A stretch of 64,000 bases of DNA from Parasphingopyxis marina (GTDB lineage Bacteria > Pseudomonadota > Alphaproteobacteria > Sphingomonadales > Sphingomonadaceae), in NCBI RefSeq assembly GCF_014237875.1, contig NZ_JACJVJ010000002.1, forward strand, positions 1 through 64,000. The letters run 5' to 3'. Position numbers and translations under genes: made by a program. Positions 1 through 64,000 of this stretch are shown in pieces. The notes below the pieces were generated by a model that saw only the letters and a list, made by a program, of their open reading frames with translations, made no database searches and was not told the DNA's origin. Position 1 is the stretch's first letter; the number at the start of each line of letters is the position of its first letter.

Positions 1-1
1 G

Positions 2-61
2 GCCGCCTATATCGGGGTCGAACAGCAAGGTCCCTTCAAGACCGACGCCTATCGCTACTAG
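2..61 (+). CDS. C-terminal tail of an unidentified protein
   Basis: An open frame enters from the left edge and ends at a TAG at 59-61. Only about 19 residues are visible, ending in GPFKTDAYRY. The frame is accepted as a real gene end because a strong stem-loop terminator follows about 20 nt later. Too little is present to assign a family. Confidence 0.6.
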   Translation, partial: AAYIGVEQQGPFKTDAYRY

Positions 62-80
62 CTACACCCCAAACCCAACC

Positions 81-114
81 AAAGGGCGCCCGCCAACAAC
101 GGCCGGCGCCCTTT
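81..114 (+). terminator. Rho-independent terminator
   Basis: AAAGGGCGCC at 81-90 pairs perfectly with GGCGCCCTTT at 105-114. The inner loop can form three more pairs (92-94 with 101-103) after one mismatch. The 3' arm runs into a T-rich CTTTCTTG stretch. It lies about 20 nt after the stop of the truncated first gene and separates it from the TonB receptor. Confidence 0.8.
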
Positions 115-175
115 CTTGTGCGCTGCAACGACGAATGGAATGATAGCTTCGACGAACCGATCCTCTATCAATTGA

Positions 176-189
176 TATGTTGTCACATA
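176..189. promoter_or_regulatory. Dyad upstream of zinc-type TonB receptor, possible Zur operator
   Basis: TATGT at 176-180 and ACATA at 185-189 form a perfect inverted repeat around TGTC, 18 bp before the receptor ATG at 208. Alphaproteobacterial Zur sites are AT-rich dyads that often contain an ATGTTAT-like half-site, and this dyad shares the ATGTT part. The position suits a repressor site. Assignment to Zur is inferred from the downstream gene and partial similarity only. Confidence 0.4.
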
Positions 190-207
190 CCGAATAGGTC
201 GCGGTTC

Positions 208-2343
208 ATGAAAAACACCCGCACCGCTGCCCTGCGCGCTTTGCTCCTTGCGAGCGTCACGATCACCGCTCAGCCGGCTTTTGCCCAGGAGACTGCCCGA
301 GGAGGCGATCTTCATGATGAGACTTCGGCGCAGATCGTCGTCACGGCGCAATTCGTTGACCGGCTGGACATCCTCGCGGGAACCTCGACTTTGTCGGGCG
401 CTGAGCTCGACCAAAGTATTCGTCCGCAGATCGGCGATTCCCTGACCCAATTGCCCGGCGTTTCGGCGACCTCGTTCAGCCCCGGCGCGTCGCGCCCCGT
501 GCTCCGTGGTTTCCAGGGCGGACGAATAGCGGTGCTGACCGACGGGATCGGTTCGATCGATGCGTCGAACACCTCGGCCGACCATGCCGTCACCATCGAT
601 CCGCTGACATCCTACCGGATCGAAGTGCTGCGCGGCCCTGCGGCGCTGCTGTTCGGCAGCCAGGCGATCGGCGGCGCAGTCAACGTCTTCGACCGGCGCA
701 TACCCCGCGAAGTCCCTGACGAGCCCGTCCATTTTGACGGTCTCGCCACTTATTCGTCGGCCGCCGAGGATCGCAGTATTGCCGGTGCGCTCGATGTTCC
801 GCTGACGAGCCGCCTCGTCGCCCATGTCGATGGCAGCTATCGCAATAGCGACGATGTCGAAATTTCCGGCTTTACACTCGCGCCGGAGCTGCGCGCCGAA
901 CAGCTCGCTATTGCGGCGGAGGAAACCGAGGAAGGCCATTTCGACGAAGCCGAAGAGGCATTAGAACTGGCGAATCTCAGGGGGACCGTTCCCAACAGCG
1001 CGACCGAAACCTGGACTGCGGGCGTCGGCCTCGCGTTGATCGACAGCTGGGGCAGCCTCGGCGCCTCGGTCAGTTTTTACGACACCAATTACGGCATTCC
1101 CGCCCGGCCCGGCGCCGAACATCATCATGAAGAAGGCGATGACGATGCGGACGAAGAAGGGCATGAAGAGGAAGGCCCGGTTACGATCGACCTTCATCAG
1201 GTGCGCGCCGACCTGCGCGGCGAACTGATTACGGGCGGCGGCTTCCTGGAAAGCGTCAAGTTGCGTCTCGGCTATGCCGACTACGAACATATCGAATTCG
1301 AAGGGGACGAGATCGGCACGCGTTTTCTCGTTTCGGGTCTGGAAGGCCGGCTCGAACTCGTCCAGGCCGACCGCGATGGCTGGCGCGGCGTCATCGGCGG
1401 ACAGCTCTATGTTCGCGATTTCAACGCGATTGGGGCCGAAGCCTTCGTGCCGCGTAACAATACCGAACAATATGGCTTGTTCACCGTCCAGGAATTCGAG
1501 ATGGGCGCGCTCGGCATCGAAGTCGCGGGCCGCTATGAACATACCAGCGTGGACGCGGCGCCGCTTGCGATAGATCGCAGTTTCAATACATTTTCGGGAG
1601 CCGTCGGCCTCGGCTTTGAAGTTGCTCCCGAGGTTCGCGTCGGCGCCAATCTCTCCCGCACCGAGCGCGCACCGACCGCCGAAGAGCTATTTTCCGATGG
1701 CCCGCATATCGCAACCCAGGCCTATGAAATCGGCAATCCGAACTTCGATACCGAAAAGAGCATCGGTCTCGAAGCCTATCTGCGCGGCGATACCGGCCGC
1801 TTCAGTTTTGCGCTGACCGGCTTTGTCAGCTGGTTCGACGATTTCATCTACGACACCGCTACGGGCTTGGAAGAAGACGAGCTTCCCGTCTTTCAATATT
1901 TCCAGAACGATGCGACCTATTACGGCTTCGAAGCGGAAGCGACTGTACTGCTCGCCGAGGCCGGGTCGTTCCGTTTCAATGCCGATCTCGTCACCGACTA
2001 TGTGCATGCGACGATCGACAGCGGCGGCCCGGTGCCGCGTATCCCGCCGCTGCGGGTGTTGACGGGTCTTGAAGCGCAGTCCGACCATTTCGACGCGCGG
2101 GTCGAGGCGGAATGGGTTTCCGGACAGGATCGCATCGCGGCTTTCGAGACGCCGACCGACGATTTCACGCTCGTGAACGTCTCGGCCGCCTGGCGGCCCT
2201 GGGGCAGCGCCAATGGCAGCGCGGTCTTCGCATCGGTCAACAACCTGTTCGACGTCAATGCGCGGCGACATGCCTCCTTCACCAAGGATTTCGTACCCTT
2301 GACGGGTATCGATTTCCGGGTGGGCGTCAGGACGCGCTTCTAG
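208..2343 (+). CDS. TonB-dependent outer-membrane receptor, ZnuD-like (zinc uptake)
   Basis: A 711-residue outer-membrane receptor expected to bring a metal ligand, probably zinc, into the periplasm using TonB-ExbBD energy. The ATG at 208 gives a clean signal peptide (cleavage near AFA-QE, residues 26-27). A longer in-frame start at 118 would put about 30 residues before it and is rejected. QIVVTAQ looks like the TonB box. A plug domain with LPGVS and VLRGF motifs follows, then a long barrel ending in aromatic Phe (VGVRTRF). A His/acid-rich loop near residues 305-322 (HHHEEGDDDADEEGHEEEG) and an acidic stretch near residue 250 resemble the metal-capturing loops of ZnuD. A dyad 18 bp upstream could be a Zur site. 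Substrate is inferred: copper or nickel receptors can also carry His loops. Confidence 0.85.
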   Translation: MKNTRTAALRALLLASVTITAQPAFAQETARGGDLHDETSAQIVVTAQFVDRLDILAGTSTLSGAELDQSIRPQIGDSLTQLPGVSATSFSPGASRPVLRGFQGGRIAVLTDGIGSIDASNTSADHAVTIDPLTSYRIEVLRGPAALLFGSQAIGGAVNVFDRRIPREVPDEPVHFDGLATYSSAAEDRSIAGALDVPLTSRLVAHVDGSYRNSDDVEISGFTLAPELRAEQLAIAAEETEEGHFDEAEEALELANLRGTVPNSATETWTAGVGLALIDSWGSLGASVSFYDTNYGIPARPGAEHHHEEGDDDADEEGHEEEGPVTIDLHQVRADLRGELITGGGFLESVKLRLGYADYEHIEFEGDEIGTRFLVSGLEGRLELVQADRDGWRGVIGGQLYVRDFNAIGAEAFVPRNNTEQYGLFTVQEFEMGALGIEVAGRYEHTSVDAAPLAIDRSFNTFSGAVGLGFEVAPEVRVGANLSRTERAPTAEELFSDGPHIATQAYEIGNPNFDTEKSIGLEAYLRGDTGRFSFALTGFVSWFDDFIYDTATGLEEDELPVFQYFQNDATYYGFEAEATVLLAEAGSFRFNADLVTDYVHATIDSGGPVPRIPPLRVLTGLEAQSDHFDARVEAEWVSGQDRIAAFETPTDDFTLVNVSAAWRPWGSANGSAVFASVNNLFDVNARRHASFTKDFVPLTGIDFRVGVRTRF

Positions 2344-2354
2344 CAGCCGATTCT

Positions 2355-2368
2355 CCCACCGCGGTGGG
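2355..2368. repeat. Perfect 14-bp palindrome after the TonB receptor
   Basis: CCCACCGCGGTGGG is fully self-complementary and starts 12 nt after the receptor stop. As RNA it could fold as a 5-bp stem with a CGCG loop. No T-run follows, so terminator function is weak. It could equally be a protein-binding dyad before divL. Confidence 0.35.
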
Positions 2369-2437
2369 GCGCCGCCACCTTCCGCACGCCTCTCATCCGG
2401 TCTAGAAGCGCCTCATGTTACGGGGCATCCGACCGCT

Positions 2438-4789
2438 ATGATCACCGTTTCGACCAGCGCGGCCGTGATAATCGGCATGGTGCTGGCCGCCTGGCTGGCA
2501 GTTGCGACCTGGGCGACGGTTACGGCCCTGCGCGCCCGGGCCGGCGGCGAACGGGCGGCCGCGGCGGCCCGGCGCGGCGGACGGCTTCTCGAAAGCGCGC
2601 CAATGGTCTTCATGATCGTCGATTCCAAGGATCGTGTCGATGCGGGGCCGCGCCTTGCGGAATGGTTCGGCTTTTCCCGTCCGCCCCGGCGGCTGTCCGA
2701 CTTCAAGGATGTGGTCGGTGAAGAACCGTTCGATTCCTTGACGGAGGCCGTGCGGGCCACGCGCCGAACCGCAAAGCCCTTTGGCCAAGAACTGAGGCTC
2801 GCGGGATCCAGCCGTATCCTTTATGTGCAGGGCGGCCCGGCGCCCGACGATCTCGGCGGTCCCCAGGCAGCGATTCTCTGGATTTTTGACGCCAGCGATA
2901 CGCGCAGCGAGATGGTCGAACTTACGAGCCGGGCGGACCGCGCGCTGGAGGCGCTGACCGCGCTGTCGGCGCTGATTGAAGCGGCGCCCTTTCCGATGTG
3001 GCATCGCGGGCCCGATCTTCGGCTTACACTCGTTAACCAGGCTTATGTCGACGCGGTTGAGGCCGAAAACGCTGCGGAAGTCATCGCGCGTGGCACCGAA
3101 TTGATCGAGCTTTCCGGCAAGGATAGCCCGCAGGCTGTGGCTTCGCGGGTGCGCGAGGAGGGCGAGGCGCATGTCCGGACGGTTCCGGCTACCCTGCGTG
3201 GTGACCGCAGGATGCTCCGGATTGCGGATGTGCCGCTCGGCGATGCCGGGGTGGCCGGCTATGCTGTGGATGTCGAACAGCTGGAGCAGGCGCGCGCCGA
3301 GCTCGGCCGGTTTGCGCGGGCCCAGCGCGCCATGCTGGACCTGCTCTCGGCCGGCGTGGCGCAGTTCAACGCGGAACGCTCGCTCGTCTTCTCCAATCAA
3401 CCTTTCCAGCGCATCTTCGCGATGAAGAGCGAATGGCTTACCGATCGTCCCGAATTCGATCGTATCCTGGAACGCATGCGCGAAGCCGAGCGTGCGCCGG
3501 AAGTCGCCGATTTTCCGGAATGGAAGGCCCAGAGGCGCCAATGGTTCCACGGCGGCAACGAGGCTTCGGAGGAAAATTGGTTGCTGACCGATGGCACCCA
3601 TATTCGCGTCGTTGCCCAACCCTTGCCCGACGGGGGCCTGTTGCTGATCTTCGAAGACACCACTGAACAGGCCCAGCTCGCAAGCGCGCGCGATACGCTG
3701 CTGCGCGTCCGCACCGCCACCTTCGACAATCTTTCCGAAGCGATCGGTGTATTTGCCGCCGACGGCCGATTGCATCTTTGGAACCGGCGGATAGAGGAGG
3801 TCTGGGATATCGACGAAGATGTCCTTGCGGGCCATCCGCGCGTGGATGCGATGATGGCTGCGGTCGCCGATCAGTTCGTCGATCCCGATGAGGCCGAAGC
3901 GATCCAGCAAGCGGTACGGATGGCGACGTTCGACCGCCAGCAAAAGGGGGGGCGGTTCGTCCTCAAGGATTTGCGCAATTTCGCCTACGCGGCGGTGCCG
4001 CTGCCCGACGGCAACGCGCTCTTCACGATGCTCGACATTTCGGATAGCACGCGGATCGAAGCGGCGCTGCGCGAACGCGCCCAGGCCCTGGAAGCGGCCG
4101 ATCAGGTGAAGACGGCCTTCGTTTCGAACATGAGCTACGAACTCAGGACACCGCTCACATCCATCGCGGGTTTCGCCGAAATGCTGGACGGCGGCTACGC
4201 CGGGGAACTGTCCGGCCGGGCGACAGAATATGTCAGTGCGATCCTCGAATCCGTCGGCAAACTCCGCACCCAGATCGACGAGGTTCTCGATCTGACGCAA
4301 AGCGAAGTCGGCGGTCTGCCGCTGGCGCGCGAGGAAGTCGACTTGCGGCAGATGTGCGAAGATGCCGTCGCCGCCGTCCGTCTGCTGGCGGAGGAGAGCC
4401 GGCACGAACTCGTCACCGAAATCGACTGGTCCGTGGGGAGCGTGACCGGCGATGCCCACCGGCTGCGCCAGTCGGTCGATCATCTGTTGCGCAATGCCGT
4501 GCGCTATACGCCGGAAGGCGGGCGGGTTCTTTTGCATGCCGAGGGCGATGCGGCGGCAGCCCGTATCACCATTTCCGACAACGGCGCGGGGATCGCGCCT
4601 GGAGAACAGACGCGGGTATTCGATAGGTTCCATCGCGCCGATGCCGAGGAGCAATCGCGCGCCCTGGGCCTTGGCCTGCCGCTCACCAAGCAGTTCGTGG
4701 AGGCGCATGGCGGATCTATCGACCTGCAAAGCACGCCGGGGGAAGGGACATTCGTGACAATCACCCTGCCGCGTGGCGGGGCGGAGTAA
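2438..4789 (+). CDS. divL: DivL-like PAS sensor (pseudo)kinase with Tyr in the H-box
   Basis: A 783-residue signalling protein with one N-terminal membrane helix (about residues 8-28), several PAS-like segments to about residue 540, then a histidine-kinase dimerisation region and HATPase domain. The H-box reads NMSYELRTPL, with Tyr567 where the phospho-accepting His should be. The ATPase retains a plausible N-box (LLRNAVRYTPEGG), G1 box (DNGAGI) and G2 box (LGLGLP). This substitution, the membrane anchor, the PAS array and the size match Caulobacter DivL (Tyr550), which controls the CckA-CtrA cell-cycle phosphorelay. The downstream tsaE-amgK-murU-addB-addA-trxA order supports orthology. TsaE begins 6 nt after its stop. 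The ATG at 2438 has no strong ribosome-binding site, so the exact start is uncertain. Confidence 0.87.
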   Translation: MITVSTSAAVIIGMVLAAWLAVATWATVTALRARAGGERAAAAARRGGRLLESAPMVFMIVDSKDRVDAGPRLAEWFGFSRPPRRLSDFKDVVGEEPFDSLTEAVRATRRTAKPFGQELRLAGSSRILYVQGGPAPDDLGGPQAAILWIFDASDTRSEMVELTSRADRALEALTALSALIEAAPFPMWHRGPDLRLTLVNQAYVDAVEAENAAEVIARGTELIELSGKDSPQAVASRVREEGEAHVRTVPATLRGDRRMLRIADVPLGDAGVAGYAVDVEQLEQARAELGRFARAQRAMLDLLSAGVAQFNAERSLVFSNQPFQRIFAMKSEWLTDRPEFDRILERMREAERAPEVADFPEWKAQRRQWFHGGNEASEENWLLTDGTHIRVVAQPLPDGGLLLIFEDTTEQAQLASARDTLLRVRTATFDNLSEAIGVFAADGRLHLWNRRIEEVWDIDEDVLAGHPRVDAMMAAVADQFVDPDEAEAIQQAVRMATFDRQQKGGRFVLKDLRNFAYAAVPLPDGNALFTMLDISDSTRIEAALRERAQALEAADQVKTAFVSNMSYELRTPLTSIAGFAEMLDGGYAGELSGRATEYVSAILESVGKLRTQIDEVLDLTQSEVGGLPLAREEVDLRQMCEDAVAAVRLLAEESRHELVTEIDWSVGSVTGDAHRLRQSVDHLLRNAVRYTPEGGRVLLHAEGDAAAARITISDNGAGIAPGEQTRVFDRFHRADAEEQSRALGLGLPLTKQFVEAHGGSIDLQSTPGEGTFVTITLPRGGAE

Positions 4790-4795
4790 CCGGGT

Positions 4796-5266
4796 TTGGA
4801 TGCCGAGCTCTTTCTGCCCGACGAGGCCGCGACGCTCGTGCTCGGCGCCCGCATCGCCGATCTTCTGGAGCCGGGCGATGCGATTGCACTGTTCGGCGAT
4901 CTGGGAACCGGAAAAACGACGCTGACGCGCGGTATACTCGCCGCGCTTGGCCTTGCCGAGGAAGCGCCGAGCCCCACTTTCGCGATCGTCCAGCCCTATG
5001 AGCCCCCGGAAACGCGGTTGCCGGTCTGGCATGTCGACCTCTACCGGATCGAAGACCCCGGGGAGACGCTGGAGCTCGGCCTTGATGATGCGCGCCGCGA
5101 TTGCGTGCTGATCATCGAATGGCCCGAACGCCTTGGCGGCGCGCTCTGGGACGATGTCTTGCGGCTGGAAATATGTGCCGGGGTGCCGGGGGAAGGGCGG
5201 CCCGCCGCTCGGCGCTTGACAGCGACCCTTCCGCCCGCTTGGGAAGCACGATGGCGACAAGCATGA
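4796..5266 (+). CDS. tsaE: tRNA threonylcarbamoyladenosine biosynthesis ATPase TsaE
   Basis: A 156-residue P-loop ATPase that works with TsaB and TsaD to place threonylcarbamoyl on A37 of ANN-decoding tRNAs. The Walker A motif GDLGTGKTT spans residues 34-42. Family motifs SPTFAIVQPYE and HVDLYRIEDP follow, as does the late IIEWPERLG segment. The start is a TTG 6 nt after the divL stop, since no upstream ATG is available in frame. Its stop overlaps the amgK coding region. Length is normal for the family (about 150). Confidence 0.93.
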   Translation: MDAELFLPDEAATLVLGARIADLLEPGDAIALFGDLGTGKTTLTRGILAALGLAEEAPSPTFAIVQPYEPPETRLPVWHVDLYRIEDPGETLELGLDDARRDCVLIIEWPERLGGALWDDVLRLEICAGVPGEGRPAARRLTATLPPAWEARWRQA

Positions 5267-6255
5267 AATATCCCGATTCCGCTCCGGATTTTCTGGAGGA
5301 AAATGGCTGGGGCGACGGCGCTCTCCTACCGCTGGCGGGCGACGCATCCTTCCGGCGCTATTTCCGGGTCGTGGCCCCGGGGCGGACGGCGGTGCTGATG
5401 CATGCGCCGCCCGAGACCGAGAACAGCCAGCCCTTCCTGGACGTTGCGACGCATTTGAACCGGCTCGGCTTTGCCGCTCCGCGGATCATGGCCAGCAATC
5501 TCGAAAAGGGGCTGATCCTGCTGGAGGATTTTGGCGATGCGCGGATGCGCGAGGTTGTCGACGCCGCGCCGGAAAGCGAAGCGCGCATCTATCGCGATGC
5601 GGTAACCTTGCTCGGCGTGCTCCACCGCTCGCCGGCCGGCGATCTGCCGCCCTATACGCTCGCCGAATATCTGCGCGAGGCGCTATTGTTCACCGAATGG
5701 TATGCGCCGGCGGTCGACATCACTGTCGACGAAGAAGGATATGAAAAGGCGTTTACGCAGGCCCTGGGTCCGGTGCTGGAACTGGGCGAACCGGTTACCG
5801 TGCTGCGCGATTATCATGCCGAAAACCTGATGCTGCTCGAAGGGCGCCACGGGATCGGCGCTCTCGGCTTGCTCGATTTCCAGGACGCACTGGCCGGGCA
5901 TCCGGCCTATGATCTCGTTTCGCTGCTTCAGGACGCACGCCGCGACGTCAACCGCGAGCTCGAAGAGAATATGCTGACCCACTACCGGGTGACCAATCCC
6001 GATGCAGCGGGGCAGGGTTTCGAAGCCGCCTATGCCGTTCTCGGCGCCCAGCGAAACGCCAAGATCCTCGGCATCTTCACACGGCTCTGGAAGCGGGACG
6101 GCAAGTCGCGCTATCTCTCCTATCAGGCGCGCGTCTGGAAATATCTGGAACGCGACCTCCGCCATCCCGCGCTCGCGCCGGTCGCGGCATGGTTCTCGGC
6201 CAATGTCCCGAGTTCGAAGCGCGCCGCGGCGTGGGAAGGGGTTTCGACGCGATGA
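5251..6255 (+). CDS. amgK: N-acetylmuramate / N-acetylglucosamine 1-kinase AmgK
   Basis: A 334-residue aminoglycoside-phosphotransferase-fold sugar kinase. AmgK phosphorylates MurNAc (and GlcNAc) at the anomeric carbon, which MurU then activates to UDP-MurNAc, bypassing de novo synthesis. Visible features are the glycine-rich LAGDASFRRYFRV segment, the catalytic loop RDYHAEN (Asp187, Asn192) and the metal-binding LLDFQDA (Asp209). The ATG at 5251 has a GGGAAG upstream. A second ATG at 5263 overlaps the tsaE stop as ATGA and is equally possible. The adjacent murU is coupled through another ATGA overlap, the usual pairing for this recycling route. Confidence 0.9.
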   Translation: MATSMKYPDSAPDFLEENGWGDGALLPLAGDASFRRYFRVVAPGRTAVLMHAPPETENSQPFLDVATHLNRLGFAAPRIMASNLEKGLILLEDFGDARMREVVDAAPESEARIYRDAVTLLGVLHRSPAGDLPPYTLAEYLREALLFTEWYAPAVDITVDEEGYEKAFTQALGPVLELGEPVTVLRDYHAENLMLLEGRHGIGALGLLDFQDALAGHPAYDLVSLLQDARRDVNRELEENMLTHYRVTNPDAAGQGFEAAYAVLGAQRNAKILGIFTRLWKRDGKSRYLSYQARVWKYLERDLRHPALAPVAAWFSANVPSSKRAAAWEGVSTR

Positions 6256-7013
6256 CCAAATATACCGCTCCGCTTGCCATCCGTCCGGCTGCGGAAGGGC
6301 CGGTGGTCGAAGCGGCGATGGTCATGGCGGCCGGCCTTGGCAAGCGGATGCGGCCGCTGACGGCCACTACCCCCAAGCCGTTGATCCAGGTATCGGGCCG
6401 GGCGCTGCTCGATCACGTACTCGATCGGCTACGCGATGCCGGCGTCACCAAGGCGGTCGTCAACGTCCACTATCTCGCCGATGCGCTTGAGGCGCATGTC
6501 GCGCGGCGTGGCGCCGATATCGCCATAACGATATCCGACGAACGCGCGCAGCTTCTCGAAACCGGTGGCGGGGTTACCAAGGCATTGCCGCTCATTGATT
6601 CCGATCCTTTCTACATACTCAACACCGATGTTCTGTGGGTCGACGGGCCGAGCGATACCTTGCGGTTGCTTGCCGCGCGCTGGGACCCCGACACAATGGA
6701 TGCGCTGCTGCTGCTGGTGCCGCAGGCGCGCGCACATTGCCACGGCGGGCGCGGCGATTTCCACATGGACAGCGTCGGACGGATCCGGCGACGCGGGCGC
6801 GGCAAGATCGCGCCTTTCGTCTATTCGGGTATCCAGCTTGTCTCGAAGCGCCTGTTCGAGGATGCGCCGGAAGGCGCCTTTTCGACCAATATCCTGTGGG
6901 ACCGGGCGATCGAAGCGGGCCGTGCCTTCGGGCTCGCGCATCAGGGCATGTGGTTCGATATCGGCACGCCGCCGGCGATCAAGAAGGCCGAAATGCTGCT
7001 CGTGGATGGCTGA
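6252..7013 (+). CDS. murU: N-acetylmuramate-1-phosphate uridylyltransferase MurU
   Basis: A 253-residue sugar-phosphate nucleotidyltransferase that makes UDP-MurNAc from MurNAc-1-P and UTP in peptidoglycan recycling. The signature MVMAAGLGKRMRPLT occupies residues 23-37, with the PKPL motif at 41-44 and LNTDVLWVD near the metal site. The chosen ATG at 6252 overlaps the amgK stop in an ATGA. An in-frame upstream ATG at 6189 would lie inside amgK and is not needed. Another nucleotidyltransferase specificity (mannose-1-P, for example) is possible by sequence alone, but coupling to amgK favours MurU. Confidence 0.9.
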   Translation: MTKYTAPLAIRPAAEGPVVEAAMVMAAGLGKRMRPLTATTPKPLIQVSGRALLDHVLDRLRDAGVTKAVVNVHYLADALEAHVARRGADIAITISDERAQLLETGGGVTKALPLIDSDPFYILNTDVLWVDGPSDTLRLLAARWDPDTMDALLLLVPQARAHCHGGRGDFHMDSVGRIRRRGRGKIAPFVYSGIQLVSKRLFEDAPEGAFSTNILWDRAIEAGRAFGLAHQGMWFDIGTPPAIKKAEMLLVDG

Positions 7014-9981
7014 GGCCGCCCACCCGCACGTCTATACAGTCCCGCCCCACCGGGCCTTTGCCGATGCGCTGGCGGCGGGCTTGCTCGCCATGCACGGCAA
7101 GGACCGGCTCGAACTGGCGCGCGGCATCGTCCTTGTCCCCACCAACCGCGCCGCGCGGGCGATCCAGCACGCGTTCGTGCGCCGCGCCGAAACCGGGCTT
7201 CTGCTGCCCCGGCTGATTCCGATAGGCGATCCCGAAATTGCCGAAACGCTGGGCGGCGCGCTCGATCCGATGGGGGAGGGTGAGGAAGCGCCCCCCGCGA
7301 TCGCGCCGATGGAGCGGACGATGCGGCTCGCGATGCTTGTGCAGCAAGTGCGCGGCGGGTTCGGCGAGGATATCGACGCAGGCGAAGCGATCCGCCTCGC
7401 CCGCGATCTGGGCGCGACGCTGGACCAGTTGCTGATCGAAAAGGCCGATCCCCGCCGGATCGATGCGCTGGCCGAGGCCGAACTGCCCGAGCATTGGCAG
7501 GCCTCGCTCGACCAGCTCCAGCTGATTATCCGCAAATGGCCCGAAGAGCTGAAGCGGCTCGGGCTGATCGACATGGCCGAGCGCCGCAACATATTGCTCG
7601 GCCGGGTTGCGCGGCGGTGGCGGGACGCGCCGCCCGCGGGCTTTGTTGCCGCAGCGGGCATCACCTCCACGGCCCCGGCGGTTGCCGATGTGCTGCGCGC
7701 GATTTCGCGCATGGAAGGCGGCATGGTCGTCCTGCCCGCGCTCGATATCGACATGCCGGCGCCGGAATGGGATGCGCTCGGCCCGCACGAGTCCGATCCC
7801 GAAACCGGTTTTCGCAAGCCATCAATCGAAACCCATCCGCAGTTCGCGCTGAAGATGCTGCTCGACCGAATGGGCGTGGCGCGCGGCGAGGTTGCACGAT
7901 GGCGCTGGGGCGGCGGGCATGACAGCCCGGCGGTCCGAACGCGGGCGATCGGCAACGGCATGGCGCCAGCCTCCTTCACCGGCAAATGGAACGATCTGGC
8001 GCCTGCGGAACGGCGTTTGTCCGGGGTGCGCGCCGTCGAATTGGCGACGCCCGCCGAAGAGGCGCAGGTGATCGCGCTGGCGATGCGCGAGGCGATCGAG
8101 CAACCCGCGCGTACGGCCGCGCTGGTGACCCCCGATCGCGCCCTGGCCCGGCGGGTGTCGGCGCATCTCAAGCGCTGGGGGATCGCTGCCGACGATTCCG
8201 CCGGTCGGCCGCTCTCCGAAATGGCTTCGGGGACATTGCTCGTCGCGCTTGCCGAGGCGGCGGCCGAGCGTTTCGCGCCGGTGCCGCTGATGGCGCTTTT
8301 GAAGCATCCACTGGTGCGCTTCGGCGAGGATAGTCGCGGGCCTTGGCTCACCATGGTACGGCGTTTCGACCTCTTGATGCGCGGGCCACGGCCGCGCCCC
8401 GGGCTTGGCGGCATCGTGCCGCATCTGGCCGGCCAGCGCGAAGGCGCGTCGGAAAGGCGGCAACATGAAATCGATGCGGTGATTGCATGGTGGCGGGATG
8501 TGCTGCCGTTGCTCGAGCCGCTGGAGCAAGCCGCAGCGAAACCGCGTTCGCTGCCGGAGCAGATTGCCGCGGTGCGCGCTGCCGCGACGCAGCTGGCCGG
8601 CGACGCGGCATGGTCGGGACCCGGCGGACGCGAGGCGGCTGACTTTATCGCCGATTGCGAGATGCATGGCGCGCAGGGGCCCGCACGGGCCGATATGGCC
8701 TCGCTCGCCGCGCTGCTGACGCATCTGATGGCGGACCGAGCCGTGCGTCCGCCCTATGGCGGGCACCCGAGGCTGTTTATTTGGGGCCTGCTTGAGGCGC
8801 GGCTGCAGCAGGCGGACGTGATGATCCTCGGCGGCCTCAACGAAGGCGTCTGGCCGAACCTGCCGACACCCGATCCCTGGCTGGCGCCGCGCCTGCGCCG
8901 GGAACTCAAACTTCCCGGGCTCGATCATCGCATCGGTCTTGCCGCGCATGATTTCGCGAGCGCGCTGGGCGGGCGGCAGGTTCTCGTCACCCGCGCGCGG
9001 CGCGATGCGAGCGCACCCGCCATCGCCAGCCGCTTCTGGCTAAGGCTCGAAGCGATGACCGGCGGATTGACGCGCGCGCCCCGTTTTGCGGCTTGGGCGC
9101 AGGCGATCGACCGACCGCAGGCGGGCGTGCACCCTGTTTCCCAGCCCGCACCGTCGCCACCGATCGCGGTTCGCCCGAAGCGGATTTCGGTTACCGCCGT
9201 CGACCGGCTGAAGGCGGATCCCTACGCCTTTTACGCGCGCACGATGCTGGGCCTGTCGCGGATCGATCCCGTCGACGCCGAGCCCAGCCCGGCCTGGCGC
9301 GGGATGGCGGTGCACGCGATTTTTGAAGCCTGGTTCAAGGAGGATGGCTGCGATCCCGCCAAACTCCTCTCGCGCGCCGAAGCCCTGCTGGCGGGAAGCG
9401 AGGCTCATCCGCTGATGCGGGCGCTGTGGCAGCCTCGCTTGCTGGAACCGGTTGAGTGGATGGCGGAAAAGGTTGCAGAATTCGCGGCCGAAGGCCGGAA
9501 GCCGATCGCCGCCGAGATCAAGGGCGAGGCGGAGGTTGCGGGCGTGACGCTGAGCGGCACGGCGGACCGGATCGACAGCCTTGCGGACGGTTCTCTGGCG
9601 ATTGTCGACTATAAGACGGGCAAGCCGCCTAGCGTGTCGCAGGTCGAGGCCGGTTTCGCGATGCAATTGGGGTTGCTGGGATTGCTGGCCGAACGCGGGG
9701 CTTTTACCGGGATAGATGGCGAAGCGGCGGCGTTCGAATATTGGTCGCTGATGAAGGAAAACGATCGGTTCGGGGCGATCAAGACACCCTTCAAGCGCGG
9801 CGGTACGATCTTGCCGGACAATTTCGTCGCCCATGCCGCCGACGTCTTCGAAAAAGCGGCAGAGCGATGGCTGACGGGCAGCGAGCCATTCACCGCGAAG
9901 CTCCATCCCGAATATGCGCCCTATGGCGACTATGACCAGCTGATGCGGCGCGACGAATGGTATGGGCGCGGTGATGGCTAG
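7006..9981 (+). CDS. addB: Double-strand break repair nuclease/helicase-like subunit AddB
   Basis: A 991-residue AddB-type subunit of the AddAB complex, which resects DNA double-strand ends for RecA-dependent repair. It carries a large inactivated-helicase-like core and a C-terminal PD-(D/E)XK nuclease domain. The nuclease motif is visible as GTADRIDSL followed by IVDYKTG with Asp868 and Lys870. The ATG at 7006 overlaps the murU stop by 8 nt. Its own stop overlaps addA, the constant partner. Length fits alphaproteobacterial AddB (about 1000 residues). Confidence 0.93.
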   Translation: MAEAAHPHVYTVPPHRAFADALAAGLLAMHGKDRLELARGIVLVPTNRAARAIQHAFVRRAETGLLLPRLIPIGDPEIAETLGGALDPMGEGEEAPPAIAPMERTMRLAMLVQQVRGGFGEDIDAGEAIRLARDLGATLDQLLIEKADPRRIDALAEAELPEHWQASLDQLQLIIRKWPEELKRLGLIDMAERRNILLGRVARRWRDAPPAGFVAAAGITSTAPAVADVLRAISRMEGGMVVLPALDIDMPAPEWDALGPHESDPETGFRKPSIETHPQFALKMLLDRMGVARGEVARWRWGGGHDSPAVRTRAIGNGMAPASFTGKWNDLAPAERRLSGVRAVELATPAEEAQVIALAMREAIEQPARTAALVTPDRALARRVSAHLKRWGIAADDSAGRPLSEMASGTLLVALAEAAAERFAPVPLMALLKHPLVRFGEDSRGPWLTMVRRFDLLMRGPRPRPGLGGIVPHLAGQREGASERRQHEIDAVIAWWRDVLPLLEPLEQAAAKPRSLPEQIAAVRAAATQLAGDAAWSGPGGREAADFIADCEMHGAQGPARADMASLAALLTHLMADRAVRPPYGGHPRLFIWGLLEARLQQADVMILGGLNEGVWPNLPTPDPWLAPRLRRELKLPGLDHRIGLAAHDFASALGGRQVLVTRARRDASAPAIASRFWLRLEAMTGGLTRAPRFAAWAQAIDRPQAGVHPVSQPAPSPPIAVRPKRISVTAVDRLKADPYAFYARTMLGLSRIDPVDAEPSPAWRGMAVHAIFEAWFKEDGCDPAKLLSRAEALLAGSEAHPLMRALWQPRLLEPVEWMAEKVAEFAAEGRKPIAAEIKGEAEVAGVTLSGTADRIDSLADGSLAIVDYKTGKPPSVSQVEAGFAMQLGLLGLLAERGAFTGIDGEAAAFEYWSLMKENDRFGAIKTPFKRGGTILPDNFVAHAADVFEKAAERWLTGSEPFTAKLHPEYAPYGDYDQLMRRDEWYGRGDG

Positions 9982-12900
9982 ACGGATGAAGCCCCTCTAC
10001 GCGCTCACCTCCGAGCAGCGCGACGCTTCGGCACCGAAGGAACTCGCCTGGCTGTCCGCGTCGGCGGGGACCGGCAAGACGCAGGTGCTGACCGCGCGCG
10101 TGATGCGGTTGCTGCTGGCCGGGGTCGATCCAGCTTCGATCCTCTGCCTGACCTTCACCAAGGCCGGCGCTGCCGAGATGGCGGACCGGATACACGAACG
10201 CTTGGCCTATTGGGTGCGGCTCAAGGGCCCGAAGCTGGCGCAGGAATTGCGCGCGCTCGGCGAGCCGGTCGGCGAGGAGAATGTCGAGGCCGCGCGCCGG
10301 CTTTTCGCCGAAGTGCTCGATGCGACGGGCGGTGGCCTGCGCATCCAGACGATCCACGCCTTCTGCCAGAGCCTGCTCGCGGCCTTCCCCGCCGAGGCGG
10401 GTATCGTGCCCGGTTTCCAGCCGATCGAAGGCCGCGAACAGGCGCTGCTGCTGCGCGAAACGATGGCCGAAATGCTCGTCGCGGCGGAAGAGCGGGCCGA
10501 TGCGGGGCTGACTGCTGACGTGCAGCAATTGAGCCGGCGAATGGGTGAGGACGGGGCCGAGAAGTTTCTCGAACGCTGTGCCGGAGCCTTTCAGGAACTC
10601 CGCGCCCTCGGCGCGCCGGAACTTATCGGTGACGAAATGCGGCGCGCGCTCGAGGTGCCGCTTGGCGATATCGATGCGGCGATTGCCGAAGGCTGTTCGG
10701 ACGCGCATTTCGACACGGCCTCGCTCAGGGCGTTCGCCGCCGCCAACAGAGAATGGGGAACGAAGACCGGGCTAAAGCGCGCCGATACCGCAGCCGATTG
10801 GCTGAGCCGCGATCCCGCAGGCCGCGCCGAAATTCTCGGCTATCTCAGGAAAGCTTGGATCACTGGGGCCGGCACGTTCAACCAGACGGGCTGGGCGAAG
10901 CTCTGCGAACTGGACGCGGACTACGAAGCTACGCTGATCCGTCTCAACGAAATTGTAGGCAACCTCCTTTCCCTTCGTATCAAAGGCGATTTCGCCGATT
11001 TCGCGGCGGCGGGGCTCCGGGCCGGACGGCGCTTTGCCGAAGCCTATGCGCTCGCCAAAGGTCGCCGGGGCGTTCTCGATTTCGGCGACATGATCGGCCG
11101 TGCGCGGGGTTTGCTGGAGCAGCCCGGAATCGGCGACTGGATCCGCTACAAGCTCGACCAGTCGATCGACCATATCCTTGTCGACGAGGCGCAGGACACC
11201 AACGCCGAACAATGGGATATCGTCTGGCATCTGACCGAGGAATTTTTCGAAACCGATCCCGAGAGCGGGGAAGCGCCGCACCGCACGATCTTCGCCGTCG
11301 GCGATTTCAAACAGGCAATCTTCGGTTTCCAGGGCACCAATCCGCGCGCCTTTCGCGATGCGCAGCAGCGCTTCGCCGACCATATCGCCGAACGCTTGCG
11401 TGAGCTCCGCGATCTCAGTCTCGATAAAAGCTATCGTTCGACCCCGCCGATCCTGGAACTTGTCGACGCCGTCATGGCCGATATCGGCGCTCCGGCCATC
11501 GGGCTCGATAGCGGCATTCGACCCCATGTCAGCGGCCGCGGCGACAAGCCCGGCCGGGTGACGCTGCTGCGGCCGGTGACGGGCGAGGAACCGGAGGATG
11601 CCGAAGAAGGTTGGGCGGCCGACGCCAAGCTGAAGATGGCGTCGAACCTCGCAAAGCAGGTCAAGCGCTGGCTCGACGAGAAACTATGGCTGGGCGGGCA
11701 GGGTAGGGCGCTGCGGCCCGAGGATGTGCTGATCTTGGTCCGCAGCCGCGGCGAGCTGGCCGCGCTGCTCGTCGCGCGGCTGCACAAGGAAGGCGTGCCG
11801 GTGGCCGGTGTCGATCGCCTGATGCTGACCGATCCGCTGGCGGTGCAGGATCTGCTGGCGGCCTTGCGCTTCGCGCTCCAGCCTGAAGACGATCTCAACC
11901 TTGCGAGCCTCCTCGTTTCGCCTTTGGGCGGATGGACCCAGGACCGGCTCTACGATGTCGCGAAGGATCGGCGCGGCAGCCTTTGGAGCGCTTTACGCGA
12001 TACGTTGAACGATGAAGACGAGACCCGGGCTGCGCTGGAATCCATTCTCAACGCTGCCGATCTGGTGACGCCCTACCAATTGCTGGAATCGATCCTCTCG
12101 GGTCCGCTCAGGGGCCGGGAAAAGCTGCTTTCCCGGCTCGGCGAAGAAGCGCGCGACCCGATAGAGGAACTACTCAACCGCGCGCTCGTCTTCGAGCAGG
12201 AAAATTCGCCCTCGCTCCAACATTTCCTGCAATGGTTCGATACCGGCGATGCCGAGATCAAGCGCGATCCTGCCGCCCCGCTCGATGCCGTAAGAGTGAT
12301 GACCGTGCATGGCGCAAAGGGATTGCAGGCGCCGCTGGTGATACTGGCCGATGCCGCCGCCAATCCCGAAGACAGGCCGTTGAGCGAAGTCGATTTCCCG
12401 CTTGGCGGGGGGTCTCGCGGCGTGCCGATCCCCCGGCCGCGCAAGATCGAACAGGTTGGCTCGCTCGCGGAAATTGTCGAAGCGAAGAAACAGGCCGATT
12501 TCGAGGAGCATTGGCGGCTGCTCTACGTCGCGCTGACCCGCGCCGAAGAGCATCTCGTGATCGGCGGCGCACTGGGCAGTCGGGCCAAGGGCGTTGCGCC
12601 TGAAAAGAGCTGGTATGCGGCAGTAGAGCGCGCGCTCGTCGGGCTGGGCGGCGATTGGATCGAGGACGATCTCTGGTCGGGTCGGTGGGACTTCGAAGGG
12701 AAGGCGCCGCCAAAGGCGAAGGGCGGGACGGCGGCGAGGCAGCGGTTCGCAGCGCCCGAATTGCCGGCACCCGAATGGCTTCACGGCCGGGCGCCAGACG
12801 AGCAGCGCCCGCCGCGGCCTCTGGCACCATCCTCGCTCGGCGACGACAGGGTCGCCGATCCTCCGCCCGATGCAGCGATGCGAATGGCGGCGCAGCGCGG

Positions 12901-13417
12901 GCTGCTGCTGCACAGCCTGTTCGAGCGGTTGCCGGACGTTGAGCCGGGCCAGCGGCGGGAAGCAGCGCGGACCTGGCTTGTGCGCGTCGCAGGTATCGAA
13001 GGAGCTGCGGAGCGCGAGGAAATCGCTGATGCGGCGCTGGCGGTGATCGACGATCCGGCCTTTGCCGACCTGTTCGCACCGGATGCGCTGGCCGAGGCCC
13101 CGATAGCCGCTGTGGTCGGAGAGATCGTCGTGTCGGGCACGGTCGATCGTCTGCTCGTCGAAGAGGATCGCGTGCGGGTGATCGATTTCAAGACCGGCCG
13201 GCGCGTGCCGCCCAGTATCGAGGAAGCACCGGAGGCGCATGTGAAGCAGATGGCTGCCTATGCGGCGGCGCTTGGCGTGATCTTTCCGGATCGCCGCATA
13301 GAGGCGAGCCTGCTGTACACATCGGGTCCGCTCTTGCTGACACTGGGCGAGGCTCTTTTGGAGGCTCACAAGCCCGGCTTGGCCCATGAGGAGCAAAGTT
13401 TGTCGCCGGTCGGTTGA
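9974..13417 (+). CDS. addA: Double-strand break repair helicase AddA
   Basis: A 1147-residue UvrD-like superfamily 1 helicase with a C-terminal nuclease, the motor of AddAB. Walker A is SAGTGKT (residues 30-36) and motif II is VDEAQDTN (Asp404, Glu405). Motif VI is present as [13 protein letters not shown], and the nuclease motif as VIDFKTG (Asp1071, Lys1073). The ATG at 9974 lies 8 nt inside the end of addB, indicating translational coupling; an in-frame ATG at 9962 is an alternative. It is followed by a 53-nt gap to trxA. Confidence 0.95.
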
Positions 13418-13470
13418 GCGCGGCGCACTCTCACCCTAAATGGCTATCAACCCATCAAGGAGAATCGATC

Positions 13471-13797
13471 ATGGCGACCAAGCCGATTACCGATACCAGC
13501 TTCGAAGCGGACGTCCTGAATGCCGACGGCCCCGTACTCGTCGATTTCTGGGCGGAGTGGTGTGGACCCTGCAAGATGATCGGCCCGTCGCTCGAAGAGC
13601 TGTCGGAAGAGATGGACGGGCAGGTGACCATCGCCAAGCTCAATATCGATGAAAATCCGGAAGCGGCGGCCCGTTATGGCGTGCGTAGCATTCCGACGAT
13701 GCTGATCTTCAAGGGCGGCGAAAAGCATGCCGAAAAGATCGGCGCTGCGCCCAAGATGCAGCTCAAACAGTGGATCGAGAGCGCGCTCTCGGTCTAA
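13471..13797 (+). CDS. trxA: Thioredoxin
   Basis: A 108-residue cytoplasmic thioredoxin that reduces protein disulfides using electrons from thioredoxin reductase. The active site is WCGPCK with Cys31 and Cys34, and the cis-proline loop is SIPT. An AAGGAG ribosome-binding site (13457-13462) precedes the ATG at 13471, so a longer in-frame start at 13414 is rejected. It ends the divL-addA-trxA run. Its stop overlaps by 4 nt the stop of the convergent phosphatase gene, leaving no room for a separate terminator. Confidence 0.97.
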
Positions 13798-14612
13798 TCG
13801 AACAGAATTTCCGCCGCCTGATCCCATAGCTGCGGTGTGGCGGCCGAGAGCAATCCCGGCCGCCTTTCCGCGGGGCGGTACGCGCTGCCATCCGGCCGCG
13901 CCGTCTTTCCCCCCGCTTCCTCTACGAACAATGCGCCTGGCGCATGATCCCAGGGCAGGATGCGCTCGAACAGCGCGATATCGTGCTGGCCGAGCACGAG
14001 CCGAGGATATTGTTCGCCGGCGCAGCGGGGAATCGCGACGAGATCCAGCTTTCCCTCAGCACGCCCCGCGAATTCTGTTCGGCGCGCTTCGTCCATGAAT
14101 TGCATGCCGAGCGCGGTTTTCGGTCGTTCTGAACGGGTTGCTTGTGAAACGATGCGGTCGCCTTCGACAAAGGCGCCATGGCGGCGATGGGCGTGGCAGA
14201 TACGGCCGGTGACCGGATCGAACATCCAACCGGCCTCGGTCTCGCCGTCGGCGAGCAGGGCGATCATCAGCGCGAAGGGCGCCTTGCCTTCGGAAAAGTT
14301 GGACGTGCCGTCGATCGGATCAACGATCCAGACCATGCCCTTGTCGAGCCCTTCGAGCAGGCCCGGATTTTCCTCGGCCGATTCCTCGCCGACGATGCGT
14401 GCTTCGGGGAGGATCGCAAGCAGTCCTTCACTTAGCATCTCCTCGGCCTCGCGATCCGCCACGGTGACAATTTCGCCCGGCGATTTTTCGGCGATCTCAT
14501 GCGCGGCGAGGCTCTGGAAGCGCGGCATCACGACCGCTTGGGCGGTGTCCTGGAGCAGCGAGAGGACGGCCGCGTAGAGCGGGTGGAGGGTCTCAGGTCC
14601 GGTAATCGGCAT
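13794..14612 (-). CDS. Inositol monophosphatase family protein
   Basis: A 272-residue magnesium-dependent phosphatase of the IMPase/FBPase/CysQ superfamily. Metal-binding motifs are visible in order: GEESAEE, the signature [12 protein letters not shown] and the C-terminal [15 protein letters not shown]. Substrate cannot be told from sequence: inositol-1-P, histidinol-P, PAP and others are used by close relatives. The ATG at 14612 overlaps the end of argJ by 20 nt, so the two are probably co-transcribed; ATG 14630 is an alternative. It converges on trxA with overlapping stops. Confidence 0.85.
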
Positions 14613-15822
14613 TAATCGAGATATAGCCATGGGTGAGGTCGCAGGTCCAAACCGTGGCGCGGCCGTCCCCAAGGCCCAGATCGACGCCGATCTCGATCTC
14701 CTGGCCCTTCAGATGCACGGCGACAGGGGCTTCGTCATAGCCTTCGACGGCGAGACCGTCTTTCGCCACCTGCGTCGCGCCGAAGCGGATCGAGAGCCTG
14801 TCGCGGTCGGCGGGCTCGCCGGCCTTGCCGACCGCCATGACGACCCGGCCCCAATTGGCGTCCTCGCCGGCGATCGCGGTTTTGACGAGCGGCGAATTGG
14901 CGATAGAGAGCGCGATTTTGCGCGCGCTTTCGTCGCTTTGTGCGCCCCCGACGCTGATCTCTATGAACTTGCTGGCCCCTTCGCCGTCACGCACGACGAG
15001 ATGCGCGAGTTCGCCGCAGACATTATCGAGCGCGGCGGCAAAGGCATCGGCGCCGGGATCGTCAAACGAGCCGAGGGGCGTGTTGCCGGCTTTGCCGGTC
15101 GCAAAGACCAGTACGGTGTCCGAAGTCGAAGTGTCGCTGTCGACGGTGATACAGTTGAAGGTGCGCGCTACAGCGGCGACGAGCATCTCCTGCAGGAAAG
15201 TGGGTTGGGCCGCGGCATCGGTGAAGATAAAGCCGAGCATCGTCGCCATGTCGGGGGCGATCATCCCCGATCCCTTGACGATCCCGCTGATCTGCACGGT
15301 CTTTCCGTCCACGACTGCGCTGGCGGTCGCGCCCTTGGCGAAGGTGTCGGTCGTGCCGATGGCGTTGGCCGCGTCCTCCCAACTTGCCTCGGGCGCGGTG
15401 AACGCCGCTTCAAGCCCCGCTTCGGCCTTGTCGATGGGGAGCGGGACGCCGATTACGCCGGTTGACGCGATAAACACTTCGGTCGGCGCGCAGCCGCAAT
15501 GGGCCGCGGCCTTTTCGGCGATGGCTTCCACCGCCGCGCGCCCGCGATTACCCGTAAAGGCGTTGGCGTTTCCCGCATTGACGACCAGCGCCCGCGCCGT
15601 GCCGCCCTTCAGCGCCTCCCGGCACCACTCAACTTCGGGCGACGGACAGAGCGAGCGCGTCGTCACCCCGGCGACCGCCGTGCCTTCGTCCATCGCCACA
15701 AAGGTCAGATCGCAGCGGTCCCATTCCTTGTAGCGGGCGCGCGAGACATGCGGGACGGCCCCGGTGATTTCGGGTAAGGTGGGGAATGTCGCGGGCGCGA
15801 GGGGGGATTTTTCGAGAGACAT
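14593..15822 (-). CDS. argJ: Bifunctional ornithine acetyltransferase / N-acetylglutamate synthase ArgJ
   Basis: A 409-residue enzyme of the acetyl cycle of arginine synthesis. It moves the acetyl group from N-acetylornithine to glutamate and may also use acetyl-CoA. ArgJ precursors cut themselves before a threonine that becomes the nucleophile. Here this is Thr194 in the conserved segment KGSGMIAPDMATML. The C-terminal [15 protein letters not shown] is typical. The gene diverges from secA across about 150 bp that must hold both promoters. Its 3' end overlaps the phosphatase gene. Confidence 0.95.
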   Translation of the reverse strand: MSLEKSPLAPATFPTLPEITGAVPHVSRARYKEWDRCDLTFVAMDEGTAVAGVTTRSLCPSPEVEWCREALKGGTARALVVNAGNANAFTGNRGRAAVEAIAEKAAAHCGCAPTEVFIASTGVIGVPLPIDKAEAGLEAAFTAPEASWEDAANAIGTTDTFAKGATASAVVDGKTVQISGIVKGSGMIAPDMATMLGFIFTDAAAQPTFLQEMLVAAVARTFNCITVDSDTSTSDTVLVFATGKAGNTPLGSFDDPGADAFAAALDNVCGELAHLVVRDGEGASKFIEISVGGAQSDESARKIALSIANSPLVKTAIAGEDANWGRVVMAVGKAGEPADRDRLSIRFGATQVAKDGLAVEGYDEAPVAVHLKGQEIEIGVDLGLGDGRATVWTCDLTHGYISINADYRT

Positions 15823-15974
15823 TTTCAGCTGCCTGATGGAATTTCGGCCTGCCTTAACCGCTTGCCCTCCAATTGACTATCCTTCGCTCCATCCCTACAT
15901 CGCGCGCCTAGGTTTTCAGGGGGTTTTCGGCCCGTTTTCGGGGCCTCTCCCGCACTTTAACGTCAGGAACGCCC

Positions 15975-18716
15975 ATGTTCGGCGGTATCGCCAAAGCAGT
16001 CTTCGGATCGAGCAACGATCGGTATATCAAGAAGCTCGACAAGATCGTTGCGCAGATCAACGCATTCGAAGACGAAATTCACGCCCTGAGCGACGAGCAG
16101 CTCAAGGCCCAGACCCCGAAACTGAAGCAACGGCTCGCGAGCGGTGAAACGCTCGACGACATCCTGCCCGAAGCTTTTGCAACGGTGCGCGAAGCGGCTC
16201 AGCGAACTCTCGGCCAGCGGCACTATGATGTGCAGATGCTGGGTGGTATCGTTCTGCATCGCGGCGAGATTGCGGAAATGATGACCGGCGAGGGCAAGAC
16301 TCTCGTCGCGACCCTGCCGGTCTATCTCAACGCGCTCGAGGAAAAGGGCGTCCATGTCGTTACCGTCAACGACTATCTCGCCCGCCGCGATGCCGACTGG
16401 ATGGGCCAGATTTATACGTTCCTCGGCATGAATTACGGTGTGATCGTGCCGAACCTGACCGAGGAAGAGCGCCGCGCAGCTTATGGTGCGGACATCACCT
16501 ACGGCACCAATAATGAATTCGGCTTCGATTATCTGCGCGACAATATGAAATATTCGCGCGCGCAGATGGTCCATCGGCCGTTCAACTTCGCGATCGTCGA
16601 TGAGGTGGACTCGATCCTGATCGACGAAGCGCGCACGCCGCTGATCATTTCCGGCCCGACCGAGGACAAGTCCACGCTGTATATGGGCGTCGATGCGGTC
16701 GTAAAGCAGCTCGTCGACGACGATTATGAACTGGACGAAAAGCAGCGCTCGGTCACGTTGACAGAAGACGGCACCGAGAAGGCCGAGCGGATGCTCGAGG
16801 ATTCGGGCCTGCTCGAAGGCGCCAATCTATATGACTATGAAAACACGCTTGTCGTCCATCATTTGAACCAGGCATTGCGCGCCAATGTGCTGCAGAAGCG
16901 CGACAAGGATTATCTGGTCAAGGACGGCGAGGTCATCATCATCGATGAATTCACCGGCCGCATGATGGAAGGGCGCCGCTGGTCCGACGGCCTTCACCAG
17001 GCCGTCGAGGCCAAGGAAGGCGTCGAGATCAAGCCGGAGAACCAGACGCTCGCCTCGATTACCTTCCAGAATTATTTCCGCATGTATCCGAAGCTTTCGG
17101 GCATGACCGGTACCGCGCTTACCGAAGCGCCCGAATTTTTCGACATCTACAAGATGAACGTGACCGTGATCCCGACCAACAAGCCGATTCAGCGGATCGA
17201 CGAGGTCGACGAGTTCTACAAGGACGAGCAGGACAAGTTCGCGGCGATCACCAAGGCGATCCGCGAAGCGAGCGAGAAGGGCCAGCCGGTTCTCGTCGGT
17301 ACGGTCTCGATCGAAAAATCCGAGCTGCTTTCGAGCTTCCTGACCAAGGAAAAGGTCGAGCACGCGATCCTCAACGCCCGGCAGCATGAAAGGGAGGCGC
17401 ATATCGTCGCCCAGGCCGGCCGCACCGGCGCCGTGACGATTGCGACCAACATGGCCGGTCGCGGCACCGACATTCAGCTTGGCGGCAATGTGGAATTCCG
17501 TATCGGCGATGAACTGGCGGATATGCCCGAGGGGCCCGAGCGGGAGGCCGCGATTGCGCGGATCACGAAGGAAGTCGCCGAGGAAAAGGAAAAGGTGAAG
17601 GCCGCGGGCGGGCTGTTCGTGCTCGCGACCGAACGCCATGAAAGCCGACGGATCGACAATCAGTTACGCGGCCGTTCGGGACGCCAGGGCGATCCCGGCC
17701 TTTCGCGTTTCTACCTGTCGCTTGACGACGATCTGCTGCGCATATTTGGCCCGCAGACGATGTTCGCGAAGATGGTCCGCTCGAACCTCGAAGAAGGCGA
17801 GGCGATTGTCAGCCCCTGGGTCGCCAAGGCGATCGAGACCGCTCAGAAGAAGGTCGAAGCGCGCAACTACGATATCCGCAAGCAGGTCGTCGAATATGAC
17901 GACGTGATGAACGATCAGCGCAAGGTAATCTACGAGCAGCGCGGCGACGTGATGGATGCCGACGAGATCAGCGACGTCATCGAAGATATGCGCGCCGAGA
18001 CGGTGAACGGCATCGTCGCCGACCATTGTCCGCATGGTACCTATCCCGAGCAATGGGACGTCGAGGCCCTGAAAGCCCGTGTCGACGAAGTACTCGGCCT
18101 CAATCCGCCGCTCGACGACTGGTTGAAGGAGGAAGAGGTCGATCCGGTCATCCTCGAAGAGCGCATCCAGGCGCTCGCCGACGAGCAGCTCGCGCAAAAA
18201 TCCAAGGATATTCCGCCCGAGGACTGGAAATCGATCGAGAAGAGCGTGCTTCTCCAGAATCTCGACATTCAATGGAAGGAGCATCTCGCGACGCTCGACG
18301 CGCTGCGCGCGGTCATCAACCTGCGCTCCTATGCGCAGAAAAAGCCGATCGACGAATATAAGCGCGAAGCCTTCTCGATGTTCCAGCAGATGCTGGTCAA
18401 TATCCGCGAGGAAGTGACACGGACGCTGGCCTTTGCCCGCTTCCAGCAAGCGCCGCCGCCGCCGCTGCCGGACCTGCCGGACTTCATCACGACTCATATC
18501 GATCCGTTCACGGGCGAGGATGACAGCGCCGATATCGATGCCGGCGACCTGGGGTTGGTCACGACCAAATTGCCGCCGCGCCAGTCCGGGATGCCGCGCC
18601 TTGACGAGATGCTCTCGGACAATCCCGACGAATGGCAGGGTCAGGTGAGCCGCAACTCGCCATGCCCGTGCGGTTCGGGCCGCAAGTTCAAACATTGCCA
18701 CGGGGCGCCGCAATAG
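15975..18716 (+). CDS. secA: Preprotein translocase ATPase SecA
   Basis: A 913-residue motor that pushes unfolded preproteins through SecYEG. Walker A is MTGEGKT (residues 103-109), with [16 protein letters not shown] and the [15 protein letters not shown] motif following. The C-terminal zinc site is complete (C897, C899, C908, H909 in [14 protein letters not shown]), which is the SecB/ribosome-binding tail. An AGGAA lies just before the ATG. The next gene begins 13 nt after the stop and is very probably co-transcribed. Confidence 0.98.
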
Positions 18717-18729
18717 GGCGGCCCCGCCA

Positions 18730-20499
18730 ATGACGTCGCCCGGCGATCCGCTCGTCCTTGCCGAGGACGCGCTGGCGCGCGGCGACAATCTCGAAGCCTA
18801 TGATATTGCCGTCTCGGCCCGCGAAGAGGGCATCGAAGCCCCGAGGCTGGACTATGTGGCGGCGCTAGCGCTCGCGCGCATGGACGATACCGAGATGGCG
18901 CTCGACTATTATGAGCGCACCGGACTTGGAGAGATTGACGACGACGATATTCTCGCCCTTTGGGGGCGGCTGAAAAAGGATCTCGCTGAAAACGCGTCGG
19001 GCGACGAGCAGGCGGTACTCTTTGCCGAGGCCAGCGCGGCCTATCTCGAACTCTACAAGACCAAGAAGAGCTATTATACCGGGATCAATGCGGCGACGAC
19101 GGCGCTGCTTGCCGGCGATACCGAAAACGCTTCGGCGCTCGCCAAGGACATTCTCGAGGATCCGGAAGTCGCCAAGCCCAAGGGCTTTTACGCGACGGCG
19201 ACGGCGGCCGAAGCCAATGTCCTGCTCGACAACGATATAGAGGCACGGCAATCGATTGCCGACGCGATCCGCTGGTCGGATGCCGGGGTCGGCTCGAAAG
19301 CCTCGACCTTCCGCCAGATGATGCTGATCGCGCGGATCGTTCCCGACAAGGAAGCCATCATCGCGCCGCTTCTCGACATGCTCCGGCCCTCGCCGGTGCT
19401 GGTCTATACCGGGCATATGTTCGTCGAGAATTCTGCGGCCGAGGCTGCGCTTTCGGTCCAGATCGACGAGGCGATCAAGGCGCTCAAGCCCGATACGGCC
19501 TATGGCGCGCTCGCTTGCGGATCGGACATCATGGTCGCCGAGGCGATTCTGAAACGCGGGCTGGAACTGCACCTCGTCTTCCCGTTCGAAATCGACGATT
19601 TCCTGGAACAGTCGGTGCTGCCCGGCGGTGAAAGCTGGATGCCACGCTTCCAGCATTGTCTCGACCGAGCGGCGCGCGTCAGCCTGGCGACCGACATGAA
19701 GTTCATCGGCGATCCCAATATGTTCAGCTATGGATCGGCGGTCGCGATGGGGCTCGCCCGGATGCGCGCCAATCATCTGCGCACCGATGCGATCCAGCTG
19801 GCGATCGTCAAGCCCGGCGATGCCGCCAAGGCTGCCGGTACCAGCAGCGACGTCGCCTTTTGGCAAAATCTTGGTCATGAAAGCCATGTCATCGACCCGG
19901 GCGACATCAACCGCGATCTGGATTGGCCGCCCAAGATCGAGATGCCCGAAGGTGTCACCCGCGTCGCCCATTCGATGATCTTCGCCGATTTTGCTGGCTT
20001 TTCGCGCCTGTCGGAGGCTGTGCTGCCGGTGTTCGTGAACGAGATACTCGGTCGTACCGGCACGCTGTTGGACGAGTTCGAAGACGAAGTGCTGTATCGC
20101 AACAGCTGGGGCGACGCGCTTTATGCGGTCATCGCTTCACCGACCGATGCCGCGGAGATCGTCCTGCAACTCCAGGCCCGGCTATCGAAAATGCCCGAAC
20201 AGCTGCTCGATTGTGCGGCCAATTGCGGGATGCGGATCGGCGTTCATCACGGGCCGATCTATCGCGGTTTCGATGCGGTCATCCGCAAGCCCTCCTTTTT
20301 CGGGACCGAAGTGACGCGCACCGCGCGGATCGAGCCGGTAACTCCGACCGGGGAAGTCTATGCGACCGAAGCCTTCGCGGCGATCCTGGCGCTGGAGCAG
20401 GAGCAGCGGTTCGGCACGCACTATGTCGGTAAGGTCCAGCTCGCAAAGAATTACGGGCAGCTGGCGATGTACAAGCTGAGCCGGCTTCCGCTGGGCTGA
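18730..20499 (+). CDS. TPR - SLOG-like - class III cyclase homology protein
   Basis: A 589-residue cytoplasmic protein in three parts. Residues 1-215 are an alpha-helical TPR-like region of the TRAFs-binding/DUF4071 type. Residues about 221-370 look like a SLOG/Rossmann nucleotide-binding domain (VLVYTGHMF, then GALACGSDIMVAEAI and LVFPFE). Residues about 412-585 are a class III nucleotide cyclase homology domain. Both metal aspartates are present (Asp420 in FADFAGFS, Asp462 in SWGDAL). The transition-state Asn is Thr529 in VTRTAR, while the Arg (533) is kept, so catalytic activity is uncertain. The gene starts 13 nt after secA. SLOG domains in other systems sense or process nucleotide-derived ligands, so a ligand-gated cyclic nucleotide signaller is a reasonable inference, not shown. 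Confidence 0.75.
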   Translation: MTSPGDPLVLAEDALARGDNLEAYDIAVSAREEGIEAPRLDYVAALALARMDDTEMALDYYERTGLGEIDDDDILALWGRLKKDLAENASGDEQAVLFAEASAAYLELYKTKKSYYTGINAATTALLAGDTENASALAKDILEDPEVAKPKGFYATATAAEANVLLDNDIEARQSIADAIRWSDAGVGSKASTFRQMMLIARIVPDKEAIIAPLLDMLRPSPVLVYTGHMFVENSAAEAALSVQIDEAIKALKPDTAYGALACGSDIMVAEAILKRGLELHLVFPFEIDDFLEQSVLPGGESWMPRFQHCLDRAARVSLATDMKFIGDPNMFSYGSAVAMGLARMRANHLRTDAIQLAIVKPGDAAKAAGTSSDVAFWQNLGHESHVIDPGDINRDLDWPPKIEMPEGVTRVAHSMIFADFAGFSRLSEAVLPVFVNEILGRTGTLLDEFEDEVLYRNSWGDALYAVIASPTDAAEIVLQLQARLSKMPEQLLDCAANCGMRIGVHHGPIYRGFDAVIRKPSFFGTEVTRTARIEPVTPTGEVYATEAFAAILALEQEQRFGTHYVGKVQLAKNYGQLAMYKLSRLPLG

Positions 20500-20554
20500 G
20501 GAAGACGCGGCCGGCGGCTATCTATTGGGCGGACGAATACGGCTCCGCTGCCGA

Positions 20555-21538
20555 TCATAGTGAGATGTCGTCCAGCAATGCGCGCGGCATTCGCCGGTGC
20601 ATCGGCCGCGTCAGGTTTCCCGAGAGCAAATCATATCCGCTGCCCAGATCGACGGCGACACCGCCATTTTCCTTGATCCAGTGGCAATAGAATTCGGCCC
20701 ATACACCCGCGCCTATCAGGTGCAGACAGCCCTGGGCCTGCTCCGGCAATTGGGCGCGCACGTCGTCAAGAAACACCGGGTGGGGACGGTCATCCCGGCC
20801 GTGTCGGCCGACCGTGCCGACGGGGATATGGGTTATCCTGAGCGCCGGGTGCCGGGCTTGCAGCTTCGCCACCAGATCTGCCCGGCTGGTGATGCATATC
20901 AGGTGTTCGGTGGCTGAAAACAACATGTCGAGCCGCTGTGCCAGGCCGAAATAGAAATGGGCCGGCGCCAACAGCTTGGAATCCAGCGCGCCGCTCTCGG
21001 CCTGGCGGATCAGAAAATCGACGCCGCGAATATGGCCGGTGACCCCTCGATAGTTTTTCCTGAAATCTTCGACGACGGTTTCGAGGTTCAATTCCGTGGT
21101 CCGCCGGGGCCGCCAGATCCCCAGCACGCCCACCACGTCCGCCGATGCGATCGCGGCGTTCATCAGCGCATTCAGTTTGTCCAGCCACGCCTCGGTTGGA
21201 GAGAAGGAATCCTTCCGGTTGCCGATGCTGGCGGCTAGGGCGTGACGATTGAGGCTCGGGGTTTTGCGATAATATTTGTAACCGGCGATATTGGCCTCGC
21301 CGTCGCCGATCCGGATCGCCGAAAAGGGTTTTCCCCCGCGCAGCGCCTCCACGATCCGCGTGGCCAGGGCAGCGCCGAACGGATCGTCTATAAAGGGCAG
21401 GCCACAGTGGCGGTATCGGCGCCTTACTTGCTCCGGGTCCCAGATTTGCGGATTCCGGCGTATGAATTCGGCGAATGTTTCGACGTCTTCTTCGGTTACC
21501 GACGATCGGGGATAGGGCGACTCGGAATCGCTAAACAT
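20555..21538 (-). CDS. GT-D fold glycosyltransferase-like protein
   Basis: A 327-residue protein resembling GT-D-fold glycosyltransferases (SP_1767-like). The N-terminal half carries a SAIRIGDGEANI segment comparable to the RxGDGE motif of that fold. The C-terminal half has LHLIGAGVWAEFYCHWIK followed by GGVAVDLGSGYD, the Rossmann-like core of the family. No signal peptide or membrane helix is apparent. It stands alone between the cyclase gene (convergent) and tRNA-Asn (upstream, same strand), with no other polysaccharide genes beside it, so its acceptor is unknown. Confidence 0.6.
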   Translation of the reverse strand: MFSDSESPYPRSSVTEEDVETFAEFIRRNPQIWDPEQVRRRYRHCGLPFIDDPFGAALATRIVEALRGGKPFSAIRIGDGEANIAGYKYYRKTPSLNRHALAASIGNRKDSFSPTEAWLDKLNALMNAAIASADVVGVLGIWRPRRTTELNLETVVEDFRKNYRGVTGHIRGVDFLIRQAESGALDSKLLAPAHFYFGLAQRLDMLFSATEHLICITSRADLVAKLQARHPALRITHIPVGTVGRHGRDDRPHPVFLDDVRAQLPEQAQGCLHLIGAGVWAEFYCHWIKENGGVAVDLGSGYDLLSGNLTRPMHRRMPRALLDDISL

Positions 21539-21658
21539 CGCGCGGCGACGGTAAGGGCCGCGAGGGCGGGCTCGCTAGGTCCACGCTGTTCATCCTTCCC
21601 TTATCGACGCTGTGGCCGTCGCCGCAAGCCGATATGTGACGAAACGGAAGGGAAACGG

Positions 21659-21733
21659 TGGCTCCCCGGGTCTGATTCGAACAGACGACCGAGCGGTTAA
21701 CAGCCGCTTGCTCTACCACTGAGCTACCGGGGA
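21659..21733 (-). tRNA. tRNA-Asn (anticodon GTT)
   Basis: Read on the minus strand, the gene folds as a 75-nt cloverleaf with a perfect 7-bp acceptor stem (TCCCCGG with CCGGGGA), discriminator G and an encoded CCA at 21659-21661. The anticodon loop CTGTTAACC carries GTT for asparagine, and the T-loop TTCGAATC is standard. A TsaE gene in this window belongs to the t6A pathway that modifies this tRNA. Confidence 0.97.
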
Positions 21734-21747
21734 ACACCGTATATCCG

Positions 21748-21764
21748 ACCGGGCTATTCCCGGT
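21748..21764 (-). repeat. Short stem-loop between nadK and tRNA-Asn
   Basis: ACCGGG at 21748-21753 and CCCGGT at 21759-21764 pair over a 5-nt loop. It lies 45 nt after the nadK stop and 15 nt before the tRNA 5' end. Without a T-run it is a weak terminator candidate; it might separate the moaA-nadK transcript from the tRNA or mark a processing point. Confidence 0.35.
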
Positions 21765-21808
21765 GGAGGCGGCCCTATAGCAACGCTTTCGCCGCTTTTG
21801 CAAGCATC

Positions 21809-22585
21809 TCAGACGATGAATTGTTCGCGGGCTATTCGCTCGTCCAGGGCGAAATCGGGGTCGAACATCAGCGAAAGCGTGAGGCTGGTGTCGAGATGCA
21901 CTTCGACGGTCGAAACCTCGCGAACTTCGCGCTGATCGGCCACCGCGCTGACGGGCCGTTTGACCGGTTCCAGAACGCGGAACCCGATGCGCGTCGTATC
22001 GGGCAATATCGCGCCGCGCCAGCGCCGCGGGCGGAACGGGCTGATCGGGGTCAGCGCGAGCATATTGGACCCCATTGGCAGGATCGGGCCCTGGGCGGAA
22101 AGATTATAGGCGGTGGACCCCGCCGGTGTGGCGACGAGGACGCCGTCGCAGACAAGTTCCTCGATCACGACGCGGCCGTCGGCCGTCACTTCGAGCTTGG
22201 CCGTCTGGCGGGTTTCCCTCAGCAGCGACACCTCGTTGATCGCGGCGCTGGAAATGGTTTCGCCGTCGACGGTAACCGCCTCCATGCGCAACGGGGTGAC
22301 GGTGAAAGTTTTCGCCTTTTCCACCCGCTGGTCGAGCGTATCGGGCTTCCACTCGTTCATCAGAAAGCCGACGGTGCCGAGATTCATGCCGAAAACGGGC
22401 ACGATGCGCCGGTCGGTGAGCATCTGGTGCAGGGTCTGGAGCATGAAACCGTCTCCGCCGAGCGCGATGATGCCTTCCGCCTCGTCCAGCTCCGCGAAAT
22501 CGTGTCGACGGCGCAGCACGGTGGCCGCATCCTGCGCGGAATCGGTCGGCGAGGCGACGAGCGCGAACTTTCCGTCGATCGTCAT
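21809..22585 (-). CDS. nadK: NAD kinase
   Basis: A 258-residue cytoplasmic kinase that makes NADP from NAD and ATP or polyphosphate. The catalytic GGDG motif is at residues 43-46 in IALGGDGFMLQ. The substrate loop MNLGTVGFL and the later PAGSTAYNLSAQGPI motif, both diagnostic of the family, are intact. The ATG at 22585 overlaps the moaA stop as ATGA, so the two are translationally coupled. The length is typical of compact alphaproteobacterial NadK. Confidence 0.95.
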   Translation of the reverse strand: MTIDGKFALVASPTDSAQDAATVLRRRHDFAELDEAEGIIALGGDGFMLQTLHQMLTDRRIVPVFGMNLGTVGFLMNEWKPDTLDQRVEKAKTFTVTPLRMEAVTVDGETISSAAINEVSLLRETRQTAKLEVTADGRVVIEELVCDGVLVATPAGSTAYNLSAQGPILPMGSNMLALTPISPFRPRRWRGAILPDTTRIGFRVLEPVKRPVSAVADQREVREVSTVEVHLDTSLTLSLMFDPDFALDERIAREQFIV

Positions 22586-23601
22586 CCGCCGGTAACGCTC
22601 ATGTGCCGGGTTGCGCGGGAGGAGACATGGCCCTTCTCGATTGCGAAGTCGTGGCGTTCGGGCTTGAGGATCATCGCCTTGTCGAGCACTGCGTCGAGCG
22701 CCTCGCGACCGCCTTCGCGCAGCGCCGTTTTGAGGTCGAGATGGTCGTCATGCCCGAGGCACATATAGATTTTCCCGGACACGGTGACGCGGACGCGGTT
22801 GCATCCGGCGCAGAAATTGTTGGTAAGCGGTGTGATAAGGCCGAGCTTCAGCCCCAGTTCCTCGACCTGCCAATAGCGCGCCGGCCCACCGGTGCGTTCG
22901 ATCAGCGGCGTTAAGCGAAACTGCTCTTCCAGCTGCTGCTGCACGGCGTCGAGCGGCAAATAGCGATCGTGCCGGTCCTCGTCGATCTCGCCGAGCGGCA
23001 TCGTCTCGATCATTGTCAGATCGTGTCCCTGATCGGCGCACCACCGCATCATCGGTACAATTTCGTCCTCGTTGAGCCCCTTCAGACCGACCATGTTGAT
23101 CTTGACGCTGATACCGGCCGCCTTTGCCGCTGCGATACCCTCGAGCGTCCGATCGAGCTCGCCCCAGCGGGTGACATAGCGGAAAGTTTCGGGATTGCGG
23201 CTGTCGAGGCTGACATTGACGCGGCGGATGCCCGCATCGACGAGCGCTTCGGCATGGTCGGCGAGCCGCGTCGCATTGGTCGTCATCGTGAGTTCGTCGA
23301 GCGCACCGCTGTCGAGATGGCGGCCGATCATGCGAACCAGATCGACAACTCCCCGCCGCACCAAGGGTTCGCCGCCCGTGAGCCGGATCTTGCGCACGCC
23401 GCGCGCGATAAAGGCATCGGCAATCTCGCCGATTTCCTCAAGCGAGAGGATGCTGCGCCGGGGCAGGAACTGCATCTTTTCGGCCATGCAATAGCGGCAT
23501 CGCAGGTCGCACCGATCCGTCACGGACATACGCAGATAGCTAATCCGCCGGCCAAAACCGTCGGTAAGCGGGCGCGCAGCCTGGGAAGCCGTTAAATCCA
23601 T
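22582..23601 (-). CDS. moaA: GTP 3',8-cyclase MoaA (molybdenum cofactor)
   Basis: A 339-residue radical SAM enzyme for the first step of molybdopterin synthesis, converting GTP to 3',8-cyclo-GTP with MoaC downstream in the pathway. The SAM cluster cysteines are C31, C35 and C38 in CDLRCRYC. The second cluster is in the C-terminal NNFCAGCNRVRVT ... MCLG segment. The protein ends in Gly-Gly (SVTGG), the conserved tail needed for activity. No other moa gene is in the window. It heads a two-gene unit with nadK. Confidence 0.95.
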   Translation of the reverse strand: MDLTASQAARPLTDGFGRRISYLRMSVTDRCDLRCRYCMAEKMQFLPRRSILSLEEIGEIADAFIARGVRKIRLTGGEPLVRRGVVDLVRMIGRHLDSGALDELTMTTNATRLADHAEALVDAGIRRVNVSLDSRNPETFRYVTRWGELDRTLEGIAAAKAAGISVKINMVGLKGLNEDEIVPMMRWCADQGHDLTMIETMPLGEIDEDRHDRYLPLDAVQQQLEEQFRLTPLIERTGGPARYWQVEELGLKLGLITPLTNNFCAGCNRVRVTVSGKIYMCLGHDDHLDLKTALREGGREALDAVLDKAMILKPERHDFAIEKGHVSSRATRHMSVTGG

Positions 23602-23703
23602 GCGCCCGCCCTAAAACGGGGCAGGGGCGGGAGCAAGTGTGGATCGGGAGATTGCGAAGGCTTAGATCGGGTATAAGGTACGGAATTCGCGAGCCCGAAC
23701 GGG

Positions 23704-25770
23704 GTGCGACCTTCAGGAGCAGAGGCCATTTCGGACTTCACGCCGTTGACCGCCAACCCGCTTTTCCTGCTGTCCTTCCGACAGCGCGACGAGCTGGCGT
23801 CGGCCGTGGAGCGCGCCGGCTGGACTCCGATCGCCGCACGGCGGATCGACAAGGCGGAGCGGCGGTTCATCTTTTCCGGCGCGAAAATCGCCGTCGTCGA
23901 TGCGCGCGGCGCATTCGAGGACGGGATAACGGCGATCCGCACGCTCGCTGAATCGATAGAGGCTAATGCCGCCGCGCTCCTTGCCTTGATCTCCAAAAAG
24001 GACGTGACCCGGGTCGACGAGATACTGGCAGCCGGCGCAACTCATTATCTGGCCAGCCCCTTTGGCGAGCAGGAGCTCGGCCAGGCGCTACGCTTCGCGG
24101 ATCGCTATACGGTCCGCCTCGGCGGGCGGTTCCAGAATGATGCGATCTCCGAACCTGACACGCCCGATTATGGCTGGCAGCTCGACCGCCTGTCGGAAGC
24201 GGTGGTCCTGACGCCCGCTCTCGCCGGCCAATTGTCTATCGGCCAGGACGCGCTTTCCGCGCGCTGGCAGGATTTCGTCGCGTTGCTGGGCGATGCGGCG
24301 CGGCCCGAAGCGGAACGCGCGCTGGAGCGTCTCGCAGCGAGCGGCGAACCGACGGCCTTTGCTCATGATTTTCCCGGGCGGGAGGGCGAACGGATGATCC
24401 ATCATCTGAGTTCGGCCGGCGCCGATGGCGAGGTGACGGCCTGGGTCGAATTGCCGGACGAAGATGCCGATACACGCCCGGTCCGCAACCGGGACTTCTT
24501 AACCGGGCTCGGCGATGTTCATCGAGCCTATCACTGGATCGACGAGCAGCTGCGCACCGAAGATACGCCTGAACCGAAACTGGCATTGCTTCTCGTCTCG
24601 CTCCATCGGTTCGACATGGTCAACGCGGCCTATGGCACCGCGGCCGGCGATGCGGCGCTGCAGGGGATGGCGCGTCGTATCGAACGGCTCGTTTTCGCGA
24701 TGCGCGAACGCAAGAAGATGGCGGCGCGGCTTGCCGGGGCCGAGTTTGCCATCGGCCTGGCGCCCGGCGTCTCGCTCGACGAGGCGGAGTTTTTTGCGCA
24801 GCAATTGGCGGCGGTGATCGAGCAGCCTTTTGTTTCAAACGGCGAGGTTATCCAGCTCAAGATGCGCTGCGGGATTGTCACCGGCGGCGCGGACGACGGC
24901 GATGCCGCCGCCGTAATGCGGCGCGCGAGCGCGGCGCTCGCCGAGGCGCGCGAACTCGATGGCCAGGCAATCCGCGTTTTCGGCGACGCCGAGGAAGGCG
25001 AGGCGACCCGGGCTTCGCGGCTCGAGATCGATCTTCGCCTCGCGCTTAATCGCGACGAGATCGATATCGTCTTCCAGCCTCAGGTTTCGGTGACGACGGG
25101 AACGATCGTCGGCGTCGAGGCGCTGGCGCGCTGGCGGCACCCTCTATTCGGCGAGTTGGGCGCGGAGGTGCTGTTCGCCGCGGCGGAGCGCTCCGACTAT
25201 CTGACCGAGCTTTCGGCCCATGTGCAGCGCAAGGCGCTCACCATGGCGACATCGTGGGGCGGCGCGCTTACCGGGCTTCGGTTGTCGGTCAACGTGACCG
25301 CCGCCGACATGGCCGCTTCCGATTTCGTCGAGCGCTTCGTGGCGATGGTCGGCGAGACGGGGTTCGACGGCGCCCGGCTGACGCTGGAGGTAACGGAAAG
25401 CGGATTGATCGCCGATCTCGGCAGTGCGGCCGAACGCCTGGCGGACCTGCGCGCCCAAGGCTTCCGCGTCGCCATCGACGATTTCGGCACCGGCTATTCG
25501 AGCCTCGCCTATCTCAAATTCCTTCCGCTCGACTATCTCAAACTCGATCGCCGGCTGAGCCAGGATATTGCCGGCAGCAAGCGCGACCGGGTCGTTGTCA
25601 GCGGCGTGATCGATATGGCGCGTTCGCTCGGCCTTTCGGTCATTGCCGAAGGCGTCGAGACGGAGGAGCAGCTGGCGCGTCTCGCCGAACAGGGATGCGA
25701 GCTATATCAGGGTTTTCTCTGCTCGCCGCCGGTTGCCTTCGAAGATCTGGCCGGTTTGGTGGACGCTTAG
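23704..25770 (+). CDS. c-di-GMP phosphodiesterase: receiver-like, degenerate GGDEF, EAL
   Basis: A 688-residue signalling protein. Residues 1-130 resemble a degenerate receiver domain, followed by a PAS-like linker. A GGDEF domain begins at RDFLTGLGD but its active site reads AGAEF (residues 344-348), so cyclase activity is not expected. The EAL domain looks complete: Glu472 in VEALARW, VTES, DDFGTGYSS (Asp592, Asp593), LKLDR and IAEGVETEEQ. It should therefore degrade c-di-GMP, with the dead GGDEF perhaps binding GTP as a regulator. The GTG at 23704 lacks a ribosome-binding site. An AGGAG at 23715-23719 sits 8 nt before an in-frame ATT at 23728, which may be the true start. Its stop overlaps the convergent protease-like gene. 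Confidence 0.88.
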   Translation: MRPSGAEAISDFTPLTANPLFLLSFRQRDELASAVERAGWTPIAARRIDKAERRFIFSGAKIAVVDARGAFEDGITAIRTLAESIEANAAALLALISKKDVTRVDEILAAGATHYLASPFGEQELGQALRFADRYTVRLGGRFQNDAISEPDTPDYGWQLDRLSEAVVLTPALAGQLSIGQDALSARWQDFVALLGDAARPEAERALERLAASGEPTAFAHDFPGREGERMIHHLSSAGADGEVTAWVELPDEDADTRPVRNRDFLTGLGDVHRAYHWIDEQLRTEDTPEPKLALLLVSLHRFDMVNAAYGTAAGDAALQGMARRIERLVFAMRERKKMAARLAGAEFAIGLAPGVSLDEAEFFAQQLAAVIEQPFVSNGEVIQLKMRCGIVTGGADDGDAAAVMRRASAALAEARELDGQAIRVFGDAEEGEATRASRLEIDLRLALNRDEIDIVFQPQVSVTTGTIVGVEALARWRHPLFGELGAEVLFAAAERSDYLTELSAHVQRKALTMATSWGGALTGLRLSVNVTAADMAASDFVERFVAMVGETGFDGARLTLEVTESGLIADLGSAAERLADLRAQGFRVAIDDFGTGYSSLAYLKFLPLDYLKLDRRLSQDIAGSKRDRVVVSGVIDMARSLGLSVIAEGVETEEQLARLAEQGCELYQGFLCSPPVAFEDLAGLVDA

Positions 25771-26759
25771 GGGATATCGCGATCCGGCGCGGGCGTTTCC
25801 GCAAGCCGGTTTGCGGGTAAAGCGCGATCCTGCCGGCGCGACATGTCCGCATTGGGCATCTGCATCCTTATCCGCCGGTTGGCGAAATCGATCGAAACAC
25901 GGTCGAACAGGCGCAGGACATCCATCCCCAGCAGCATCGCCGGTCTGTTCACGAGATCGAGCTGGCGGAACAGCTCGGTCTCCGCAAAGGCCACGGGTAG
26001 CGCATTGAAGACGATGCCGCCAATCTCCAGCCGTTCCGCAATCGTGTAGTTGATCTGCATCGTCGCCCCGGTGACTGCTGTCAGCTCAAAGCTCTGGTCG
26101 GGATCCATTCGGCGGCGCCGTATAAGGCGTCGGCGCAGCGCGTCATTGCCAATCGATATCGAGGAACCGGTATCGACGATGGCATAGACGCGCGTCCCAT
26201 CCAGCTCGGCGTCGGCCAGCACCAACCGGCCAAAACGGTTGCGCGCGCGCACGACGATGGTCGTGTTGCGTGGCCAATTCTCTTGCTCGGGCTCGGCGCG
26301 GCTGAGGGTTATTTGCCGGCGCGCAAAATCGAGGATGATCTGTTGATCCTCCAGCGCGTCGATCCCGAGCACCCCTTCGGCGCCGAGATCCGCGCGGGCG
26401 AGCGCCGGGGCTTGGATCACGTCCACCGTCCGGCGACCGAGATCGAGGCGCGGAATGATCACGGTCGGAACCCGCCGCACGTCAATGATCGAGGTCAGCA
26501 TGATATCATGGCTCGGATCGAGCCCGAGCGTCTCGGCAAGCTCGCGCGCGATCACCGTCCGTTCGGAACCAGTATCGACGATGAAGGGAAATGGCCCCCG
26601 GCCGCCGATGATCACGGGCACCGTCATCCGCCGGTCCGCCGCATGGTCGTAATCGATGGTCTCGGATTGCGGCTCGGCGGGAACGGGCGGAACGGTTGCC
26701 GACGCCGACGCCACCGTCGCCAAGACGGCGCAAGGAAGGCCGATCCAGGCCAGCCTCAT
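25767..26759 (-). CDS. Exported protein with two retropepsin-like aspartyl protease domains
   Basis: A 330-residue protein with a signal peptide (cleavage near ASA, about residue 21). It has two tandem retropepsin-like domains, each with an intact D-T-G triad: VDTGSERT (Asp62) and VDTGSSIS (Asp196). Each domain also has the later LGID/LGMD hydrophobic-Gly motif. Retroviral-type proteases normally dimerise; a tandem protein could form the active site within one chain. Probably periplasmic. Substrate is unknown. It converges on the EAL gene with overlapping stops and is 62 bp from mfd. Confidence 0.8.
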   Translation of the reverse strand: MRLAWIGLPCAVLATVASASATVPPVPAEPQSETIDYDHAADRRMTVPVIIGGRGPFPFIVDTGSERTVIARELAETLGLDPSHDIMLTSIIDVRRVPTVIIPRLDLGRRTVDVIQAPALARADLGAEGVLGIDALEDQQIILDFARRQITLSRAEPEQENWPRNTTIVVRARNRFGRLVLADAELDGTRVYAIVDTGSSISIGNDALRRRLIRRRRMDPDQSFELTAVTGATMQINYTIAERLEIGGIVFNALPVAFAETELFRQLDLVNRPAMLLGMDVLRLFDRVSIDFANRRIRMQMPNADMSRRQDRALPANRLAETPAPDRDIP

Positions 26760-26821
26760 GGCATGCTCTCCTTTTGGCCTGAATTCTACACGAACGGGCG
26801 GCGAACGCGAAACGTGCCATA

Positions 26822-29800
26822 TCAGCCTGCGGCCTTGGCGAGCCCCTTGGAAAGCTGGAGTGCGCCGTTGAGCCGCGCCTGCGGGTCGCCCCAGTTGCGG
26901 CTGATGACGAGCCGATGGTCGGGCCGCAGCCGGGCAATGCCTTCGAGTTTCCCGACATAAGCGATCAGGCCTTCCGGATTCGGGAAACTGTCGTTGAAGA
27001 AGCTGACGAGCGCGCCGCGCGGGCCGACATCGATCTTCGCGACATGGGCCTTTTTGGCGTTGAGCTTGGTCTCGATCAGCTTCAGCAGATTGTCCGTAGG
27101 CGCCGGGATTTCGCCGAACCGGTCGATCAGTTCCGCGGCGAACGCCTCCACTTCCTGCCGGTCTTCCAGCGCGTTCATCCTGCGATAAAGGCCCATGCGC
27201 AGATCGAGATCGGGAACATATTTCTCCGGGATCAGGATCGGCGCGTCGACCGTAATCGTCGGCGAGAAATCGCGCGTATCGGCTTCGAGCCCGACATCGC
27301 CGGCCTTGGCCGCGACGATCGCGTCTTCGAGCATGGACTGGTAGAGTTCGAAGCCCACTTCGCGGATATGTCCCGATTGTTCGTCGCCAAGCAGGTTGCC
27401 CGCGCCGCGAATATCGAGATCGTGGCTGGCGAGCTGAAAGCCGGCACCGAGGTTTTCGAGATTCTGAAGGACCGTGAGCCGCTTTTCGGCGGTTTCGGTG
27501 ACGATCCGGTCGCGCGGCGTTGTGAGATAGGCATAAGCGCGCGTTTTCGAGCGCCCGACCCGGCCGCGCAACTGGTAAAGCTGGGCAAGGCCGAACATGT
27601 CCGCGCGGTGGACGATCAGCGTGTTGGCCGTGGGTATGTCGAGCCCGCTCTCGATGATCGTGGTGGAAAGCAGGACGTCGTACTTCTTGTCGTAAAAGGC
27701 GCTCATTCGCTCCTCGACGACGGTGGGAGTCATCTGGCCGTGCGCGGTGACGAAGGTGATTTCGGGAATCTCCTTGCGCAGGAATTCCTCGAGCTCCGGC
27801 AGGTCGGCGATCCGCGGGGCGACGAAAAAGCTTTGCCCGCCGCGATAATGTTCGCGCAGCAACGCCTCGCGCAGCACCACCGGGTCCCAGGGCATGACAT
27901 AGGTGCGCACCGCCAGCCGGTCGATCGGCGGCGTCTGGATCACAGAAAGTTCGCGCAAGCCGGACATCGCCATCTGCAGGGTGCGCGGGATCGGGGTGGC
28001 GGTGAGCGTCAGGACATGGACGTCGGCCTTCAACGCCTTTAGCCGTTCCTTGTGGGTGACGCCGAAATGCTGCTCCTCGTCGACGACGACGAGGCCGAGC
28101 CGTTTGAATTCCACCGATTTGGCGAGCAGGGCATGGGTGCCGACGACGATATCGATCGAGCCGTCGGCAAGGCCTTCGCGCGTCTTTTTCGCTTCCGCGG
28201 CGGGCACGAGGCGCGAAAGGCGGCCGATATTGATCGGCAGGCCCGCGAATCGCTCGACGAAATTCTTGTAATGCTGGCGGGTCAGCAAGGTCGTCGGGCA
28301 GACGAGTGCGACCTGCAGGCCGGCCATCGCGGCGACATAGGCGGCCCGCAACGCGACCTCGGTCTTGCCGAAGCCGACATCGCCGCAGACCAGCCGGTCC
28401 ATCGGCGTGCCCTTGCCCAGATCGTCGATCACCTGCTCGATCGCGCGTTCCTGGTCCTCGGTTTCGGCGTAGGGAAAGCGGTCGACGAAGGCGGCGAAGC
28501 TGGAATCGGGCTCGGCAACGTCCGCAGATCGCAAGGCGCGTTTAGCCGCCGTGGCGATCAGTTCGCCGGCAATGGCGCGGATCCGCTCCTTCATCCGCGC
28601 CTTGCGCCGCTGCCAGCCTTCGCCGCCAAGCTTGTCGAGCGTTACGCCTTCGTTTTCGCTGCCATAGCGCGAGAGTATGTCGAGATTTTCGACCGGAACG
28701 TAGAGCTTGTCGCCGCCCGCATATTCGAGAGCGACGCAATCGTGCGGCGCGTTGCCGACCGGGATCGAGGTCAGCCCTTCATAACGGCCGATGCCATGTT
28801 CGGCATGGACGACGAGATCGCCCGGGGTCAAGGTCGCCAGTTCGTTCAGGAAAGCGTCGGCATCCTTCTTGCGGCGGCTGCGGCGGCGCAGCCGGTCGCC
28901 GAGCATGTCCTGTTCGGTGAGCAAAGCGACATCGGGCGCGGTGAAGCCGTGATCGAGCGGCAGGACGGCGAGCGCCGTGCCCGCACCTTGTGCGGCCTGC
29001 CAATTGTCCGCCGGGACGGCGTCCGTGAGCCCGTGCTCATCGAGCAGGCCCGAAAGCCGTTCGCGTGCGCCATGGCTGTAGCTCGCCAGGACGACCTTCT
29101 TTCCGGCTTCGCGCAACGCCTTCACATGGGTGACCACGGCGTCGTAGATATTGGCGTTCGCCTGACGCTCCGGCGCGAAATCGCGCGCTGCGGCGACGTC
29201 GAAATCGATGACGGTTTCGCTCGGGGGCTCATGGAATGGGCTCGACAGGTGGATCGGGGTTTCGGCGATCCGCGCCTTCCAGTCTTCGGCGTCGAAATAG
29301 AGCGTATCGGGGGCGAGCGGGCGATAGGCACCCGGATCGACGGAGAGCGTCGCTTGGCGGTTTTTGTAATAGTCGGCAATCGCCTCGAACCGCGCCTCGG
29401 CCGCACCGGGCACGCCGGCATCGCGGACGATGACGGCGTCCGCGCCAATATGATCGAACAGGCTGGCGAGCTTTTCCTCGAACAGCGGCAGCCAATGCTC
29501 CATGCCCGCGAGCCGGCGCCCTTCGCTGATCGCCTGGTAGAGCGGATCGCCGGTTGCGGTCGCGCCGAACCGTTCGCGATAGCCGCCCCGGAAACGGGCG
29601 ATGCTGTCTTCGTCGAGCAACGCTTCGGACGCCGGCAACAGCGTAAACTGTTCGGCGCGGCCGGTGGTGCGCTGGTCGGCGGGATCGAAGCGGCGGATGG
29701 TGTCGATCTCGTCGCCGAAGAAATCGAGGCGTAGGCCTTCCGTTTCGCCCGAAGCCCAGAGATCGACGATGCCGCCGCGCACGGCGAACTCCCCGGCATC

Positions 29801-30280
29801 GGCGACGGTCTCCACCCGGATATAGCCATTGCCCTGTAACAGGCGGGTCAGCGCCTCGATTTCGATTCGTTCGCCCGGCGCGAGTTTCGCGACCAGCTGG
29901 CGGATGCGGAAGGGCGTCAGCGTGCGCTGGCTGATGGCGTTGATTGTGGTGACGATCAGGCGCGGCTTTTCCGCCTTCGCCTGCAGGACATGGAGCGCGG
30001 AAAGCCGTTCGGCCGAGATCCGCAGACTGGGGCTCGCCCGGTCATAGGGCAGGCAATCCCAGGCGGGGAAAGCGACCAGTTCAATCTCCGGCGCAAAATA
30101 GCGTGCGGCCTCGGCAACGCCCATCATCGTTGTGTCGTCGGGTGCGACATAGACGGCGGCGCGATCCTTGAACGCGGCGGCGCGCGCAAGGTCCACCATC
30201 AGCGCGGGAAGGAAGCCCGGCGGCGTGCCGGCAAGGGTCAGCGGCGCGCCGGCATCGAGAATGCGCTGGATATCGGTCAT
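26822..30280 (-). CDS. mfd: Transcription-repair coupling factor Mfd
   Basis: A 1152-residue ATP-dependent translocase that removes RNA polymerase stalled at DNA lesions and recruits UvrA. It has the UvrB-like N-terminal modules, a CarD-like RNA polymerase interaction domain (near GDLVVHAEHGIGRYEGL) and a RecG-like motor. Motor motifs include GDVGFGKTEV (about residue 630), the DEEQ box VVVDEEQHFG (about 732) and QLRGRVGRS. The C-terminal TRCF domain is complete. The start lies 24 nt after sdhE, so both share a transcript. Confidence 0.97.
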   Translation of the reverse strand: MTDIQRILDAGAPLTLAGTPPGFLPALMVDLARAAAFKDRAAVYVAPDDTTMMGVAEAARYFAPEIELVAFPAWDCLPYDRASPSLRISAERLSALHVLQAKAEKPRLIVTTINAISQRTLTPFRIRQLVAKLAPGERIEIEALTRLLQGNGYIRVETVADAGEFAVRGGIVDLWASGETEGLRLDFFGDEIDTIRRFDPADQRTTGRAEQFTLLPASEALLDEDSIARFRGGYRERFGATATGDPLYQAISEGRRLAGMEHWLPLFEEKLASLFDHIGADAVIVRDAGVPGAAEARFEAIADYYKNRQATLSVDPGAYRPLAPDTLYFDAEDWKARIAETPIHLSSPFHEPPSETVIDFDVAAARDFAPERQANANIYDAVVTHVKALREAGKKVVLASYSHGARERLSGLLDEHGLTDAVPADNWQAAQGAGTALAVLPLDHGFTAPDVALLTEQDMLGDRLRRRSRRKKDADAFLNELATLTPGDLVVHAEHGIGRYEGLTSIPVGNAPHDCVALEYAGGDKLYVPVENLDILSRYGSENEGVTLDKLGGEGWQRRKARMKERIRAIAGELIATAAKRALRSADVAEPDSSFAAFVDRFPYAETEDQERAIEQVIDDLGKGTPMDRLVCGDVGFGKTEVALRAAYVAAMAGLQVALVCPTTLLTRQHYKNFVERFAGLPINIGRLSRLVPAAEAKKTREGLADGSIDIVVGTHALLAKSVEFKRLGLVVVDEEQHFGVTHKERLKALKADVHVLTLTATPIPRTLQMAMSGLRELSVIQTPPIDRLAVRTYVMPWDPVVLREALLREHYRGGQSFFVAPRIADLPELEEFLRKEIPEITFVTAHGQMTPTVVEERMSAFYDKKYDVLLSTTIIESGLDIPTANTLIVHRADMFGLAQLYQLRGRVGRSKTRAYAYLTTPRDRIVTETAEKRLTVLQNLENLGAGFQLASHDLDIRGAGNLLGDEQSGHIREVGFELYQSMLEDAIVAAKAGDVGLEADTRDFSPTITVDAPILIPEKYVPDLDLRMGLYRRMNALEDRQEVEAFAAELIDRFGEIPAPTDNLLKLIETKLNAKKAHVAKIDVGPRGALVSFFNDSFPNPEGLIAYVGKLEGIARLRPDHRLVISRNWGDPQARLNGALQLSKGLAKAAG

Positions 30281-30304
30281 GTCGTCAAAATCACTATTCG
30301 CGTT

Positions 30305-30571
30305 TCATCGGGCTATGGGCACATAATCGAGCTGCTGCATCCGCTTCATCATCGGTCCGTCGATAGGCTCCGGCGGGGCCTCCGTGCCCGTCGCCCAGGC
30401 CATAATCAGCACATCGTCGATATCGAGCAGCGCCTCGAACCAGTCCGCCTCTTCCTCGCTCCAGCCCGCCGAAAATTTGTCGAAAAAGCCGCCGATCAAC
30501 AGGTCCGCCTCCTTGGTCCCGCGATGCCAGGCGCGAAACTTCATGCGTTTGAGGCGGTCGGGCAAAGTCAC
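30305..30571 (-). CDS. sdhE: FAD assembly factor SdhE
   Basis: An 88-residue protein of the SdhE/Sdh5 family, which helps attach FAD covalently to succinate dehydrogenase flavoprotein. The family core RGTKEADLLIGGFFD corresponds to the RGxxE flavinylation motif. The later WFEALLDIDD segment is typical. The start is GTG at 30571 with GGAG 5 nt upstream; ATG ten codons later would lose conserved sequence. It precedes mfd and diverges from recG, an arrangement often seen in alphaproteobacteria. Confidence 0.92.
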   Translation of the reverse strand: MTLPDRLKRMKFRAWHRGTKEADLLIGGFFDKFSAGWSEEEADWFEALLDIDDVLIMAWATGTEAPPEPIDGPMMKRMQQLDYVPIAR

Positions 30572-30591
30572 GGTTTCTCCAATGGCAAAAG

Positions 30592-30620
30592 GCCGGCAGG
30601 CTCTGGCAAGGCCTGTCGGC
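30592..30620. repeat. Stem-loop in the sdhE-recG divergent region
   Basis: GCCGGCAGGC (30592-30601) pairs with GCCTGTCGGC (30611-30620) with a single G-T wobble and a 9-nt loop. It lies 23 nt before the recG ATG and 21 nt before the sdhE start. It could be a regulatory dyad or a 5'-leader hairpin on either transcript. No T-run is present. Confidence 0.4.
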
Positions 30621-30642
30621 TACGGTATAGGGGTATCTAGAG

Positions 30643-32703
30643 ATGCGCCCCGAGATACTCAATCCGCTCTTTGCCGAGGTCGAAGCCCTGAAGGGGGTGG
30701 GGAAGGGCCTAGCCAAGCCGTTGGGGCGGCTAAGGCTCGAAATGATCGTCGATCTGCTCTTCCACCTTCCGAGCGGGTGGATCGACCGCAAGCGCGTCGA
30801 GAGGCTCGACATGGCCGATGCGGGGGGCGTGGTGACGGCGGTGGTCACGCCGATCGACTATCGCCAAGCGGGGCCGCGCAGTCCCATGAAGGTGCAGGCG
30901 CAGGACGGGGAGGGCAATGTGCTGAGTCTCGTCTATTTCAACAATCCGGGCTGGGCGAAAAAGCTGCTGCCGCTCGGCGAAGCGCGCGCGATATCCGGGC
31001 GGATGGAGCTGTACGGACAGGAGCTCCAGATCGTGCATCCGGACATCGTCGTGCCGCCCGAAGAAATCGGTGAAATTCCCGAGCGCGAGCCCGTCTATCC
31101 GCTGTCGGAAGGCCTCACCAACAAGCGGCTGAACCAGCTGGCCGAACAGGCGCTCGAACGCGCACCGCAACTGCCGGAATGGGTGGAGCCGGGACTGAAG
31201 GCGCGCGAGGACTGGCCAGACTGGCGCGATGCCATCGGACGAATTCATGCGAACCCGGCGGACGACAAGGCACGGACGCGGCTCGCCTATGACGAGATTT
31301 TCGCCAACCAGCTCGCCCTATCGCTGGTCCGCGAATCTTCGCGCAGCCGCAAGGGCAGGGCGCTCAAGGCCGATGGACGGCTGCGCGACATGCTCAAACT
31401 GCCCTATGAGCCGACCGGCGCGCAAAAGCGCACGATCGGCGAGATCGAAGGAGACGTTAGGCAGGATGTGCCGATGCTGCGTCTACTGCAGGGCGATGTC
31501 GGTTCGGGCAAGACGCTGGTGGCGGTAGAGGCGCTGCTGATGGCCGTGGAAGCGGGGATGCAGGGGGCGTTCCTCGCGCCGACCGAGATACTCGCGCGCC
31601 AGCATTATGACACCGTCTCGCAGATGCTTTCCGGACTGCCCGTCACGGTTGCGATCCTCACCGGGCGCGACAAGGGCAAAATTAGGGAATCCACCTTGAT
31701 GGGCCTTGCCGACGGGTCGATCGATATACTGATCGGCACCCACGCCATTTTCCAGGAGGCCGTGGCCTACAAGAACCTCGCGCTCGCCGTCGTCGACGAG
31801 CAGCACCGGTTCGGAGTCGCCCAGCGCATGGCGCTGGCGCAAAAGGCCGAGCGGCCACCGCATCTGCTGGTCATGACGGCGACACCGATCCCGCGCACGC
31901 TGACCCTGACCCATTATGGTGAGATGGACGTTTCGCAGCTCGACGAGATGCCGCCCGGCCGCCAGCCTATCGAGACCCGCGTGCTATCGGCGTCGCGGCT
32001 CGAGGAGGTCGTCGAAGGACTGGGACGGCATCTTGCGCGCAACGGCCAGGCCTATTGGGTTTGCCCGCTGGTCGAGGAAAGCGAGGTGATGGACCAGGCG
32101 GCCGCGGAGGACCGTGCCAAAACCTTGCAAGCGCGGTTCGGCGCGGATCGCGTCGGCCTCGTCCATGGCCGAATGAAGGGGCCGGAAAAGGACGCGGTGA
32201 TGGAGAGGCTCCAGCGCGGCGAAATCGCGGTGCTGGTCGCGACGACGGTGATCGAGGTCGGCGTCGATGTACCCAACGCGACCCTAATGATCGTCGAAGG
32301 CGCGGACCGGTTCGGTCTCGCCCAACTCCACCAGCTCAGGGGGCGGGTCGGGCGCGGCGACCAGCAATCGGTGTGCCTGCTATTGCGCGCCGATGCGCTG
32401 TCGGAAACGGCGCGATCCCGCCTGGCCCTGCTGCGCGAGACCAATGACGGCTTCCGGATCGCCGAGGAGGATCTGCGGCTGCGCGGCGCGGGCGAACTGC
32501 TCGGCACGCGGCAATCGGGCGATGTCGGCTTCCGGCTTGCCACGCCCGAACAGGTCGCGGCGCTTGCACCGATGGCGAACGACGATGCGCGGTTGCTGCT
32601 GGAAAATGAGGGAGGGCTCGCCTCCAAACGCGGCGAAGCGGCCCGCATCGCGCTTTATCTCTTCAAGCGCGATATGGCGGTGCCGCTTTTGCGGTCCGGC
32701 TGA
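30643..32703 (+). CDS. recG: ATP-dependent DNA helicase RecG
   Basis: A 686-residue branched-DNA translocase that reverses stalled forks and processes recombination intermediates. The N-terminal wedge/OB domain precedes the helicase core. Walker A is GDVGSGKT (about residues 283-290), DEQH is at 385-388 (VVDEQHRFG), and QLRGRVGRGDQQS and the TRG-like C-terminal region are intact. It diverges from sdhE-mfd, so three repair or respiration housekeeping genes share one intergenic region of about 70 bp. Confidence 0.97.
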   Translation: MRPEILNPLFAEVEALKGVGKGLAKPLGRLRLEMIVDLLFHLPSGWIDRKRVERLDMADAGGVVTAVVTPIDYRQAGPRSPMKVQAQDGEGNVLSLVYFNNPGWAKKLLPLGEARAISGRMELYGQELQIVHPDIVVPPEEIGEIPEREPVYPLSEGLTNKRLNQLAEQALERAPQLPEWVEPGLKAREDWPDWRDAIGRIHANPADDKARTRLAYDEIFANQLALSLVRESSRSRKGRALKADGRLRDMLKLPYEPTGAQKRTIGEIEGDVRQDVPMLRLLQGDVGSGKTLVAVEALLMAVEAGMQGAFLAPTEILARQHYDTVSQMLSGLPVTVAILTGRDKGKIRESTLMGLADGSIDILIGTHAIFQEAVAYKNLALAVVDEQHRFGVAQRMALAQKAERPPHLLVMTATPIPRTLTLTHYGEMDVSQLDEMPPGRQPIETRVLSASRLEEVVEGLGRHLARNGQAYWVCPLVEESEVMDQAAAEDRAKTLQARFGADRVGLVHGRMKGPEKDAVMERLQRGEIAVLVATTVIEVGVDVPNATLMIVEGADRFGLAQLHQLRGRVGRGDQQSVCLLLRADALSETARSRLALLRETNDGFRIAEEDLRLRGAGELLGTRQSGDVGFRLATPEQVAALAPMANDDARLLLENEGGLASKRGEAARIALYLFKRDMAVPLLRSG

Positions 32704-32724
32704 ATTCGGGGCTTGGCCCCCGGC

Positions 32725-33063
32725 CTAGTCGTTCTGCGCCTTGTTCGGCGTGGAATCGAGCAGGGCGCGATAGCCGCGCGCATCGAACGGACGAATGAAC
32801 TCCGCGCCGATCCGGTCCGAAAGCGACCAGACGATGCGGGCGTTGACTTCGCCGATCAGCGGCAGGTTGAGACGCACCAGCGTGCCCTCGCGATAGGCCT
32901 TGGGCGATATCGCCATAAAACCGAATGGCGAGAGGTTGCCGACGAGAATCTCGTGGCCTTCCTCGCTCGGTTCGTGAAGCGAAGCACGGATCGACACAGC
33001 GTCACGCGCGGCGCGGCGCTTCTCAACGTCGAAAATCTGCTGAGCGATAGGTTGCGCGCTCAT
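32725..33063 (-). CDS. PilZ domain protein (c-di-GMP binding)
   Basis: A 112-residue single-domain PilZ protein. It keeps the two c-di-GMP contacts: RxxxR in EKRRAARD and the [D/N]xSxxG motif as GNLSPFG. It is therefore predicted to bind c-di-GMP and transmit it to an unknown target. The ATG at 33063 has GGGAG 8 nt upstream and is preferred over an in-frame TTG at 33087. The EAL protein about 8 kb away is a possible upstream controller. No motility or cellulose genes are adjacent. Confidence 0.88.
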   Translation of the reverse strand: MSAQPIAQQIFDVEKRRAARDAVSIRASLHEPSEEGHEILVGNLSPFGFMAISPKAYREGTLVRLNLPLIGEVNARIVWSLSDRIGAEFIRPFDARGYRALLDSTPNKAQND

Positions 33064-33169
33064 TTCCGTTTCTCCCAATGTGCTCAAAAGCAGGACATAA
33101 CTGGCACAGAGTGATTAAACGTGCGCCAACGGGCATGCCTAACATCGCGTTAACCACCGGTTGGTGCGG

Positions 33170-33187
33170 CGAAATCGGCAGATTTCG
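33170..33187. repeat. Perfect 7-bp stem-loop upstream of pilZ gene
   Basis: CGAAATC (33170-33176) and GATTTCG (33181-33187) flank a GGCA tetraloop. It lies about 80 nt past the tyrS stop and 107 bp before the PilZ start, both on the minus strand. It may be a tyrS transcription end or a regulatory dyad; no T-run follows. Confidence 0.4.
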
Positions 33188-33265
33188 GGATGAAAGGGGC
33201 GTCGCGCGCCATGGCGGCGTGGTCAAGGGCCGGTTAACGCCCGCACATGGAAGAGAAAGCGTCGC

Positions 33266-34510
33266 TCAGGCGCGGACGAGCACGCCGTGTTTCTTCTTCC
33301 CGGCGGAGATACGTACCGGTTCGTCGCCGATGGTAACGCTCGCGCCTTCATCCTCGACCTTTTCTCCGTCGATTCGCGCGCCGCCACCCCGGACCAGCCG
33401 TCTGGCTTCGCCCTTGGAGGCGACCAGGCCGAGATCGACCATCGCATCGAGCAAGGCGATTTCGCCGGCTTCGACCGAAAGCGAGGGCAGGTCTTCCCCG
33501 ACCGCACCCTGCTCGAACGTCTTCTGGGCAGTTTCAGAGGCATCGCGGGCCGCCTGTTCGCCGCGCGCCATCGCCGTTGCGGCGTTGGCGAGGACCTTTT
33601 TGGCCTCGTTGAGTTCCGCGCCTTCAAGCGCTTCGAGGCGGGCGATCTCGTCGAGCGGAATATCGGTGAAGAGGCGCAGGAACCTGCCGACGTCGCGGTC
33701 ATCGGTGTTCCGCCAGAACTGCCAATAATCGTAGTGGCCGAGCTGGTCCTCATGGAGCCAGATCGCGCCGGTGACCGACTTGCCCATCTTGGTGCCGTCG
33801 GCCTTCGTGATGAGCGGGGTCGTCACGCCGTAAAGCTCGGCGCCGTCGATCCGGCGGGCAAGCTCGATGCCGTTGACGATATTGCCCCACTGGTCCGAAC
33901 CGCCCATCTGGAGACGGCAGGTGTGCCGGCGCGACAGCTCGAGAAAGTCGTAGGCCTGGAGGATCATATAGTTGAATTCGAGGAAGGTCAGCGGCTGTTC
34001 GCGATCGAGGCGCAGCTTGACGGAGTCAAAGGTCAGCATCCGGTTGATGGTGAAATGCCGACCCACCTCGCGCAGAAAGGGAATATATTCGAGCGTGTCG
34101 AGCCAGTCGGCATTGTTGACCATGATCGCGTCGGTCGGCCCGCCTTCCTCGCCCTCGGGTGCGAGCGTCAGGAGCCGGTCGAAGATACGGCGGATCGCGG
34201 CGATGTTGCTGGCGATACCGTCCTCGTCGAGCAGCTTGCGCACTTCGTCCTTGCCGGAAGGGTCACCGACCTTGGTCGTGCCTCCGCCCATCACGACGAT
34301 CGGCTTGTGACCCGATTGCTGGAGGCGGCGCAGCAGCATGATCGACACGAGATTGCCGACATGGAGCGAGGGCGCGGTTGCGTCGAAACCGATATAGCCC
34401 GGCACGATCTGGGTGCCGGCGAGCGCGTCCAGGCCCGCCGCATCGGTGATCTGGTGGACATAGCCGCGCGCATCGAGCAGGCGTAGAAGATCGGACGAAT
34501 ATTCTGTCAT
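33266..34510 (-). CDS. tyrS: Tyrosyl-tRNA synthetase
   Basis: A 414-residue class I aminoacyl-tRNA synthetase. The HIGH box is HVGN (residues 50-53), and the KMSKS-type loop is [11 protein letters not shown] (about residue 236). The tyrosine pocket [10 protein letters not shown] is intact. The C-terminal S4-like RNA-binding domain contains [17 protein letters not shown]. It diverges from the DOMON-NamZ operon. The ATG at 34510 is the only reasonable start. Confidence 0.97.
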
Positions 34511-34542
34511 GGCGCGCGGGCGCTTAGCATGGAGATTGGTGC

Positions 34543-35088
34543 TTGGGTAGCGTTCGCCGGGCTTTGGTGCTGCATCCCGATTGCCGCTGCGATGCGGTCG
34601 AGACGATAGAGGTTCAGATCGCGCGACCGGGTGCGGGCGAGTTGGCGCTGCGTTTCGTCGTTAAGGGCGATATCGCTTCTATCGCGGTGCCGGCTGCGGC
34701 CGATCCGGGCTTTGCCGACGGGCTCTGGAAACATAGTTGCTTCGAGGCCTTTGCGGGCAGCAGCGAGGCTACGGCCTATCATGAGTTCAACTTTTCGCCT
34801 TCGAGCCAATGGGCCGCCTATCGGTTCGACGATTATCGCAGCGGCATGGCGGCGATCCCCCCACTGGTGCCGCCTGAGATCGATGTCGATGCCTCGGCGT
34901 GCGACCTTCAGTTGGCGGTCGCTCTCGCCGGTCTAACCGAGGCGCACGACCTGTTCGGTCTTTCCGCGGTGATAGAGCAGGTGGACGGTACGCATTCCTA
35001 TTGGGCGCTCGCGCATCCGCTCGGTAAGCCCGATTTCCACCACAAGGATTGCTTTGCGCTCGAACTCCCGGCAGCAAGCGCGTCATGA
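34543..35088 (+). CDS. DOMON-like domain protein
   Basis: A 181-residue protein matching the sphingomonad DOMON-like family. A beta-rich fold includes [32 protein letters not shown] and a late [16 protein letters not shown] segment. DOMON domains bind haem or sugars in other proteins; no ligand can be assigned here and no signal peptide is seen. The start is a TTG at 34543 with GGAG 8 nt upstream; there is no suitable ATG. Its stop overlaps the next gene as ATGA. Close coupling to a muramidase-family gene suggests a role in cell-wall carbohydrate handling, which is inference. Confidence 0.75.
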
Positions 35089-36296
35089 AATTCGGTATCG
35101 ATCGCCTGATAGAAGACGCTGCATCGCGCGCCCCGCTCGAGGGGCAGCGTGTCGCGCTGCTCGCTCATCCTGCTTCCGTAACGGCTGACCTGACCCATTC
35201 GCTCGACGCGCTGATCGCCGCCGGCGTCAACGTCACCGCGGCCTTCGGCCCGCAGCACGGGATCAAGGGCGACAAGCAGGATAACATGGTCGAGACGGCC
35301 GACGAGAGTGATCCGGTCCACGGCATCCCGGTCTTCAGCCTCTATGGCGAAGTCCGTCGCCCCACCGCTGCGTCGATGGAAACCTTCGATACGATCCTGA
35401 TCGACCTGCAGGATCTGGGCTGCCGGATCTACACCTTCATCACCACCTTGCGGTACATTCTCGAAGCGGCAGCCGAGCACGGCAAGGCCGTCTGGGTGCT
35501 CGACCGTCCCAATCCCGCCGGACGGCCCATCGAGGGGCTGACCCTGCGCGAAGGCTGGGAGAGCTTTGTCGGTGCCGGGCCGATGCCGATGCGGCACGGG
35601 CTCACCATGGGCGAACTCGGCCATTGGTTCATCGAAACGCTGGGCCTCGATGTCGAGTATCGCGTGATCGCCATGGAAGGTTGGGCGCCCGACGAAGCGC
35701 CGGGCCATGGCTGGCCGCTCGGCGAGCGCATCTGGGTCAATCCCAGCCCCAACGCCGCCAATCTCTGGATGGCGCGCGCCTATGCCGGAACGGTCATGCT
35801 GGAAGGCACAACGCTGAGCGAGGGCAGGGGAACGACCCGCCCGCTGGAGCTGTTCGGGGCACCCGATATCGAGGCGGGCAGGGTGTTGGCAGAGATGGAA
35901 CGGCTTGCGCCCAATTGGCTGGCAGGCTGCCTGCTCCGCGAAATCTGGTTCGAACCGACCTTTCACAAACATGTCGGCCAGCTGTGCAGCGGTATCCAGA
36001 TTCACCCCGAAGGGCCGGCTTATGATCACGGCGCGTTCAAGCCCTGGCGGCTGCAAGCTCTGGCGTTCAAGGCGATCCGGCGGCTCTGTCCGGATTACGA
36101 GCTATGGCGCGGCAAGGATTTCAAATATGAATATACTGACGACGTTTTCGCCATCGACGTCATCAACGGCAGCCCGCTGCTGCGGGAATGGGTTGACGAT
36201 AGCGGCGCCGAACCAGGTGATTTGGTGGCGATGACCCGAAGCGACGAAGAGGCTTGGCGCGATCGCCGCGGCGCTTCGCTGATCTATGAAGGCTGA
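35085..36296 (+). CDS. DUF1343 / NamZ-family exo-beta-N-acetylmuramidase-like protein
   Basis: A 403-residue DUF1343 protein. NamZ members release MurNAc from non-reducing ends of peptidoglycan fragments. Recognisable segments are VALLAHPASVT, FGPQHGIKGDKQDN, DLQDLGCRIYTFITTL, LDRPNPAGR and TTLSEGRGTTRP. From memory, characterised members have Glu in the PEHG position where this protein has Gln, so activity needs testing. No signal peptide is visible, suggesting a cytoplasmic location. The ATG at 35085 overlaps the DOMON gene stop. Its end overlaps the SGNH esterase start. With AmgK and MurU elsewhere in the window, liberated MurNAc could be recycled. Confidence 0.82.
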   Translation: MKFGIDRLIEDAASRAPLEGQRVALLAHPASVTADLTHSLDALIAAGVNVTAAFGPQHGIKGDKQDNMVETADESDPVHGIPVFSLYGEVRRPTAASMETFDTILIDLQDLGCRIYTFITTLRYILEAAAEHGKAVWVLDRPNPAGRPIEGLTLREGWESFVGAGPMPMRHGLTMGELGHWFIETLGLDVEYRVIAMEGWAPDEAPGHGWPLGERIWVNPSPNAANLWMARAYAGTVMLEGTTLSEGRGTTRPLELFGAPDIEAGRVLAEMERLAPNWLAGCLLREIWFEPTFHKHVGQLCSGIQIHPEGPAYDHGAFKPWRLQALAFKAIRRLCPDYELWRGKDFKYEYTDDVFAIDVINGSPLLREWVDDSGAEPGDLVAMTRSDEEAWRDRRGASLIYEG

Positions 36297-37389
36297 CCGC
36301 ACAAGCCGCGGAATACCTGGAAGATTCCGTCACCTCGTGCACAGCCTCGTGCCTTTTCTCGAAAGGAAGCCACCGCGCGGCGGCGCGAATTTTCTCCTGG
36401 CCGGGCAATCCAACATCGCCGAATGGGTGACGGCCGATGGCGGGGCCGCTCTCGAAAGTTTCCGGCGCAAATTTCTCGCGCTTAGTCCTGCGTCAAGCTC
36501 GGTGCAGTTTTTCAGCGTTGCGCGGGGCGGCACTGCGCTTCTGCACGATTTCGCGAGGGCCAACGCAGAGAGTGACCCCGGCGACGATGCGATCAAGGCG
36601 CGAATCCGGCAAAACTACTGGTGTGAAGGGGAGAGCAAGAGTTTCGGTCCGGCCTTTGCGTTGGCGCAACGCAAAATCGGTGCGTGGCGAGCGCAATCGA
36701 CCCGTTTCGATGAAATCATCTGGGCGCAAGGCGAGTCCGACGCGATAAATCTGCGGGAAGCAGATTTTGATCGCTACTGTGCGGCGCTGTCAGACGTTCT
36801 GCTGGCTCTCCGCGAAAAGGCGAATTGCGAGCGTGTGCTGGTGCAGGAACTCGGCCATTGGACCTGCACCGGTACGCGGGGCAAATGCGGGATTGAACGG
36901 GTTCGGCGCGCGCAGCGTGAAGTGGCGGCGGCCTGTCCGGCAATCGAGATTGCCAGCGCCAGCTTCGATTTGCCGACTCGCGACGGAATTCACCTTACAA
37001 CGGAAGGCTATTGCATCGCTGCAGACCGCATGGCGGTTGCGATCGCGACCGGCGAACGCTCGCCCTTGCCTGTGTCCGGCTCGAGCGATGCTCAGGGCAG
37101 AATCGAAATCGGATTGGATATGGTGCCGGGCCAGCGGCTGGATGCGAACGATCGAACGACGGGCTGGCGGCTTGTTGACGAGATCGGGGAGATTGCCATC
37201 GCGGAACTGTCCACGCACGCAGAGGGGCGCATCGTGCTCTCTGCCGAACGCCCCTTCGAAAAGGCGCTGCTGAGCTATGCAGGCGCAGCCTGTGTCGAGA
37301 ACATGGTTGACGGGGATTTTCTGACGGTTACCGGCGCCAATCTCACTTTGCCGGTGCGACCTTTCTCCTTTGCGACCGGGGGCGGCTGA
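36286..37389 (+). CDS. SGNH-type carbohydrate esterase-like protein (sialate O-acetylesterase family)
   Basis: A 367-residue protein with the three blocks of the SGNH/SASA esterase fold. The nucleophile block is LLAGQSNIAEW (Ser42), the central block IIWAQGESD (Gln148, Glu150), and the catalytic Asp-His block DGIHLTTEGY (Asp233, His236). It probably removes acetyl groups from sugars. A beta-rich tail of about 100 residues follows. There is no clear signal peptide, though residues 16-25 are hydrophobic. It starts inside the last codons of the NamZ-family gene, so an O-acetylated muramyl substrate is an attractive guess. Confidence 0.7.
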   Translation: MKADRTSRGIPGRFRHLVHSLVPFLERKPPRGGANFLLAGQSNIAEWVTADGGAALESFRRKFLALSPASSSVQFFSVARGGTALLHDFARANAESDPGDDAIKARIRQNYWCEGESKSFGPAFALAQRKIGAWRAQSTRFDEIIWAQGESDAINLREADFDRYCAALSDVLLALREKANCERVLVQELGHWTCTGTRGKCGIERVRRAQREVAAACPAIEIASASFDLPTRDGIHLTTEGYCIAADRMAVAIATGERSPLPVSGSSDAQGRIEIGLDMVPGQRLDANDRTTGWRLVDEIGEIAIAELSTHAEGRIVLSAERPFEKALLSYAGAACVENMVDGDFLTVTGANLTLPVRPFSFATGGG

Positions 37390-37454
37390 GAGCCGCATCC
37401 AGCAAAGTCTTTCCATTCAGGCCGGCGTAATCAAGCGATCGGCAAAAGGTACCG

Positions 37455-37805
37455 ATGATCAAACTGTTTTCCGTTTTTGCGCTGTTGCCGCTCCTGACTC
37501 TCGCATCAGCCGCTGCGGCACAGAATGTCCATCGGTTAAGCGACGAGGAAATCGCGGAAATCGAAGCAAGACCGTCCCTGTCGCCCGATCAGGTCGCATT
37601 GCTCGAGCGGCACGGGGACGAAGAACCCGCGCGTCGGATGCAGTCCGAACTCAGCATCGGGATAGGCACGCATGGTTATTTCGATGTGCGCGCCTCTACG
37701 CTGATTCCGCTGGGGTCTGGCGGCATGCTCGCCTTGTCGCTCCAGCGCACCGAGTTCGATAATGTTCCGCTCGGCTATATCCTCGATCCCGGCGTTCATT
37801 ATTGA
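37455..37805 (+). CDS. Small exported protein of unknown function
   Basis: A 116-residue protein with a clear signal peptide (hydrophobic residues 4-20, cleavage near AAA-QN). The mature part starts with an acidic helix (LSDEEIAEIEARPSLSPDQ), followed by a glycine-rich beta-like half. AAAGG lies 6 nt upstream of the ATG. It follows the SGNH gene by 65 bp in the same direction and converges on the VIT-family gene. The family was not recognised. Confidence 0.65.
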   Translation: MIKLFSVFALLPLLTLASAAAAQNVHRLSDEEIAEIEARPSLSPDQVALLERHGDEEPARRMQSELSIGIGTHGYFDVRASTLIPLGSGGMLALSLQRTEFDNVPLGYILDPGVHY

Positions 37806-37812
37806 CCGCCTG

Positions 37813-38508
37813 CTAGACTGCGGTTCCTACCAGTCTGCCGATTCCCGCCGTCACCGCCATCGCCAATGCGCCCCAGAAAAGGACGCGGGCCGTTGGCCGC
37901 AACGGATGGGCGCCGCCGACGCGGGCACCGATGGCTCCAAGCGCGCCCAACGCGACGAGCGAAGCACCGGCAACGGCTGGAACACTGGAGGTTTCCGGTA
38001 CAAGTAGCGCGACGACCAGCGGTATCGCGGCGCCCAGCGTAAACGTGACTGCAGAAGTTATCGCCGCCTGAACCGGCCGCGCGGTGCTGATTTCAGATAT
38101 GCCGAGTTCGTCCCGGGCGTGCGCGCCGAGAGCATCCTTGTCCATCAATTGGGTCGCGACCTGCTCTGCGGTTGCCTTGTCGAGACCGCGGTGCCGGTAA
38201 ATGCTGGCCAACTCGGCATGCTCGGCATGGGGAGCGGTTTCGAGCTCCCAGCGCTCCTTCGCGAGATCCGCCTTTTCAGTGTCGGACTGCGAGCTGACCG
38301 AGACATATTCACCCGCCGCCATCGACATCGCCCCGGCGACGAGCCCGGCAAGCCCCGCGACCAATATCTCGGGCCGGCCTGCCGAAGCCGAGGCAACTCC
38401 GACGATCAGGCTGGCGGTCGAAACGATTCCGTCATTGGCGCCGAGCACGGCGGCGCGCAGCTGACCGATACGCCCGACTTGATGCTTTTCGACATGCAGG
38501 CGGCTCAT
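37813..38508 (-). CDS. VIT1/CCC1 family Fe/Mn transporter
   Basis: A 231-residue membrane protein of the vacuolar iron transporter family. The N-terminal signature LRAAVLGANDGIVSTASLIVGV is split by a Gly-rich helix, then MAAGEYVSVSSQSDTEKADL, the conserved metal-relay region with Glu and Asp. Two further membrane helix pairs end the chain. It probably exports Fe(II) or Mn(II) from the cytoplasm. ATG 38508 is 2 nt after the VWA gene stop; a TTG at 38514 overlapping that stop is an alternative. Coupling to the VWA gene may be positional only. Confidence 0.88.
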   Translation of the reverse strand: MSRLHVEKHQVGRIGQLRAAVLGANDGIVSTASLIVGVASASAGRPEILVAGLAGLVAGAMSMAAGEYVSVSSQSDTEKADLAKERWELETAPHAEHAELASIYRHRGLDKATAEQVATQLMDKDALGAHARDELGISEISTARPVQAAITSAVTFTLGAAIPLVVALLVPETSSVPAVAGASLVALGALGAIGARVGGAHPLRPTARVLFWGALAMAVTAGIGRLVGTAV

Positions 38509-38510
38509 GC

Positions 38511-39689
38511 TCAATTTTTCCGCGTCAGTTCCCGCATCGCATCGTCGAGACCATCCAGGGTCAGGCCGTACATGCGATCATTCATCAACTCACGGATCAC
38601 CTTCACACTTTGCGAATAGCCCCAATGCTGTTCTGGTACCGGGTTCAGCCAGGCGGCGGCGGGATAGGTGTTGGTCAGCCGGTGCATCCACACCGCGCCG
38701 GCCTCCTCGTTGAAATGCTCGACCGAACCGCCCGGATGGGTAATTTCATAGGGGCTCATCGACGCATCGCCGACGAAGATCAATTTATAGTCGTGGCCGA
38801 ATTTGTGAAGCACGTCCCAGGTCGGCGTGCGCTCCGCGAAGCGGCGGCGGTTGTCCTTCCACAGGCCCTCATAAGGGCAGTTATGGAAATAGAAGAATTC
38901 CAGATTCTTGAACTCGGATGTCGCCGCGGAAAACAGCTCCTCGCACAGCTTGATATGCGGATCCATCGAACCGCCGATATCGAGCATCAGCAGCACCTTG
39001 ATCGCGTTGCGCTTTTCGGCGCGCATATGGATATCGAGCCAGCCCTGCTTCGCGGTGCCGTCGATCGTGCTTTTGAGGTCCAGTTCCTCAGCCGCGCCTT
39101 CGCGTGCGAAACGGCGCAGGCGGCGCAGCGCGACCTTGATGTTGCGGGTGCCAAGTTCCTTGGTGCTGTCGAGATTGCGAAACTCCCGCTTGTTCCAGAC
39201 TTTCACCGCTTTCTTGTGCTTGCTTTCGCCGCCGATCCGCACGCCTTCGGGATTATAGCCCGAATTCCCGTACGGCGAGGTGCCGCCGGTGCCGATCCAC
39301 TTGTTGCCGCCCTCATGGCGCTCCTGCTGTTCCTCAAGCCGTTCTTTCAGCGTCTCCATGATCTCTTCCCAGGAACCCAGCTTCTCGATCTCCGCCATTT
39401 CCTCTTCGGTCAGATATTTCTCGGCGACCGAGCGCAGCCAGTCTTCGGGCAGCGCCATCGCTTCCTGCCCATAATCGGTTTCGATGCCTTTGAAGACCTT
39501 GGCGAACACCTGGTCGAACCGGTCAAGCAGCCCCTCGTCCTTCACGAAGGTGGCGCGGGCGAGGTAATAAAATTCTTCCGGGGAGCGCTCGATCACATCC
39601 TTGTCGAGCGCGTCGAGCAAGGTGAGATGTTCTTTCAGGCTGGCCTGGATGCCCGCAACACGCAGTTCGTCGACAAAGGAAAAGAACAT
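38511..39689 (-). CDS. CoxE-like von Willebrand factor A domain protein
   Basis: A 392-residue VWA protein. The N-terminal 200 residues are helical and charged; the VWA domain carries a metal-ion-dependent adhesion site as DIGGSMD (Asp237, Ser241). VWA proteins of this type work with MoxR AAA+ ATPases as assembly or metal-insertion chaperones. A MoxR gene lies at 43.6-44.4 kb, and both genes share a 14-bp promoter word just upstream. The VIT-family transporter follows within a few bases. The client protein is unknown. Confidence 0.88.
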   Translation of the reverse strand: MFFSFVDELRVAGIQASLKEHLTLLDALDKDVIERSPEEFYYLARATFVKDEGLLDRFDQVFAKVFKGIETDYGQEAMALPEDWLRSVAEKYLTEEEMAEIEKLGSWEEIMETLKERLEEQQERHEGGNKWIGTGGTSPYGNSGYNPEGVRIGGESKHKKAVKVWNKREFRNLDSTKELGTRNIKVALRRLRRFAREGAAEELDLKSTIDGTAKQGWLDIHMRAEKRNAIKVLLMLDIGGSMDPHIKLCEELFSAATSEFKNLEFFYFHNCPYEGLWKDNRRRFAERTPTWDVLHKFGHDYKLIFVGDASMSPYEITHPGGSVEHFNEEAGAVWMHRLTNTYPAAAWLNPVPEQHWGYSQSVKVIRELMNDRMYGLTLDGLDDAMRELTRKN

Positions 39690-39713
39690 CGATCAGCCCA
39701 TATGGTTCGTGGT

Positions 39714-39727
39714 TTCCGTTAACGTCA
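39714..39727 (-). promoter_or_regulatory. LiuR-like operator word upstream of the VWA gene
   Basis: On the minus strand the site reads TGACGTTAACGGAA, 25 bp before the VWA ATG and overlapping the DUF817 stop. The identical 14-mer lies 20 bp before the MoxR start (44444-44457). The core TGACGTTAACG resembles the LiuR-type TTGACGTTAACG half of MerR-family regulators of acyl-CoA and branched-chain amino acid catabolism. Regulator identity is inferred. Confidence 0.5.
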
Positions 39728-40594
39728 TGCCAGATCGCCGCGCGGTTGGGAAGCTGCGCACGGACGATGGATAAGCGAAACGAGGACGAAACTGATGATC
39801 ATCAAGAGGTACCAGCTGCCGAGCTTGGCGAGCGATACCGGCTCCCAGACCGCTTCCTGCCCCGGATAGGTCCAGGCGCGCGCGAAGGTGCCGATATTTT
39901 CGGCGAACCAGATGAACAGTGCGACGAGGAAGAAGCCGATCAGAAGCGGCATCCGGCGCGGCACGCGCCAGGGCGTGTAATACACCCATGTTCGCCAGAA
40001 GAGCAGGGCGGTCGCCCCGAACAGCAGCCAGCGGATATCCGGCAGCCAGTGATGCGCGAAGAAGTTGATGTAGATGGCGGCCGCGAGCGCCAGGGTCGCC
40101 CAGCGCGGGGGATAGTGCGAATAGCGGAAGTCGAATATCCGCCAGACGCGCGCGATATAGCTACCGACCGCCGCGTACATGAAGCCGGAGAAAAGCGGGA
40201 CATCGCCTATCCTGAGCAGGCTTGCCTCGGGATAAATCCAAGACCCGTTTGCGGTCTTGAACAGTTCCATGATCGTGCCGACGATATGGAAGATCAGGAT
40301 CACCTTGGCTTCGGCCCAGCTTTCCAGTCGAAGTGCCAACATCGCAGCCTGGATCGCAACGGCGGCGAGCGTCAGAAAATCGTAGCGGGCGAGCGGTGCA
40401 TTGTCGGGATAGAAAAGATGGGTGGCGAGCAGCAACGCCAACATCGCACCGCCGAACAGGCAGGCCCAGCCCTGTTTGAAGCCAAAGAGCAGGAATTCGT
40501 AGAGCCAGCGCTGCCAGCGCTTCGGAAAATCGAGCCTTTCCAGCTTCTCGCGGATGCGGGCGAAGCGGGTCGCGCCTTCCAGTGGGGCGAGCAC
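39725..40594 (-). CDS. DUF817 family integral membrane protein
   Basis: A 289-residue multi-pass membrane protein (about eight hydrophobic segments) of the DUF817/YoaT type. Conserved-looking segments include GSWIYPE, GDVPLFSGFMYAAVGSYIAR and ENIGTFARAWTYPGQ. The start is GTG at 40594 with GGGAG upstream, 16 nt after the previous gene's stop; a longer frame to 40828 overlaps that gene and is rejected. Function is unknown. It sits between an exported hypothetical protein and the VWA gene on one strand. Confidence 0.8.
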   Translation of the reverse strand: MLAPLEGATRFARIREKLERLDFPKRWQRWLYEFLLFGFKQGWACLFGGAMLALLLATHLFYPDNAPLARYDFLTLAAVAIQAAMLALRLESWAEAKVILIFHIVGTIMELFKTANGSWIYPEASLLRIGDVPLFSGFMYAAVGSYIARVWRIFDFRYSHYPPRWATLALAAAIYINFFAHHWLPDIRWLLFGATALLFWRTWVYYTPWRVPRRMPLLIGFFLVALFIWFAENIGTFARAWTYPGQEAVWEPVSLAKLGSWYLLMIISFVLVSLIHRPCAASQPRGDLA

Positions 40595-40610
40595 GCCCGG
40601 TCGCTCCCGC

Positions 40611-41645
40611 TTATTCGGCCGGTTCGTCGTTGGGATAGCTCGAAATTCTGCCGAGCCCCTCATTCTGGAGCCTGAAGACCGGCACAGCCATGCCGATTGC
40701 CATGCCGGGTGCCGGCGCCCTGTCGAACAGGCCGATCGCATAGGTCCCGTTGGGGCGGTTGGCAAAGAGGCCGAATTCGCCGTTTTCGGTGGAGGCGAGA
40801 GGACGGGTGACGAGGCTCCAGCCGGCATCGGCGATCAGCATGGTCCAGCCGCCGTGATCGGCTTCGCGTTCACGGAACAGGCTGGTGTAGGTCCGCATAT
40901 CGTCCGGCGTCATGTCACAATAGGCCGAAGGATCGACGGAGATCCCGCCGCCGCCGCGAGCATCGGAATATTCGATCAGCCCTTCCGTGACGATAATGCC
41001 GCGCTGCGCCGGGACGATCGACAGTGGATTTCCATCGAAATCCGTCCGGTCGTTGCACGCGCCGGGATAGACCAGAGGGTGGGCCGTAAAAGGCTCGCCT
41101 TCATAGGAAATAGCGGCCGCGAGTTCGGCGAGAAGCGCCGTCATGGCCGCCACATCTTCGCTCGGGCGGCTGACTCGGATTTTCACGATCCATTCGCCAA
41201 GCTGGACGATGGTGAGCCCCGCCGTCCGGAATGCATCGAAGTTGAGACGCATCGACTGGCTTACGGCGTTGGGAGAAGCGGAACCTCCGGCTCGGAGCAT
41301 TTGCATCTCGTCCGCCGGAACCAGACCCGAGATATTGGGCCTTTGGGCGATTGCCATCATGGCCTGGCGAAACCACAGCATCGCGTTGGGTTCGCTGGCG
41401 CGGTAAACGTAGAAGGTTACGGCATCGCCTGACTCTTCGTGGCGATATTGCAGGATGGTGTCGGTTCCGTCGTCGGTCAGCGGGCGTTCCTCGACGAGAT
41501 CATAGCCAGCGATCGTGCGGGGCAGGATGATGGTATCGAAGGCGCCGCGCCAGGTTTCAGCGTTGGCGGTCGGAGATGCCGCCATTTCCTGCGCGATGGC
41601 GGGCGTCGCAACCAGCGCCAGAGCCAATATGGCGGATCGAATCAT
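40611..41645 (-). CDS. Exported protein of unknown function
   Basis: A 344-residue protein with a signal peptide (MIRSAILALALVATPAIAQ, cleavage after AIA). The mature chain is mixed alpha/beta with no motif I recognise. It contains ISVDPSAYCDMTPDDMRTYT and two well-separated cysteines (in YPGACND and AYCDM) that could form a disulfide. A GGGAGGGGAG stretch before ATG 41645 fixes the start. It lies between the ferric-reductase-like gene and DUF817 and is probably co-transcribed with them. Confidence 0.75.
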   Translation of the reverse strand: MIRSAILALALVATPAIAQEMAASPTANAETWRGAFDTIILPRTIAGYDLVEERPLTDDGTDTILQYRHEESGDAVTFYVYRASEPNAMLWFRQAMMAIAQRPNISGLVPADEMQMLRAGGSASPNAVSQSMRLNFDAFRTAGLTIVQLGEWIVKIRVSRPSEDVAAMTALLAELAAAISYEGEPFTAHPLVYPGACNDRTDFDGNPLSIVPAQRGIIVTEGLIEYSDARGGGGISVDPSAYCDMTPDDMRTYTSLFREREADHGGWTMLIADAGWSLVTRPLASTENGEFGLFANRPNGTYAIGLFDRAPAPGMAIGMAVPVFRLQNEGLGRISSYPNDEPAE

Positions 41646-41674
41646 CGGCGTTTCTCCCCTCCCGGTTGCGCGCA

Positions 41675-42313
41675 CTATCGACGGTCGGCAGCGCCAAGGT
41701 CAATCGAGCGAGGCCGGCGGGGGCCGAACGCTGTCCGGACGAGCGGGATGCGGATCAGAGCCGCGGCCACCAGCAGCGCTGTCGTCACGCTTCCAAGCAG
41801 GAGTGTTTCCGCCCGGAAAATGCGCCCGCCATAGCTCGCGAAGAAGATGAACCAGAGCAGCCAGATGCCGGTGATATGCAGCCGCTTCCAGTTGCGACCC
41901 AGCGCGCGCATCGCTGCGTCGCTGGAGGTCGCGGCCATCAGCCACATCAGGACATAGCCGGTGCCGCCGATAAAATAGACATAAGGCGGTCGGCTGACCG
42001 GCGTCGCGGCGATCAGCCAGATGAAGCACATTGCGTGGATGGTGTGCGCGGAAGCGAAACCGAGCCCGACATAACGGCGTTGGCGCAGCAGCGCCGTCCA
42101 GATGCCGCCGAACATTTGGTGCAGCGGCCGCGCGGCGAAGGCGGCGAGGAACCAGAGGAAGGACCAACGCGCCGTCAGCCGGGTGGCGAGGCTCAGCCGA
42201 TCTTCGAAGCTGCCCGGCACGGCCGACGCCGCGGCACAGATTGCCAGCGCGCCCAGCGTCGCCAGGCCAATGAGCCAGCGCTTGCGATCCTTCGTCAGCC
42301 CCGCACTTGGCAT
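41675..42313 (-). CDS. Ferric-reductase-like transmembrane haem protein (MsrQ-like)
   Basis: A 212-residue membrane protein with about six helices, resembling the ferric reductase-like transmembrane family that includes MsrQ. Candidate haem-ligand histidines appear in FASAHTIHAMCFIW and RNWKRLHITGIW, with ARPLHQMFGG between helices. No FAD/NAD domain follows, so electrons would come from a separate partner. No MsrP gene is visible here, so the MsrQ label is only by resemblance. It diverges from the GST gene. Confidence 0.72.
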   Translation of the reverse strand: MPSAGLTKDRKRWLIGLATLGALAICAAASAVPGSFEDRLSLATRLTARWSFLWFLAAFAARPLHQMFGGIWTALLRQRRYVGLGFASAHTIHAMCFIWLIAATPVSRPPYVYFIGGTGYVLMWLMAATSSDAAMRALGRNWKRLHITGIWLLWFIFFASYGGRIFRAETLLLGSVTTALLVAAALIRIPLVRTAFGPRRPRSIDLGAADRR

Positions 42314-42402
42314 GCCGTTTCACCCCATGGATTTTCCGTCCCGAGGGTCTTGTAGCCGGTCGCGGGGCGAGGCTAAAGACACAGGGGAGAGGATAGTTAG
42401 CA

Positions 42403-43146
42403 ATGATAACATTATATAGTTTCGGTCCCGGCGCGAATTCGCTCAAGCCCATGCTCACGCTTTACGAGAAGGGGCTCGAGTTCGAGATCAAGCAGCTCAA
42501 CCCGGCCAAGTTCGAGCATCACGAGGACTGGTTCAAGAAGATCAATCCGCGCGGCCAGGTGCCTGCGCTGGCCGATGGCGGCCATATCATCACCGAATCC
42601 ACGGTGATCTGCGAATATCTGGAAGACGAACATCCGACCGCGGTGAAGCTGCGTCCCGACGACAGCTATGGAAAAGCGGAAATGCGGGTGTGGACCAAAT
42701 GGGTCGACGAATATTTCTGCTGGTGCGTCTCTACGATCGGCTGGAGCCGGATGGTCAGCCAGATGGTCAAGGACCTGACCGACGAGGAATTCGAGGCCAA
42801 GGTCGAGCGTATCCCGATCCCCGAACAGCAGGTGAAGTGGCGCCGCGCGCGCGAAGGCTTTCCGCAGGACATGCTGGACGATGAAATGCGCAAGATCGGC
42901 ATTTCCGTGCGGCGTCTCGACGATCACCTTGCCGATCACGAATGGCTGGCCGCGGACATGTATTCGCTCGCCGATATCTGCAATTTCGCAATCGCGAACG
43001 GCATGCAGCACGGCTTTTCCGAACTCGTGAACGAAAGCGATACGCCGCATTTGCTGCGCTGGATCGCGCAGATCAACGAGCGCCCGGCGTGCAAGAAAAT
43101 GTATGCAGAGGTGCCGCATGAAATGCGGCGGCCGCCGGAGGACTAG
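42403..43146 (+). CDS. Glutathione S-transferase, LigF-like (beta-etherase family)
   Basis: A 247-residue GST with an N-terminal thioredoxin-fold domain (LYSFGPGANSLKPMLTLYEKGLEF, split at the GSH site; STVICEYLED) and a helical C-terminal domain. The segments INPRGQVPAL, RVWTKWVDEYFCWCVSTIGW and PIPEQQVKWRRAR match what I recall of LigF, the lignin beta-aryl-ether-cleaving GST of Sphingobium. No other ligninolytic gene (ligD, ligE, ligG) is nearby, so it may act on another ether or detoxify electrophiles. A GGGGAGAGGA site precedes the ATG. It is the only plus-strand gene in a minus-strand block. Confidence 0.82.
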   Translation: MITLYSFGPGANSLKPMLTLYEKGLEFEIKQLNPAKFEHHEDWFKKINPRGQVPALADGGHIITESTVICEYLEDEHPTAVKLRPDDSYGKAEMRVWTKWVDEYFCWCVSTIGWSRMVSQMVKDLTDEEFEAKVERIPIPEQQVKWRRAREGFPQDMLDDEMRKIGISVRRLDDHLADHEWLAADMYSLADICNFAIANGMQHGFSELVNESDTPHLLRWIAQINERPACKKMYAEVPHEMRRPPED

Positions 43147-43167
43147 GTCTAGCGGCGAGGGCCGGGT

Positions 43168-43572
43168 TTACGCCGGGGGTGTCAGCGCGCGGTTGATGAG
43201 GTCCGTGTCGCAATATTCGACGATCTCGGCGACCTTTCCGCCGCGGAAGGTGAATACCCAGCAATAGCGGTTCGCATAGGCCATTCCGTCATGGGTAACG
43301 CTGTGGTTGCGGCCTTCGACCGCGACGAGATCGCCTTCGCCGATGAAACGTTCGGCGGTGACCGTGTTCGGTCCGTTGAAATTCGTGGCGAGCGGGCCGA
43401 GCAGATTGGCTAACACGTCCGCCTTGCCTTCGTAGACTCGCGACCAGGCCGTGCTGCCGATGATCGACCAGCGAACATCGTCCGCCATCATATCGACGAA
43501 CGGGCGGCCATTGCCCCTGGCAGTCTCGGCGAAAGCCTGTTGGAGAACCGCCTTGTTTTCGGCGACGCCCAT
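43168..43572 (-). CDS. NTF2-like / SnoaL-type small protein
   Basis: A 134-residue protein with the NTF2-like cone fold pattern: N-terminal helix ENKAVLQQAFAETARGNG, DDVRWSIIGSTAWSRVYEGK, then strands ending in YCWVFTFRGGKVAEIVEYCDT. Such proteins are small hydrolases, isomerases or binding domains. The charged pocket residues do not identify a substrate. Its start is 6 nt after the MoxR stop, so the two are co-transcribed. Confidence 0.8.
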   Translation of the reverse strand: MGVAENKAVLQQAFAETARGNGRPFVDMMADDVRWSIIGSTAWSRVYEGKADVLANLLGPLATNFNGPNTVTAERFIGEGDLVAVEGRNHSVTHDGMAYANRYCWVFTFRGGKVAEIVEYCDTDLINRALTPPA

Positions 43573-43578
43573 TTGCGG

Positions 43579-44424
43579 TTAGTTCCCCTGGCGCCGGCTC
43601 ATAAAGGCCAGCCGTTCGAACAGCATCACGTCCTGCTCGTTCTTGAGCAGCGCGCCGTGGAGCGGAGGAATCGCGCTGTTGGGATCGCGATTCTGGAGAA
43701 CCTCGAGCGGCATGTCTTCGTGGAGAAGCAGTTTTAGCCAGTCGAGCAGCTCGCTGGTGCTCGGCTTTTTCTTCAGCCCCGGCACGTCGCGAACCTCGTA
43801 GAAAATATCCATGGCTTTCGAAACGAGCATCTTCTGGATGTCCGGGAAATGGACGTCGATGATTTCCTGCATCGTTTCGCGATCGGGGAATTTGATATAG
43901 TGGAAGAAGCAGCGGCGCAGGAAGGCGTCGGGCAGCTCCTTTTCGTTGTTCGAGGTGATGACGACGATCGGGCGTTCTTTCGCGGTGATCGTCTCTTTCG
44001 TCTCGTAGACATCGAACGACATGCGATCGAGTTCCTGGAGGAGATCGTTCGGAAATTCGATGTCCGCCTTGTCGATCTCGTCGATCAGCAGGACGGGCAG
44101 GTCTTCTGAGGTGAAAGCCTCCCACAGCTTGCCGCGCCGGATATAGTTGGTGATGTCGTGGACGCGCTCATCGCCAAGTTGGCCGTCGCGCAACCGGGCG
44201 ACGGCATCATATTCATACAGGCCCTGCTGCGCTTTGGTGGTCGATTTGACGTGCCATTCGATCAGGGGCGCGCCGATGGCCTTGGAGATTTCGTGCGCGA
44301 GAACGGTCTTGCCGGTGCCGGGCTCGCCCTTGACGAGCAGCGGCCGGCGCAGCGTCACCGCAGCGTTCACGGCGACTTTCAAATCGTCGGTGGCGACATA
44401 ATCCTTGGTTCCGTCGAAACGCAC
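43579..44424 (-). CDS. MoxR-type AAA+ ATPase
   Basis: A 281-residue MoxR-family chaperone ATPase. Walker A is GEPGTGKT (residues 33-40), Walker B LLIDEIDKAD, sensor 1 VITSNNEKELPDAF and the arginine finger region LRRCFFHYIKFPDRET. MoxR proteins act with VWA-domain partners in protein maturation; the probable partner is the CoxE-like gene about 4 kb downstream. The start is GTG at 44424 with GGGAGAA upstream. A 14-bp word shared with the VWA promoter lies 20 bp before it. Confidence 0.92.
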   Translation of the reverse strand: MRFDGTKDYVATDDLKVAVNAAVTLRRPLLVKGEPGTGKTVLAHEISKAIGAPLIEWHVKSTTKAQQGLYEYDAVARLRDGQLGDERVHDITNYIRRGKLWEAFTSEDLPVLLIDEIDKADIEFPNDLLQELDRMSFDVYETKETITAKERPIVVITSNNEKELPDAFLRRCFFHYIKFPDRETMQEIIDVHFPDIQKMLVSKAMDIFYEVRDVPGLKKKPSTSELLDWLKLLLHEDMPLEVLQNRDPNSAIPPLHGALLKNEQDVMLFERLAFMSRRQGN

Positions 44425-44443
44425 GCGGCTATTCTCCCTTGGC

Positions 44444-44457
44444 TTCCGTTAACGTCA
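44444..44457 (-). promoter_or_regulatory. LiuR-like operator word upstream of moxR
   Basis: On the minus strand it reads TGACGTTAACGGAA and extends to GTTGACGTTAACGGAAGCC, closer to the LiuR-type TTGACGTTAACG pattern than its copy at 39714-39727. It is 20 bp before the GTG start. The exact match in two places, each before one member of a known protein pair, is the main support. Confidence 0.5.
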
Positions 44458-44548
44458 ACTGCCGACGAATAGGCGGAAGGGGTGCGCGTTGCAACCATGG
44501 CGTAGCGGAAGAGAGTGCAGCGGGGAGGTGGCGTGAAGGGCGATCACC

Positions 44549-45220
44549 CTACCACATGTCGCGGGCGGCCTCACGGGCCTCGAGCAGGTTCCACAGGCCG
44601 CGATGCTGGGCAAGGATCTGTTCGCCCCCAAAGGCTAGCGCGCGGCGTACGGCAGGCGATTCTCCGGCGACATCGGCGACCGCAACGGCATCGGCGCCAT
44701 CGGGAAGGGCGGAGAGGGGCGCTTCGACTTCCAATTTCTCGGCGGCCGCGATCAGTACGCGGCGGATGGCCTTCCAGTCCATGACGAGCGCTATGGCTGC
44801 GCCAAGCGCGCAACCGGCGCGCTCGGACCGGGCGAGCGTCTCGATCGCATGGCGCTGCGAGAGGACCGCCGACTCGCTTTCTGCGTGGCCGGGCGTCGAA
44901 GGGAGAGGGCCGGCGGCCACGGTAAGGTTGGTGAGGAAGGCGCGTTCGCGGGCAAAACCCAGTTCGGCTTGCTCCAACCAGCTGCGGGCTTCGGGAATGG
45001 CGGTTTTGACGGCGGCGAGTTCGACGACGCCGGGCTGCTGGCCATGAAGAATGCCAAGGAAATGCGCGGCGTCGGCAAGATTGCGCGCCGCTTCCTTGTC
45101 GCTGTTGAGTTCGGTGCTCGAAACGTAACGATGGGAGGCCGAACCATCGGTATCGGCCATGGCGCTCAATGTCGCACCGATTCCGGATTCGTCGATTGCC
45201 TGCGCCGCGCCGTGCGTCAT
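44549..45220 (-). CDS. Unknown helical protein
   Basis: A 223-residue, alanine- and leucine-rich helical protein with no signal peptide. A central segment (RHAIETLARSERAGCALGAAIALVMDW, split by a Gly/Ala stretch) is mildly hydrophobic and may be buried in a helical bundle. I do not recognise the family. ATG 45220 has GGAG 7 nt upstream and is chosen over an earlier in-frame start at 45235. It lies upstream of moxR on the same strand, separated by 125 bp. Confidence 0.65.
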   Translation of the reverse strand: MTHGAAQAIDESGIGATLSAMADTDGSASHRYVSSTELNSDKEAARNLADAAHFLGILHGQQPGVVELAAVKTAIPEARSWLEQAELGFARERAFLTNLTVAAGPLPSTPGHAESESAVLSQRHAIETLARSERAGCALGAAIALVMDWKAIRRVLIAAAEKLEVEAPLSALPDGADAVAVADVAGESPAVRRALAFGGEQILAQHRGLWNLLEAREAARDMW

Positions 45221-45251
45221 TTCCGGTCTCCACAATGGCGGTCGATGCCGC

Positions 45252-45296
45252 CTTTACTCCCCACCCACGCGCTCCTGATAGTGGGTGCGTGTAAAG
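45252..45296. repeat. Two-part inverted repeat between divergent genes
   Basis: CTTTAC (45252-45257) pairs with GTAAAG (45291-45296), and CACCCAC (45262-45268) pairs with GTGGGTG (45281-45287). A 4-by-3 nt internal loop lies between the stems, with a 12-nt apical loop. It lies 32 bp before the unknown helical gene and about 100 bp before the glycosyltransferase start. It could be an operator or an RNA structure. Confidence 0.5.
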
Positions 45297-45398
45297 ACCC
45301 GGTTTACAGCCCATTAGTCTAGAATTGACGGAAGTTAACCATCAGGAACGCGCGGGTTCTTGACAAAAGCCCGGCCATCCCCGAGCGCCGGGGCCGGC

Positions 45399-47309
45399 AT
45401 GAGCGGAAAAGCTTTCCACGACATCGACGATCATCGGCGTGCCGGGCCTGCCGATATTGGCCGCGCGCTCGTCGAACGTGCCGAATCGCTCGAAAGCGAA
45501 CTGACCGAGGCCCGGCGGACCATTCGCCGATACGAGCAGAACCGGTCGAAGGCGCTCGCGCCCGAGCTGGACGCCGCGCGGGAAAGCGTCCGCTCGCAGC
45601 TTTCCTATCGTTTTGGCGAGGCAGTGCTGCGAGCGATCCGCAATCCATTGCGCTTGCCGCTGCTGCCGTTTTCGATCTTTCGCCAATGGCGCGCCTTCCG
45701 CGCATCCAAGGCGGATGAGGCGACGACGGTAGCGGGGGACGCTCTCGACGGAGTCGAGGCTGAACCGCTTGAGGACAGCCCGATTACCCGGGAGATCGCC
45801 CGGCAGATGTCGGTAGATGCGTTGAGCGGGCTTGAAACGAAGAAACTGCGCGGGCTCCTCCGGGAAGCCACGAACCGCGGAGAGCTGGCGCTACAGGTTC
45901 GCACCGCCGAAGCGATCTGGCTCAGGGAGCGCAATATCGCGGCGGCGCTCGTGCTGCGGCGCAAGCGCGGATTGTGCGCGGAACTCGATACCGGCTGGCT
46001 GCCGCTGCTGCCGAAGCGGCCGATCGCCGATGGCGGCGATAAGACCGTGCTGCACCTCTTCAAGACGATCTACCCGGTGGAATCGACCGGCGGCGCGGTG
46101 CGCAACTGGTCGATCGTGAAGCAGCAAAAGGCCCGTGGCTGGAATCCGGTTGCTGCGGTGGCGCCCGGAAACCTGCCTGAGACTCTCGTCGAGGCCAACG
46201 GCGGGCGCGACGGGCCCTTCGTCGTGGAGAGCGAAGGGGTGCCGATCCACTATTGCCATTTCACGGCGCAGGATCAGACGGAGATGCCGAAGGATGTGGT
46301 GCTCGGGTTCGAGGCGCATCTTCTCGACGAGATTTGCGGCACCGTCTGGCCCTCGATCATCCACGCGGCGTCGGGCTTTCGCGGGTATGACAATGCGCTC
46401 AAGGGCCTGGCGCTGGCGCAGGCGCGCAATCTGCCGTTCGTCTACGAAGTCCGCTCCTTCCACGAACATACCTGGGGCCCGCGTTTCAACGGGATCGAGG
46501 ATACCGAACACACGCGCTTGCGCATGGCCCAGGAGGACCGCTGCATGGCGGCTGCCGATGCGGTGGTGACGATATCCGAAGCGATGGCCGAACAGCTTCA
46601 CAGGCGCGGGGCCGTGAAAACGCGGCTCTTCATCGTTCCCAACTCGGTGGAAGAGCATTTTCTGGAAGAGCCGGATCGCGATACCTGCGAAGCCTTTCGC
46701 GCCAAATGGGGGCTGATGGGCAAGGCGGTCATCGGCTATGTGTCCAATATCTCGCGGCGCGAAGGACATGAGATATTATGCGAGGGGTTCGCCCGCCTGG
46801 CCGCCAGCAATCCCGGCCTCCAGCTGCTTATCGTCGGCGATGGCAATTATCGCGAAGAGATAGAGCAGCGCGCCGCCGTGCTCGGCATAGCGGATTCGAC
46901 GATCTTCACGGGGCAAATCGATCATGCCGAGATAGCGGCGGCCTATGCGGCGATCGATATTTTCGTCGTACCGCGCCTTCCCGATTATGCGTCGGATTAT
47001 GTAACGCCGATGAAACCTGTCGAGGCGATGGCGCTGCGGCGGCCCTTGATCATGTCCGACCGCCCCGTATCGCGCGAACTGATCGGCGAGGAGGAGCGCG
47101 GCCTGTATTTCGAAACCGGCAATCCCGCGGACCTCGCGCGCGCGATCCAGCAGGCGCTCGCCGATCCCGCCCGGCGCGCCAGCCGCGCCGAAGCGGCGCG
47201 CAAATGGGTGGAAGATACGAGGCTCTGGCCGCAGAGCGTCGCACGCTATGAACAGGTTTATGCGGCAGCGCGCACGCACCACGCGAAACGCAAGGGAAGC
47301 GAACGATGA
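45399..47309 (+). CDS. Glycosyltransferase with helical N-terminal extension (GT4-like)
   Basis: A 636-residue protein. The first 230 residues are charged and helical with coiled-coil character (RALVERAESLESELTEARR), then a two-domain GT-B glycosyltransferase. The C-terminal donor domain has VIGYVSNISRREGHEILCEGFARL split by the usual Gly, LLIVGDGNYREEI and VVPRLPDYASDYVTPMKPVEAMAL, typical of family 4. The acceptor is unknown. ATG 45399 has no clear ribosome-binding site; a TTG at 45360, 12 nt after AGGA, would add 13 residues. The second glycosyltransferase overlaps its stop. Confidence 0.82.
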   Translation: MSGKAFHDIDDHRRAGPADIGRALVERAESLESELTEARRTIRRYEQNRSKALAPELDAARESVRSQLSYRFGEAVLRAIRNPLRLPLLPFSIFRQWRAFRASKADEATTVAGDALDGVEAEPLEDSPITREIARQMSVDALSGLETKKLRGLLREATNRGELALQVRTAEAIWLRERNIAAALVLRRKRGLCAELDTGWLPLLPKRPIADGGDKTVLHLFKTIYPVESTGGAVRNWSIVKQQKARGWNPVAAVAPGNLPETLVEANGGRDGPFVVESEGVPIHYCHFTAQDQTEMPKDVVLGFEAHLLDEICGTVWPSIIHAASGFRGYDNALKGLALAQARNLPFVYEVRSFHEHTWGPRFNGIEDTEHTRLRMAQEDRCMAAADAVVTISEAMAEQLHRRGAVKTRLFIVPNSVEEHFLEEPDRDTCEAFRAKWGLMGKAVIGYVSNISRREGHEILCEGFARLAASNPGLQLLIVGDGNYREEIEQRAAVLGIADSTIFTGQIDHAEIAAAYAAIDIFVVPRLPDYASDYVTPMKPVEAMALRRPLIMSDRPVSRELIGEEERGLYFETGNPADLARAIQQALADPARRASRAEAARKWVEDTRLWPQSVARYEQVYAAARTHHAKRKGSER

Positions 47310-48451
47310 AACCGGGCGAGGCCCCGGCTATCGTGCCTTGCGGCCGATCGGAAGCGCTGGCCCGCAAATATAGCGAGCTCGCCGCGCTGGGAACCGGGCA
47401 GCTGCCGGGACTGCTGATCTGCTGGCCGACGGCGCGCGCCAACAAGTTCCAGTCGCTGCTCTATCGGCGGGCCGAAACGCATGGCTTCGCCGTCGAGCGG
47501 ATCGTGAAGCTGGAGGAGCTGGATGAGATATATTGGCCGGGGCCCGTCATCTTTCACGCGCACTGGTTCGGGCCGCTCGCCAACAAGGTCGAGACCGAGT
47601 CGGAATACCGCCAGGTCGTCGAGAATGCGCTGCAATCCTTCGATGCGCTGCGCCGCCGGACCGGCGCGAAGTTCGTCTGGACCGCGCACAACACGATTCC
47701 CCATGGATCGCGCTATCCCGAGGTCGATACCGAATTGCGCCGCCGCATCATCGCGGACTTCGATGCTGTCCATTTCATGGACGAAAGCCATGCCGCGTTG
47801 CTGGAAGAAGCCTTCGGCCTTGGCCCCAGGCACGCGTTTGTGGCGCGTCACCCGCACTACGATCCCGCCCATGCCGATCATCTCGAACGATCCGAAGCGC
47901 GCGAGACGCTGGGCATCGATCCGGGAGCGACGTTGCTGCTCTTTTTCGGATCGATCCAGCGCTACAAGGGCCTCAACCGGCTGATCGCCGCCTTTGCGGA
48001 GGCATCGAAGACTCGGCCCGATCTGCGCCTCGTGATCACCGGTATTCCGAGCGACGCGGATTATGTGGCAGAAGTCGGCGATGCGGTGGCGGGCGTCAAC
48101 GCGGTGCGCTTCCTCCCGTACAAGGTGCCGGACGACGAGATCCAGCGTTATTTCCGCGCCGCGGATGCCGCCGTCCTTCCCTATAGCGGCGAGCAGCTCA
48201 ATTCCGGCGCGGCGATGCTGGCGCTGTCGTTCGATTGCCCAATTATCGCGCCGCGGGCCCAAGCCTTTGCCGCGCTGGAGCGGTTCAATGTTACGCTATA
48301 TGCGGACACCGGCGAGCATGCGCTCGCCCGGGCACTGGCGGGTTTCGAGCACCGATCCAGCACGATCGACTTCGCAGCATTCCGCGAGGCGCACGATCCG
48401 GTAAACGTCTCGGACGCCTTTTTTAAAGGGCTGGAACCGCTGAAAGGCTGA
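47306..48451 (+). CDS. GT-B glycosyltransferase (family 1/4-like)
   Basis: A 381-residue glycosyltransferase with an acceptor domain (HAHWFGPLANKVETES, FVWTAHNTIPHGSRYPE) and a donor domain (LLLFFGSIQRYKGLNRLIAAF, split, then LRLVITGIPS and AADAAVLPYSGEQLNSGAAML). It resembles exopolysaccharide enzymes of the GumK/AceC type in layout. The ATG overlaps the upstream glycosyltransferase stop (ATGA), so the pair is coupled and probably adds successive sugars to one glycan. No polymerase or flippase gene is in the window. It converges on rpoD. Confidence 0.85.
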   Translation: MKPGEAPAIVPCGRSEALARKYSELAALGTGQLPGLLICWPTARANKFQSLLYRRAETHGFAVERIVKLEELDEIYWPGPVIFHAHWFGPLANKVETESEYRQVVENALQSFDALRRRTGAKFVWTAHNTIPHGSRYPEVDTELRRRIIADFDAVHFMDESHAALLEEAFGLGPRHAFVARHPHYDPAHADHLERSEARETLGIDPGATLLLFFGSIQRYKGLNRLIAAFAEASKTRPDLRLVITGIPSDADYVAEVGDAVAGVNAVRFLPYKVPDDEIQRYFRAADAAVLPYSGEQLNSGAAMLALSFDCPIIAPRAQAFAALERFNVTLYADTGEHALARALAGFEHRSSTIDFAAFREAHDPVNVSDAFFKGLEPLKG

Positions 48452-48465
48452 ATCTTTCCGGCCGG

Positions 48466-50511
48466 CTACTGGTCGAGGAAGCTCCGCATTTTCCGGCTGC
48501 GGCTCGGATGCTTGAGTTTCCGCAGCGCCTTGGCTTCGATCTGCCGAATGCGTTCGCGGGTCACCGAGAATTGCTGGCCGACCTCTTCGAGCGTGTGATC
48601 GGTGTTCATGCCGATGCCGAAGCGCATGCGCAGCACACGTTCTTCGCGCGGGGTGAGGCTGGCGAGCACGCGGGTCACCGTTTCCTTGAGGTTGGACTGG
48701 ATCGCGGCGTCCACCGGGATGATCGCATTCTTGTCCTCGATGAAGTCGCCGAGATGCGAATCCTCCTCGTCGCCGATCGGCGTTTCGAGGGAAATCGGTT
48801 CCTTGGCGATCTTCATCACCTTGCGGACCTTTTCGAGCGGCATCGACAGCCGCTCGGCCATTTCTTCCGGCGTCGCCTCGCGGCCCTGCTCGTGCAGGAA
48901 CTGGCGCGAGGTGCGAACCAGCTTATTGATCGTCTCGATCATGTGCACCGGGATACGGATGGTGCGCGCCTGATCGGCGATGGAGCGGGTGATCGCCTGA
49001 CGAATCCACCAGGTCGCGTAGGTGCTGAACTTGTAGCCGCGGCGATACTCAAACTTATCGACCGCCTTCATCAGCCCGATATTGCCTTCCTGGATCAGGT
49101 CCAGGAACTGAAGGCCGCGATTGGTGTATTTCTTGGCAATCGAAATCACGAGACGGAGATTGGCTTCCACCATTTCCTTCTTGGCGATCCGCGCTTCGCG
49201 CTCGGCCTTCTGAACCATGTTGACGATGCGGCGGAACTCGTTGAGCGACGTGCCGGTCGCCTGACTGATCTCGCCGATTTCGGTGCGGATGCGTTCGACG
49301 GCTTCGGCTTCCTTGTCGGCGAACTTCTCCCATTTCGCGTCGATCTTGGAGACTTTCTTCAGCCAGCCGTCTTCGAGTTCGTTACCCATATATTCTTCGA
49401 GGAACGAACGGCGCGGCACCTTGTGGCGCTCGGCAAGCCGCAGCATCTGGCCGCCCAGCGCGGTGAGGCGGCGATTATAGGAATAGAGCTGGTCGACCAG
49501 ATATTCGATCTTGGTCGCATGGAACTGGACGCTTTCGACCTCGGCGGTCAGCTCTTCGCGCAGATTGTGGTAGCGCGTTTCCTGCGCCTTGGGGAATTCC
49601 TCCCCGCTGCCGAGCGCTTCCAGCCGCCGCTCCTGGACCTTGGAGAAGGTCTTGTAGAGCTTCGTGATCTTGGCGAACCGCTCCAGCGCGTCGGGCTTGA
49701 GGGCCTCTTCCATCTGGGCGAGCGAGAGCTGGTTGTCGTCTTCGTCTTCCTCGGCCTCGCGGCGACGCGCCGCCGCAGCGTCTTCGTCGTCCGTGCTGTC
49801 GTCGTCTTCCTCGTCCTTGTCGGCGCTTTCCTCCTCGTCGAAATCGTCCTCGTCTTCCTTGATCGAGACGCCGGCGGTTTTTTCAGAGATTTCGCCGCTG
49901 TCGTCGTCATTCTCGACGTCTTCCGCGGTCGGCCCCTTGGTCAGCATCGCCTCGAGATCGAGAATTTCGCGCAGCTGCATTTCCTCATCGTTCAGCGCGT
50001 CCGACCATTCGATGATCGCGTGGAAGGTGATCGGGCTTTCGCACAGCCCCATGATCATCATGTCGCGGCCCGCTTCGATACGCTTGGCGATGGCGATTTC
50101 GCCTTCGCGGCTCAGCAGTTCGACCGCGCCCATTTCGCGCAGATACATGCGCACCGGATCGTCGGTGCGGTCGCCCGTGGTCTTGGCCTTGGGCGCTTCG
50201 ACCAGTTTTTTCTCTTCCGGTTCGTCTTCCGAGCCATCCACCGCGCTCGGAACGTCCTTGGCTTCGGCGGCCTCTTCCTCGCCGGCGTCCTCATTCTCGA
50301 CGATGTTGACGCCCATCTCGGACAGCGCCGACATGATGTCCTCGATCTGTTCGGAGGCCATCTGATCCTGCGGCAGTGCCTCGTTCAGCTCGTCATAGGT
50401 GAGGTAACCGCGCTTCTTCGCCTTGGCGATGAGCTTCTTGATCGACGCCTGGTTCAGGTCGATGACCGGTGCGTCGCCCTCGTCCTTGGGCGCGGTGTTT
50501 GCTTTTGACAT
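48466..50511 (-). CDS. rpoD: RNA polymerase sigma factor RpoD (sigma-70)
   Basis: A 681-residue primary sigma factor. Region 1.1 is near residues 10-55 and region 1.2 at [11 protein letters not shown]. Region 2 contains [20 protein letters not shown] and [11 protein letters not shown], and region 4 contains [18 protein letters not shown] for -35 recognition. The non-conserved region carries a long acidic stretch (about residues 197-262, many EDED and EEDDD runs). An AGGATAAC site precedes the ATG. It lies 23 bp after dnaG, the classic macromolecular synthesis arrangement. Confidence 0.98.
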
Positions 50512-50534
50512 ATGTTATCCTGCGTTTGACGCCG

Positions 50535-52358
50535 CTAAGCTGCGGCTTCCCCTAGCAATTCCAATTCATCGTGCAAGCGTTGCTTTTCCGCCATCAGCTG
50601 ACGCCGCCGTTCCGATTCCCTGTTCCAGACGCCTTCGAAATCGTCCGAATCCGCCGCGTGTTCGAGCGCGGCACGGACGCTTTCGAGATTGGCCTCGAGC
50701 TCCTGGCTGCGGGCGATCGTGTCGATCGCGGCCTCCAGATCCCTGATCGCGACCTCCGGGTCCGACCGGCGATAAAAGAAAGAAAAGCCAAGATCGCGCC
50801 ACAAATGGCGGTTCTCCGCCACTTCTATGTCCGCATCTGCCAATATGGTTTCGATCATGTCAGCATCAAGGTCCGGCCGCTCGAAAGCCGCGGCAACGAG
50901 CAGGTCACGCCATTTGGCGAGCAGGCTCTCGTCGACGCTGAGCGACTGGATTTGGTCGGCGCGGGTCTTCACGACCACCGGATAGCGCGACAGACCGAGC
51001 AGGATCGCCCGAATATAAAGATCGAGGCCCTGCAGTCGATCGCGACCGGATGTCGCCGCAATCGCGCCGCGGACGAATTCGACTTCCTTCTTTTTCCAGC
51101 CATAGGCCTGCCAGAAACGATCGCGAAATTCGCGACCGAACTCGTCGCGCATCGCCGGATCGCCGATCCCCTGGGCGATGTCGGCCAGCCGTTTCTTGAG
51201 CTTGGCGCGCGCTGTCGGGCTGCGCGCGTCGATTTGCGTGGATTCGTAATTCCACAGAAATGCGTCAAGGCTGAGCGGGTTTGCGAATTGCCGTTTGAGA
51301 TCGGCGGTGCCCCCGGCCTTGATCACATCGTCCGGATCCTGCCCCGGCGGCAGCGAGACGAAGGCGAGCGTGCGTTCGGGCTTGATTGCCGGCAGCGCGC
51401 GCTCGACGGCGCGCATCGCGGCTTTCTGGCCGGCGGCATCGCCGTCGAAGCAGAGGATCGGCGCTTCGTCGACGCGCCAGAGCATGGTCAGCTGTTCTTC
51501 GGTGAGCGCGGTGCCGAGCGGGGCGACGGCCTCGGGGAAGCCGGCCTGGTGGAGCGCGATCACGTCCATCTGGCCCTCGACGACGATAATCCGTTTGGCG
51601 TCGCGCGACGCCGGCGAGGCTAGGTCGAAATTGTAGATCGTCCGTCCCTTGTCAAAGAGCGGCGTATCGGGCGAATTCAGATATTTGGGTTTCCCATCGC
51701 CGATGATCCGCCCGCTGAACGCGATCACCCGGCCGCGCTGGTCGCGGATCGGGAACATCAGGCGGGACCGGAACCGGTCATAGGGGGAGCGGCCCCGATC
51801 CTCTGGAATGGCGATCAGGCCCGCCTCGATCAGCTTGTCGCGCCCGAATTCCTTCAGCGCCTCTTCCAGCTTGCCGCGCGCATCCGGCGCAAAGCCGAGG
51901 CCGAATGCCTTTTGCGTGGCCGCATCGAGGCCGCGCTGCTCCAGATAGGCGCGCGCTTCCGCGCCGGCCGGTCCATGGAGTTGCTCCACATACCAGTCCG
52001 CCGCAGCGGTCATGACGTCACGAAGGGTTGAAGACCGTTCCTGGCGTTCGCGGGCTTGCGGATCGGGCGCGGGCATTTGCATGCCGGCGGCTTCCGCCAG
52101 CTCTTTCACCGCATCCATGAAGGGAAGGCCGCGCGTCTCCGTGACGTAGCTTATGGCATCGCCATGCGCGCCGCAGCCGAAGCAGTGATAGAAGCCCTTT
52201 TCGTCGTTGACCGTGAAGGAGGGCGTCTTTTCCTTGTGGAAGGGGCAGCAGGCCTTCCATTCGCGGCCGGCTTTCTGGAGCTTGGTATGCCGCCCGATGA
52301 CACCGGACAGCGTCGTCCGCATGCGCAGCTCGTCAAGGAAAGCAGGGGAAAGGGACAT
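50535..52358 (-). CDS. dnaG: DNA primase DnaG
   Basis: A 607-residue primase that makes RNA primers at the fork. The N-terminal zinc finger is CHC2 type (C38, H41, C59, C62 in CCPFHKEKTPSF and YHCFGCG). The TOPRIM core has IIVVEGQMDVIALHQAGF and CFDGDAAGQKAAM. The C-terminal DnaB-binding region is helical. ATG 52358 matches the usual MSLSPAFLDEL start; a longer in-frame start at 52460 would run through the promoter. A TATAAT lies 7 nt upstream, which could make the mRNA leaderless. Confidence 0.97.
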   Translation of the reverse strand: MSLSPAFLDELRMRTTLSGVIGRHTKLQKAGREWKACCPFHKEKTPSFTVNDEKGFYHCFGCGAHGDAISYVTETRGLPFMDAVKELAEAAGMQMPAPDPQARERQERSSTLRDVMTAAADWYVEQLHGPAGAEARAYLEQRGLDAATQKAFGLGFAPDARGKLEEALKEFGRDKLIEAGLIAIPEDRGRSPYDRFRSRLMFPIRDQRGRVIAFSGRIIGDGKPKYLNSPDTPLFDKGRTIYNFDLASPASRDAKRIIVVEGQMDVIALHQAGFPEAVAPLGTALTEEQLTMLWRVDEAPILCFDGDAAGQKAAMRAVERALPAIKPERTLAFVSLPPGQDPDDVIKAGGTADLKRQFANPLSLDAFLWNYESTQIDARSPTARAKLKKRLADIAQGIGDPAMRDEFGREFRDRFWQAYGWKKKEVEFVRGAIAATSGRDRLQGLDLYIRAILLGLSRYPVVVKTRADQIQSLSVDESLLAKWRDLLVAAAFERPDLDADMIETILADADIEVAENRHLWRDLGFSFFYRRSDPEVAIRDLEAAIDTIARSQELEANLESVRAALEHAADSDDFEGVWNRESERRRQLMAEKQRLHDELELLGEAAA

Positions 52359-52364
52359 AACCCT

Positions 52365-52370
52365 ATTATA
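52365..52370 (-). promoter_or_regulatory. TATAAT -10 hexamer just before dnaG
   Basis: The minus strand reads TATAAT with only 6 bases (AGGGTT) before the dnaG ATG. With normal spacing transcription would start at or near the start codon. No good -35 at 16-18 bp was seen, so it may be fortuitous. Confidence 0.35.
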
Positions 52371-52463
52371 ACGCCGAATAGCGCCAAAAGCGGCGATTTT
52401 CAATCCATCTGCGGGGATAAGTGACATTTGTATCGCCGGACCCGGTCCGGGGGCGGGCAAAGC

Positions 52464-53171
52464 CTATTCGCACACCGCCGCGATAGCCCCGCCCTCGCTC
52501 GGCATCGGGCCCATACCCGTCGCTTCCGCGCCGTCGGCAGTGAATCGATATTCGCCGGTCGGGCCGCTCGGTGGCTGGGTCGATTGCCAGAAAAAGGTGA
52601 TCGTTTCACCCGTTCCCCATTCCGATTCCTCCGGGATCGTCCAGACGATTCGATTATCGACGCAGCTGATCGTGGCGGTAAAGCCGTCGGCAAGCACCGA
52701 TTCCGCGTCATATACCGAATAGCCGGCGACACCGGTAAAGCCATAAGCGGGGAAGGTGAGCGCGAAACTCGTCGCGCGTTCCACCGGACGCAGCTCTTCC
52801 GGCATTTCGAACGGCGGATCGTTGGGGCCGTCGAAGCCGGGCCGCACTTCGTAGATATAAGTGTAGATCGTGCCTTCGGGAGCGGTGCCCGGATCGCATG
52901 GGTCCAAGTCTCCCGGGCACTGGACGCGGCTGGCGATATCGCCCAGCGCGACCCCGGCGGCGACCAGCGACGCTTCGACTTCCGGGCCGAGCGGGCCCTG
53001 GATAATGCCGCCCAGTTCCAACGCCGCGAAATCGGTCGGCGCGATCATGTCTCGGGATTCGGCGAGCGTGGCGTCTTCAACCGGATCGGCCGGCGCATCG
53101 GCCGGCGACTGGCAAGCGGCCAGGGGGAGGATCAGCGCAAGGGAAAGCGGTAAAAAGGCGGCAAAGCGCAT
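52464..53171 (-). CDS. Lipoprotein of unknown function
   Basis: A 235-residue protein with a lipoprotein signal peptide: LALILPLAAC, lipidated Cys20. A proline/acid-rich linker follows, then a folded region with a possible disulfide (VQCPGDLDPCDPG) and a Gly/Thr-rich C-terminus. I do not recognise the family. The ATG at 53171 has AGGA 6 nt upstream and is preferred over 53177. It is inserted between yqeY and dnaG, which are usually adjacent in alphaproteobacteria. Confidence 0.75.
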   Translation of the reverse strand: MRFAAFLPLSLALILPLAACQSPADAPADPVEDATLAESRDMIAPTDFAALELGGIIQGPLGPEVEASLVAAGVALGDIASRVQCPGDLDPCDPGTAPEGTIYTYIYEVRPGFDGPNDPPFEMPEELRPVERATSFALTFPAYGFTGVAGYSVYDAESVLADGFTATISCVDNRIVWTIPEESEWGTGETITFFWQSTQPPSGPTGEYRFTADGAEATGMGPMPSEGGAIAAVCE

Positions 53172-53240
53172 GAACATTCCTGAATCGTGGGGAAGCAGAC
53201 GACAAATGTCGGTACCCGAACGCCTCGCGTCAACCCGGGG

Positions 53241-53696
53241 TCAGCCCGCGAGCTTCGCCTTCACCATGCCGCTCGCCAGCCCCATGTCCATTTCCCCGGC
53301 ATGCTTCGCTTTCAGTTGGCCCATGACTTTTCCCATGTCCTGAACACCTTGCGCGCCCGTATCGGCGATGATCGCGTCGATGGCGGCGGCCATTTCCGCC
53401 TCGTCCATCATCGCGGGAAGGAATTCCTCTATTACCGTAACTTCGGCCTTTTCCGCGTCGGCGAGCTCCTGGCGGCCGCCGGTCTCGTACATCGCAATCG
53501 ATTCGCGGCGCTGCTTGACCATCTTCTGCAGCACCTCGCTCACCATCGCGTCGTCGTCCTTGGCGCCGCTCTCGGTGCGCAATTCGATATCGCGATCCTT
53601 GATCTTTGAAAGAATAAGGCGGACGGCGGCGAGCTTGTCCTTGTCCCCGGCCTTCATCGCGGCGACCTGGGCGGCCTTGATATCGTCGCGGATCAT
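53241..53696 (-). CDS. GatB/YqeY domain protein
   Basis: A 151-residue YqeY-family protein, related to the C-terminal tRNA-binding domain of the GatB amidotransferase subunit. Typical segments are MIRDDIKAAQVAAMKAGDK, VLQKMVKQRRESIAMYE, VIEEFLPAMMDE and DMGKVMGQLKAKHAGEMDMG. It probably binds tRNA, but its cellular role is not settled. ATG 53696 has AAGGA upstream; an earlier in-frame start at 53783 is rejected. It diverges from carA and precedes the dnaG-rpoD genes. Confidence 0.92.
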   Translation of the reverse strand: MIRDDIKAAQVAAMKAGDKDKLAAVRLILSKIKDRDIELRTESGAKDDDAMVSEVLQKMVKQRRESIAMYETGGRQELADAEKAEVTVIEEFLPAMMDEAEMAAAIDAIIADTGAQGVQDMGKVMGQLKAKHAGEMDMGLASGMVKAKLAG

Positions 53697-53859
53697 CTGC
53701 TTTTTCCTTGTCTGTTGCGCTGCCAGCGGCGCGGGCATTTGGGCGGAAAACCCTAGCTGGGGATAAAGCGAAAGAACAGGCATTGACCCGGCGGGGCGGG
53801 CTGCCTAGCTGACAACCGTTTGCGCGCCCGGCAAACTTTATAGAGCAAGGTAACATCCC

Positions 53860-55026
53860 ATGGCTGACGCCAAACCCGCCCACACGCCCGAAGGAGCGAC
53901 GGGCGTATTGGTTCTGGCGGACGGGACATGCGTCTGGGGCAGGGGCTTCGGCGCGGAAGGCGATGCGACCGGCGAGGTCTGCTTCAACACATCGATGACC
54001 GGCTATCAGGAGATCATGACCGATCCCTCCTATGCCGGACAGATCATCACCTTCACCTTTCCCCATATCGGCAATGTCGGCGCGAACCCCGAGGATATCG
54101 AGGCGACCAACGCCCATGCGCTCGGCTGTATCGTGCGCGAGGATGTGACAGACCCGTCCAATTTCCGCTCCACCCAGCGCTTCGATCAATGGCTTGCGGC
54201 GAACGGCCGGATCGGGCTGGCCGGTGTCGATACGCGCGCGCTGACCCGGATGATCCGCGCGAAAGGCGCGCCCAACGGCGTGATCGCGCACAGCAAGACG
54301 GGCGAATTCGATATCGCGGCGCTGGCGAAGAAGGCGTCGGAGTGGCCGGGGCTGGTGGGCATGGACCTCGCCAAGGACGTCACGACCGCGCAGCTATATG
54401 ATTGGCGCGACGGCCTCTGGCAGCTCGGGCAGGGCTATGCGCTGGGCGAGGGCGACGATGCTGCCCGCCCGCATGTTGTCGCAATCGACTATGGCGCAAA
54501 GCGCAATATCCTGCGCAATCTCGTCGCCGCCGGTGCGCGGGTGACGGTGCTGCCGGGTACCGCTTCAACCGAAGACGTGATGCACCACGATGCCGACGGC
54601 TATTTCCTCGCCAACGGCCCTGGCGATCCCGCGGCGACCGGCGATTATGCGGTGCCCGTGATCCGGGCGATGCTCGATACCGGCAAGCCGCTCTTCGGCA
54701 TCTGTCTCGGCCACCAGATGCTCGGCCTCGCCATGGGCGCGAAGACGATCAAGATGCACCAGGGCCATCGCGGCGCGAACCATCCGGTGAAACGCCTCGC
54801 CGACGGCCGCGTCGAGATCACCAGCATGAACCACGGCTTCGCGGTCGATATCGACAGCCTGCCCGACGGCGTGAAGGCGACGCATGTCAGCCTGTTCGAC
54901 GGCTCGCTCTGCGGGCTGGAGCTGGAGGACTATCCGGCGTTCAGCGTGCAATATCATCCCGAGGCGAGCCCGGGGCCGCAGGACAGCACCTATCTGTTCG
55001 GGAAGTTCGTGGATCGGCTCAGATGA
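53860..55026 (+). CDS. carA: Carbamoyl phosphate synthase small subunit CarA
   Basis: A 388-residue glutaminase subunit that feeds ammonia to CarB for carbamoyl phosphate, the precursor of arginine and pyrimidines. The N-terminal CPS domain has FNTSMTGYQEIMTDPSYAGQ. The amidotransferase domain has nucleophile Cys282 in FGICLGHQM and the His-Glu pair in YHPEASPGP. An AAGGT site precedes ATG 53860. Its stop is embedded in an ATGATG that starts the next small gene. Confidence 0.97.
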   Translation: MADAKPAHTPEGATGVLVLADGTCVWGRGFGAEGDATGEVCFNTSMTGYQEIMTDPSYAGQIITFTFPHIGNVGANPEDIEATNAHALGCIVREDVTDPSNFRSTQRFDQWLAANGRIGLAGVDTRALTRMIRAKGAPNGVIAHSKTGEFDIAALAKKASEWPGLVGMDLAKDVTTAQLYDWRDGLWQLGQGYALGEGDDAARPHVVAIDYGAKRNILRNLVAAGARVTVLPGTASTEDVMHHDADGYFLANGPGDPAATGDYAVPVIRAMLDTGKPLFGICLGHQMLGLAMGAKTIKMHQGHRGANHPVKRLADGRVEITSMNHGFAVDIDSLPDGVKATHVSLFDGSLCGLELEDYPAFSVQYHPEASPGPQDSTYLFGKFVDRLR

Positions 55027-55337
55027 TGTTCAAGCGCACGGGCATCTCTTTCGGCCTTCTTATCGGGTTTTCGTCGATCATCGGATGTTCGGGTTCCGCG
55101 CGAGCCGAACAAGGCGGAAATTCCATGCATGCCAAATTGGACCGCATTTCGGCTGACTGCGGCACGCCCACCGAGTGGTTGATCGTTCGGGAGGGGGGAG
55201 CTGTTGAGGTAAGGCCGTCCCCAGATGGCACTTACGAAGAGGTAGACTGTGTGTTGGCTGGATTGCGCGACGCACAAATTTACAATTTGGGTTTCGTCGG
55301 GAACGAGGCGCCGCCCGCTGACGGAATAGAACGATAA
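55023..55337 (+). CDS. Small lipoprotein encoded between carA and carB
   Basis: A 104-residue protein starting at ATG 55023, which overlaps the carA stop (ATGA), and ending at TAA 55335-55337 directly against the carB ATG. The N-terminus is a lipoprotein-type signal (FSSIIGCSG, Cys22). The mature part has two more cysteines (SADCGTP, EEVDCVLAG) and ends in YNLGFVGNEAPPADG. The family was not recognised. Codon use is slightly more AT-rich than in carA and carB. Its complete fusion into carAB by overlaps implies real translation. Confidence 0.78.
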   Translation: MMFKRTGISFGLLIGFSSIIGCSGSARAEQGGNSMHAKLDRISADCGTPTEWLIVREGGAVEVRPSPDGTYEEVDCVLAGLRDAQIYNLGFVGNEAPPADGIER

Positions 55338-58300
55338 ATGCCCAAACGTACCGACATCTCCTCCATCCTCATCATCGGCGCGGGCCCGATCATCATCGGC
55401 CAGGCGTGCGAGTTCGATTATTCGGGGACGCAGGCCGTGAAGGCGTTGAAGGAGGAGGGCTATCGCATCGTCCTCGTCAATTCGAACCCGGCGACGATCA
55501 TGACCGATCCCGACCTCGCCGACGCGACCTATGTCGAGCCGATCACGCCCGAGATCGTCGCCAAGATCATCGCCAAGGAGCGCGCCGAACGGCCCGACGA
55601 CAAGCTTGTCGTGCTGCCGACGATGGGCGGGCAGACGGCGCTCAATACGGCGCTGGCGCTGGACGCCGACGGCACGCTGGAAAAATACGGCGTCGAGTTG
55701 ATCGGCGCGGATGCCGATGCCATCGACAAGGCCGAGGATCGCGAGCGCTTTATCGCGGCGATGGAGCGGATCGGACTGGAAAGCCCGCGCTCGGCCATCG
55801 CCGCCGCGCCGCCGATCAAGGACGATGCCGGCAAGATCACCGGCTATGATCGCGCCCAGGGCTTTGCCAATGCCGTGCAGCTGATGGACGATATCGGGCT
55901 GCCCGCGATCATCCGCCCGGCCTTTACCCTGGGCGGCACCGGCGGCGGCGTTGCCTATAACCGTGAGGAATTTGAATATTATGCCCGCACCGGCATCGAT
56001 GCTTCGCCGGTTGCGCAGATCCTGATCGACGAAAGCCTGCTCGGCTGGAAAGAATATGAGATGGAGGTCGTTCGCGACAAGAACGACAATGCCATCATCA
56101 TCTGCAGCATCGAGAATATAGACCCGATGGGTGTGCATACCGGCGACAGCATCACCGTCGCGCCCGCGCTGACGCTGACGGACAAGGAATTCCAGATCAT
56201 GCGCAACGCGAGTATCGCGGTGCTGCGCGAGATCGGGGTGGAGACCGGCGGATCGAACGTCCAGTTTGCGGTGAACCCGGAAGACGGCCGGCTGGTGGTG
56301 ATCGAGATGAACCCGCGGGTCTCGCGCTCCTCGGCGCTGGCCTCCAAGGCGACGGGCTTTCCCATCGCCAAGGTCGCTGCGAAACTGGCGGTCGGCTACA
56401 CGCTCGACGAGATCGACAACGATATCACCGGCGTCACGCCGGCGAGCTTCGAGCCGACCATCGACTATGTCGTGACGAAAATCCCGCGCTTCGCTTTCGA
56501 GAAGTTCAAGGGCGCCGAAGCGGTGCTGGGCACGGCGATGAAATCGGTCGGCGAGGTCATGGCGATCGGCCGCAACTTCCACGAGAGTTTGCAAAAGGCA
56601 TTGCGCGGGCTCGAGACGGGACTTGTCGGGCTCAACTGGGTCGATGAGCTTCATGACGCGCCGCGCGCGCGGATCGAGGCAGCGCTTTCCGAGGTTTCGC
56701 CCGAAAGGCTGTTGGTGATCGCCCAGGCCCTGCGCGAGGGTTTCAGCGTCGAGGATGTTCACGCGATCACCAAATATGATCCCTGGTTCCTGGAAAGGCT
56801 GGCCGAGATCGTCGCTGCGGAGCGCGAGGTGATCGACAATGGCCTGCCCAACGATGCCGTGGGGCTGCGCAAGCTGAAGGCCATGGGCTTTTCGGACAAT
56901 CGGCTGGCGCGCCTTGCCCTGGCTTCCGTCCATGTTGCCGACGGCATGGAAAAGGCCGCTTACAGCCCCGGCCTGATCGGCGAGGCGATGCAGGCGATGG
57001 CCGGCGCGGTGACCGAGACGCAGGTCCGCGAACTGCGCCACAAGCTCGGCGTGCGCCCGGTCTTCAAGCGGATCGACACATGCGCGGCCGAGTTCGAGGC
57101 GAAGACACCCTATATGTATTCGACCTATGAAGCACCCGTCTTCGGTGAGCCCGAATGCGAGGCGATGCCGAGCGACCGGAAAAAGGTCGTGATCCTGGGC
57201 GGCGGACCGAACCGGATCGGGCAGGGGATCGAGTTCGACTATTGCTGCTGCCACGCCTGTTTCGCGCTGGAAGAGCAGGGCTACGAAACTATCATGATCA
57301 ACTGCAACCCGGAAACGGTGTCGACCGATTACGACACCTCGGATCGCCTCTATTTCGAGCCGCTGACCGCCGAGGATGTGCTCGAGATTCTTGCCGTCGA
57401 GCAATCGAAGGGCGAGCTTGTCGGTGTGATCGTCCAGTTTGGCGGCCAGACGCCGCTGAAGCTGGCGCAGGCGCTCGAGGATGCGGGCATCCCGATCCTC
57501 GGCACATCGCCCGACGCCATCGATCTGGCCGAGGATCGGGAGCGCTTCGCGGCGCTTGTCTCGAAGCTCGGCCTCAAGCAGCCCGATAATGGCATTGCGC
57601 GCTCCAAGGAGGAGGCGCTCGCCGTCGCCCGGCGGATCGGATACCCGGTGCTGATGCGCCCGAGCTATGTGCTGGGCGGTCGGGCGATGGAGATTGTCGA
57701 CAGCGACGCCCAGCTCGAGGATTATATCGAAACCGCCGTGCAGGTGTCGGGTGACAGCCCGGTACTGATCGATCAGTATCTGCGCGACGCTATTGAAGTG
57801 GATGTTGACGCGATTGCCGACGGCACCGATGTCGTGGTGGCCGGGGTGCTCCAGCATATCGAGGAAGCCGGCGTTCATTCGGGCGACAGCGCCTGCACCT
57901 TGCCGCCCTACAGCCTGCCGCCGGAGATCATCGCCGAGATCGAAAGGCAGACCGATGCGCTGGCCCGCGCCCTCAGCGTGCGCGGCCTGATGAACGTCCA
58001 GTTCGCGATCAAGAATGGCGAGGTCTATCTGATCGAGGTCAATCCGCGCGCCAGCCGCACCGTGCCTTTCGTCGCCAAGGCGATCGGCCATCCGGTAGCG
58101 AAGATTGCCGCGCGGGTGATGGCGGGCGAGATGCTGGCCGACCTGCCCGTGATAGACCGCGCGATTGATCATATCGCCGTGAAGGAAGCGGTTTTCCCCT
58201 TTGCGCGCTTCCAGGGCACCGATCCGGTGCTGAGCCCCGAGATGAAATCGACGGGCGAGGTGATGGGCATCGACAATGATTTCGCGATCGCCTTTGCCAA

Positions 58301-58742
58301 GTCCCAGCTTGCGGGGGGAGTGACCCTGCCCACCGGCGGCAAGGTCTTCATTTCGGTCAAGCAGGGCGACAAGGATCATATCCTCGAACCCGCCAAGGCC
58401 CTTGCCAGCTATGGCTTCGCGATCGTCGCGACCGGCGGCACCGCGGATTTCCTGATCGAAAACGGCGTTGCGGCGGAGCGCATCAACAAGGTCGCGCAGG
58501 GCAGGCCGCATATCGTCGACGCCATTGTCGATGGCGATATCGCCCTAATTTTCAATACGACCGAGGGTTGGCAATCGCTCAAGGACAGCGCTTCCATCCG
58601 GAAATCGGCGGTTTCCAGCCGGATTCCCTATTTCACGACGGCTGCCGCCAGCGCGGCCGCGGTCAGGGCGATCGGTGCCTTGAGGACAACAGAACTTGAA
58701 GTGAAGCCGCTTCAGGCTTATTATCCGGTCGCCGATCGCTGA
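55338..58742 (+). CDS. carB: Carbamoyl phosphate synthase large subunit CarB
   Basis: A 1134-residue enzyme with two homologous ATP-grasp halves that phosphorylate bicarbonate and carbamate, plus a C-terminal allosteric domain. The first half begins [21 protein letters not shown]; the second begins [20 protein letters not shown]. The allosteric domain near the end ([25 protein letters not shown]) is where UMP and ornithine act in other species. Its ATG abuts the lipoprotein gene stop with no gap. Confidence 0.98.
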
Positions 58743-58820
58743 TCCCGACAATTTGTGCGGAAAAAGCAGGCGGACCCGAAAGGACCGCCGCACGGCAATG
58801 TTTTGACGAAAGGTAGGGCA

Positions 58821-59300
58821 ATGGCGACTATCGAAAAAATGCCGATGCTTCTGGAAGGCTATGACTGGCTGCGCACGGAAGTGAAGCGCCTGAAGGAAAT
58901 CGAACGCCCCGCGGTGATCGACGCGATCGAGGAAGCGCGCGCCCATGGCGATCTTTCCGAGAACGCCGAATATCATGCGGCGAAAGAGCGGCAGGGCCAG
59001 ATCGAGGCGCAGATCGGCGATTATGAAGACCGGCTGACGCGTGCCCAGGTGATCGACCCGAAAGAGCTTTCGGGCGACAAGGTCGTGTTCGGCGCGACCG
59101 TCCACCTGCTCGACGAGGACGACAAGAAGATCAAATACCAGATCGTCGGCGAGATCGAGGCGGACGCCAAATCGGGCAAGATCTCCTACAGTTCGCCGCT
59201 GGCGCGGGCGCTTATCGGCCGCAACAAGGGCGACGAGATCGAGTTCACCGTGCCCGCCGGCGACAAATATTATCTGATCGAGAAGATCGAGTTCGTCTAG
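58821..59300 (+). CDS. greA: Transcription elongation factor GreA
   Basis: A 159-residue factor that rescues backtracked RNA polymerase by stimulating transcript cleavage. The N-terminal coiled coil has the acidic tip [17 protein letters not shown] with its conserved Asp-Glu pair. The C-terminal FKBP-like domain has [22 protein letters not shown] 58821 has AAAGG upstream; an earlier in-frame start at 58755 is rejected. It follows carB by 78 bp and is 22 bp before the rhomboid gene. Confidence 0.97.
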
Positions 59301-59322
59301 GCGCGGGCGAGGAGGGTCTTTC

Positions 59323-59946
59323 ATGAACTGGCAGACGCGCCTCGCCCATTCATCGCCGACCGAACGGATCATCGGCGTCACCATCCTGTGCTGGGCGGTG
59401 ATCGCCTTGTTCCGCCTGCAGCTATGGGCCTTCGGTTTTGGCGGTTTCGTGCCGCTGCGGTTCGACGGGCTGGACGTCCCGGGCGCGCTGCCTGCCGTGC
59501 TGACGCCGCTGTCGGCGACCTTGCTTCATGCGGATTTCCTGCATGTCGCCTTCAACATGCTGCTGATGTTCGTTTGCGGCAGGGGAGTCGAAAAACTGAT
59601 CGGCGGCACCGGGCTTTTCGCGCTCTATATCGTCGGCGCCTATGTCGCGGCGGCCGGGCATTATCTTTTCAACATGGATAGCGCCGCGCCGATGATCGGG
59701 GCGAGCGGCGCGGTATCGGCCGTAATCGGCGCCTATGCTCTGCTCTATTCGAAGCCGCGCAACGGCGTCGGCGGCTGGCAGCATGTCGCTTCGCTGGCGG
59801 GGGCGTGGATTTTCATCCAGTTGCTGATCGCATTGACGACGCTGGGATCGCCGGCACCGGTCGCCATCATGGCGCATATTTTCGGGTTTATCGCGGGCCT
59901 CGCGCTGGCGCGGCCGCTGTTGCTCTGGCGTTATCGCAACGCCTAG
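59323..59946 (+). CDS. Rhomboid family intramembrane serine protease
   Basis: A 207-residue membrane protein with about six helices. The catalytic Ser128 is in GASGAV and the His185 dyad partner in AHIFGFIAGLALA; the L1/helix-2 HADFLHVAFNMLLMFVCG segment is also typical. Rhomboids cut membrane-anchored substrates; the substrate here is unknown. A GAGGAGGG site precedes ATG 59323. It follows greA closely on the same strand. Confidence 0.92.
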   Translation: MNWQTRLAHSSPTERIIGVTILCWAVIALFRLQLWAFGFGGFVPLRFDGLDVPGALPAVLTPLSATLLHADFLHVAFNMLLMFVCGRGVEKLIGGTGLFALYIVGAYVAAAGHYLFNMDSAAPMIGASGAVSAVIGAYALLYSKPRNGVGGWQHVASLAGAWIFIQLLIALTTLGSPAPVAIMAHIFGFIAGLALARPLLLWRYRNA

Positions 59947-59953
59947 TTAGAGG

Positions 59954-60190
59954 CTATTTCCTGGCGCGTCTGATCTGTTCCGGTTCCAGAAGCCGGTGCA
60001 GGTGGACGACGACATATTTCATCTCCGCATCGTCTACCGTCTGCTGCGCCCTTGCGCGCCAGGCCTCTTCGGCTTCCTCGTAATTGGGAAAGATGCCAAC
60101 AAGATCCATCGAATCGAAATCGTTGAAATCAAGGGTTTGCGGGTCGGAAACGCGTCCGCCGAACACGAGGTGGAGATTGTTGTCGCTCAT
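59954..60190 (-). CDS. DUF4170 family small protein
   Basis: A 78-residue protein typical of a small alphaproteobacterial family. The pattern LHLVFGGRVSDPQ, then DLVGIFPNYEEAEEAWRARAQQTVDDA and YVVVHLHRLLEPE is clear. It has no signal peptide or known catalytic motif. ATG 60190 is chosen because upstream residues do not fit the family. It is convergent with the rhomboid gene and downstream of the MlaC-family gene. Confidence 0.85.
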   Translation of the reverse strand: MSDNNLHLVFGGRVSDPQTLDFNDFDSMDLVGIFPNYEEAEEAWRARAQQTVDDAEMKYVVVHLHRLLEPEQIRRARK

Positions 60191-60272
60191 GGCGCGCGCC
60201 TTAATCGAAAGGCGCGGCCAATGCCAGCCACTTCCTACGCGCTGCTTGCGAAAATGCCCCGGAATGCGCGTG

Positions 60273-60872
60273 TCAGGCGCCCCGCGATTCCATGAAGGCA
60301 ACGAGCTGATCGAACCCGCGGCGCTGGATATAGGCGTCGAAATCCTGCCGCTGGTTAAGCGTCAGGTTAATATTGGCGACGCGCATATTGTACACCTGAT
60401 AGCGGCTGCCCGAACGCGTCAGATACCAGATCGCCGAAACCGGGCGCGAGCCGGGATTGGTGATCCGCGTCTGGACGAGATAGCTGCTACCCTGCTGGCG
60501 GGCGTTGATCACCTCGACATTGGCGCGCGAATAGCTGGAAAGCCGGTCGGCATAGGTGCCAAGGATGAAGCCCGGCAGCGCGCGGCGATAGGCCGAATAT
60601 TGGGCCGGCGTGATCTGGTTGCGCCAGCGGCCGAGCAGCTGGTCTCCGATCGCCTCGACCGCAAAATGCTGGCCGAGCAGCGAACGGAACTGACCGCGGC
60701 GCTGGGCTTCGCTGCCGGACCGCAAAACGGCGAGTCCGTCGGAAGCCAATGTTTCGACAAAGGCCGAAGGATTGGATTGGCTGACAGCCGCGGAGGCCGG
60801 CGTAACGAGAGCCGGGGCGGCGATGCCTGCGGAAAGCATGGCACCCAAAGCGAGCTTGGAAATACGCAACAT
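60273..60872 (-). CDS. MlaC/Ttg2-family phospholipid-binding periplasmic protein
   Basis: A 199-residue exported protein of the MlaC (Ttg2D) family, which shuttles phospholipids between membranes. Signal peptide to PASA (about residue 28), then the ATPase-independent carrier domain with YRRALPGFILGTYADRLSSY, VQTRITNPGSRPVSAIWYL and NMRVANINLTLNQRQDF. No mlaA, B, D, E or F gene is beside it, so its partners must be elsewhere or it may serve a hopanoid or other lipid route. It has GAGGTAAAAA before the ATG and a likely promoter at 60910-60937. Confidence 0.88.
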   Translation of the reverse strand: MLRISKLALGAMLSAGIAAPALVTPASAAVSQSNPSAFVETLASDGLAVLRSGSEAQRRGQFRSLLGQHFAVEAIGDQLLGRWRNQITPAQYSAYRRALPGFILGTYADRLSSYSRANVEVINARQQGSSYLVQTRITNPGSRPVSAIWYLTRSGSRYQVYNMRVANINLTLNQRQDFDAYIQRRGFDQLVAFMESRGA

Positions 60873-60909
60873 TTTTTACCTCAATATCCTGCTATTACAG
60901 CGTGTTAAC

Positions 60910-60937
60910 TGTATAGCGGAAGGCGGATGAACGGCAA
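60910..60937 (-). promoter_or_regulatory. Candidate sigma-70 promoter of the MlaC-family gene
   Basis: On the minus strand TTGCCG (60932-60937) and TATACA (60910-60915) are separated by 16 bp. They lie about 40 nt before the ATG at 60872. Both hexamers deviate from TTGACA/TATAAT by one or two bases. Confidence 0.5.
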
Positions 60938-60960
60938 TTGAACTGACCGCAAACGCCGCG

Positions 60961-61431
60961 CTATTCGTCGCCACGCGCTTTCTTCGCAGCGGCGGAACCG
61001 GCTTCGCTGGCGGCAATCTTGGCCTCGTCGATCACTTTTTTGGCCGTGTCGCGGGCGGTATCTTTCACGAAGCCGAGGCCGTCGATCTTCTCTTCCCCGA
61101 CCGCGCGGGCCGCCTTGGCCGCTTCTCGGGCGCGATCGGTGATCTGGTGGCCGTAAGGGCCGAGCAATTCGGTTTCCCGGCGGGTGCGCGGCAGCAAGGC
61201 GCCGATCAGCATCCCGATGCCGAGCCCGCCGACCAGCGCGGCGAGCGGATTGCCGTCGACGGTTTCCGCCGTCACGCGGCGCGCATCGGAGGCGCGCTCA
61301 CGGGCGCTGGCATAATATTCGCTCGTTCGCGCTGCGGCGCTCTCATAAGCTTCTTCGGCCTTGGCGCGCGTTGCGCGATAGGATTCGCGAACCGTGTCGC
61401 CGGCTTTTTTTGCGCTGTCCTTAACACTCAT
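60961..61431 (-). CDS. YqjD/ElaB (DUF883)-like membrane-anchored helical protein
   Basis: A 156-residue protein with a long amphipathic helix rich in Lys, Glu and Ala, one hydrophobic Gly-rich segment (LAALVGGLGIGMLIGALLP) and a second helical half. This resembles YqjD/ElaB-type inner-membrane proteins that bind ribosomes in stationary phase, though membrane anchor position differs. A perfect AGGAGG lies 7 nt before ATG 61431. It is the last of four tightly packed genes. Confidence 0.7.
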   Translation of the reverse strand: MSVKDSAKKAGDTVRESYRATRAKAEEAYESAAARTSEYYASARERASDARRVTAETVDGNPLAALVGGLGIGMLIGALLPRTRRETELLGPYGHQITDRAREAAKAARAVGEEKIDGLGFVKDTARDTAKKVIDEAKIAASEAGSAAAKKARGDE

Positions 61432-61433
61432 CG

Positions 61434-61820
61434 TCATACCTCCTCGGATATCTGCTTGGGCGTCGGATCGGGCCGCGGCCGGACGCCTTTCGGTTTCTTG
61501 GCTGCCTGGGCGCGTGTTTCCGCGCGCTTTTCCCGGTGGCTGCGAAGGGTTTTCGTGACTGCCTTTGCGATCGGCCTGCGGAACAGCAAAAGCCCGATGG
61601 CGGTTCCGGCGGCAATCAGGGTTCCGGGGCGTTTGCGCACCGCATTGCCCATCTGCGCCGCCGCCCGGGCGGCATGTTCCTTCACCTGTTCGAACGCCTC
61701 ATCGGCAATGTTGGCGGGCGTGGCGCGCGCCTGTGCGGTTTCGACGGAATCGAACCAGCGGGATCGCGCCAGGCGTTCCTCGATCTTCGCATCGGCCAGG
61801 CGTTGTTCGGCGGTCTTCAT
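61434..61820 (-). CDS. Unknown single-helix membrane protein
   Basis: A 128-residue basic protein with a helical N-terminus (MKTAEQRLADAKIEERLARSR), one hydrophobic segment (GTLIAAGTAIGLLLFRRPIAK), and a Lys/Arg/Pro-rich tail. It resembles small DUF3618-type proteins in plan only; no firm family call is made. Its ATG overlaps the stop of the upstream gene (ATGA). Confidence 0.7.
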   Translation of the reverse strand: MKTAEQRLADAKIEERLARSRWFDSVETAQARATPANIADEAFEQVKEHAARAAAQMGNAVRKRPGTLIAAGTAIGLLLFRRPIAKAVTKTLRSHREKRAETRAQAAKKPKGVRPRPDPTPKQISEEV

Positions 61821-62245
61821 GCGTCGACTTTCTCCACTGCCGGCGCGCCGGTCGTCAGCTCGTCGGGAACGGGATCCTCGGGAAGCCAGGGCAGGTCGTC
61901 ATTGTCGAGCAATTGATCGTCGAGATCGGGAAAGCGGCGAACGGCCGCATAACCGAGCCCAACGGCGATGGCGAGGCCGCCGCCGCCGACGATGATGCCA
62001 GCGAGAAATGGTCCGGTATATTGCGCTAGGCTGACGACCAGCGCCAGCATCAGCGCCACGCAGGCGGCTGCGGCGATCAGCACGGCGCTGAGCATCAGCA
62101 GGGCCGACATCCGGGCCTGCGAAATGCGATAGAAGATCAGCGCGCGGTAAAGCTTCAGGCGCGCCCGGGCGAACCGCTCGCCGTCCTCGAACAGGCGGGC
62201 GAGCAATTCGCCATAGGCAATGTCCTCGCGCCCGTTATCGCTCAT
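61817..62245 (-). CDS. Holin-superfamily-III-like (Phage_holin_3_6) membrane protein
   Basis: A 142-residue protein with a short soluble N-terminus, two closely spaced transmembrane helices (SALLMLSAVLIAAAACVALM and FLAGIIVGGGGLAIAVGLGY) and an acidic C-terminus. It fits the Phage_holin_3_6 family, which is found in bacterial stress operons with YqjD-like proteins and is not itself a sign of prophage. Both ends overlap the neighbouring genes by 4 nt. Confidence 0.75.
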   Translation of the reverse strand: MSDNGREDIAYGELLARLFEDGERFARARLKLYRALIFYRISQARMSALLMLSAVLIAAAACVALMLALVVSLAQYTGPFLAGIIVGGGGLAIAVGLGYAAVRRFPDLDDQLLDNDDLPWLPEDPVPDELTTGAPAVEKVDA

Positions 62246-62703
62246 GCCTCGTCCCGATCTCCAAGCCCCGATTTGACGAGGCGGGCGATCGCGAAGCCGG
62301 CAACCGCGGCAATGCCGATTGCGACGACCGGGCTCTTGCGGACGAGCGCCTTGGCGTCATCCAGCAAATCGTCGACATCCTTGGCTTCGATCTTTTCGGC
62401 AAAGCTCGAAATCGCGCCGGCGGCCCAGCGTGCATATTCGCCATAATCTTCGCCGAGGCGCTGGTCGACCGATTGCGCGGCGTCGTCCATCGCAGCCGAG
62501 ATTTCCCGGATCGTGCCCGTGGCCTTCTCCTTGCCGTCGCGCGCATAGTCTCGGGCCTTGCCCGTAGCCTGCGATTTCAGGGTCACGGCTTCTTCCTTGA
62601 TCCGAGCCTTGGCCTTGGCGACCGTGCCGCCTTCCTCTTCCTCGAGCGTGTCGATCACGCTGTCGGTGCCTTCGGGCAGTTTTTCTGTCTTTGCAGCCAT
62701 CAT
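62242..62703 (-). CDS. YqjD/DUF883-like stress envelope protein, first gene of operon
   Basis: A 153-residue helical protein: acidic N-terminus, a long Lys/Glu/Ala-rich amphipathic helix, and a C-terminal membrane anchor (SPVVAIGIAAVAGFAIARLV), the plan of YqjD/ElaB proteins. GGAG is 5 nt before ATG 62703 and 8 nt before a second ATG at 62700. It heads the four-gene unit, with a near-consensus EcfG-type promoter about 40 bp upstream. Transcription diverges from eno. Confidence 0.75.
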   Translation of the reverse strand: MMAAKTEKLPEGTDSVIDTLEEEEGGTVAKAKARIKEEAVTLKSQATGKARDYARDGKEKATGTIREISAAMDDAAQSVDQRLGEDYGEYARWAAGAISSFAEKIEAKDVDDLLDDAKALVRKSPVVAIGIAAVAGFAIARLVKSGLGDRDEA

Positions 62704-62740
62704 TCTAACTCCGTAACGAATTGCCACTTCATCATAAATA

Positions 62741-62765
62741 AGCGTGTGAAAGGCAATTGAGTTCC
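62741..62765 (-). promoter_or_regulatory. Candidate EcfG-type (general stress response) promoter
   Basis: On the minus strand GGAAC (62761-62765), 16 bp, then CGCT (62741-62744). The consensus for alphaproteobacterial EcfG sigma factors is GGAAC-N16/17-CGTT, so only one -10 base differs. It is about 40 bp before the first gene of the envelope operon, whose protein types are often in this regulon. Confidence 0.5.
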
Positions 62766-62847
62766 GCCTGTCGGGTCTTTCCTACAGCATTTGCTTCGCG
62801 CGCGCAGCAAGGATAGAGCCAAAAGGTAAATCCGGCATTTCCTGTAA

Positions 62848-64000
<1,153 letters not shown>

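Follow-up and report, generated by a model that had tools for sequence, protein, structure and literature searches.

The window, by which we mean the whole stretch of 64,000 nucleotides of Parasphingopyxis marina DNA that was analysed, contains on its forward strand a gene for a three-part protein (here called the cyclase gene), which begins just after secA and is followed at some distance by the NAD kinase gene nadK. The main features at this locus are as follows.

15975-18716 (+): secA, with its stop codon 13 nt before the ATG of the cyclase gene
18730-20499 (+): TPR-S, SLOG, and class III cyclase protein; an open reading frame of 589 aa with an ATG start
18748-19338 (+): helical TPR / TPR-S region, residues about 7-203; Pfam PF20308 and helices in the model
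19387-19908 (+): SLOG domain, YpsA-like, residues about 220-393; predicted fold
19951-20490 (+): class III nucleotide cyclase domain, residues about 408-587; PF00211 and a fold match to CyaB
21809-22585 (-): NAD kinase gene nadK; PF20143 and PF01513, both above cut-off

In Pfam, the 589-aa protein matched TPR-S (PF20308) at residues 32-123 with 43.2 bits against a cut-off of 27.6, and Guanylate_cyc (PF00211) at residues 415-583 with 47.6 bits against a cut-off of 21.9, and its full-length predicted structure gave a mean pLDDT of 95.9 and a pTM of 0.94. Relatives were sought in one tblastn scan at E 1e-3, with A[CA]G[AS]DIx[IV]AE and N[ST]WGD[AG][LI][YF][AL] as the scan patterns, and this yielded at least 403 candidate stretches, other cyclases possibly among them, the best 80 of which make up our locus sample. 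Given these relatives and the purifying selection found within the genus, the open reading frame is more than a product of chance; it is confirmed as real, with TPR-S, SLOG, and class III cyclase in one protein. A preliminary description had already joined a TPR region, a SLOG domain, and a class III cyclase in this protein, with which both Pfam and the predicted fold agree, and had set the gene 13 nt after secA, which is exactly where it lies. Its proposal of a possible ligand-gated second-messenger protein was also, as a possibility, rightly made. The TRAFs-binding region that it named is sub-threshold, MAP3K_TRAF_bd (PF13281) in the window protein falling just under its Pfam cut-off (23 against 24.1 bits).

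For residues 200-410 of the window protein, Pfam returned no match at E 1. Folded alone from an alignment of 78 sequences, this region gave a model with a mean pLDDT of 95.5, and the top match to this model by VIA-align was YpsA (2nx2; Z 17.5, rmsd 2.5, 154 of 211 residues aligned), followed by DprA (Z 11.8), ShosA (Z 11.2), LOG (Z about 9.7), and TRPM2 (Z about 9). By Foldseek, the top match was DprA (7.6e-05, with a modest TM-score of 0.40); YpsA is absent among the 50 Foldseek rows listed and yet comes first by VIA-align, and so this absence excludes nothing. In a comparison of sequence profiles, the best PDB match of the region, a weak one at E 1.5, was LOG (5zbj/5zbk). From these fold and profile matches, the SLOG domain guessed in the preliminary description, for which a fold check on residues 221-370 had been suggested, is correct, and its predicted fold is of the YpsA type. 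LOG enzymes have the catalytic motif PGGxGTxxE, which is not in the window translation, where PGG occurs only as PGGESW at residues 298-303 and without GTxxE. Sensors of cADPR occur in the YpsA-like SLOG clade, as stated in sections of PMC9503650.

The fold of the cyclase domain matched CyaB (3r5g; Z 21.6, rmsd 2.6, 176 aligned), and also soluble guanylate cyclase and mycobacterial cyclases. Its active site was read from an alignment of 81 sequences, 80 of which have the cyclase part, where positions 420, 458, 462, 522, 529, and 533 are given the names of the corresponding canonical cyclase positions.

19987-19989 (+): Asp420, metal position 1; Asp in 80/80 rows
20101-20103 (+): Asn458, substrate-selecting Lys position; Asn in 80/80 rows, partly built in by the scan pattern
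20113-20115 (+): Asp462, metal position 2; Asp in 80/80 rows, partly built in by the scan pattern
20314-20316 (+): Thr529, transition-state Asn position; S 47, T 16, N 11, and A 6 in 80 rows
20326-20328 (+): Arg533, transition-state Arg position; Arg in 80/80 rows
20446-20448 (+): Lys573, phosphate-binding Lys position; Lys in 80/80 rows

The scan patterns (N[ST]WGD and so on) partly build in the invariance of Asn458, Trp460, Gly461, and Asp462, and of Gly264 and Asp266 in the SLOG part. Also invariant in the 80 cyclase rows are Arg502, His506, and Glu535, with Asp515 being Asp in 79 and Glu in one, and the canonical Asp/Thr position 522 holds T in 35, N in 24, L in 9, S in 5, A in 4, and other residues in 3 of these rows, the window protein having Ser522. 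Among 12 further cyclase-domain sequences, several of which are copies of other records, Lys replaces Arg533 in L014 and Val is found at position 529 in L011. A stand-alone cyclase of 226 aa with the same RNSWGD motif is encoded at L018:1441-2118 (+), in an open frame without TPR-S or SLOG.

The class III features kept in the window protein are the cyclase homology domain, the metal pair of Asp420 and Asp462, the transition-state Arg533, and the phosphate-binding Lys573. The preliminary description had both metal Asp residues as kept, and here the alignment bears it out. Absent from the window protein are the canonical substrate Lys, the Asp/Thr, and the transition-state Asn, their places being taken by Asn458, Ser522, and Thr529. 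That Thr stands at the transition-state Asn position had likewise been seen before, but this is no special loss, with Thr in 16 and Ser in 47 of the 80 rows. Because Ser, Thr, Asn, and Ala all occur at position 529 in relatives, Thr529 lies within the range of the family and is not a lesion, and its role as a special inactivating change is rejected. Judging from the alignment, the altered base pocket (Asn458) is more telling than Thr529, and we consider the cyclase domain rather probably active as a catalyst.

Within Parasphingopyxis, the cyclase gene is present in eight of ten genomes (G000-G009), and secA adjoins it in all eight (L001-L008). One genus genome (G003) gave no match to the cyclase gene, and another (G006, 66% complete) has only a fragment of a family member (L022), which is 35% identical to the window protein and ends at the contig end, before the cyclase part. 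In the flanks fetched for the locus sample (the best 80 of at least 403), which reach up to 6 kb and are in some cases shortened by contig ends, secA was found at 5 of the 80 loci, these being four from Parasphingopyxis and L045 (Sphingomonadaceae), which clusters with the Parasphingopyxis loci in a quick tree, and at none of the 75 loci sampled outside the genus. Within the fetched flanks, the secA linkage is that of one genus only, Parasphingopyxis. A survey for conserved linkage, as the preliminary description had proposed, therefore comes out genus-only, and coupling to secA as a conserved feature is rejected on the fetched flanks of the 75 outside loci and on the gap between secA and nadK elsewhere.

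In the genus, the cyclase gene lies between secA and nadK, the latter being 3' of it in the window and in L041-L044. Between the cyclase gene and nadK, the window has a GT-D-like gene at 20555-21538 (-); in L041-L044, the cyclase gene is followed directly, among the called genes, by nadK instead of the GT-D-like gene. A few genes downstream in the window, at 23704-25770 (+), is another nucleotide-signalling gene, encoding a GGDEF-EAL protein. At 6 of 22 loci from other genera, nadK is located within 1.5 kb 3' of secA and the cyclase gene is not between them, which suggests that the gene was relocated into the secA-nadK gap, and the simplest reading is that it came to lie there in the ancestor of the genus. 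The cyclase gene may well be co-transcribed with secA. A scan for promoter-like sites from 18400 to 20700, limited to sigma-70, found none, though with 0.6 expected in shuffles this says little.

The recurrent neighbour of the family in relatives is a TIR gene, which the preliminary description had overlooked. TIR-like neighbours were first noticed by neighbour clustering and inspection, and all 20 of those chosen (TIR-like by look or by a match to a TIR profile) score above the Pfam TIR_2 cut-off, with several having extra domains (FHA, SH3-YARHG, LprI, WD40, and TPR). From an even draw of 296 Sphingomonadales genomes, 64 have a family member at E 1e-20, giving 65 places once two rows of one genome were merged. 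Here, a Pfam TIR_2 search of the 64 genomes placed TIR_2 within 4 kb of at least 46 of the 65 places, at least 44 of them with both genes on the same strand (TIR upstream at 38 and downstream at 6); at the other 2, TIR is downstream on the opposite strand. By chance, about 0.52 of the 65 places would be expected to have a TIR within 4 kb, according to an analytic calculation that uses TIR counts, genome sizes, and one place per genome. The other 19 places had no TIR_2 within 4 kb among the matches listed.

In the fetched flanks of the locus sample (the best 80 of at least 403), a TIR match was found at 53 of the 80 loci, comprising none of the 5 genus loci and 53 of the 75 others; the fetched flanks of the remaining 22 loci outside the genus, some of them short, had no TIR. 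The TIR profiles for this count were built from 10 of the neighbours, and the Pfam-based count at 65 places is independent of them. TIR-linked loci include L085 (Acidimicrobiaceae), L097 (Arenimonas), L113 (Nevskiaceae), and L117 (Hyphomicrobiales), and all four orientations of the TIR and cyclase genes are found among the 80 loci. In 18 same-strand pairs, the TIR gene is upstream at a distance of under 400 nt, and in 13 of these an in-frame start codon falls inside its final 20 nt, which would point to translational coupling between the TIR and cyclase genes if those predicted starts are used. A pattern for the TIR Glu fitted 48 of 56 segments, in part at incorrect positions, and is given no weight here. 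The pairing is common and not universal, since a distant relative on a Caballeronia plasmid (L162:4523-5914, +) is preceded by a lipoprotein-like gene without a Pfam match, with a 4-nt overlap. For the family, both the SLOG fold and the TIR pairing are close to certain.

Which half of the protein goes with the TIR gene can be gauged from where the family match ends. Of the 65 places, 27 have a profile match that ends short of the cyclase, and at least 20 of these are TIR-linked; of the 38 places where it reaches the cyclase, at least 26 are. A match ending before the cyclase was taken as a sign of decay, and seven such proteins, five of them among the 65 places, were inspected by residue. These (L015-L017, L019-L021, and L025) are TPR-S and SLOG proteins with a decayed cyclase domain, and form one group in the quick tree, which was made from 200 SLOG columns and 94 rows, six rows being left out as copies of other records. 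They keep the SLOG residues Gly228, Gly259, Gly264, Asp266, Pro285, Trp303, and Gly341; Asp462 is lost in all seven and Arg533 in six, with Asp420 aligning in four. At the other end of the protein, the match starts at residue 207 or later in 11 of the 80 loci, whose open frames span 366-470 aa and look to be without TPR-S, though one of these (L120) is cut by the contig end. By these alignments, the constant part of the family is the SLOG domain, and because the linkage holds at short-match and full-match places alike, it is apparently the sensor half that goes with TIR. A constant SLOG would fit a domain that, like the one in Thoeris, receives a signal made by TIR, and would fit less well with a Pycsar-like direction.

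Although no TIR gene is adjacent to it, the window gene is under purifying selection in all parts. In simple pairwise estimates, several of them from pairs with dS above 1, omega in the closest genus pair (L041 and L044) is 0.051 for TPR, 0.137 for SLOG, and 0.021 for the cyclase, and it is 0.12-0.25 in two pairs with the window gene, for which dS is near or above 1. The genome of the window has seven TIR_2 matches, all away from the cyclase gene and the nearest on the contig being 1.06 Mb off, and in the two genus genomes of the draw (G000 and G002) there is no TIR_2 within 390 kb among the matches listed, the nearest in G002 lying at 390 kb. One of these TIR proteins, L125 (G000:C2:1081015-1082031, +; outside the window), shares 41% identity along most of its length with the TIR neighbours of L047 (over 361 aa) and L083 (over 357 aa), and has an LprI-like tail that is sub-threshold. 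It is the best candidate in this genome for a possible distant partner, but is not kept across the genus, with a relative at 56-63% in only three of the other nine genus genomes. Two TIR_2 genes of the FISHHSSQ type lie near each other on one strand of this genome, at L123 and L124 (G000:C1:480361-480708 and 479050-479403, -).

Our best explanation is a cyclase that is fed by TIR and gated by SLOG, to which we would give an even chance, its ligand, direction, and product being what we infer. According to this, the TIR enzyme would convert NAD+ to a messenger (a cADPR isomer or an ADPR derivative), the SLOG domain, with TPR-S, would bind this TIR-made messenger, and the bound SLOG would switch on the cyclase domain to give a cyclic nucleotide, a second messenger set off by the first. 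In Parasphingopyxis, where the gene is away from any TIR gene, the messenger would have to come from a TIR encoded elsewhere, or another NAD-derived ligand would have to serve. That the SLOG ligand is NAD-derived seems to us quite likely. More tentative, and falling somewhat short of an even chance, is a fuller account in which the widespread family, TIR-linked at most of the places covered, would be a two-messenger relay, its altered-pocket cyclase, gated through SLOG by the NAD-derived signal, may make a non-standard cyclic nucleotide, and Parasphingopyxis would have separated the receiver from its TIR gene and coupled its expression to that of secA.

A Pycsar-like direction would have the cyclase as the alarm, with its cyclic nucleotide activating the TIR protein as the effector. 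In Pycsar, the cyclase PycC goes together with a TIR or membrane effector, and the effector has a cyclic-nucleotide-binding part. No such domain was listed in the 20 TIR neighbours (Pfam, E 0.01 / 0.001, with 25 of 46 families listed for L085), where a divergent one could escape. In favour of this direction, one of 68 family members matches the PADLOC PycC model (3.7e-05), the substrate-Lys position is altered in the family, and TIR proteins that are paired with nucleotide cyclases and activated by cyclic UMP are known from Pycsar (sections of PMC10952713). However, the window protein matches no PADLOC model at E 5, TIR linkage persists without a cyclase match at at least 20 of the 27 places, and the SLOG sensor would be left unexplained; altogether, we hold the cyclase as the alarm to be unlikely.

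We also doubt that the cyclase domain is a non-catalytic module for nucleotide binding or dimerisation, with the protein acting as a scaffold for TIR. In favour of such a module, Asn occupies the substrate-Lys position in every one of the 80 rows, the transition-state Asn is replaced in 69 of the 80, and seven related proteins all lack Asp462 and most other catalytic residues. Against it, none of the 80 rows departs from the metal Asp pair, Arg533, or Lys573, and in the closest genus pair omega is lowest for the cyclase (0.021). Most improbable is a secretion-stress sensor functionally coupled to SecA, for which the position of the gene speaks (same strand, 13 nt after secA, and adjoining it in 8 of 8 genus loci), but which sits poorly with the lack of secA in the fetched flanks of all 75 loci outside the genus and with the 6 of 22 other-genus loci in which nadK is 3' of secA without this gene, which looks like relocation.

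If the TIR-fed, SLOG-gated cyclase is true, then the receiver, being a nucleotide cyclase, would form an amplifying relay that leads from one class of messenger to another. The TIR pairing makes such a relay directly testable in relatives, for instance Novosphingobium and Phenylobacterium, and the TIR-less Parasphingopyxis would be a natural case of an uncoupled receiver. As for its purpose, a general stress relay is as compatible as immunity. There was no family match among 50,697 phage records, and in IMG/VR viral contigs 26 stretches matched the pattern, with none being confirmed. From 72,556 plasmid records, six match, and in two the match spans at least 80% of the query; the surroundings of plasmid matches H1 and H3 were inspected, H3 being without annotation there. 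In a look for defence islands, 97 of 164 neighbour ORFs, from 20 of 22 TIR-linked loci, were scanned, and 54 PADLOC families were matched at E 1e-10, of which 25 are listed, each matched by 2 or 3 of the 97 ORFs (mads, PD-T4-6, C3a189, and MkoA). No clear defence island was seen among these 97 ORFs and 25 of the 54 families, in an uncontrolled look that is weak either way. By eye, the neighbours of family members look like housekeeping genes.

TPR-S, which Burroughs and Aravind are said to have described in 2020 as a TPR scaffold predicted to recognise NAD+-derived signals, provides one likeness to known proteins, the PF20308 match of the window protein being above cut-off. With YpsA, DprA, and LOG, the SLOG of the family has the same fold, but it is fused to a cyclase and is without the LOG motif. 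Against PADLOC-DB 2023, 67 of 68 members match no model at E 0.001. In the 51 PDB sequences that match the cyclase profile at E 0.01, the name PycC does not appear, an absence that excludes nothing. The family resembles Pycsar (PycC cyclase with a TIR or membrane effector) in that a nucleotide cyclase gene lies beside a TIR gene (sections of PMC10952713), and differs from it in that SLOG and TPR-S are fused to the cyclase. In the literature searched, including sections of PMC7159879, PMC8195603, PMC9503650, PMC11204291, and PMC10952713, we found no description of the TPR-S, SLOG, and cyclase form, though work by Burroughs, Aravind, and colleagues may mention it.

As described in sections of PMC11204291, TIR enzymes send NAD-derived messengers to SLOG or macro-domain effectors, which act by NAD depletion or on membranes, and in Thoeris the TIR-made 3'cADPR binds and gates the SLOG of ThsA. 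The likeness to Thoeris (ThsB TIR with ThsA SIR2-SLOG) is that a TIR gene is paired with a SLOG-containing protein in relatives, and the differences are that the family has a cyclase for SIR2, that TPR-S is added, and that the SLOG is mid-protein. The window copy itself has no adjacent TIR gene and no SIR2 match in Pfam. The best reading would be a logic of the Thoeris kind, in which a cyclase stands where Sir2 would be, rather than membership in Thoeris.
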